Below, one piece after another: positions 1 to 42,157 of a DNA stretch of 42,157 bases (position 1 is the stretch's first letter; each line of letters begins with the position of its first letter). The DNA is from Rhodospirillaceae bacterium. Lineage in GTDB: Bacteria > Pseudomonadota > Alphaproteobacteria > CACIAM-22H2. The translations under genes and the position numbers were made by a program. The stretch is from contig SHVT01000006.1 in assembly GCA_009694125.1 (NCBI GenBank), positions 1 through 42,157 on the forward strand, in the 5' to 3' direction. The notes below the pieces were generated by a model that was given only the letters and a program-made list of their open reading frames with translations, ran no database searches and had not been told where the DNA came from.

Positions 1-2689
1 TTTTGATGACCTCTAGATTGTGCTCAATGACGACCAGGGTATTGCCCTGATCGGCAAGGTGGTGGAGGACTTCGAGCAGCTTGCGGACGTCGTCGAAATG
101 CAGGCCGGTGGTCGGCTCGTCCAGGATGTAGAGGGTGTTGCCGGTCGCCCGCCGCGCCAGCTCCTTGGCCAGCTTCACCCGCTGCGCCTCGCCTCCGGAC
201 AAGGTGGTGGCCGGCTGACCGACATGGACATAACCGAGCCCGACCTTTTGCAGGGTTTCCAGCTTTTCCCGGATCGACGGCACCGCCTTGAAGAAATCCG
301 CGCCTTCATCCACCGTCATATCAAGAACGTCAGCGATCGATTTGTTTTTGAATGAAATTTCTAGGGTTTCTCGATTATACCGTTTGCCTTTGCAGGAATC
401 GCACTGGACGTAGACGTCGGGGAGAAAGTGCATTTCGATCTTGATAACGCCGTCGCCCTGGCACGATTCACATCGCCCGCCCTTGACGTTGAACGAGAAC
501 CGGCCGGGTTTGTAGCCGCGCGCCCGGGCCTCGGGTAGGCCGCAGAACCAATCTCGAATGGGCGAAAAAGCGCCGGTATAGGTGGCGGGGTTGGAACGCG
601 GCGTCCGCCCGATCGGCGATTGGTCGATGTCGACGATCTTGTCGAGGAATTCGGCACCGTCGATGCGGTCATGTTCGCCAGCATGCGCGCGTGTGCCCAT
701 CAGCCGCCGCGCCAATGCCTTGTATAACGTCTGCACGACCAACGTCGATTTGCCACCCCCGGAAACGCCAGTGACGCAAGTGAAGGTGCCGAGCGGTAGC
801 TCCACCGTCACGTTCTGCAAATTGTTGGCGCGGGCCCCGACGATCCGCAGGCGCTGGCCGCGCTTGCCGGAGCGCCGGAGTTGGGGGACGGCGATTTCCT
901 TCTTTCCCGTCAGATATTGCGCGGTGAGGCTGTCCGGATGCTCCAGAACCTCGGCCGGCTTGCCGGCGGCGATGACCTGCCCGCCGTGAACGCCGGCGCG
1001 CGGACCCATATCGATCAGATAATCGGCGGCGCGGATCGCCTCTTCGTCATGTTCGACGACGATGACGGTGTTGCCGAGATCGCGCAGCCGCCGCAGCGTT
1101 TCCAGCAGCCTCTCGTTGTCGCGCTGGTGCAACCCGATCGATGGTTCGTCGAGAACATAGAGCACGCCGGTCAGGCCGGAGCCGATCTGCGACGCCAGGC
1201 GAATGCGCTGACTTTCGCCACCCGACAGAGTTCCCGAATTCCGCGCCAGGGTCAGATAGTCGAGCCCGACATTGACCAGGAAGCCGAGGCGCTCGGTGAT
1301 CTCTTTCAACACGCGCGCGGCGATTTCGCGCTGCTTCTGCGTCAGGGTGGCGGGCAGGGCGTCAAACCATTCGGCGGCGGCGGCGATCGACATTTCCGCG
1401 ACTTGGCCGAGATGGATACCGCCGATCTTGACGGCCAGCGCCTCCGGCTTCAACCGATAGCCGTTGCAGGCTTCGCACGGCCGCGCGGTCTGGAATCGGC
1501 TCAATTCTTCGCGGTGCCAAGCGCTGTCGGTCTCGCGCCAGCGGCGCTCCATGTTGCGGATGACGCCCTCGAACGGCTTGGCGGTGCTGTATTCGCGGCG
1601 TCCGTCGGCGAAACGCATGGTGACGATGTCTTCGCCAGATCCGAACAGGATGGCCTGGCGGACCCTTTCATGCAGGTCCTGGAACGGGGTCGAGGTGGAG
1701 ACTTTGTAGTGCCGGGCGAGGCTGTCCAGGGTCTGCGAATAATATTGCGAGCTGGAGTTGGCCCAAGGAGCGATGGCCCCTTCATACAGCGACAGGCGCG
1801 GATCGGGCACGACCAATTCGGGATCGAAATACATCTTCACGCCCAGACCATCGCAGGCCGGGCAGGCGCCATGCGGATTGTTGAAGGAAAACAGGCGCGG
1901 CTCGATTTCGTCGATGCTGAAGCCGGAGACCGGGCAGGCAAAACGCGCGGAGAAGGTCGCGCGCTCGCCGGTGGTGGCGTTCTCGGCGTACAGCAGACCT
2001 TCGGACAGGCCGATCGCGGTTTCGACGCTGTCGGCCAGCCGGTTGCCGAGATCGGGCTTCACCACGATGCGGTCGATCACGACGTCGATGTCGTGTTTGA
2101 GCTTTTTGTTGAGCGCGGGCGCGGCGTCGATTTCGTACAGCTTCCCATCCACCTTCACGCGCTGGAAGCCACGTTTCTGGAAATCGGCGAGCTCCTTGCG
2201 GTATTCGCCCTTGCGGCCGCGAACCACCGGGGCCAGCAGCAGCAGTTTCGTGCCCTCGGGCATCGACATGATGCGGTCCACCATCTGCGAAACGGTCTGG
2301 CTTTCGATGGGCAGGCCGGTGGCCGGCGAATAGGGAATACCGATCCGGGCGAAGAGGAGGCGCAAATAGTCATGGATTTCGGTAACGGTACCAACCGTGG
2401 AACGCGGATTGCGCGAGGTTGTTCTTTGCTCGATGGAAATAGCCGGCGACAGGCCCTCGATCGAATCGACGTCGGGTTTCTGCATCAATTCGAGGAATTG
2501 GCGGGCATAAGCCGAGAGGCTTTCGACGTAGCGCCGCTGGCCCTCGGCATAGATCGTGTCGAAGGCGAGCGAGGACTTGCCGGAGCCCGACAACCCGGTG
2601 ATGACGACCAAGCTGTCGCGCGGCATTTCGACGTCGATATTCTTCAAATTGTGCTCGCGGGCGCCGCGAACGATGATGCGCGAAGTCAT
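1..2689 (-). CDS. uvrA: UvrABC system protein A (excinuclease ABC subunit A), 3' end runs off window
   Basis: Reverse-strand translation from ATG at 2689 reads [66 protein letters not shown]..., with Zn-finger CxxC motifs and LSGGE ABC signatures. Absent from the ORF track, probably because no stop lies inside the window. Confidence 0.97.
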
Positions 2690-2871
2690 CTATTTCCCGC
2701 CATGTCTCGGCCGGCAACCGAACCGGCGGCGATGTTGTACCAGATCGATCGCCTCAAGTGGGTGAGCCGAGCCGGATGCGGGCATCGCCCAAGGCCTCCG
2801 CCGACGCTGGACGCGACCGCAATTGCGTGTAGACTCCGCGCCTTCCCCGCTTCAGCACAAGGACGAACATC

Positions 2872-3354
2872 ATGGCCGGCAGCGTGAACAAGGTCATCCT
2901 CGTCGGCAATCTCGGCAAGGATCCCGAGAGCCGCAGCTTTCCCAATGGCGGCAAGGTCGTCAATTTCACCATGGCGACCAGCGAGAATTGGAAGGACAAG
3001 GCCAGCGGCGAGCGCAAGGAACGCACGGAATGGCACCGAGTCGCCATTTTCAACGAGCGCCTGGCCGAGGTTGCGGAGAAGTATTTGCGTAAAGGCTCCA
3101 AGGTCTATGTCGAGGGCCAGATCGAAACACGCAAATGGACGGACAAGGATGGGCAGGAACGGTATACGACCGAAGTCGTTCTGCGGCCGTTTCGCGGCGA
3201 ATTGACCATGCTCGACGGACGCGGCGGCGATTCGGGGCCGGCGGGCGGCGGCGATGCTCCCCCCGACACGACTTACGGCGGCGGTGGCGGTGGCGGCGCT
3301 CAATCGGGCGGGCGCGCGAAGGTCGGCGATCTCGACGACGAAATTCCGTTCTAA
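2872..3354 (+). CDS. ssb: Single-stranded DNA-binding protein
   Basis: [40 protein letters not shown]...; Gly-rich linker and acidic DDEIPF C-terminal tip. Confidence 0.97.
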
Positions 3355-3511
3355 ACCCGATTGGCGCCGGGCACGCCACGCGCTTACGACGGCTCGCCGC
3401 GACACCGGCGCGGGAACCGCTCGGCTTCACCTCCGCGCAGGCCACAACGGCAGCCACAGGACACATGTCAACACATTGATTTATATAAATAAAAATGGAG
3501 AGAACGCGATT

Positions 3512-3573
3512 GTGTACGGTTGCAGGAAGTGATAGTTTCACCGCGTTGTAACATTCCTCTGCCGGTCGTACAC
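3512..3573 (+). promoter_or_regulatory. Imperfect hairpin in the gyrA leader
   Basis: Outer arms GTGTACG (3512-3518)/CGTACAC (3567-3573), inner GCAGGAA (3522-3528)/TTCC-TCTGC (3554-3562), inner GTGA/TCAC (3529-3532/3538-3541). Confidence 0.4.
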
Positions 3574-3587
3574 CGAAGCCGGGTCCG

Positions 3588-6344
3588 TTGAGCACAAGCA
3601 CCTCGCCGCAGCCCCTCGACATCACCCCGGTGTCGATCGAGGAGGAGATGAAACGCTCCTACCTCGATTACGCCATGAGCGTGATCGTGGCGCGTGCGCT
3701 TCCCGATGTCCGCGACGGCCTGAAACCCGTGCATCGGCGCATTCTCTACGCGATGTACGAGGCCGGGTACGATTCGACCAAACCCTTCCGCAAATCGGCC
3801 CGCGTGGTCGGCGAGGTCATGGGTAAATTCCATCCCCACGGCGACGCCGCGATCTATGACGCCATGGTCCGGATGGCGCAGGATTTTTCCATGCGCCTGC
3901 CGCTTGTCGCCGGGCAGGGCAATTTCGGTTCGATGGACGGCGATCCGCCCGCGGCCATGCGTTATACCGAGGCGCGGCTGGCCAAATCCGCTCAAGCCTT
4001 GCTCAACGACATCGACAAGGAAACCGTCGAGTTCCAGCCGAACTACGACGAATCCTCCCAAGAACCGCGCGTGTTGCCGGCGGAGTTTCCGAATCTGCTG
4101 GTGAACGGCGCCGGCGGCATCGCCGTCGGCATGGCGACGAACATACCGCCACACAATTTGGGCGAAGTCATCGACGCCTGCTGTGCCTATATCGACGATC
4201 CCGCGATCGAGATCGAGGCGCTGATGGAAAGGATGCCGGGACCCGATTTCCCCACGGGCGGCATCATCCTGGGCCGGTCCGGAATCCGCGAGGCCTTCCG
4301 CACCGGCCGCGGCTCGTTGGCGGTGCGCGGCCGCGCCCGCTTCGAGGATATCCGCAAAGACCGGACAGCAATCATCATCTCGGAGATTCCCTACCAGCTC
4401 AATAAATCGCGCCTGATGGAGCGCATCGCCGAGGTCGTGCACGAGAAGCTGATCGAGGGCATTTCCGATCTGCGCGACGAATCCGACCGCGATGGCGTGC
4501 GTGTGGTCGTGGAACTCAAGCGCGACGCCAACGCCGACGTCGTGCTCAACCAGCTCTACCGCTACACGCCGCTGCAGACGAGCTTCGGCGTCAATATGCT
4601 GGCCCTGCGTGGCGGCCGGCCCGAGCAACTCAACCTCAAGGAGATCATCGCCGCTTTCGTCGCCTTCCGCGAGGAAGTCGTCACCAAACGCACGCGCTTT
4701 CAGCTTCGCAAGGCGCGCGAGCGCGCCCACATCCTGATCGGGCTCGCGGTAGCGGTCGTCAACTTGGATGCCGTGATCAAGCTGATCCGCGAGGCGCCGG
4801 ACCCGGCATCGGCGCGCGCCTCCCTGACCGGCCGCGACTGGCCAGCCGCGGAGATCGCGGCGCTTATCGAACTTGTGAACGAGGCGGGCAGCGCCCTCAA
4901 GGACGGGACCTATCGCCTGTCCGAGGAACAGGCGCGCGCCATCCTCGATCTACGCCTGCACCGCCTGACCGCGCTCGAACGCGACAAGATCGGCGACGAT
5001 CTCAGGGCGCTGGTTGAGCAGATCAAGGATCTTCTCGACATCCTCGCCAAGCCCGAGCGGCTGAAATCGATCATGCGGGCGGAGCTGATCGCGATCAAAG
5101 AAAGCTTCGATACACCCCGGCGCACCGCCATCGAAGAGGGCGAAGCCGAGGCCGATCTGGAGGCGTTGATCCAGCCCGAAGACATGGTCGTCACCGTCAC
5201 CCATGCCGGCTACATCAAACGCGTGCCGCTCTCCACCTATCGCTCGCAGCGGCGTGGCGGCCGCGGTCGCGCCGGCATGGCGACCCGCGAAGAGGATTTC
5301 GTCGGCCAGGTGTTCGTCGTCAACACCCATACGCCGGTCCTGTTTTTCAGCACCGTGGGGCGGGTATATCAGCTCAAGGTCTACCGATTGCCGCTCGGCA
5401 CGCCGCAGGCCCGCGGCAAACCGATGGTCAATCTGCTTCCCTTGGAGGAAGGCGAGAGCATTTCGACGTTGATGCCGCTGCCGGCCGACGAGGCCGCCTG
5501 GGCCAATCTGCACGTCATGTTCGCGACCTCGAAAGGAAACGTCCGCCGCAACACGCTCGCCGATTTCCTGCACATCAAGGCCAACGGCAAGATCGCCATG
5601 AAACTGGAAGAGGAAGGCGAGAGGCTGATCGCCGTCGCCACCTGCGACGACGGCCAGGACGTGTTGCTGGCCACACGCGGCGGCAAATGCATCCGCTTCG
5701 CCGTCGACGAAGTTCGGGTATTTTCCAGCCGCACCTCGACCGGCGTGCGCGGCATCAAATTGGCCGCCCGCGACAAAGTCATTTCGATGTCGGTGCTGAC
5801 CCACGTCGAGGCCAAGACCGAGGATCGCGAAGCCTATCTGCGCGAAGCCGCGTCGCGCCGGCGCGGCGGGGAGGGCGAGGGTGATGCACCGCCGGTCGCC
5901 GATGAGCGGCAGACCCGGCTTTCACCAGAGGCGATGGCGGCACTGGCGGCGCAAGAGCAATTCATCCTCAGCATCACCGAAAACGGGTTCGGCAAGCGCA
6001 GCTCGGCTTTTGAATACCGGATCACCGGTCGCGGCGGCAGCGGCATCGCCAATATCGAGACTTCCGATCGCAACGGCCCGGTCGTCGCCTCCTTCCCGGT
6101 CGCGGAACGCGACCACATCATGCTGGTCACCGACGCCGGCCAATTGATCCGTTGCCCGGTCAATGACATCCGCATCGCCGGCCGCAAGACCCAAGGTGTG
6201 ACCGTGTTCAAGGTCGGCGAAAACGAACGCGTGGTGTCGGTCACCGGACTGGCCGACGACGAATCGGTTCAAGATTCCGACGATGGAGCGCCCCCAACCG
6301 ATGGTGGAGACGAGCCGGAGGGTTCGGTCGAGGGCAATGGCTGA
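3588..6344 (+). CDS. gyrA: DNA gyrase subunit A (TTG start)
   Basis: 918 aa; [60 protein letters not shown]-terminal beta-pinwheel repeats. Confidence 0.98.
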
Positions 6345-6891
6345 ACCGCTCATCGCCATGTATCCCGGCACCTTCGACCCGGTGACCAACGGCCATCTCG
6401 ACATCATCGCGCGCGCCGCCCGGCTCGCCGACCGGCTGATCGTGGGCGTCGCCGTCAACGCCGGCAAGGGGCCCCTGTTCAGCCTCGACGAGCGCGTCGC
6501 CATGGTGCGCGAGGAAATCGACGCGCTGGGCGCGCCTACCAACGGCAAGATCGAGGTTCGTCCGTTCGACACCCTGCTGGTGAAATTCGTGGAGGCCTGC
6601 AAGGCCCGCATCATCATTCGGGGCCTGCGCGCTGTATCAGACTTCGAATACGAATTTCAGATGGCGGGCATGAATTCGCGGCTGGCGCCTAAGATCGAGA
6701 CCGTCTTTTTGATGGCCGCGGATCGCCATCAATTCATCTCCTCGCGTTTCGTCAAGGAAATCGCGCGGCTGGGCGGCGACGTTACTCATTTCGTGTCGAA
6801 TTCCGTCGCGCACCGGATCGCGGCCGCACTCGACAATCCGTGGAAAGCTGGCGATTTCGTCGCCGGCGGCGCCGCCCGCGTGCCGCTTTAG
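6337..6891 (+). CDS. coaD: Pantetheine-phosphate adenylyltransferase
   Basis: [30 protein letters not shown]...; ATG at 6337 overlaps the gyrA stop (atggctga). The ORF-track start at 6283 is upstream of the probable start. Confidence 0.95.
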
Positions 6892-6974
6892 GCCCGCCGG
6901 GTCGGAGGCGGCATCGACGATTGACCCTCCGGGGGTTGGCACCTATGTTCGGCAAGGGCGCCGTAACGCCCGGC

Positions 6975-7049
6975 GAGCCCGTAGCTCAGCGGTAGAGCAT
7001 CTGACTTTTAATCAGAGGGTCGATGGTTCGATCCCATCCGGGCTCACCA
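6975..7049 (+). tRNA. tRNA-Lys (anticodon TTT), encoded CCA
   Basis: Cloverleaf by eye: acceptor GAGCCCG/CGGGCTC, anticodon arm TCTGA-CTTTTAA-TCAGA, T-loop GGTTCGATCCC, 3' ACCA. Confidence 0.96.
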
Positions 7050-7128
7050 CCTATGCCAACACTGCGTCGGCATCTGCGACCGCTAGGTTCGGCGGGTCGG
7101 TGTCGATATTTCCATTGAAAGGCGAAAA

Positions 7129-7335
7129 ATGGACGAAGCAAAAATCGATCTTGCCACGATCGGCAAGCTCGCCAAGGCGCTGGCGTTCATTTGCGGGCCG
7201 GAACATGCCTGCACGGTCGCGCTCAGGACCGCTGCGGAAAGCGGCGCCGAAAGCGACATCAAAAAGGCGCGCACCCAGTTTCTCCGCCTGAAGACCAGCG
7301 AACGCCAGGCCGCCATGTCCATGATCGCGGGCTGA
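7129..7335 (+). CDS. Small hypothetical protein (68 aa)
   Basis: MDEAKIDLATIGKLAKALAFICGPEHACTVALRTAAESGAESDIKKARTQFLRLKTSERQAAMSMIAG; purine-rich sequence (aaaggcgaaaa) just upstream of the ATG; plausible globular composition. Confidence 0.6.
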   Translation: MDEAKIDLATIGKLAKALAFICGPEHACTVALRTAAESGAESDIKKARTQFLRLKTSERQAAMSMIAG

Positions 7336-7364
7336 CACACCGCGAAGCGATCCGACTTGGCGCG

Positions 7365-9210
7365 TCAGACGCTCCAGCCGGCCAGCGGGCCGCGGGCGGG
7401 GCCGAGTTCGGCATCCCCCGGCGGCGAAGGCCACAATCAGCCGCGCCGGACCCGCACTCGCGATCCGGTCGATGCACAGCCGGACGACTCCCGTGTTCGG
7501 ATTCTCTGGCGGCGGCGCCGTCGCCGGCTCCACCGTAAAGACCGCGCCCGCCGGCTCGACGATGCGGGCGTGCAGCGTGGCGCTGCCCTGCTTCAGCTCG
7601 GCGCTCGCGCCATCGGTACGGATGGCGGCGCGCGTGTGCATCTGCCGCCGGAGTTTGCGTCCGGCCGGCACCTCGATTTCGTCGGCGATGACCGTCACGC
7701 GCCGCCGGATCAACGCAACCCCGCGCCGCACCGATCGCGCCCCGGAATACGCGGGGCTGAGATCGGCGACGGCGCGCGCAAAATCCTCGTCGGATCGGAA
7801 GCCGACGATACGCGCCTTGGCTTTGGCCGATTGGTTTGCGCCATCGATCAGAACGGTGTTTTGTCCCCGAGTTCCCATCCGGTAATAACCGTAGCGGCGA
7901 TCGGCGCTGAAATAACCGGGCAGGGAATAATCGTCGGGCCCGAGATCGACGGCGAAACGTTCTCCGCCCGCGTCCAATACGAACGTCCCGATATCGAGAT
8001 TGGAGTGGTTCGCCGCGTTGTCGCCCGCCTTGAACGCCACGAACATCGCATTGCGATCGGTCCAGTTGCCGCGCAGGCTCGCCGATTCGACATGTCGGAA
8101 ATAGGCGTCGCGGGGCAATCCGGTTTCAGCGGGCGCCTTTCGATCCGGCTGGAACCAGACGATGCCGGTCCCCGTGGAGGTGGCGTTACGGCCCGCGATC
8201 CACGCGTAAAGCGGGCGGCCGAAGCGGCGGGCGAGCCACATCAAGGCCGGTGTATGACGCACGGCCTCGCCGCCGTCGGCGAAGTTGAAGGCCTTGCCGC
8301 CCGGTCCTTCCATGTGGAGCCGGTACAACCCGGTATCGGCGAAGCCCGGCGTGGCCGATAGGCCGAAATCGTGCCCCAACGCACTCTCCAGCGACGCCAG
8401 TAGGAAAACCGCGTATTGGGTCGCGTAATCCCAATAGGCGACGCCCTCATCCCAACCGCCATCCGGTCCATAACTCGACAGGGCCCGGCGGGACGAGGCG
8501 ACAGAGGCTTCAACGACAGTGGCGGCAAGACGGGGTTCGTGTTCGGCGATGGCGAGCGCTCCGGCGGCGAGCCCGCCATTGCACACAAAATTCCAATTGT
8601 GGGTCGCCTGCGTCCAGAAGGTGCGGCGGCGATATTCCTCGACGCCGGGCACCAGCCCCTTGTCCGCGATCGCGGCGCGTGCCAGGGCGCGATCCTCTTC
8701 GGCGAGCGCGGCATGGCACCAATCATAGGCGAGAGCGACCGCCATCGTCATTTCGGCGACGTCCAGGAAGTGGGACGGATTCCAGGACCTGAAGCCGCCC
8801 ACGCGCCGCAATTCCACCGCCACACGCTGGGGATAACGCACATCCCCGGTGAGCAGCCAGGCGGCGCCCAGGTTTTCCATGCGCCGCAGCACCTCACGCG
8901 AGGTCGGCAGCAGCACCGGGCGTTTGGGCTCGAAGGTGTAGTCCACCGGGGGTTGGGCAAGAATCCGGTCGGCGTCGCGCAACAACGCCGCGCGCCACCG
9001 CCGGCCGACGTCATCGGCCGCGAGGCGGGCATCGAGCGTGGCAATCTCGGCCGGCGTGGTCAACAGCCGGGGTCGCGCCGCGCGTAAACTCGACAGCACA
9101 CCGCCGGGGTTGGCGTCCGCCGCTTCAACCGAGATCGGCGTCATGACGGTACGCCGCCCGGCGAGCACCCCGCCGCCCCCGATCAGGAACCTCCGACGGC
9201 CCAATTTCAT
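7365..9210 (-). CDS. Heparinase II/III family protein, Tat-like signal; apparent frameshift near the C-terminus
   Basis: ATG at 9210 gives MKLGRRRFLIGGGGVLAG (RRxFL signal). Motifs TFWTQATHNWNFVCNGG, NHSNLDIGTFVLDAGGERFAVDLGPDDY are typical of heparinase II/III-like lyases. The ORF-track 766-aa version (7051..9351) has an implausible tail; removing one base of a C5 run at 7415-7419 gives ...FAAGDAELGPARGPLAGWSV* with its stop at 7365-7367. Confidence 0.8.
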
Positions 9211-9384
9211 CCTGGTTAGCGCTCCAATCGCCCGCGCATGAGCACACGCTGTACGCGCTCGAGCCGATTCGCGCAACCCGCGGCGACTTTTCGATTCAGC
9301 GCAGGATTCCGGGCGGATGACACGTGACAACGAATATTGCCGCCGACACATTCGGGTCGGACGGAAGATGGCGAGGGAGACAGC

Positions 9385-10431
9385 ATGATGACCTTTCGAT
9401 TGGGCGGCGTCGTCGCCGCGGCGCTGCTACTGACAGGGGCAGCGATGGCGCAAGCCCGCGACGGAGATTTCGAATTTTTTACCCCCGATGGCGTCGGGCC
9501 GGCGTGGCTGGTCCAGGCGCAGGCCCAGCCTCAAGGGCAGCCCGTGCCTCAGGCGCGGCCGCGGCCGGTGCCGCCCGGCGCCGGACCGGGCGGACGGCAA
9601 CAGCGCCAGCCTAGTCCGGCCGACGAAGCCATGCGGCAGGGCATGGACCAGCCGCCCCAGAACTCGCAGGGTTTTCCCGGCCAGATGCCGCCCGGCGGCA
9701 TGATGAGCCAGGGGATGATGATGCCCGGCATGATGCCGGGGATGATGCCGGGGATGATGCCGGGGATGATGATGGACCCGCGGATGATGCAGCAGGGTTG
9801 GGGGATGGTCCCGGCAATGCCGCCTGGTGCCATGATGGGCCAAGGAATGATGGCGCCCGGCATGATGGGTCAACCGATGATGGACCCGGGGATGATGGCG
9901 CAAGGCATGATGCGGCGGCTCCAGGCGTTGCAGATGCAGCAAATGCAGATGCAAATGCAGATGCTCCAAATGCAGCGGATGATGATGGGCCGGGAAATGC
10001 GCGGCAACCAACGCGGAATGGTCCAGCGGCAGGAGGCGCAGCGGGGCGCCGACCGGGGGGAGGCGAGGGACCGTCAAGAGACACGAGATCGGCGCGGCGT
10101 GCCGCCCCAGGCTGCGCCCGCCAGGGCCGCGGGATCGCCACGGCTGGGCGCCTTGCACGACCGGCTCCAGATCACCGAAGCCCAAGAGGCCGCGTGGAAA
10201 GCCTTCGTCGCGGCGTTCGAGACCGGCACCTCCCGCGATGCCGCCGCCGCCAACCAACCGCGCCGCGGATTGACTCAGAGCCTCGAGGCGACCGAACAGA
10301 ATTTGGCGACGCGCCTCGACCGGACGAAAAAGCTGCGCGCGGCGGTTGACGCGCTTTATCAAGTCCTCGATGAAACCCAACGGACGGCCTTGAACCAAAA
10401 CCTATCGGTGGTCCCGCGCGGCGGGTTCTGA
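9385..10431 (+). CDS. Exported methionine-rich protein with C-terminal LTXXQ/Spy-CpxP-like helical region
   Basis: Signal peptide MMTFRLGGVVAAALLLTGAAMAQA; central MMSQGMMMPGMMPGMMPGMM... tract; C-terminus LGALHDRLQITEAQEAAWKAFVAAFE...LYQVLDETQRTALNQNL. Confidence 0.8.
   Translation: MMTFRLGGVVAAALLLTGAAMAQARDGDFEFFTPDGVGPAWLVQAQAQPQGQPVPQARPRPVPPGAGPGGRQQRQPSPADEAMRQGMDQPPQNSQGFPGQMPPGGMMSQGMMMPGMMPGMMPGMMPGMMMDPRMMQQGWGMVPAMPPGAMMGQGMMAPGMMGQPMMDPGMMAQGMMRRLQALQMQQMQMQMQMLQMQRMMMGREMRGNQRGMVQRQEAQRGADRGEARDRQETRDRRGVPPQAAPARAAGSPRLGALHDRLQITEAQEAAWKAFVAAFETGTSRDAAAANQPRRGLTQSLEATEQNLATRLDRTKKLRAAVDALYQVLDETQRTALNQNLSVVPRGGF
9730..9765 (+). repeat. Three perfect tandem copies of the 12-bp unit ATGATGCCGGGG (encodes MMPG)
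   Basis: Direct reading: 9730-9741, 9742-9753, 9754-9765, in frame in the Met-rich CDS. Confidence 0.95.
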
Positions 10432-10575
10432 CCCGGCGCACGCGGTGGTCGAACGGGGAGGCGCACGGCCGCGCTTCCCCGTTCGCATTTGCGCGGCTTG
10501 CGAAAATGTAGGCGCCTGGCGTCGTCGGGATTAAGCTAAACGACCCGGAGGTAACGTCTACGACATGGGGATCGC

Positions 10576-11901
10576 ATGAGCGAAACAACGAGCGCGACAT
10601 CGCGGGTGCTGGTCGAACGGGTGGCCGGCTGGCTGATGAACCAGGCGCTGAACGACGCCGATCTGGAATCCGTCGTCCGCGGTTGTTGCGAACGCTTGCA
10701 CGCCGCGGGCGTGCCCATAGCCCGTGCGCAGATGTCGTTCTCCATGTTGCATCCGCTCTATCGCGCCGCCGGATTCGCATGGCGTCGGGGTCAAGATCTG
10801 AAAATCGATGCCTATCGCCACGTACCCGACGGCGCCCGCGCCGCCGGCGGTTTTACCACCGAACGTTTCACCAAGAGTCCCTATTTTCACCTGGTGCAGC
10901 ACGACCTGGATCATCTTCGGCGCCGGCTCGACACCGGCGGCGCCGCGGAATTTCCGATCTTCGACGATCTCCGCAAAGAGGGCCTGACCGACTACCTGGC
11001 CTACAGAAGCGCCTTCTCGCTCGGCACCGGCCAGGGAATGCTAGGCTCGTGGTCCACGGATCAGCGCGGCGGCTTCGCCGATCCCGAGATCGAGGCCCTG
11101 TTGCGGATTCAGGATCCCTTGGCCGCCGCCTGCAAACAGGCCGTGCGGAGCGGCATGGCCAAAAGCGTGCTTTCCACCTATTTGGGGGGCGGCGCGGGCG
11201 AGAGGGTGTTGTCGGGCCGAATCAAACGTGGCGACGGCGAAACCACGCGGGCGGCGATCGTTTGGGGCGACATCCGCAATTCGACGCAGCTTGCCGAAAC
11301 CCTGGGGCGAGAGGCCTATATCGAGCTGCTCAATGGCTTTTTCGACGCGATGGCGGGCGCCGTGGCCGATGCCGGCGGCGACATTCTTAGTTTCATCGGC
11401 GATGGCTTCCTCGCCGTGTTTCCCTGCGGCCGCAACCAAAAGGAATCGGTCGCCGCCTGCAAGCGGGCCCTGGCGGCAGCCGAAGACGCGGCCGCTCGGA
11501 TGGGGACGTTCAACCGCGACCGTAAGGAAAAGGACAAGGAGGCGCTCGGCTACGGAATCGGCCTCCATATCGGCAACGTCATGTATGGCAATGTCGGGCT
11601 CGCCGAAAGGTCGTCCTTTTCGGTGTTCGGTTCCGCGGTCAACGAAGTGGCGCGGCTGGAGGCGACGACGAAGAAATTCGTCACGCCGATCGTGGCCAGC
11701 GAAGTCTTCAAGACCTATTGCGGCGGCGACTGGGTGCCGCTTGGGCGCGAGAGCCTGCGCGGCGTCAACGCACCGATGGCGGTGTTCAAGCCGGTCGTGG
11801 CGGAGGCACAAGCGCCCGCTGCCTTGGTCGATCGCGGGACGAACCGGAACGTGAGCGACGCCGAGGCCGTTGTCCTTCTCTACCGCCGCCGCCCGGCTTG
11901 A
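10576..11901 (+). CDS. Adenylate/guanylate cyclase domain (class III) protein
   Basis: AAIVWGDIRNSTQLAETLGREAYIELLNGFFDAMAGAVADAGGDILSFIGDGFLAVFPCG ... FSVFGSAVNEVARLEATTK. Confidence 0.9.
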   Translation: MSETTSATSRVLVERVAGWLMNQALNDADLESVVRGCCERLHAAGVPIARAQMSFSMLHPLYRAAGFAWRRGQDLKIDAYRHVPDGARAAGGFTTERFTKSPYFHLVQHDLDHLRRRLDTGGAAEFPIFDDLRKEGLTDYLAYRSAFSLGTGQGMLGSWSTDQRGGFADPEIEALLRIQDPLAAACKQAVRSGMAKSVLSTYLGGGAGERVLSGRIKRGDGETTRAAIVWGDIRNSTQLAETLGREAYIELLNGFFDAMAGAVADAGGDILSFIGDGFLAVFPCGRNQKESVAACKRALAAAEDAAARMGTFNRDRKEKDKEALGYGIGLHIGNVMYGNVGLAERSSFSVFGSAVNEVARLEATTKKFVTPIVASEVFKTYCGGDWVPLGRESLRGVNAPMAVFKPVVAEAQAPAALVDRGTNRNVSDAEAVVLLYRRRPA

Positions 11902-11985
11902 CAGACGCAGGGGCGGGGCGCCTTACTGTGTGTGGCCGCGCGTTAAGAAAATGAACGGCAGCGGCACCGGGTTCTTGGGGGTCCG

Positions 11986-12690
11986 ATGCGGGGAACGGTC
12001 GCCGCCATAGCCTTCGCGCTATGCGCCGCCATGGCGAGTCATAACGTTCGCGCCGAGGATGACTACCGCTTTCTCCGCCTCGACGACAATTACGTCAAAT
12101 GGGGGCCACCCCTGATGCGTACGGGTGCCAAGGCGCGTTACGCCTTGGTGACCGGACCCGCGCAATTTCTGGGCGTCCGCAATTGCGGCGACATGAACGC
12201 GATGGATCGCATCGCCCATGCCGCGCAGGTCGATCTCGCGGCTGTTCGCGCGGAGATCGCCGCGGGTTTTGCCCTGTGGGAAGCGGCGGCCGACATCACG
12301 TTTGAACCGGCCGAAGACCACGACAGTGCCGACATCCTGATCGGCACGACGGTCAACCCGGAGGGCTGGGCGTTCACCGATGTCTCCTATGACCATGCCG
12401 GCGACCATGCCGGTCTGACGCGGACAAAATCCATCAAGCGGGCGCTGATCTGCGTGAACGCGGGCAAACCCTGGAAGATCGGATTTGGCGGCGATCTCGG
12501 GATTTACGATTTTCGTTACGTTTTTGCCCATGAAATCGGTCACGCCATCGGGCTGGGTCATTCCGGCGACGGCGGACAAGTGATGTCGCTGCAATATGGC
12601 GAACAATTCCGGACCCTTCAGGGCGGCGACCGCGCCGGCGCCATCGCCCTGTATGGCCGCAAACGTCCACCGCCCGCGTCCGCGCCGTGA
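11986..12690 (+). CDS. Secreted matrixin-like zinc metalloprotease
   Basis: Signal peptide MRGTVAAIAFALCAAMASHNVRA; metzincin motif HEIGHAIGLGHS followed by Met-turn-like QVMSLQYG. Confidence 0.85.
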   Translation: MRGTVAAIAFALCAAMASHNVRAEDDYRFLRLDDNYVKWGPPLMRTGAKARYALVTGPAQFLGVRNCGDMNAMDRIAHAAQVDLAAVRAEIAAGFALWEAAADITFEPAEDHDSADILIGTTVNPEGWAFTDVSYDHAGDHAGLTRTKSIKRALICVNAGKPWKIGFGGDLGIYDFRYVFAHEIGHAIGLGHSGDGGQVMSLQYGEQFRTLQGGDRAGAIALYGRKRPPPASAP

Positions 12691-12908
12691 CCAAACGCGG
12701 CGCGTCTTGGTTTTTTCTGGTCTGCACGCTTGGGTCGACGGTTGTGGCGGCGGCGGTCGTGACGGTTTCCGGGGTTGCGGAGTGGGGGCTTTCAATTCAC
12801 GGTTATGTCGCGATGGGTCTGGGGCTGTTCTTTAGCCTGGCGGTCGGCATCGGCTTGATGACGCTGGTGTTCTATTCCGCCCGCAGCGGACATGACGACC
12901 GAACCTGA
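12687..12908 (+). CDS. Small two-TM membrane protein (GTG start)
   Basis: 73 aa, two hydrophobic stretches; start overlaps the upstream stop (GTGA), suggesting translational coupling to the protease gene. Confidence 0.65.
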   Translation: MTKRGASWFFLVCTLGSTVVAAAVVTVSGVAEWGLSIHGYVAMGLGLFFSLAVGIGLMTLVFYSARSGHDDRT

Positions 12909-13025
12909 GGCGTTGCGGAAAATCGCGCTATCGCGCATCATGCTGCCCGATTCGGTCGGCACGCCGGATGAGCCGGCGAACGGCAACCGATGCGAAATTT
13001 GACGACAAAAATGGAGGGCCAAAAA

Positions 13026-13604
13026 ATGCGGAGGATTGCCTTGGCGCTGGCGCTGGCGCTGGTGGCGCCCCCCTTCTCGGCGGGGATCGCGCTCGCGCAG
13101 CAGGATGTAAAAGAACGGTCGGACGCCGCGCGGGCCGCGGCGCTCGATTTCGGCATGACGCTCGTGGGTGAGCTTCAGAAGGCGATGGTGGCCGGCGGCC
13201 CGATCAACGCGATCGGCGTCTGCAATGTCGACGCGCCGAAGATCGCCGCCGCGAAAACGACGGAAAAGAAGATGACCATCGCACGCACCAGCCTGAAGCT
13301 TCGCCAAGCCAGCAACAAGCCCGATGCCTGGGAGTTGGCCCTGCTGCAGAGCTTCGAGCAGCGCAAGGCAGCGGGCGAGAACCCCATGAATATCGAATTC
13401 GGCGAATACACCGACATGGGTGGCAAACGCGTGTTTCGATTCATGAAAGCCATCGCAACCGGCGAGGTCTGCCTGAATTGTCACGGCACGGACGTAAGGC
13501 CCGAAGTCCTGGCGAAGATCAAAGAGCTTTATCCCCAGGACGTCGCCACCGGCTTCAAGATGGGCGATCTCCGGGGTGCGTTCACCATCGTTCAGACACC
13601 CTAA
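13026..13604 (+). CDS. Exported c-type heme protein, Tll0287/DUF3365-like
   Basis: MRRIALALALALVAPPFSAGIALAQQ signal; INAIGVCNVDAPKIA and single CXXCH heme site GEVCLNCHG; ORGAFTIV-type ending (LRGAFTIVQTP) typical of the family. Confidence 0.8.
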   Translation: MRRIALALALALVAPPFSAGIALAQQDVKERSDAARAAALDFGMTLVGELQKAMVAGGPINAIGVCNVDAPKIAAAKTTEKKMTIARTSLKLRQASNKPDAWELALLQSFEQRKAAGENPMNIEFGEYTDMGGKRVFRFMKAIATGEVCLNCHGTDVRPEVLAKIKELYPQDVATGFKMGDLRGAFTIVQTP

Positions 13605-13613
13605 GGACGGCGC

Positions 13614-13637
13614 AACCGCCGGAATTTCCGGCGGTTT
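13614..13637 (+). other. Hairpin with 10-bp perfect stem (AACCGCCGGA/TCCGGCGGTT)
   Basis: Perfect inverted repeat directly after the 13604 stop. Confidence 0.7.
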
Positions 13638-13653
13638 ACGAGCGAGCAACGGA

Positions 13654-13686
13654 AGAGGGGCGGGTCGCTGATCCGTCCCTCTTTTT
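13654..13686 (+). terminator. Rho-independent terminator
   Basis: AGAGGGGCGG-GTCGCTGAT-CCGTCCCTCT (10-bp stem, one G-U) followed by TTTTT. Confidence 0.85.
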
Positions 13687-13925
13687 GCGTTGATCCCCTC
13701 CAATTCATCGATTGACGCTGCCCCTCAAGTATCGTCAATCGTCGTGAGGGCGCCGGACCGGCGAATACCATCGCATCGCTCGGTTCCGCTTATGCCATTA
13801 ACGAAATATTTACCTTTTTGGCCGATCCATTTGCCCTGTCAGCCGCGTATTTGGCGTTGGCGGACACCGGCGCGAGGGGCGATTTCGAATCGTCGTTCGA
13901 CCGCAGGTTGGATCGGAAGCAACAC

Positions 13926-13934
13926 TTATCCACA
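13926..13934 (+). promoter_or_regulatory. Perfect consensus DnaA box TTATCCACA
   Basis: Direct reading; intergenic. Confidence 0.5.
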
Positions 13935-14196
13935 GATATTTTCCATGAGACGCTCAAAACCACGCGCAGCCTCGGAGGACCGGCAAACCCGCGCATCGTG
14001 CAGCCGGCGCACGCCCCAGGTTGTGCGAAGGGCTTGGGAAATTGTCCGGTCGACCCAAGTGATCGCAGCAAGATTCAAGGGCACTCATCATGATTGATTC
14101 GCGTCCTGCAAAAAATCTGGTTGAACTTCGCAAAATGCTCCGCTATAGAGAATCGAACTTCGGGATTCGTTTCATCGCGAAGGGGGTCGCTTGACG

Positions 14197-14598
14197 ATGG
14201 CTGTGGCCAATAGAGTGGTAGAAGACAACGTCAAACGTTCCGATCCTCAATGGCGCCGCAACGCGAAGGGTAAGTTCTTTCGCTTGGCGGACATTGATCC
14301 TCCGGCCGATATGCCGGAAGGCGGCGGGGTCTACGTCATTTGGCATGGCGGCGTTAAGCCGCAATGGATTGTCGTGGGCCACAATCGAAACCTTCGCGAT
14401 CATGTCGAAAAGATCAAAAAGGACCAGGAAGTGCGGTCCTACGAGGTCAATGGCGGCGTGTTCGTCACCTGGTCGCCGATCATCGAGAATCACCGCGACG
14501 GCGTGGTCAACTACCTGATCCAGGTTCTGAAGCCGGTGAAGTCCTCGGTCACCCGCGACGCCAACGCCAAACCCATCGCGGTCTACATCCCCGGCTGA
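14197..14598 (+). CDS. Hypothetical protein, possibly a degenerate GIY-YIG-like fold
   Basis: GGVYVIWHGGVKPQWIVVGHNRNLRDHVEKIKKD...NYLIQVLKPVKSS resembles GxY...(Y)xG...NLRxR...LIxxLKP spacing. Start ATG 14197 or TTG 14191. Confidence 0.7.
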   Translation: MAVANRVVEDNVKRSDPQWRRNAKGKFFRLADIDPPADMPEGGGVYVIWHGGVKPQWIVVGHNRNLRDHVEKIKKDQEVRSYEVNGGVFVTWSPIIENHRDGVVNYLIQVLKPVKSSVTRDANAKPIAVYIPG

Positions 14599-14664
14599 TC
14601 GTCGCGGTTTCGCGGCGCCCGCCCCACCCGTCCTCTCGCTGTCCCGCTTGAGCCCACCCCGCGG

Positions 14665-14747
14665 CGGACTTCCGGAACCTGGTCGCCTACAGCGGACTTC
14701 CGGAACTTGGACGTCTACAGCGACGTCCGGAACTTGGTCGCCTACGG
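14665..14747 (+). repeat. Three diverged tandem units of about 28 bp (cggacttccggaacctggtcgcctacag)
   Basis: Units at 14665-14692, 14693-14720, 14721-14747. Confidence 0.85.
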
Positions 14748-14769
14748 CGACGGGACTATACTCGCCGTC

Positions 14770-15570
14770 ATGGCCAATTGGCTTTTCAGCATCTCGGCGC
14801 TCGCGGCGCTTTTGCCGGCGGGATGGGCCGGACTGACCCCGCGTGCGCGGCCCGACGGTGCGTTTTGGGGCACGCTGGCCCTGGCCTTGGTCGGGCCGGC
14901 ACTATGGGTCGGAATGCAGCTTTCGGATTCCTGGCGGACCGGCCTGTCAACCGCCCTGTGGCTCATCATCGTCGCCAGTCTCTCCTTGTTCATCGCCCTT
15001 GCCCTGGCCAACCGGCACGCCTGGCGGCTGACGCCGCTTCTGATCGGTTATCTCGTTGTCCTGGGTGTGCTCGCCGTGATCTGGCAACGAGCGCCGGAGC
15101 GGCCTTTGCTCGGCACCGCCCCGGCCGCGTGGGTGCAAGTTCACATACTGGTTTCGGTCGTGGCCTATGGCCTGCTGACTTTGGGAGCCGTTGCGGGCCT
15201 GGGCGTTTTTCTTCAGGAACGAGCGCTCAAGGCCAAACGGCCAAGCCGGCTCACACGCCTGCTGCCTTCGGTCGCCGATGGTGAGAAGCTGTGCCTCGAC
15301 CTTTTGGTCGCCAGCGAGATCGTGCTCGCCGTCGGGGTGTTGAGCGGGATGGGGACAAACTATTACGAGGTCGGCTCCTTCCTTCGCATCGACCATAAGA
15401 CGGTCCTGTCGGTCGCGACCTTCGCTGTCATCGGCGTATTGATCGTGGCGCATTACCGGCATGGGGTGCGCGGGCGCCAAGCCTCGCGAATGGTTCTCTT
15501 CGCCTATCTGTTGCTGACGTTGGCCTATCCCGGCGTGAAATTCGTGACCGACGTCCTCATGGGGTCGTAA
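14770..15570 (+). CDS. Cytochrome c assembly (CcsA/YpjD-like) integral membrane protein
   Basis: MANWLFSISALAALLPAGWAG...; VQVHILVSVVAYGLLTLGAVAGLGVFLQERALK..., DHKTVLSVATFAVIGVLIVAHYRHGVRGRQA. The ORF-track start at 14707 lies in the tandem repeat. Confidence 0.85.
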   Translation: MANWLFSISALAALLPAGWAGLTPRARPDGAFWGTLALALVGPALWVGMQLSDSWRTGLSTALWLIIVASLSLFIALALANRHAWRLTPLLIGYLVVLGVLAVIWQRAPERPLLGTAPAAWVQVHILVSVVAYGLLTLGAVAGLGVFLQERALKAKRPSRLTRLLPSVADGEKLCLDLLVASEIVLAVGVLSGMGTNYYEVGSFLRIDHKTVLSVATFAVIGVLIVAHYRHGVRGRQASRMVLFAYLLLTLAYPGVKFVTDVLMGS

Positions 15571-15581
15571 GGCGAAATTTC

Positions 15582-15601
15582 TGTTGCATCGCGGTGCAGC
15601 A
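15582..15601. promoter_or_regulatory. 20-bp imperfect dyad TGTTGCATCGCGGTGCAGCA upstream of dusB
   Basis: 16 of 20 positions symmetric; in the ccsA-like/dusB intergenic gap. Confidence 0.4.
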
Positions 15602-15648
15602 ATGCTATCTTGCCTAACAATTAGCCACATGTCGGCGTTGCCTAAAAT

Positions 15649-16635
15649 ATGAGCATAAACATTGGGCCAGTGTCGCTGGCCAGTCCGGTTGTTCTGGCAC
15701 CAATGTCGGGGATCACCGACATGCCCTTCCGGCGCACGGTCAAACGCCTCGGCGTCGGGCTGGTCGTTTCTGAAATGATCGCCAGCCAAGCCATGATCCG
15801 GCAGTCGCGTCAATCGGCCAAGATGGCGGAAAATTGCCCGGAGGAAGCGCCGATGGCCGTGCAACTCGCCGGGTGCGAGCCCGACGTCATGGCCGAGGCC
15901 GCGCGTCTGAACGCCGATCTCGGCGCGGCCATCATCGACATCAATATGGGCTGCCCGGCCAAGAAGGTCGTTAACGGCTATGCCGGCTCGGCGCTGATGC
16001 GCGACGAGAGCCACGCGGCGAAGATATTGGAGGCGGTCGTGCGGGCGGTCCGCCTGCCGGTCACGCTCAAGATGCGGCTGGGCTGGGACGACGCCAATCG
16101 CAACGCACCCACATTGGCCCGCATCGCCGAATCCTGCGGTATCAAATCTCTCGCCATCCACGGCCGTACGCGCTGTCAATTCTATGAAGGCCGCGCCGAT
16201 TGGCAGTTCATCCGGCGCATCAAGGACGTCGTGAAAATCCCCGTGTTCGGCAATGGCGACGTCAACACGGTCGACGATGCCGCGGCCATGCTTGCCGCGT
16301 CCGGCGCCGATGGCGTCATGATCGGCCGCGGCGCTTATGGACGGCCCTGGTTCCTCGCCCAGGTGGCCGAATTTCTCAGCAGCGGCCGCCGCCTGCCCGA
16401 CCCATCGGAGGCAGAGCGCATGGACATTCTACTCAACCATTACGAAGACATGCTCCACCACTACGGCACCGAGACCGGCATGCGCACGGCGCGCAAACAT
16501 ATCGGCTGGTACAGCAAGGGGCTGCCCGGAGCGGCCGAGTTTCGCGCCACGGTCAATCATCTCTCCGACCCCGTTGCGGTCCGCGCCGCGATCCGCGCCG
16601 CGTTCACCGGCGTGGAAACGGCGGCGGCCGCCTGA
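15649..16635 (+). CDS. dusB: tRNA-dihydrouridine synthase (NifR3/DusB)
   Basis: [22 protein letters not shown]...[24 protein letters not shown]...[16 protein letters not shown]; start of the ntr operon order. Confidence 0.96.
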
Positions 16636-17771
16636 TGGCCAAAGCCGCGGGTCCGGCCATAGGCGCCTCCGCCCGGCCCATGAGCGCGGTCGCCGATCGT
16701 GTCGGCGCGGTCGGCATTCTCGGCGCCTTGCCGGACGCGGTTCTGGTCATCGACGAAGCCGACCGCATCGGTTTCGCCAATCCGGCGGCAGAGCAGTTTT
16801 TCGACGCCAGCCGTGCCCAGCTTTACAGCCTATCGCTGGCCGATCTGCTGCCGCTCGATAGCGCGGTGTTCACCCTGTTGCGCGAGGTCCGGGCCTCCGG
16901 CAACAGCGTCTCCGAGGATGGCGTGACCTTGGAGGCGCGGCGGATCGGCTCGCACTTCGTTACCCTCGGCGCCGCGCCTCTCGGCGATGGCGGCGAGGCT
17001 GTCCTGCTTTCCATCCATGAACGCTCGATCGCGCGCAAGATCGACCTTCAACTTGTCCATCGCAACGCGGCGCGTTCGATCACGGCCATGGCCGCCATTC
17101 TCGCCCATGAGGTAAAAAACCCGCTTTCCGGCATCCGCGGCGCCGCCCAACTCCTTGAACAGAACGCCTCGGCCGCTGACCGCGAGCTGACTCGCCTCAT
17201 TTGCGACGAAACCGACAGAATTTGCGGGTTGGTCGATCGCATGGAGGTGTTCTCCGACCGGCGGCCGATCGATCGTGGCCCGGTCAACATCCATCGCGTT
17301 CTGGAACATGTCCGCAAGGTCGCGCAGACCGGTTTCGGCCGCCGCGTCCGGTTCATCGAACAATATGATCCGTCGCTGCCGTCGGTGTTCGGCAATCGCG
17401 ACCAGCTCGTTCAGGTCTTCCTGAACCTGGTCAAGAACGCGGCCGAGGCATGCCCGGAGGAAGGCGCTGAAATCGTGCTGTCCACCGCCTATCAACATGG
17501 CGTCCGCCTGACCGTCCCGGGCGGCGATCGCCTGACCCATCTGCCGCTCCGCATCAGCGTCCAGGACAACGGCGCGGGTGTTTCCGAGGATGTCCGCAGC
17601 CACCTGTTCGACGCCTTCGTCACCACCAAGAACAACGGCACCGGCCTTGGCTTGGCGCTGGTCGCCAAGATCATCGGCGATCATGGCGGCGTCATCGAAT
17701 TCGACAGCCAGCCGCGCCGCACGGTGTTCCGCGTCATGCTGCCGATGCACTCAGTCTCCGGGAACGAATAA
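16635..17771 (+). CDS. ntrB: Nitrogen regulation sensor histidine kinase NtrB
   Basis: PAS-like N-terminus; [20 protein letters not shown]-box; [22 protein letters not shown] overlaps the dusB stop (TGATG). The ORF-track start at 16200 is too far upstream. Confidence 0.95.
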
Positions 17772-19201
17772 TGGCGTCCACCATCCTGGTCGCCGATGAC
17801 GACCGCGCGATCCGCACGGTGCTGACGCAGGCGCTCGGCCGCCAGGGCTACGACGTCCGCACGACCGGCAACGCCGCCACGCTTTGGCGCTGGGTGGAGG
17901 ACGGGGAGGGCGATCTCGTCATCACCGATGTTGTCATGCCCGATGAAAACGGCCTCGACCTTATTCCGCGCATCCGCAAGATACGGCCCGATCTGCGCGT
18001 GATCGTGATGAGCGCGCAGAACACGTTGCTGACCGCGGTCAAGGCGACGGAGCGGGGGGCGTTCGAATATCTGCCCAAACCCTTCGACCTGAAGGAGCTG
18101 ATCGGCGTGGTCGAGCGGGCGCTCAGCGTGCGCCCGACGCCGGTCGCGAGTGAGCTCGTCGAGGGTGAAGAACAGCTTCCGCTGATCGGCCGCTCGCCTG
18201 CGATGCAGGAAATCTATCGTGTGCTCGCGCGGCTGATGGGCACCGATCTGACTGTGCTGATCGCCGGCGAATCCGGCACCGGCAAGGAGCTGGTTGCTCG
18301 CGCCCTGCACGATTACGGCAAACGCCGCAATGGCCCCTTCATCGCCATCAACATGGCCGCGATCCCGCGCGATCTGATCGAAAGCGAGCTGTTCGGCCAT
18401 GAGAAAGGCGCCTTCACCGGCGCCGCCGCCCGTTATGCCGGCCGCTTCGAGCAGGCCGAACGCGGGACCCTGTTTCTCGACGAAATCGGCGACATGCCGC
18501 TGGAGGCCCAGACCCGGCTGCTGCGCGTCCTGCAGCAGGGCGAATACACGACCGTTGGCGGGCGCACGCCGATCAAGGCCAATGTCCGCATCGTCGCGGC
18601 CACCCATACCGATCTGCGCATCCTGGTGCGCCAGGGCCTGTTTCGCGAGGATTTGTTCTATAGGCTGGCCGTCGTTCCGATCCGCCTGCCGCCCTTGCGC
18701 GAACGCGCCGAGGACATCCCGGCGCTCGCCCGCCATTTCTTCACGCTGGCCTCGGTGCAGGGATTGCCGGTCAAGACGCTCGACGCGGCCGCGATGGAAA
18801 GGCTGCGGACGCATCGCTGGCCGGGCAATGTGCGCGAATTGGAAAATCTGGTGCGGCGGCTGGCCGCCCTTTATTCGCAGGAGGTCATCGAGATGGACGT
18901 GGTTGAGGCCGAATTGGCCGATGCCGCGCCGCCCTCCACCGCCCCGGTCGCGGAGGAATCCTTGAGCACGGCGGTCGAACGTCAGCTCCGCAACTATTTC
19001 GGCGCGCAGGCCGACATGCTGCCGGCCGCCGGTCTCTACGACCGCGTGTTGCGGGAAATCGAACGCCCGCTGATTTCGCTGACCCTGGCCGCCACCCGCG
19101 GCAACCAGATCAAGGCCGCCGACGTGCTTGGCATCAACCGCAACACGCTCCGCAAGAAAATCCGCGAACTCGACATCCAAGTCCTGCGCGGCCTCAAGTA
19201 A
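17771..19201 (+). CDS. ntrC: Nitrogen regulation response regulator NtrC (sigma54 activator)
   Basis: Receiver domain, GESGTGKE Walker [15 protein letters not shown]-terminal Fis-type HTH. Confidence 0.97.
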
Positions 19202-19317
19202 CGCGCGCAAGCGTGTTCCGGCCTCTCCGACTACACGAATTCGCCCTTCACTACCCTGTGTACGGTGGATGAAGTGGTGTTTGCCTGGATCTCGCCGCGC
19301 GGGGGGGCGTGCCGGAT

Positions 19318-19716
19318 ATGAGTTCCAATGACAAACCGCAAGAAGGTCTCGACTGGCGTTCCCTTGCGGCGACGTTGCTCTCATTCCTGCTCGTTTTCGC
19401 TACGGCTGGGCCGCCCTGGCGTTTCTCGGCGCCACGGCGCTCGATCTTCAAGCCATCCAAACTTGGGTCGGCGAACAAGACTGGCTGAAGTTTCTCAAGC
19501 CGGAAATCCGCGACTTGGTTGTGTCTTCGCTCTGGCAGCCGGCGGCGGCCCTGATCCTGGCCGCATTTCTAACGAGTAAATTCAAACCGGGAATTGCTTG
19601 GACGATCGATTCGTTTTTCCCTCCAAGTCCGACCTTTTTAGGCTGGTGGGACGAGGCGCGGGAGGAATTGGATTTCCCGCCGGAACCTGGTCCGGCTCGC
19701 CGGCAGGGAGCGGGAA
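19318..19716 (+). other. Out-of-frame N-terminal membrane region of the STAND NTPase gene (two apparent frameshifts)
   Basis: Frame from ATG 19318: MSSNDKPQEGLDWRSLAATLLSFLLVF; one missing base in the T run 19394-19397 restores RYGWAALAFLGATALDL...WQPAAALILAAFLTSKF...LGWWDEAREELDFPPE; one extra C at 19686-19687 restores LVRLAGRERELSLLDGFL in frame with the downstream ORF. Confidence 0.65.
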
Positions 19717-21042
19717 TTGTCGTTGCTCGATGGTTTCCTGGTGGATGAGCAGCGGCTGGCTTTCTGGTGGATCGGCGGGCCGGGAGGCTTGGGCAAAAGC
19801 CGCCTGATCCTCGATTGGGCAAGGCTCGTTCCGAAGAAACGCCGTTGGTACGGGGCGCCGCGCTACGACATCGGCCGCGCCACGTTTCTTTTCCATTCCG
19901 CCGTCGAATGGCGCAACTGGCGACCGCGCCGACCGACGATCGTCATTGTCGACGACATCGCCGATCAGCCCGAGAAAGTGGGCTTCCTGCTTCAAGGCCT
20001 CGGCCAGAGGGAACCCGGCTCGCTGGACTATCCCCTCCGCGTTCTCCTCGCGGAGCGTTCCTGGCCCGATCGCATCAAAGAGGTAACCGACAGGTCCTAT
20101 TTCACCGACCATCGTTACCGACCCGAGCCGCTGGTGCCGGCACTCCTGGATCGCACGGCGATCCGAGCAATGGCGCAAGACCTGAGCGATTCCGGTGCGA
20201 TCTTGAAAGCGGCCTCGGATGATGTCGTCGACTCCGTCTTTAAGACGAGTCAGGGGTTGCCCTTCTTTGCCTTGTTGCTGTTGCTCTCCTTCGGGCGAGG
20301 CGAACTCAGTGAAGGGCTTAGCCTGACCGATGCCTTGAAAGAACAATCGCGGCGCATGGTCGCCAAGTTGCTGGCCGGTGGATTGAAGCCAAACCATCTG
20401 CCCTTGCTCGCGCTCGCGGTGTTCACGCGCGGCCTCGACTGGGACGCGGCAAGGGCCTTCGACACAGACCTTCCAGCAAAGCCGACGCTCGACGCCTGGT
20501 TTCATGAGGATTGCGCGAAGGAGATTCCGGGGATTGGGCCAGACATTCTCGGAGAACGATTCCTTTTGGATCGGTTCTCGGAGCTTGCGGCACCGTCTCG
20601 CGGGAATTTTCTTCGATCGGCATGGGGTTCACGCCCGCAAGCCTGCGCCCTCACTCTCTTCAAAGTCCATTTCGATTTCCCGAACGACCCTCTCTTGGGC
20701 GAGATCGACGCGGTACCGGAAGATGCTGAAGCGGGTCTCTGGTGGGGACGAGTCCACGGCGAGTTGCTTGCCAGCGACACTGTGGAGGGTACCCGAAAGG
20801 ATAGGTATTGGCGCTTGCTGTTGAAGACGGGGCGCGCCTTTTTGGACCGTCCGCATCTTCAGCTGGCGCTCGCCGAGGGCGCGGTCAACGCGATCTTCGA
20901 TTTCGGGATCCACCAAAGGTGGGAGGATTTGGCGCAGGCGCGGCCGGAATTGCGCGACGTCGCCGAACGTTTCCCCGACCATGCGGACATTCAGCAAGCC
21001 TTCAAGGTCGGCGAAGAAGTCGTCGGCAAACACAAGAAGTGA
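19717..21042 (+). CDS. P-loop NTPase, STAND/NB-ARC-like
   Basis: FWWIGGPGGLGKSRLILDWARL (Walker A), RRPTIVIVDDIAD (Walker B), PLRVLLAERSW, DILGERFLLDRFSELA; layout matches bacterial STAND ATPases. Confidence 0.8.
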   Translation: MSLLDGFLVDEQRLAFWWIGGPGGLGKSRLILDWARLVPKKRRWYGAPRYDIGRATFLFHSAVEWRNWRPRRPTIVIVDDIADQPEKVGFLLQGLGQREPGSLDYPLRVLLAERSWPDRIKEVTDRSYFTDHRYRPEPLVPALLDRTAIRAMAQDLSDSGAILKAASDDVVDSVFKTSQGLPFFALLLLLSFGRGELSEGLSLTDALKEQSRRMVAKLLAGGLKPNHLPLLALAVFTRGLDWDAARAFDTDLPAKPTLDAWFHEDCAKEIPGIGPDILGERFLLDRFSELAAPSRGNFLRSAWGSRPQACALTLFKVHFDFPNDPLLGEIDAVPEDAEAGLWWGRVHGELLASDTVEGTRKDRYWRLLLKTGRAFLDRPHLQLALAEGAVNAIFDFGIHQRWEDLAQARPELRDVAERFPDHADIQQAFKVGEEVVGKHKK

Positions 21043-21045
21043 TCC

Positions 21046-21106
21046 TGGCCTCGGTGCTGGGGGGATTACTTCCGCTCCGCCCCCTAACCCATCCGAGGCC
21101 ATTTTT
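21046..21106 (+). terminator. Rho-independent terminator after the STAND NTPase gene
   Basis: Perfect 9-bp arms TGGCCTCGG (21046-21054)/CCGAGGCCA (21093-21101), inner GGGGG/CCCCC pairing, followed by TTTTT at 21102-21106. Confidence 0.8.
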
Positions 21107-21143
21107 GCCAAATCTTCGGGACTCAATCGGTCTTGCCGCCATT

Positions 21144-21157
21144 CCCATCGGGATGGG
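21144..21157. promoter_or_regulatory. Perfect dyad CCCATC-GG-GATGGG upstream of ntrY
   Basis: Direct reading; between the terminator and the ntrY start. Confidence 0.4.
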
Positions 21158-21273
21158 CTGAAATGGTATAGTGGCGAAGTCCTGCAAATTTGCGACAATC
21201 GGCGGCCCAACGGATGTTGGTTCTTGGGTCGGGCTTCGGTGCCGCGGAGGTCGAAGAATTCTTGGCTGAGACA

Positions 21274-23563
21274 ATGACGAGCGAGCGCACGGCCGACCAT
21301 CCGCCTCTGTCCCGGCGGCTTCGGGCCTGGTCGGATCGGATCGGCCTGCGCCGTAAATTGGCCGTTCTTCTGGCCGTGGCGGCGGTGCTCAGCGGCGTCG
21401 CCACTTATGTCGCCCTGACCGAATCGCAATTCACCGCCGATCCGAACACCGTCCAGCTTCTCCTCGTGCTCGACCTCGCCCTCATGTTGATGTTGGGCGC
21501 CGTCGTCGCCTCGCGGATCGTGCGGCTGTGGAGCGAGCGGCGGCGCGGGTCGGCCGGCTCGCGGCTGCATGTTCGGCTGGTCGTGTTATTCGGCTTCCTG
21601 GCCGCGGCACCGGCGATCGTTGTCGCGGTGTTCTCGGTTCTATTCTTCAACCTCGGCATCGAGGCCTGGTTCAGCGAGAAGGTTCGCACCGCGCTGGACG
21701 AATCGCGCGCCGTCGCCGAGGCCTATGTCGAGGAACACCGCCAGAATATCCGCGCCGACCTGCTGGCCATGGCCAGCGACCTCGGGCGCGAGGGTTTCGA
21801 CGCCATCGCCAATCCGCGCCGCTTTGGGCAGCTTGTCGTCGCGCAGGCGGCGTTGCGCTCGCTGACAGAAGCCGTCGTGTTCGACGGCCGCGGCCGCGTT
21901 CTGGCCCGTGCCGGGCTCACTTGGACACTTGAGTTGGAAGGAGTTCCCGCCGGGGCCGTCGAAAGAGCCGATGCCGGCGAGGTCGTCATTTTCAACCCGG
22001 ATGCGGACGACACCACGACCGCGCGCAACGATCGCGTGCGTGCCCTGGTGCGGCTCGATGAAGTGGCCGAACGTGTCTATCTGCTGGTCGGACGCTTCAT
22101 TGAGGCGCGCGTCGTCGAACACGCCGATCGCACCCGCCGCGCCGTGGTCGCTTATCAAACCCTCGAAGGACAACGTTCGGAATATCAGATCACCTTTGCC
22201 CTGATCTTCGGCGTGGTCGCGTTCCTGCTTCTCCTCGCCGCCGTCTGGATGGGCCTCGTGATGGCGACGCGCATGGCCCATCCGATCAGCCAACTGATCG
22301 CCGCCGCCGAACGCGTCCGCAGCGGCGATCTCGCCGCCCGCGTCGGCGAACCCGCCAGCGACGATGAAATCGGCGCCTTGAGCCGCGCCTTCAACCGCAT
22401 GACGAGCCAGCTCGAACATCAGCGCGAGGAGTTGATCGCCGCCAATCGCCAGATCGACGAACGGCGCCGCTTCATCGAGGCCGTGCTCGCCGGCACTTCG
22501 GCCGGCGTCGTTGGGCTCGACCGCGGCGGCCGCATCAATTTGCTCAATCGCGCCGCCTCGCAATTGCTGGCCACCGACCTCGATCGCCGCATGGGCGAGG
22601 CCCTGCCCGCGGTCGTCCCGGAGATGGAAGCGTTGGTCGAGGCCGCCGCCGCCGCGCCGGCGCGGCTGGCCCAGGGCCAGATCAACATCATGTGTGCCCG
22701 CCGCCAGCGGACCTTCCTCGTGCGTGTGGCGGCGGAGCGCGACGAACGCGAAACCGTCGGATTCGTCGTCACCTTCGACGATGTCAGCGATATCCTGGCC
22801 GTGCAGCGCAAGGCGGCCTGGGCCGACGTCGCCCGACGCATCGCCCATGAAATCAAGAACCCGCTGACTCCGATCCAACTTTCCGCCGAACGCCTGAAGC
22901 GGCGCTATCTCAGCGAGATCGTCAGCGATCCGGAAACGTTCCGGCAATGCACCGAGACCATCGTGCGGCAGGTCGCCGATATCGGCCGCATGGTCGATGA
23001 ATTTTCCGCCTTCGCCCGTATGCCGGCGCCGGTGATGCGGGATGAGGACCTGGTGGAATTATGCCGCCAGGCCATCTTTCTCCAGCACCAGGGCAGCCCG
23101 GAGATCGAATTCGCCATCGTCACGCCCCCCCACCCGGTCCTGCTGCCCTGCGACGCCCAACAGATTCGTCAGGCCTTGACGAATCTGTTGAAGAACGCGG
23201 TTGAGGCGATCCAGGCGCGCGAGGGTCAGGTTGGCGAGGGTGAACCAGGCGGCCTGCCGCGGGGACGCATCGCCGTCACCGTCGTCGCCGGCGTGGGCGA
23301 GACCCGGATCGACATCGAAGACAACGGCCGCGGCCTGCCCGTCGACGAACGCGATCGCCTGACCGAACCCTATGTCACGACGCGGAGCAAGGGCACCGGG
23401 TTGGGCTTGGCCATCGTCAAGAAGATCATGGAAGATCATGGCGGCGAGCTGACGCTTGAAGACCGCGAAGGCGGCGGCGCTTGCATTCGCATGATTTTCA
23501 GAAGAAACGATACGGACAGCGCCGCCGAATCCAAGCCCACCGTCTACCGCCTTAAGGCCGCCC

Positions 23564-23574
<11 letters not shown>
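21274..23574 (+). CDS. ntrY: Nitrogen regulation sensor histidine kinase NtrY
   Basis: N-terminal TM helices, HAMP, PAS, HEIKNPLTPIQLSAERLKRRY, TRSKGTGLGLAIVKKIMEDHGG. ATG 21274 (MTSERTADHPP) preferred over 21190. Confidence 0.95.
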
Positions 23575-24961
<1,387 letters not shown>

Positions 24962-25013
24962 GCGAAGTACCCGCGCGCAGCGGTCGGCTCACGACCTAAG
25001 CAATCCTATAGCC

Positions 25014-25904
25014 ATGTCGAGAATCGCCTATGTGAACGGGCGTTATGTCCCGCACCGCCAAGCCATGGTCCATGTCGAGGATCGCGGCTATCAGTTCGCC
25101 GACGGCGTCTATGAAGTGCTGGCGGTCAAGGACGGGCAACCGGTCGATGAAACACTCCACCTCGACCGGCTCGACCGTTCGTTGAGAGAAATTCGCATCG
25201 CGCCCCCGTTCGGACGAACCGCAATCGCGACGATTTTCAAAGAAATCGTTCGCCGGAATCTGTTGAGCGACGGCGTTCTCTATTTGCAGGTGAGCCGTGG
25301 CGTCGCCCGCCGCGATCACGCATTCCCCACGGGTGTCCGGCCATCCGTCGTCGTCACCGGCCGCCGCCCGCGACCGCCGGCAGCCGATGCGATAGAAAAC
25401 GGCGTCGCCGTCGTCTCCAAACCCGATATTCGCTGGGGACGCTGCGACGTCAAATCCATCGCGCTCTTGCCCAATGCCTTGTTGAAACAAGAGGCGCGCG
25501 AGGCGGGCGCCTATGAGGCCTGGCTGACCGACGACAAAGGCGTGGTCACAGAAGGCACCTCGTCCAATGCCTGGATCGTCGATAAGAGCGGACGATTGGT
25601 GACTCACCCCGCCGATCACGCCATATTGAACGGAGTGACACGGCAGGTCGTTCTGCGCCTCGCACGCGAGCAGGGCATTGATGTCGTGGAAAGAACATTC
25701 ACGCTTGCCGAGGCCAAGGCCGCCCGCGAGGCTTTTCTGACCAGCACTACCGTCGGAATCCTGCCGGTTGTGCGCATCGACGAGGCGCCGGTTGGAAATG
25801 GAGCACCGGGATTGCTGACCGGCGAACTGCGGCGTACGTATTTCGGCCATCCCGCCGGGGTTGTTTTGGCGGTGCCAACTGGCAATTCGCGACCGGCGAA
25901 CTAA
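25014..25904 (+). CDS. dat: D-amino-acid transaminase (class IV aminotransferase)
   Basis: MSRIAYVNGRYVPHRQAMVHVEDRGYQFADGVYEVLAV...; KSIALLPNALLKQEAREAGAYEAWL; located ntrX-dat-hfq. Confidence 0.93.
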   Translation: MSRIAYVNGRYVPHRQAMVHVEDRGYQFADGVYEVLAVKDGQPVDETLHLDRLDRSLREIRIAPPFGRTAIATIFKEIVRRNLLSDGVLYLQVSRGVARRDHAFPTGVRPSVVVTGRRPRPPAADAIENGVAVVSKPDIRWGRCDVKSIALLPNALLKQEAREAGAYEAWLTDDKGVVTEGTSSNAWIVDKSGRLVTHPADHAILNGVTRQVVLRLAREQGIDVVERTFTLAEAKAAREAFLTSTTVGILPVVRIDEAPVGNGAPGLLTGELRRTYFGHPAGVVLAVPTGNSRPAN

Positions 25905-25991
25905 GTAATAAGCACAGTGCGGCGCGCGGGCCGATTCTTCGCCCGTCATTCGTTGCTGCGTCAAATAAAGAAACAACATAGGACCAATAAG

Positions 25992-26243
25992 ATGACCATA
26001 GAAAAGTCACAAAATGTTCAGGATGTGTTCCTGAACCACATACGCAAGAATAAGACCCCGGTGACGGTGTTTCTTGTCAGTGGCGTCAAACTCCAGGGAA
26101 TCGTCACCTGGTTCGACAATTTTTCCGTGTTGCTTCGCCGCGACGGCCATTCCCAACTCGTCTATAAACACGCCATCTCGACGGTGATGCCGGGAGTCGC
26201 GATTTCTCTCTTCGACGGCAACAAAGAAGAGGCCGAGGCCTGA
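25992..26243 (+). CDS. hfq: RNA chaperone Hfq
   Basis: [60 protein letters not shown]. Confidence 0.98.
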
Positions 26244-26245
26244 GC

Positions 26246-27586
26246 GTGGGCGAGGGTGGCACCGATGCCGGCCGTCGACCCACCACCGGTCGCTGCCTCG
26301 TTCTTCATCCCATCCTGACCTCGCCCCACGAGGACGCACGCTCCGTCGAGGCGCGCGTCGCCGAGGGTGAGGCTCTGGCCCGAGCCATCGCGCTCGACAC
26401 CGTGGGCGGTTTTGGCGTGCGCGCCAGGCCGCCGCGGCCGGCGACGTTGTTCGGAAAGGGCAACGTCGAACGTTTCGCGGGATTGGTCGCCGCCGAAAAC
26501 ATCGACGTCGTGGTCGTCGATGGAACCCTGTCTCCCATTCAACAGCGCAACCTCGAGAGGGAATGGAAGTGCAAGGTCATCGACCGCACCGGCCTCATTC
26601 TCGAAATTTTCGGGGCTCGCGCACGCACCAGCGAAGGCCGCCTCCAAGTCGAGCTTGCCGCGCTTACCTATCAGCGCAGCCGGCTCGTGCGATCCTGGAC
26701 GCACCTTGAACGCCAGCGCGGCGGCTTCGGCTTCCTAGGCGGCCCCGGCGAGACCCAACTCGAATCCGATCGGCGCCAGATCGGCGAGCGTATCGCCCGC
26801 CTGAAAAAGGACCTGGAAGGGGTCAAACGCACGCGCGGGCTTCATCGCAGCGCTAGAAAGCGCGTGCCCTACCCGGTGGTCGCCCTAATCGGCTACACCA
26901 ATGCCGGCAAATCGACCTTGTTCAACCGACTGACGCGCGCTCGCGTGACCGCGGCGGATCAGCTTTTCGCGACGCTCGACCCGACCATGCGCGCCGTTGA
27001 TCTGCCCTCGGGCCGGCGCATCATCCTGTCCGACACCGTCGGATTCATTTCCGACTTGCCGACCGATCTCGTCGCCGCTTTTCGCGCGACGCTGGAGGAG
27101 GTGCGGACGGCCGATCTGATCGTCCATGTGCGCGACGTCTCAAATCCCGACAACGAGGCGCAAAAAGCCGATGTTCTTGCGGTTCTGGACGGGCTGGGAC
27201 TCGGCGAAGCCTTGGCGACAGGGTTGATCGAGGCGGCCAACAAGGTCGACCGGCTTTCGGCGGAAGAACGTAGCAGCCTGTTCCATCAGGCGGAGCGCGA
27301 TCCCGCTTTTCTGCCGGTTTCCGCGGTAAGCGGGGAGGGCTGTGAACGGCTCCTTCAGCGCATTGAGGCGGCGCTCAACGCCGCCCGCAACATCGTCGAT
27401 ATCGACCTCGATTTGAGCGACGGCGCGGCCCTGTCATGGCTCTATCGCCGCGGTGAAATCGTCGAGCGCCATGACAATGGACAACGAACGCATTTGCGTG
27501 TCCGCCTTGACCCGGCCGATCAGGCGCGGTTCGAGCGGCGCCAGCACGAAGGCGAACCCGGTTCCCCGGCCGGCTCTCCGACCTGA
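26246..27586 (+). CDS. hflX: GTPase HflX
   Basis: LFGKGNVERF, GFLGGPGETQLESDRR, ALIGYTNAGKSTLFN, DTVGFISDLP. Confidence 0.97.
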   Translation: MGEGGTDAGRRPTTGRCLVLHPILTSPHEDARSVEARVAEGEALARAIALDTVGGFGVRARPPRPATLFGKGNVERFAGLVAAENIDVVVVDGTLSPIQQRNLEREWKCKVIDRTGLILEIFGARARTSEGRLQVELAALTYQRSRLVRSWTHLERQRGGFGFLGGPGETQLESDRRQIGERIARLKKDLEGVKRTRGLHRSARKRVPYPVVALIGYTNAGKSTLFNRLTRARVTAADQLFATLDPTMRAVDLPSGRRIILSDTVGFISDLPTDLVAAFRATLEEVRTADLIVHVRDVSNPDNEAQKADVLAVLDGLGLGEALATGLIEAANKVDRLSAEERSSLFHQAERDPAFLPVSAVSGEGCERLLQRIEAALNAARNIVDIDLDLSDGAALSWLYRRGEIVERHDNGQRTHLRVRLDPADQARFERRQHEGEPGSPAGSPT

Positions 27587-27627
27587 CTCGCCTGCGCCGC
27601 GAGATTTCCTCGGAAACAGCCATCGCC

Positions 27628-28440
27628 ATGCCCCATCCCGATCTCGATCGCGTCGCCGCGATTATTCGCGCGGCCGCGGCCGAAGAACTTCTGCCGCGTT
27701 ATGGGCGGCTCGCCGCCGGCGACATCGACGAAAAGGCGCCGGGCGATTACGTAACGGTCGCCGATGGCGCGATGGAACGCCGGCTCGAAGCGCAACTCGG
27801 CGGGCTTTCGCCGTCGAGTCTGGTGGTCGGCGAGGAGGGCGCGTTCTCCGACCGCGCTCTGTTGTCGCGGCTGGGCGAGGCGCAATCGGCCTGGCTTATC
27901 GATCCGCTGGACGGGACCGCCAATTTCGCCGGCGGCCTGCCCATGTTTGCCGTCATCGTCGCTTATGTCGCCCATGGCCAGGTTGCCGCGGCCTGGATTT
28001 ACGATCCCCTCGGCGACCGCATGGCCACGGCCGAAACCGGCGCGGGCGCACAGATGGCCGGCAAACCCATGCGGGTTGCCACCGCCGCCGAGCCGGCGCG
28101 GATGCGCGGCGTCCTGAATTTCCGTTACGGCGATCGCGCGATCGTCACCCGCATGGCGGCGCGATGTCATCGCTTGGGCCCACTCATCACACTCGGCTGC
28201 GCCGGGCAGGAATATCTCGCGTTATGCAGCGGTAAGCTGCATTTCGCCCAGTACAATCGGCTGCTGCCCTGGGATCACGCTGCCGGTTCGTTGCTGCATC
28301 GCGAGGCCGGCGGATACGCCGCCCTGTTTGATGGCGAGGCTTACACCCCGATTGTTCAGGCGGGGCCGTATTTGCTCGCGCCCAACCCGGAAAGCTGGGC
28401 GGAAATCCGGTCGATCCTCGCGGACGAGGCGGAGATTTAG
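27628..28440 (+). CDS. Inositol monophosphatase family protein
   Basis: GDYVTVADGAME, VVGEEG, WLIDPLDGTANFAGGLPMFAV, LPWDHAAGSLLHREAGG. Confidence 0.93.
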   Translation: MPHPDLDRVAAIIRAAAAEELLPRYGRLAAGDIDEKAPGDYVTVADGAMERRLEAQLGGLSPSSLVVGEEGAFSDRALLSRLGEAQSAWLIDPLDGTANFAGGLPMFAVIVAYVAHGQVAAAWIYDPLGDRMATAETGAGAQMAGKPMRVATAAEPARMRGVLNFRYGDRAIVTRMAARCHRLGPLITLGCAGQEYLALCSGKLHFAQYNRLLPWDHAAGSLLHREAGGYAALFDGEAYTPIVQAGPYLLAPNPESWAEIRSILADEAEI

Positions 28441-29273
28441 CCGGTGCCGGGCGGTGGGGCTCTCTCTGCGCTCTTGGCCTCTTCCCAAAGCGCCTCCATC
28501 TCGTCGAGATCGGATTGCTCCGGTGTCTTTCCGCGAGCGGCGAGGGCGGCCTCGATCCAGTGAAAGCGTCGCTCGAATTTGGCGTTGGCGGCCCGCAGGG
28601 CGCCTTCCGCGTCGGCACCGGCATGGCGAGCGACATTGACGCAGGCGAACAATAGATCGCCGATTTCCTCGGCTAGTTTTTCAGACGACGATCCGGCCAG
28701 TTCCTGGCGCAGTTCGCCGATCTCTTCCTCGACTTTATCGAGAGCCGGCGCCACGGATTTCCAGTCAAAGCCCACCCGCGCCACGCGCTTTTGAAGTTTC
28801 TGAGCCCGGAGCAGTGCGGGAAGGGCGAGGGGCACATCGTCCAACACGCTCGGCCGGGGGGAACTGTTGGGCTTCTTGGCGTGACGTTCCGCGGCCTTGT
28901 GGCTCTCCCAGGCCACGGTCTGGGCATCGGCATCGGCGATCCGGGCAGTGCCAAAGACATGCGGATGGCGGCGGGTCATCTTGTCCGCGATGGCTTCGGC
29001 AACGGCCTCGAAATCGAACGCGCCGGCTTCCTCCGCCATTCGGGCGTGAAACACGACCTGAAACAGAAGGTCGCCGAGTTCTTCCTTGAGGGCGCCTAAG
29101 TCGCCACGGGCGATCGCGTCGGCAACCTCATAGGCCTCCTCGATCGTATAAGGCGCGATCGAGGCGAAATCCTGCTCGCGATCCCAGGGGCAGCCTAGGG
29201 TTGGATCGCGCAGCCGAACCATGATTTCGAGCAGCCGGGCGACGGCCGGGGATAGCGGCAAGACCGACGTCAC
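28437..29273 (-). CDS. mazG: Nucleoside triphosphate pyrophosphohydrolase MazG (GTG start)
   Basis: LRDPTLGCPWDREQDFASIAPYTIEEAYEVADAI...LKEELGDLLFQVVFHARMAEE; second EEIGELRQEL...EEIGDLLFACVNVARH. Confidence 0.96.
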   Translation of the reverse strand: MTSVLPLSPAVARLLEIMVRLRDPTLGCPWDREQDFASIAPYTIEEAYEVADAIARGDLGALKEELGDLLFQVVFHARMAEEAGAFDFEAVAEAIADKMTRRHPHVFGTARIADADAQTVAWESHKAAERHAKKPNSSPRPSVLDDVPLALPALLRAQKLQKRVARVGFDWKSVAPALDKVEEEIGELRQELAGSSSEKLAEEIGDLLFACVNVARHAGADAEGALRAANAKFERRFHWIEAALAARGKTPEQSDLDEMEALWEEAKSAERAPPPGTG

Positions 29274-29280
29274 TTTATTG

Positions 29281-29339
29281 CATAATATATATTATGGGAA
29301 ATATAGGAATATCCCATAATATATGGGTGTTAGCTAACA
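29281..29339. promoter_or_regulatory. AT-rich cluster of dyads between the MBL gene and mazG
   Basis: CATAATATATATTATG (29281-29296, perfect), ATTATGGGA/TCCCATAAT arms (29291-29299/29312-29320), TGTTAGCTAACA (29328-29339, perfect). Confidence 0.6.
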
Positions 29340-30109
29340 TCAATTGTCATTCCGTCATAGGCTGGCTCTACGCCGCGCGGTAGCCGGGCCGCGAGTTCGT
29401 CGTAGTCCAGCTTTTCATTCATGTGGGTCAGGATTGCACGCCTTGGCTTTACTTTATCGATCATCGCCAGCGCCCGCTCCACATTGGCATGGGTTGGATG
29501 GCTTTCGTAGCGCACGCAATCGACGATCCACGTATCGATATTTTTCAATATTTCCAATGAACTGTCCGGAATATCCAATGCATCGGTTGAGTACGCGATT
29601 CTGCCCATTCTGAAACCCAGGGTGCGGCCGGCTGTCCCATGATCCTGTTCGAAAGGAATAACGCTCAAACCATTGATTTCAAAAGGACCGTCAATTTCGA
29701 TACCGGTCAGCACCGGACGATGGAAGAAACGGTTCGCCGCCTGCGGCTTAAAGGCGTAACCGAAGCGTTCCTGAATTTGAGCCATGGCCTCGGCGCTGGC
29801 ATAGGCCATTACCGGCCGCTGGATGATGCGGTTAACGCAGCGAAGATCGTCGATGCCGTGCACATGGTCGGCGTGGGCGTGGGTATAGAGAACCGCGTCC
29901 AGGGCGCCTACCCCGGCGGCCAGAAGCTGCTCGCGCAGGTCCGGCGAGGTGTCTATCAGAACCGTCGCCCGGTCGGTCTGAGCGAGTATGGACGCCCGGA
30001 GCCTGCGGTTCTTCGGATTGGCCGGATTGCAAGCGCCCCAGTCGCCGCCGATTACGGGTACGCCGCCGGAGCCGCCGCAGCCCAGTATGGTTACGCGGAT
30101 GCGGCCCAA
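29330..30109 (-). CDS. MBL-fold metallo-hydrolase (PhnP-like)
   Basis: TILGCGGSGGVPVIGGDWGAC..., THAHADHVHGIDDLR, FEQDHGTAGRTLGFRMG; overlaps tatD as in the common tatD-MBL pairing. Confidence 0.93.
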   Translation of the reverse strand: MGRIRVTILGCGGSGGVPVIGGDWGACNPANPKNRRLRASILAQTDRATVLIDTSPDLREQLLAAGVGALDAVLYTHAHADHVHGIDDLRCVNRIIQRPVMAYASAEAMAQIQERFGYAFKPQAANRFFHRPVLTGIEIDGPFEINGLSVIPFEQDHGTAGRTLGFRMGRIAYSTDALDIPDSSLEILKNIDTWIVDCVRYESHPTHANVERALAMIDKVKPRRAILTHMNEKLDYDELAARLPRGVEPAYDGMTIDVS

Positions 30110-30885
30110 GGCAGGCTCACCTTGTCGAACAGACGCAAAAAATTGGCCGTGGTTGCCCTCGCCGCCTCGTCTTTGGATACACCCTTCAGTTCGGCCAGCA
30201 AACCGGCCGTATGAACGATGAAAGCGGGTTCGTTACGCTTTCCGCGGAGAGGCACGGGCGACAGATAAGGAGCATCGGTTTCGACCAACAGGCGATCCAG
30301 TGGCAATACCCGAACGGTCTCCCGTAGGTCGTTGGCGCTCTTAAATGTCAGAATCCCCGACAGCGATATGTAAAAGCCAATATCGACCGCCTGCTCGGCC
30401 AGTTCCCGGGACGAGCTGAAACAATGCAACACACCCTTCAGCGCCCCCCGCTTACGGCCCTCGCGCAGCATCGCGATGGTGTCGGCGTCGGCATCTCGGC
30501 TATGCACGATCAACGGTAGGTCGCTCTGCATGGCGGCTGCGATATGGGCATCGAAATTGGCCTGCTGAAGCGTCCGCGGCGCATTGTCGTAATAATAGTC
30601 GAGCCCAGTTTCCCCGATGCCGACGACCTTGGCATGAGCCGCCAGACCTAACAGGTCTTCACAGCGGACCGACTCGGCCTCCGCCTCATGGGGATGCACG
30701 CCGACGGAGCAGAAAACGTCGTCATGCGCCTCCGCGATCGCGCGTACGCCGGCAAATTGCGACAGCTTCGTTCCGATCGTCACCATGGCCCCGACTCCGG
30801 CGGCTCGGGCGCGGTCCTTGACCGCGCCCAGTTCGCCCGCGAAATCCGGGAAATCGAGGTGGCAATGGGTGTCGACCAGCATCAC
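30091..30885 (-). CDS. tatD: TatD family hydrolase
   Basis: MMLVDTHCHLDFPDF..., GIGETGLDYYYDNAP, LPLIVHSRDAD, LLVETDAPYLSPVPLRGKRNEPAF. Confidence 0.96.
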   Translation of the reverse strand: MMLVDTHCHLDFPDFAGELGAVKDRARAAGVGAMVTIGTKLSQFAGVRAIAEAHDDVFCSVGVHPHEAEAESVRCEDLLGLAAHAKVVGIGETGLDYYYDNAPRTLQQANFDAHIAAAMQSDLPLIVHSRDADADTIAMLREGRKRGALKGVLHCFSSSRELAEQAVDIGFYISLSGILTFKSANDLRETVRVLPLDRLLVETDAPYLSPVPLRGKRNEPAFIVHTAGLLAELKGVSKDEAARATTANFLRLFDKVSLPWAASA

Positions 30886-32441
30886 CGCCCCTCCACCGCA
30901 GCCTCGACGTAACGCGGGAAAGCGCCTTCCGGCTTGGGCAAGACGGTGCCAGGCGTCAATGCAAATTTGCCGTCGAGGCTGGCAAAGGTACGCTCACCGG
31001 CGGGCACGCCGAGTTGGTTCAGCATCTTGTCCATGGTCGCCGGCATGAAGGGCTGGGCCAGGATCGCGATGTGCCGAATGGTTTCGGCCAACACCCACAA
31101 GACCGTCTTCATCCGCGCCGTGTCGGTCTTCGCGAGCGTCCACGGTGCCTGGCCGTCGACATAACGATTGGCCTCGCCAACCACTTCCCACAGGGCATCG
31201 AGGGCTCGGTGGAAGGACTGGTCGGCCAGGTGCGGGCGCAGCCGAGCCAACAGGGCGGCGGACTGTCCCAGCAGGTTGCGATCGAAAGGTTGGAGATCGC
31301 CCGGCGTGGGCACGGTGCCGCCGCAATTACGGAGGATCAGGGACAAGACGCGCTGTGCGAGATTGCCGAAATCATTGGCGAGATCGCCGTTGATGCGGTT
31401 GACGATGGCACGGTGCGAGAAATCGCCATCGCCGCCAAAGGGCATTTCGCGCAGCAGGAAATACCGCACCGGGTCGAGGCCGTATTTCGCGACCAAGGTA
31501 AAAGGGTCGATGACGTTGCCCACGGATTTCGAAATCTTCTGGCCTTCGTTCGTCCACCAGCCATGGGCGAAGACGCGACGCGGTGGCGCCAGATCGGCGG
31601 CCATCAGGAACGCCGGCCAAAACACGGCATGGAACCGCAGGATGTCCTTGCCGATCATGTGCAAATCGGCCGGCCAGAATGTGGAGAATTCGGCGCCCTC
31701 GACGTCGGGATAGCCGGCCGCCGTGATGTAATTGGTCAAGGCGTCGAGCCAGACATACATGACATGACCGGGCGCATCCGGCACCGGAATGCCCCATTTG
31801 AAGGTCGTGCGCGAGATCGACAAATCCTGGAGCCCGGATTTGACAAAACTTATCACTTCGTTACGCCGGCTGGGCGGTGCGACGAAGTCGGGATTGGCCT
31901 CATAAAAGGCGAGCAACCGGTCCTGCCATGCCGACAGGCGGAAGAAATAGCTCGGCTCCTCTACCCACTCGACCTCGGCGCCGGTGGGCGCGAATTTGCG
32001 GCCACCCGAACCTTCCTTCAATTCGTCCTCGGCGTAGAAGGCCTCGTCGCGAACCGCGTACCAGCCCTTATAACCGCCGAGATAGATATGGCCGTTGTCG
32101 CGCAGCTTCCGCCACAATGCCTGGCTCGCGGCGATATGCCGAGGCTCGGTGGTGCGGATGAAATCGTCATTGCTGAAATTCATTGCCGAGGTCAGCTGCC
32201 GAAAATTGGCGGAGCCGCGATCGACGAAAGGCTGCGGTTCCATTCCCGCGGCGGCGGCGGACTTCTCCACCTTTTGGCCATGTTCGTCGGTGCCCGTCAG
32301 GAAGCGGACGCGGCGGCCGTCCAGCCGCATGAACCGTGCCAGCACATCGCAGGCCAGCGTCGTATAAGCATGCCCGATGTGCGGAACGTCGTTGACGTAG
32401 TAAATCGGCGTCGTCAGGTAATAGGTCGGTGGCCCGGCCAT
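30882..32441 (-). CDS. metG: Methionyl-tRNA synthetase
   Basis: TYYLTTPIYYVNDVPHIGHAYTTLACDVLARFMRLDG (HIGH motif), GQKISKSVGNVIDP (KMSKS variant). Start ATG 32441; the ORF-track start at 32663 is upstream. Confidence 0.97.
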   Translation of the reverse strand: MAGPPTYYLTTPIYYVNDVPHIGHAYTTLACDVLARFMRLDGRRVRFLTGTDEHGQKVEKSAAAAGMEPQPFVDRGSANFRQLTSAMNFSNDDFIRTTEPRHIAASQALWRKLRDNGHIYLGGYKGWYAVRDEAFYAEDELKEGSGGRKFAPTGAEVEWVEEPSYFFRLSAWQDRLLAFYEANPDFVAPPSRRNEVISFVKSGLQDLSISRTTFKWGIPVPDAPGHVMYVWLDALTNYITAAGYPDVEGAEFSTFWPADLHMIGKDILRFHAVFWPAFLMAADLAPPRRVFAHGWWTNEGQKISKSVGNVIDPFTLVAKYGLDPVRYFLLREMPFGGDGDFSHRAIVNRINGDLANDFGNLAQRVLSLILRNCGGTVPTPGDLQPFDRNLLGQSAALLARLRPHLADQSFHRALDALWEVVGEANRYVDGQAPWTLAKTDTARMKTVLWVLAETIRHIAILAQPFMPATMDKMLNQLGVPAGERTFASLDGKFALTPGTVLPKPEGAFPRYVEAAVEGR

Positions 32442-32499
32442 CCTCGTCGTCTCCGCGTCTCTATGAAGCTCCGGCTTCTCTTGGCGCCGGGGCCGTGTA

Positions 32500-33573
32500 T
32501 CACGCCCGCGCCGCTGCTTCCACGGCCAGGAAGACGTTGAGCAGCACCTGCCGGGGGTCGAGATTGTGGCTGTCGGCGCGACGGACAAGAGCGCCGATCT
32601 TGTCCCATGTCTCCAACCACGGATCAAGCCGGGCGGAAGCCGCCGCGAGCCGATCGGTGACATCGTCGCTCGCCATAGCCGCCCCTGGGGCGGCTGGGCG
32701 CCTCTCTGCCATTCGCCGGATCAGGTGGGCGAGCCACGCCGTGAGCAGGTCGTATAACAGCCGCCGGGAATCGGCGGCACCCGGCCGGGCGAGGCGACCG
32801 GCCATGCCGTGCAGCGCGACCGCATCGAGACGCGGCAGCGTTTGCAGGAGGCCCATCATCTCGCGATGAAGATCGAGCCCTCCCGCCGACCATAACTCCA
32901 GCGCCCTGCCCGGGCTGCCATCGACCAGGGCCACGAGGTTTGCCAGGTCCGATTCGCCGATATCGCCAACGTGCCGCCGGATGACCGTCGCGAAATCCTC
33001 GGCGGCGAGCGGCGGCAACGAGAGACGACGACACCGCGATCGGATCGTCGGCAACAACCGGCCAGGCGCATGGCTTATCAGAAGCAGAAGAGACCGCGCC
33101 GGTGGTTCCTCCAGGATCTTAAGGATGGCGTTGGCGGCGTTTGGATTCAGATCGTCGGCGCTGTCGATGATGACGACGCGCCAGGCGCCGGCCACCGATG
33201 TCATGTGTAGAAAATGGCCGATCGCGCGCGCTTCTTCGACGCGCAGCTCGCCGCGCTGTTCCTTCTTGTCTTCGTCGTAGGTGCGTTCGATCACCATCAG
33301 GCCGGGATGGGCGCCACTGGCAACCTGGCGCACGACCGGATGGTCTAGAGGCAGGGAGAGCCCGGCATCGCCCGCGCCTCCGGCCAACACGAAACGCGCG
33401 AAACGATAGGCCAGCGTGGCCTTCCCGATTCCGCGTTGACCGGCGATCAGCCAGGCATGGTGAATCTTGCCGCTGCGCCAGGCCCTCGCAAAGGCGGCCT
33501 CGGCGGCGGCCTGCCCGATCAGCTCGGTGTTGACGCGCGGCGAAACCGCGGCGGCCTCCGTCGACGGCGTCAT
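32500..33573 (-). CDS. holB: DNA polymerase III subunit delta'
   Basis: HHAWLIAGQRGIGKATLAYRFARFVL..., VVIIDSADDLNPNAANAILKILEEPPARSLLLLISHAPGRLLPTIRSRC; between tmk and metG. Confidence 0.94.
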   Translation of the reverse strand: MTPSTEAAAVSPRVNTELIGQAAAEAAFARAWRSGKIHHAWLIAGQRGIGKATLAYRFARFVLAGGAGDAGLSLPLDHPVVRQVASGAHPGLMVIERTYDEDKKEQRGELRVEEARAIGHFLHMTSVAGAWRVVIIDSADDLNPNAANAILKILEEPPARSLLLLISHAPGRLLPTIRSRCRRLSLPPLAAEDFATVIRRHVGDIGESDLANLVALVDGSPGRALELWSAGGLDLHREMMGLLQTLPRLDAVALHGMAGRLARPGAADSRRLLYDLLTAWLAHLIRRMAERRPAAPGAAMASDDVTDRLAAASARLDPWLETWDKIGALVRRADSHNLDPRQVLLNVFLAVEAAARA

Positions 33574-34208
33574 CCAACCGCCACGCCGAGGCGTTCGCGG
33601 ACCGCCGCTAGAACCGATGCCGTCGTTTTTTCGATGTCGCCCGCCGCATCGATGAGGACGCAACGACCGGGTTCGGCGCGGGCGATTTCGAGAAAGCCTT
33701 CGCGTAGGCGGAGATGAAAATCGCGGTCCATGCGTTCGTAACGGTCCTCGCCCCCTCGCCGCGCCGCGGCCCGTCCCAACCCGAGGTCGACGGGCAGGTC
33801 GAAGATCAGCGTCAGGTCGGGAACAAAATCACCCAATGTCAGGCGGTGGAGGGAAGCGATCGCGGCGTGGCCGAGGCCGTGCCCGTGGCCTTGATAGGCC
33901 ATGGTCGAATCGGCGAAGCGGTCGGTGATGACCCACAGGCCTTTCGCCAAAGCCGGCCGGATTGTTTTGGCCAGATGATCGAGCCGCGCCGCATAATGCA
34001 GCAACGCCTCGCTCATCGCCTCCCACTGACCGGGATCACCCTGAACGAGAAGGCCCCGGATACGCTCCGCGCCCGGCGAACCGCCCGGCTCGCGGGTGAC
34101 TACAGCCTCAATGCCGACGGCGCCGAGCGCGGCCGCAAGACGCGGAGCCTGAGTGGATTTGCCTGCGCCCTCACCGCCCTCAAGGCTGATGAACCGCCCG
34201 CGGGGCAT
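33570..34208 (-). CDS. tmk: Thymidylate kinase
   Basis: GRFISLEGGEGAGKSTQAPRLAAAL, VVTREPGGSPGAERIRGLL, DRFADSTMAYQGHGHGL. Confidence 0.96.
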   Translation of the reverse strand: MPRGRFISLEGGEGAGKSTQAPRLAAALGAVGIEAVVTREPGGSPGAERIRGLLVQGDPGQWEAMSEALLHYAARLDHLAKTIRPALAKGLWVITDRFADSTMAYQGHGHGLGHAAIASLHRLTLGDFVPDLTLIFDLPVDLGLGRAAARRGGEDRYERMDRDFHLRLREGFLEIARAEPGRCVLIDAAGDIEKTTASVLAAVRERLGVAVG

Positions 34209-34220
34209 GAAGAAGCCGTC

Positions 34221-35483
34221 CTATTTCACCGAGCCCCACAACAAGTAACCCGCAGCGTTCCCGACCCGCCCCACGAAACCCAAGCGACCGACGTCGGCGC
34301 CCGCGACCAAGGGATGTTCCATCGGTGCGGGCAGGTTCGGGCCGGAGACCACGAGTCTGGCGACCTCGGCTCCTTTTGCGATCGGCGCCGCAATTGGACC
34401 GTCATACACGACGGAAACTTTGATCTGCGGACGCATGCGGCGCGGCAAGGTCACCATGATGTCGGTGGGTGCAACCAGCGGCACGGTGGCGGCCTTCCCA
34501 AGCCAGACGTCGGCTGTTTCCACCGTCGCGTCGGCTTTCGCCAGGGAGTAATTGGCAAACTCGCGGAATGCCCATTCCAGCAGCCTTTCGGATTCCTCCG
34601 ACCGCGATCTGATGCTGGGCAGGCCGTTCAACACCATGATCAGCCTGCGGCCGTCGCGCACCGCCGAAGCGGTCAGGCCGTAACCGGCGGCTTCGGTATG
34701 CCCGGTCTTCAGGCCGTCGACGCCGAGATTTCTGTACAGCAACGGGTTCCGGTTGCCCTGTTTGATGCCGTTGTAGCTGAAATCCAGCTCGGCATCGTAA
34801 TGGTAGTATTCGGCGAAGTCCTCGATCAGGCGCCAGGCCAGAACCGTCAAATCGCGCGCGGTCATCACGTGATCGGGATCGGGAAGCCCGGAGGCATTCT
34901 TGAACACGCTGTTCCGCAGCCCGATCTCCCGGCCCTTGCGGGTCAGCACCTCGGCAAAGGCCTCTTCTGTTCCAGCAAGCCCCTCGGCGAGAACGACGCT
35001 GGCGTCGTTTCCAGATTGCACGATCATGCCGCGCAACAGGTCTTCCACCTTCACCCGGGTGTTGACCGACACAAACATTTTCGAGCCGCCGGTACGCCAG
35101 GCGCGTTCGCTGACGGGGAGCGTGTCGGTCAGCGATAGGCTTCCTTCGCGGAGTCGGGAAAAGACAACATAGGCCGTCATGATCTTGCTCATCGAAGACG
35201 GCGGCATGATCTGGTCGGCGTTTTTTTCGAGTAGAACCGCCCCGGTGGTCGGATCGACGATGATCGCTTGTTTGGCGATCGTCTCGATTGTCGGGTAGAG
35301 CCGGTCGGACACCGCGGGCCCGGCGGCCGGTTTGGCCGGGGTGGCTGCCGGCGGTCTGGCCGGCCGCGCGGGCGCCTGTTGCCGCTGGGTCTGCCCCGCA
35401 GCTTCGCTCGCGATCATCGCAACGAGGCCCAAAACGCACAAGACCGTTCCGGACAACCGGCTCGAAAAGAAGGCAATCCGCAT
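34221..35483 (-). CDS. D-alanyl-D-alanine carboxypeptidase (PBP5/6-like)
   Basis: MPPSSMSKIMTAYVVF (SxxK), SGNDASVVLAEGLAG (SxN), DGLKTGHTEAAGYGLTASA (KTG). Confidence 0.95.
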   Translation of the reverse strand: MRIAFFSSRLSGTVLCVLGLVAMIASEAAGQTQRQQAPARPARPPAATPAKPAAGPAVSDRLYPTIETIAKQAIIVDPTTGAVLLEKNADQIMPPSSMSKIMTAYVVFSRLREGSLSLTDTLPVSERAWRTGGSKMFVSVNTRVKVEDLLRGMIVQSGNDASVVLAEGLAGTEEAFAEVLTRKGREIGLRNSVFKNASGLPDPDHVMTARDLTVLAWRLIEDFAEYYHYDAELDFSYNGIKQGNRNPLLYRNLGVDGLKTGHTEAAGYGLTASAVRDGRRLIMVLNGLPSIRSRSEESERLLEWAFREFANYSLAKADATVETADVWLGKAATVPLVAPTDIMVTLPRRMRPQIKVSVVYDGPIAAPIAKGAEVARLVVSGPNLPAPMEHPLVAGADVGRLGFVGRVGNAAGYLLWGSVK

Positions 35484-35597
35484 CGTCAAACTCCGCTCAC
35501 GAAGGACACGAACGCATCCTGACCAAGGATAACGCCGCTTTTCTCATTCGCCCAGATAGCAAGCGATTGCGACAAAAGCGAGGCGAATCGGGCGCCA

Positions 35598-36563
35598 TCA
35601 GCGGGGGTCGACGATGAGACGGGCATCGGGATAACCGACGGCGCCGATTTTCTCCAAGAGGTTGTCGGCTTCCGCGACCGAGGCCACCGGACCAACGCGG
35701 ACGCGGAAAAGCGGGCGCCCGTCTGCATTCACCTGCGAAATCTCCGTTTTCCCAAAGGGCGTGAGCCGCACTTCGACCCGCCGTGCATTCTCGAAATTGG
35801 CGAAGGCGCCGGCCTGAATGAAAATCCCCGTCGGCCTTACCGGCTCGATCCTGAACACGGCGGCGGACTCGGCGGTTGCGTTAAACTGCGGCAGCGGCGT
35901 CACCGGCCCCGCCCGCGGCAAGAGTTGCGATGGCGGCGGCGACGAGGCTCCAAAGCCGGGCGGCGGCGGAAGCGCCTCACTCTGAACCGACACCCGCGGT
36001 GCCGCCGCGATCGCGACACGCTCCTCGGCCGGCGTCTGGTTCCCGAGCATAGCCAGTTTCAGCGAGCGGCTTTCGTCGGCCATGAGCTCGACCCGCACCT
36101 TGGCCGTTCCCTGAACCTCAAAACCCAGAAGCTGCGCCCCGCGCCGCGAAACATCGAGGATGCGGCCTCGCGCGAATGGCCCGCGATCGTTGACCCGCAG
36201 CATGATTTGCCGGCCATTCTCCAAATTGGTAACTCGAACTACGCTCGGCATCGGCAATGTCTGATGCGCCGCGGTCAGCGCGTTCATGTCGTAGACTTCG
36301 CCATTCGCCGTCGGCTTGGCGTGGAAATCGGCGCCATACCACGACGCAATCCCGGTTTCATTGTAACTGTAGTTCTCGGCCGGGTAGTACCAGACGCCCC
36401 CGATCTGGTAGGGGTTTCCGATCTTGTAGGTGCCCGACGGTTTTGGCGCGACTGGACTTGGGATGCTTTTGACCGCCGTCGCCGCCAATTGCGTTTCCGC
36501 GCAGGCCGCGGTCAACAACGCCATCGCCGCCGCGAGAAACGAGAGAGCTTGCCCCCGCCTCAT
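35598..36563 (-). CDS. rlpA: Septal ring lytic transglycosylase RlpA-like lipoprotein with SPOR domain
   Basis: Lipobox-like LTAAC; GIASWYGADFHAKPTANGEVYDMNALTAAHQTLPMPSVVRVTNLENGR...NDRGPFARGRILDVS; C-terminal SPOR-like IFIQAGAFANFENARR. Confidence 0.93.
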   Translation of the reverse strand: MRRGQALSFLAAAMALLTAACAETQLAATAVKSIPSPVAPKPSGTYKIGNPYQIGGVWYYPAENYSYNETGIASWYGADFHAKPTANGEVYDMNALTAAHQTLPMPSVVRVTNLENGRQIMLRVNDRGPFARGRILDVSRRGAQLLGFEVQGTAKVRVELMADESRSLKLAMLGNQTPAEERVAIAAAPRVSVQSEALPPPPGFGASSPPPSQLLPRAGPVTPLPQFNATAESAAVFRIEPVRPTGIFIQAGAFANFENARRVEVRLTPFGKTEISQVNADGRPLFRVRVGPVASVAEADNLLEKIGAVGYPDARLIVDPR

Positions 36564-36605
36564 GATTTTGTGGGTCCCCGCCCTGAAAGGCATAGATGCG
36601 GTAGG

Positions 36606-37592
36606 TTAGTCTCCTTCAATACGATCCGCAAGGGTTCCGACAGCGATCGCAAAGAAATTCGAACGGTTCCACTTCAACAATACTCGGAAATTGTTGTAAA
36701 CGAGGTAAGCGGGGCCGCTCAACCCTTCGGGTAGAACAATCGACGAATCGAGTTGTCGGGTCGGCAAGTCACCGGCATCGGTGCGGCGAATTCCAAGCGC
36801 CTGCCACTGGCCGATGGGTTTGACGATATCGAGGTTGGCCAGCGACGCATCGAAACCGGGCGGCAGCCGCACCGGCCGGCCCCAGGTTTCGTCTGCTCGC
36901 CATCCCGATTTCGCCAGATAATTGGCGGTCGAGGCCAGAACGTCGGCCCGCGTCGTCCAGATGTCGCGGCGGCCGTCGCCATCGTGATCGACGGCGAAGG
37001 TCAGGAAGCTCGAGGGCATGAATTGGCTTTGTCCCATGGCGCCGGCCCAGGACCCGCGCATCGCCCGCGGTTCGATATCGCCCCGATCCAGGATACGCAG
37101 GGCGTTCAAGAGTTCTTGGCGGAAGAAGGCGCTGCGCCGTCCATCATAGGCCAAGGTTGCGAGCGCCTGGATAATCGAAAAATCGCCGGTCACACGCCCA
37201 AAATCGCTTTCGACACCCCAGAGCGCGACCATGAAGCGCGGCTGCACGCCATAACGCTTGGCGATATCGTCCAGAAGTGCCCGGCTTTCCCGAAGCCTTT
37301 CGCGGCCCTTCTCGACCCTGGCGCCGGGAACGACGCGCGTTAGATATTCGGTGAAGGTAATGGTGAATTCCGGCTGCCGCCGGTCGAGTTCCAGCACCCG
37401 CGGCAGCGGCTCGATTCCGGTCAGCGCCGCTTGCAGCGTGGCTTTGGAAATGCCGCGTTCGGCGGCCTCCAGCCGCAATTCCTCGAGCCAAGCGGCGAAG
37501 GGCTTGTCGGCCGCGCTGGCGGCATGCGCCGTCACCAGCAAAGCCGCAATCGCCGCCAACCACAATCGGCGCCGTCGTTCAGCCACCTTCAT
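36606..37592 (-). CDS. Lytic murein transglycosylase (MltB family)
   Basis: VALWGVESDFGRVTGDFSIIQALATLAYDGRRSAFFRQEL, GSWAGAMGQSQFMPSSFLTFAVDHDGDGRRDIWTTRADVLASTANYLAKSGW. Confidence 0.95.
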   Translation of the reverse strand: MKVAERRRRLWLAAIAALLVTAHAASAADKPFAAWLEELRLEAAERGISKATLQAALTGIEPLPRVLELDRRQPEFTITFTEYLTRVVPGARVEKGRERLRESRALLDDIAKRYGVQPRFMVALWGVESDFGRVTGDFSIIQALATLAYDGRRSAFFRQELLNALRILDRGDIEPRAMRGSWAGAMGQSQFMPSSFLTFAVDHDGDGRRDIWTTRADVLASTANYLAKSGWRADETWGRPVRLPPGFDASLANLDIVKPIGQWQALGIRRTDAGDLPTRQLDSSIVLPEGLSGPAYLVYNNFRVLLKWNRSNFFAIAVGTLADRIEGD

Positions 37593-38383
37593 CGCGATTG
37601 GCCCGGCAGAAACTGATCCGTGCGATCCATCATTCTATAAGCGGCGAGCCCGACCCATTCCTTGAGCGCCGAGGCAAATTCGTCGAGTCCGCGAAAGTTG
37701 AAACGCGGCAACAGTTCGTAAGGGCCTTCGGTTCGAAAATCCACCGGAAAAGGTATAACCGGCCAGCCCGCCTTGCGAAAGGTACCGACCGCACGTGGCA
37801 TGTGCTTGGCGGAGGTGACGAGCAGCCACGCCTCGCCCGGTTGGGGATCGGCGACTTCCTTGCCGAAGATGGCGTTTTCATAAGTATTGCGGGCCTGGTC
37901 TTCGAATTCAAAGCGGCTTGTGTCCAAACCCATGCCGGCGAAGACCTTGCGGGCGTAGTCCGCCTCCTTGACGTCCGGACGGCCGACCGTCCCGGAGCCG
38001 CCGCTGAAAACGACCCGGGCCCGCGGATAGAGCTTTACGAGATCCGCAATCGCGAGCAACCGTGTCGCCGCGCCGCCCAGCGCGACCTGGCCGCGCGCCT
38101 TGCTGATGAATTGATCGAGCGTTCCGCCAAGAACGATGATTCCGTCCACATTTTCCGGCATGGGCCGGGGAACCGGAAAGCGATTTTCCAGTGTCACATT
38201 CAGCCATTGGCCCGCGGGAACGACCGCGAAACCCAACAGCAAGACCATCGTGCCGGAAATCAGGATTCTTCCGATTCGCGCCCAGCCTGTCCATAACAGC
38301 ACGGCGCCGCCGCATAACGCCAGGAACGCGACATGGGTCGGTTCAGTCAAATCCCACAGAAATTTAGAAAACTCAAAACTCAT
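37589..38383 (-). CDS. YdcF family protein (DUF218)
   Basis: GIIVLGGTLDQF..., ARVVFSGGSG, FEDQARNTYENAIF, AWLLVTSAKHMPRAVGTFRKAGWPVIPFPVDF. Confidence 0.92.
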   Translation of the reverse strand: MSFEFSKFLWDLTEPTHVAFLALCGGAVLLWTGWARIGRILISGTMVLLLGFAVVPAGQWLNVTLENRFPVPRPMPENVDGIIVLGGTLDQFISKARGQVALGGAATRLLAIADLVKLYPRARVVFSGGSGTVGRPDVKEADYARKVFAGMGLDTSRFEFEDQARNTYENAIFGKEVADPQPGEAWLLVTSAKHMPRAVGTFRKAGWPVIPFPVDFRTEGPYELLPRFNFRGLDEFASALKEWVGLAAYRMMDRTDQFLPGQSR

Positions 38384-38505
38384 GGCGCGAGCAACACCGA
38401 TCCAGGCTATTCGTCAAGGCCCCGCCCACCCGCGGCCACGATGCGACAGCCAATTCGGCCTTTGTCCCGGTGATCGATTGAGTTAAGTAGCTGAATTAGG
38501 GCGCG

Positions 38506-38595
38506 GGATGGGTGGCCGAGCGGTTTAAGGCACCGGTCTTGAAAACCGGCAGGGGTGCAAGCTCCTCGTGGGTTCAAATCCCACCCCATCCGCCA
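38506..38595 (+). tRNA. tRNA-Ser (anticodon TGA), encoded CCA
   Basis: Acceptor GGATGGG/CCCATCC, anticodon arm CCGGT-CTTGAAA-ACCGG, long variable arm, T-loop GGTTCAAATCC, GCCA end. Confidence 0.96.
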
Positions 38596-38607
38596 GATTT
38601 CGTGCCT

Positions 38608-39264
38608 CTATTGCGCCGGCTCGCCTTTCCGGAGCCGAAGGTTGAACGCAATCGAGATTCGCTCTGCCTCTCCAAAAAAAGGATGGACCATATGCAGGTG
38701 CCAGGCCGGGAATAGAAGCATCATTCCCGCGGCCGGCACGAAAGTCTGCTTGTACCCGAAATCGAAACCAGGGATCGGCAGCGCCGCGGCGGCGGGACGC
38801 GGATCCTGAAACTCGATGATCCCGTTCAGCGGACGATCGGGATCGGGCTGGCCGATGTTTACATAATAAACCCCGGACCAATGACTGCCGGGGTGAGAGT
38901 GTGAAACATTATAGTTGCCACGCCGGTTGATGTTGGCCCACGCCACCAGATTGCAGTCCTTGCGGACATCGATCGGCCGGTCGCCGCCGGCGAGTTTCAT
39001 CATCTGCAACGCGCATTCCTCGATCATCCGGCGAAGCGTCGCCCATTCCGGCTCGGGCCAATCGAGAATGTCGGGCTCGGAGCGCCACCCGCCCACATTC
39101 GATCGGTTCAATTGACCGGTCCGCATCTCCGGATGTTTGGCCTCGCGCCGTAGCAGGATGCGGTGAAGCGCCGCATTGAGCTCCACCGCATCGAACTGCC
39201 TGGCGATCAGCGGCGTGCCGAACGTCACCCACCTGCCCTCGCCGATGTCGATATCCAGCATCAT
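38608..39264 (-). CDS. Putative 2OG-Fe(II) oxygenase (TIGR02466-like)
   Basis: NVSHSHPGSHWSGVYYVNIGQPD...LNGIIEFQDPRP...AAGMMLLFPAWHLHMVHPFFGEAERISIAFNLRL. Confidence 0.85.
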   Translation of the reverse strand: MMLDIDIGEGRWVTFGTPLIARQFDAVELNAALHRILLRREAKHPEMRTGQLNRSNVGGWRSEPDILDWPEPEWATLRRMIEECALQMMKLAGGDRPIDVRKDCNLVAWANINRRGNYNVSHSHPGSHWSGVYYVNIGQPDPDRPLNGIIEFQDPRPAAAALPIPGFDFGYKQTFVPAAGMMLLFPAWHLHMVHPFFGEAERISIAFNLRLRKGEPAQ

Positions 39265-39333
39265 GACGTTATCCCCTCCCGTGCCTTCCCATGGGCGGCG
39301 GCTGAATGGGCCGCCCCAAAACCAACCCACATC

Positions 39334-39834
39334 TCAATGAAAGGTCCCGGGCCGGAAAAAGGTCAACAGGCGGCCGCAGATCAACACACCCACCCAAGAG
39401 AACAGCGAAACGCCAACCAGGACTTTGCAGCGCCAGGGAGCCGACGCTCCTGCCCCCAATGTCTTCAACTCGCCGAAGGCCGAGCTATAGAAAATCACGA
39501 GGTTGATTCCCGCCACCGCCATCAGGGCAAGTTTGATGTGGAACGCCGAGTTATAGGCATACTGGTCCGCGAAGGCGGAAATGAAACAAAGTCCCGTGAT
39601 TAGATTGAGAACGTAACCCGCGACGCCAAGAGGAATCAGGCGATGGAGCGCCAATGGGGGTAAGGCCTTGGCGACGCCCAGGACGCGCAGATCGAACAGA
39701 CCAACCGTGCCGATAAGCAGGGACAATCCGATGTAGTGGAATGTTTCAAGTACCGGCCAAAGCCACCCATTCGCGCGAACGTATTGCGACAACCAGGTGG
39801 CGCGAACCCAGATTTCCCAGGGCATGACCTCCAT
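39334..39834 (-). CDS. Multi-TM membrane protein, DUF6644-like
   Basis: MEVMPWEIWVRATWLSQYVRANGWLWPVLETFHYIGLSLLIGTVGLFDLRVLG...; paralogous to 39840..40343. Confidence 0.75.
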   Translation of the reverse strand: MEVMPWEIWVRATWLSQYVRANGWLWPVLETFHYIGLSLLIGTVGLFDLRVLGVAKALPPLALHRLIPLGVAGYVLNLITGLCFISAFADQYAYNSAFHIKLALMAVAGINLVIFYSSAFGELKTLGAGASAPWRCKVLVGVSLFSWVGVLICGRLLTFFRPGTFH

Positions 39835-39839
39835 GGCCG

Positions 39840-40343
39840 TCAACCCTGGAAATCGACGAGAAGGCGGGTGTAGGTGTAGGCGAGCAGTCGTCCGGCCGCA
39901 ATCGTTCCAACCCAGAGGGTGATCGACGCCAGCGCGAGATTGCGAACCCCGATCATGGAGGCCGCCCCAAACCCAATGGGTGCGACGATCGATCGACGTA
40001 GCCGCAGAAGGGCGAGCACGCCAAGAAACATCGCCGCCATCTTGACGTAGAAAAGGGGATTGGTGAGCGCCTTGGTCGGATAGCCGATGCCGAGAAGAAT
40101 CCCGGAACCGGCGCTGAGCGCGAGTGCGATCCAGAAAACCGGGAGGAATTTCGTCAGGGCCGGCAGCGGTAAATCCGGAAAATAACCCATAAACCGAAGT
40201 GAAATGACGAGGCTGGTGCCGGCGACAAAGCCCATCCCGATCACGTGCAGCGTCAACACGCCGGGGAACGCGAACAAGGACTCCGACTCGACCAACCAAG
40301 TACTAAGCGGACTTTCCTCGATCAGTCGAAACAGCGCATCCAT
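39840..40343 (-). CDS. Multi-TM membrane protein, DUF6644-like paralog
   Basis: MDALFRLIEESPLSTWLVESESLFAFPGVLTLHVIGMGFVAGTSLVISLRFMG...TLWVGTIAAGRLLAYTYTR. Confidence 0.75.
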   Translation of the reverse strand: MDALFRLIEESPLSTWLVESESLFAFPGVLTLHVIGMGFVAGTSLVISLRFMGYFPDLPLPALTKFLPVFWIALALSAGSGILLGIGYPTKALTNPLFYVKMAAMFLGVLALLRLRRSIVAPIGFGAASMIGVRNLALASITLWVGTIAAGRLLAYTYTRLLVDFQG

Positions 40344-40581
40344 GAAAACCGCCTTAGGCGAAACTCGCGAGAGAGACTCTACCGGTTCGGGCGCGTGGAT
40401 GCGCCGACGACCAGCATTGGCCCCGGACGGTCTCGGCGGATTTCTCGATCCTCATGCGCGCCGATTTATTGGGAACGCGCGGCCGCCGAGGAACGGTATT
40501 GGGTATTGTGGGTAATCGGAATCCGGCGGCACGATTTTCGTCGCGCCGCCGGATTCGGTCGAAGATGCCGAGGATGCCCGC

Positions 40582-41439
40582 TTATTTCTTCAGGGCGGCG
40601 GGCACCGGCCAGATCATGTAAGGGTTGGACCAATGCTCCGTTACCGTCAGATCGGCGGTCACGACATTGTCCACCTTCATTACGACCTTGGTCGGGAAAA
40701 AGACGTGCATGTCGAGATCGTCGTTTCTCCAAGGTCCGGAGAAATCGGCGGAGTAGACCTTCCCCCCGACCGTCGTTTCGGTGTGAATGATATTACCTTT
40801 GGCGTCGAGCGTGACGCGCAAATCCGCCCCGATCTTCGGAACCGGAATAATCAGCTCGCGCATGCCATTGCGGCTGGCCAGCTTGATCTTGTCGATGGCT
40901 TGCCGGCCCATGGTGGTGACCGCGCCGGGCATGAGATAGGCCGGGATCAGCCGTTCGATCACCGAGGTCTTCGCCGGTCCGGAGTAATTGCCCGGTTTGG
41001 ATTCGTCCCAGGCCAGATCGCGGGCCGCCACGATGATTTCGCGAGACGTGCCGCGGGTGATGTCCATGCGGACGGCCGGCAGCCGGTATTCCATGCCAAA
41101 CACGACCTTGGCCGGTTGGCCATTGTAGGTTCCGGTACCGGTGAATTCCCATCCGTCGATGGCCTCGGACAGGGTGACGTGGGTGGCGCCGCCGTAGCTG
41201 TTGTCGCGCGTCACGCCCAGCGCGTCGCTGGCGGCGATCAACGCCCGAACCGGCTCAAGATTGGCTTTGGCGCTTTCGGGCAGCCGGTATTTGTACCCGT
41301 CGATGATGATAACGCCGGGAGGCAGAACAACCGCCGGGGGCGCGGCCGGGGCCGCTTGTTGCGCCCAAACTGAGGTCGCGACCACGCCCGAGGCGGCACC
41401 CGCGATCAGGGCCAAGAAGAGAGATTTTCTCGAAAACAT
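40582..41439 (-). CDS. Secreted protein of unknown function
   Basis: Signal peptide MFSRKSLFLALIAGAASGVVATSVWAQQ; 285 aa, no catalytic motif recognised. Confidence 0.8.
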   Translation of the reverse strand: MFSRKSLFLALIAGAASGVVATSVWAQQAAPAAPPAVVLPPGVIIIDGYKYRLPESAKANLEPVRALIAASDALGVTRDNSYGGATHVTLSEAIDGWEFTGTGTYNGQPAKVVFGMEYRLPAVRMDITRGTSREIIVAARDLAWDESKPGNYSGPAKTSVIERLIPAYLMPGAVTTMGRQAIDKIKLASRNGMRELIIPVPKIGADLRVTLDAKGNIIHTETTVGGKVYSADFSGPWRNDDLDMHVFFPTKVVMKVDNVVTADLTVTEHWSNPYMIWPVPAALKK

Positions 41440-41506
41440 CGGTCAACTCCTGAATGTTTGGCCCGAGCCGGGCCGTTGAAAATGTGGAATCAACGTATTT
41501 TCGGCC

Positions 41507-42157
41507 TCAACCGCTGCGGGTGGGTGAGGTGGTCAGCTGCCGATCGCGCTCGTCGCAAGGCAGGGTTTCGGCCAGCCAAGCGTTCGGGTCGGGATTGAAG
41601 GTGCGGACGATCGGGTTGACCTTGAACGGCTCCTGCAGATATTCGGGGTCTTCGACGGTCGCCTCCCAACGAAGTTGGTTGCCCGTGCGAGTCAGCCGCT
41701 CGGTTACCTTCATATCGAAGCCGTGAAGCCACCCATTTTTGTGAATCCAGCTGGAATCGGTGAATCCGATGGTTTCGATGACCAGCGAGTCGCCCTCCCA
41801 TTTTCCGACGGAATCGCCGTACCAGGTCTCCAGGGCGACATTGATCTTGTTAGGGGGCTTGTTGAGTTTGATGAACCGGATTTTATCGAAGGTAAAACCG
41901 CCATTGTAGATCAGCAGCACTTCGTCCGGCAGTTCCACGATGCGGGCCGGCGCGCCGATTCTCGGCAATCCCGCCGGCCTGCAGTGATTTTGCGGGTCCT
42001 CCCAGTTGCCCAACGCGTCGGCCTGGCGAACCGCTTCCCAATGTTCGGGTTTGTAGATCGGCTTGTTCGGATCGTTGGCGCGGATCAGCCCGCCGTCTTC
42101 CTCGAAGCCGCGGAAGGTACCGCCGCGTCCGGCGAAGGTTATCCCCTCAACTCCGGA
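41507..42157 (-). CDS. Conserved hypothetical protein (DPNKPIYKPEHWEAV...), 5' end runs off window
   Basis: Open reverse frame to the window edge: ...RANDPNKPIYKPEHWEAVRQADALGNWEDPQNHCRPAGLPRIGAPARIVELPDEVLLIYNGG...; ORF-track entry 41507..42013 is a fragment. Confidence 0.8.
   Translation of the reverse strand, partial: SGVEGITFAGRGGTFRGFEEDGGLIRANDPNKPIYKPEHWEAVRQADALGNWEDPQNHCRPAGLPRIGAPARIVELPDEVLLIYNGGFTFDKIRFIKLNKPPNKINVALETWYGDSVGKWEGDSLVIETIGFTDSSWIHKNGWLHGFDMKVTERLTRTGNQLRWEATVEDPEYLQEPFKVNPIVRTFNPDPNAWLAETLPCDERDRQLTTSPTRSG

Follow-up and report, generated by a model that had tools for sequence, protein, structure and literature searches.

Avs5, or AVAST type 5, combines a SIR2 domain, an nSTAND3 NTPase and TPR/Sel1 repeats in one protein (PMC12931631). 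Kaur et al. (2020, 2021) describe conflict systems in which STAND/EAD proteins carry exchangeable effectors, as well as predicted 2TM pore-forming effectors (SLATT) (PMC7159879, PMC8195603). Proteins with an nSTAND_NTPase5 domain (PF25199) are exemplified by a trypsin-STAND-TPR protein with a trypco2 neighbour on the Streptomyces plasmid NZ_CP108622. Here we describe a gene of this known kind, an effector joined to a STAND switch and a TPR sensor and not a new system, in a 42,157-nucleotide stretch of DNA (the window) from an uncultured alphaproteobacterium of the Rhodospirillaceae. We put the probability at roughly 70% that positions 19206-21121 are accessory DNA carrying a membrane-helix effector-STAND-TPR gene that is now probably a pseudogene.

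The window protein resembles nSTAND_NTPase5 proteins in its NTPase core motifs, C-terminal TPRs and N-terminal effector, but it falls under the cut-off for that domain, has membrane helices in its effector slot and short repeats, and is encoded by a frameshifted gene. With Avs5 it shares the tripartite effector-STAND-repeat plan; SIR2 occurs in some of its relatives, and weak nSTAND3 matches in 9 of 29, whereas the window protein itself lacks SIR2, has no PADLOC match and lies nearer another STAND subfamily. STAND NTPases with exchangeable effectors, membrane helices being a known theme, also recall the systems of Kaur et al., although the hairpin in the window is without homology to a named domain and no conserved partner gene was seen nearby. 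The P-loop region is weakly matched by the STAND transcription regulator MalT (E=0.004), but a DNA-binding domain was not found in the window protein and a role in transcription is not indicated. The preliminary description had raised anti-phage defence; no PADLOC model, for Avs/AVAST or another catalogued defence system, matched the window or its protein. PADLOC returned one weak match among six relatives, and NCBIfam none for the window protein.

The gene lies, as first described, between ntrC and ntrY, and both flanks are intact. ntrC (17771-19201, forward strand) encodes 476 aa and is 97-98% identical to the same-genus copies, and ntrY (21275-23574, forward strand, start approximate) is an open frame with only in-frame indels relative to its siblings. 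In blastn comparisons with two same-genus genomes, G001 and G002, homology ends at 19204-19205 and restarts at 21122 (G002) or 21160 (G001). Nothing is shared between these points, the segment 19206-21121 has no counterpart in either genome, and no copy of the gene was found in either congener. Profile matches in the congeners were dismissed, the one in G002 being a cyclase-AAA_16 protein and the one in G001 (G001:C26) covering the repeat part only. In the G001 interval (L035:3504-4660) there is instead a DUF2189 gene, encoded on the opposite strand and interrupted by a stop (Pfam E=1.3e-39, the stop read as X), and that of G002 (L036) holds only a short DUF2189 remnant. Because the congener intervals differ so in content, the ntrC-ntrY interval is, on these alignments, a variable spot in the genus, which the preliminary description overlooked. 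In other family members with a readable interval, ntrY follows closely after ntrC with no such gene between. The gene is not a constant part of ntr loci, and its absence from the congeners and from these readable intervals bears out the suggestion that it is accessory cargo. Self-comparison of the segment revealed no long direct or inverted repeats and no border repeats, and hence no transposon signature.

The main open frame, 466 stop-free codons at 19642-21042 on the forward strand, encodes a STAND-type NTPase followed by C-terminal TPR-like repeats. The Walker A (GGPGGLGKSRL), Walker B (TIVIVDD) and PDILGERFLL motifs were located as claimed earlier, and each occupies conserved columns when 29 members are aligned. 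On the forward strand, a GR lead-in (LAGRERELSLL, 19702-19707) precedes the P-loop, its GR present in 26 of the 29 members; Walker A GPGGLGKS follows at 19777-19800 (G36, G38 and K39 invariant), Walker B at 19936-19956 (D91 invariant) and a sensor-like arginine strand, RVLLAER, at 20038-20058 (R120 nearly invariant). Two further motifs are present and aligned with relatives. GLPFF (20254-20268) lines up with RPLF/GEPLF and may be equivalent to the GxP/GLPL-like STAND motif, and PDILGE (20539-20556) lies 3' of the NTPase core, its PD shared by 28 of 29 members; the remaining one, L070, stops before that point. The lead-in, both Walker motifs, the arginine and PDxLGE are conserved across the 29 aligned cores and intact in the window protein, which has the Walker A, Walker B and GR lead-in characteristic of the STAND superfamily.

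By itself the window protein scores under every Pfam cut-off, with nSTAND_NTPase5 at E=0.06 and 13.6 bits (curated cut-off 34 bits) and AAA_16 at a sub-threshold E=1.4e-4. Among the 29 family members, counting matches up to E=0.05, AAA_16 is found in 25, nSTAND_NTPase5 in 20 and nSTAND3 in 9. The best nSTAND_NTPase5 match reaches 1.2e-10, and one relative, L102, exceeds the cut-off at 38.5 bits. From the conserved motifs and these family matches, the window protein is placed among STAND NTPases, nearest nSTAND_NTPase5. The original STAND assignment is thus supported at family level, where the relatives' classical effector N-termini also speak for it. A structure model of the protein has low confidence (pLDDT 66), and a PDB fold search with it gave no significant match, so that neither confirmed a STAND fold or a winged-helix region behind the core.

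A stretch overlooked in the preliminary description is the C-terminal run of helical, TPR-like repeats (20725-21039, forward strand), which is short compared with that of relatives. The low-confidence model has helices at residues 349-452, TPR repeats in L003 and L074 can be aligned with this C-terminal part, and the family profile matches OGT TPRs in the PDB. Elsewhere in the window's own genome (L068, C30), a 485-codon frame has TPR repeats of similar style, with no NTPase seen inside.

The main frame is longer than chance would give: when the region was shuffled 300 times by mononucleotide, the longest stretch without a stop averaged 147 codons and never exceeded 273. Upstream, the reading frame is broken. 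Host codon usage favours frame f0 until about 19400, f2 until about 19650 and then f0 through the stop, and because it switches frame at those points, the two frameshifts reported earlier are present in the assembled sequence itself and were not misread. An N-terminal piece (19318-19400, forward strand) supplies an ATG and the start of a first membrane helix, with a codon-usage signal in f0 that is weak over so short a stretch. The second piece (19398-19658, forward strand), identified by codon usage in f2 and hydropathy, contains the remainder of that helix and the whole of a second, both predicted. Joined across both switches, the pieces encode about 565 aa, and two hydrophobic helices lie towards the N-terminus, both upstream of the P-loop and with Kyte-Doolittle 19-residue means of 1.66 and 1.90.

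Relatives of the window protein are few and distant, the closest sharing 26-29% identity at best. With the window's own genome counted, a single-protein search found them in 6 of 387 class genomes and a profile search in 21 (about 5% of the alphaproteobacterial sample), a sparse distribution that, together with absence from the congeners, supports accessory status. Further relatives occur in the genome_contigs set and the phylum sample; a direct scan of genome_contigs with the window protein gave no confirmed match. The window protein likewise matched nothing when plasmids and phages were searched. Five plasmids were matched when a relative served as query, and IS elements lie on either side of one relative carried on a plasmid.

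These relatives retain the NTPase and the repeats and swap the N-terminus, a modularity to which the window gene, with its repeats at 20725-21039, conforms. The slot is occupied by SIR2_2 in L076 and L079 (E about 6e-23), an alpha/beta-hydrolase in L075 and L120, TIR_2 in L119 (3.5e-11), Trypsin_2 in L102 (2.2e-10) and an FGE-sulfatase domain in L115. The trypsin relative has a trypco2 gene as neighbour, and trypco2 is among the conflict-system domains that Kaur et al. described in 2020 (PMC7159879). The N-termini of L003, L114 and L117 look nuclease-like by eye; no Pfam match was obtained when those of L003 and L114 were scanned. Membrane helices fill the slot in two intact relatives, L081 (two helices; 994 codons) and L107 (one; 1025 codons). 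For the membrane piece of the window gene, no convincing homologue was found in the 387 class genomes; the best match (5.6e-4), an aminotransferase-like frame, was taken as chance. Because the hairpin occupies the position where relatives carry N-terminal effectors or membrane helices, it is best read as a putative effector or anchor. The membrane anchoring proposed earlier is thus backed by two helices upstream of the P-loop and by the precedents of L081 and L107, but those helices emerge only across two frameshifts.

The effector-STAND-TPR layout is that of predicted bacterial conflict proteins, anti-phage or cell-suicide, and on this architecture a defence role is plausible. We propose that the accessory DNA at 19206-21121 takes the place, in this lineage, of the usual sequence between ntrC and ntrY. 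If the protein worked like STAND proteins that have been studied, Avs5 for one (PMC12931631), its TPR repeats would have sensed a trigger before the gene was broken. The STAND module, on binding nucleotide, would then have switched the protein into an oligomer, whose clustered N-terminal hairpins would perturb the inner membrane or anchor the complex there, with cell arrest or killing as an anti-phage or other conflict response. The locus is an example of immunity-type accessory cargo, probably in the course of decay, within a regulatory block that is otherwise conserved.

Over the roughly 9 kb that can be compared with the siblings, indels fall near gene ends, between genes or in multiples of three, and no conserved gene is broken, yet the window gene suffers two breaks within about 300 bp and no single intact reading frame runs through it. 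This contrast makes real decay likelier than error, and we regard the frameshifts as probably genuine. It weighs against an intact, working membrane-anchored STAND sensor/effector whose frames were disrupted by sequencing or assembly, as does the decayed gene at the equivalent spot in a sibling. The assembly is of metagenome type, where frameshifts could be assembly errors; the first switch lies near a short T run, host-like codon usage persists through the successive frames, every NTPase motif is intact and the remaining frame is open for 466 codons. We consider an intact gene disrupted by such errors unlikely. The gene is most likely a young pseudogene that probably no longer yields the complete protein, and the working sensor/effector envisaged in the preliminary description is not supported here.

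It is rather doubtful that the protein still works as a STAND NTPase and has for its effector an uncharacterised membrane hairpin of two helices, forming a depolarising pore or a membrane-anchored assembly, in a membrane-helix branch with L081 and L107 that is absent from PADLOC. Translation of the main frame alone, yielding a STAND/TPR protein without effector, would draw on the long open frame and intact Walker motifs; the first listed start codon, TTG 19717, lies downstream of the GR lead-in, however, so the product would miss a conserved part of the module, and intact relatives have N-terminal domains or extensions, which leaves this route quite improbable. Least credible of all is that the gene belongs to the ntr block as a regulator in nitrogen sensing. 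Position and strand would suit it, but the gene is missing from both congeners and ntrY closely follows ntrC in family members with a readable interval; since the gene is not conserved there, we dropped this role.

The intact STAND-TPR proteins L081 and L107, with their membrane-helix effectors, are the useful lead and better subjects than the window copy, in an NTPase family that also bears TIR, SIR2, trypsin and hydrolase effectors. Elsewhere in the window, an open frame of 135 aa (14191-14598) that matches nothing in Pfam sits in a stretch of lower GC (about 0.57), and at 10576-12690 a gene for a matrixin-like M10 peptidase comes after an adenylate/guanylate cyclase domain gene.
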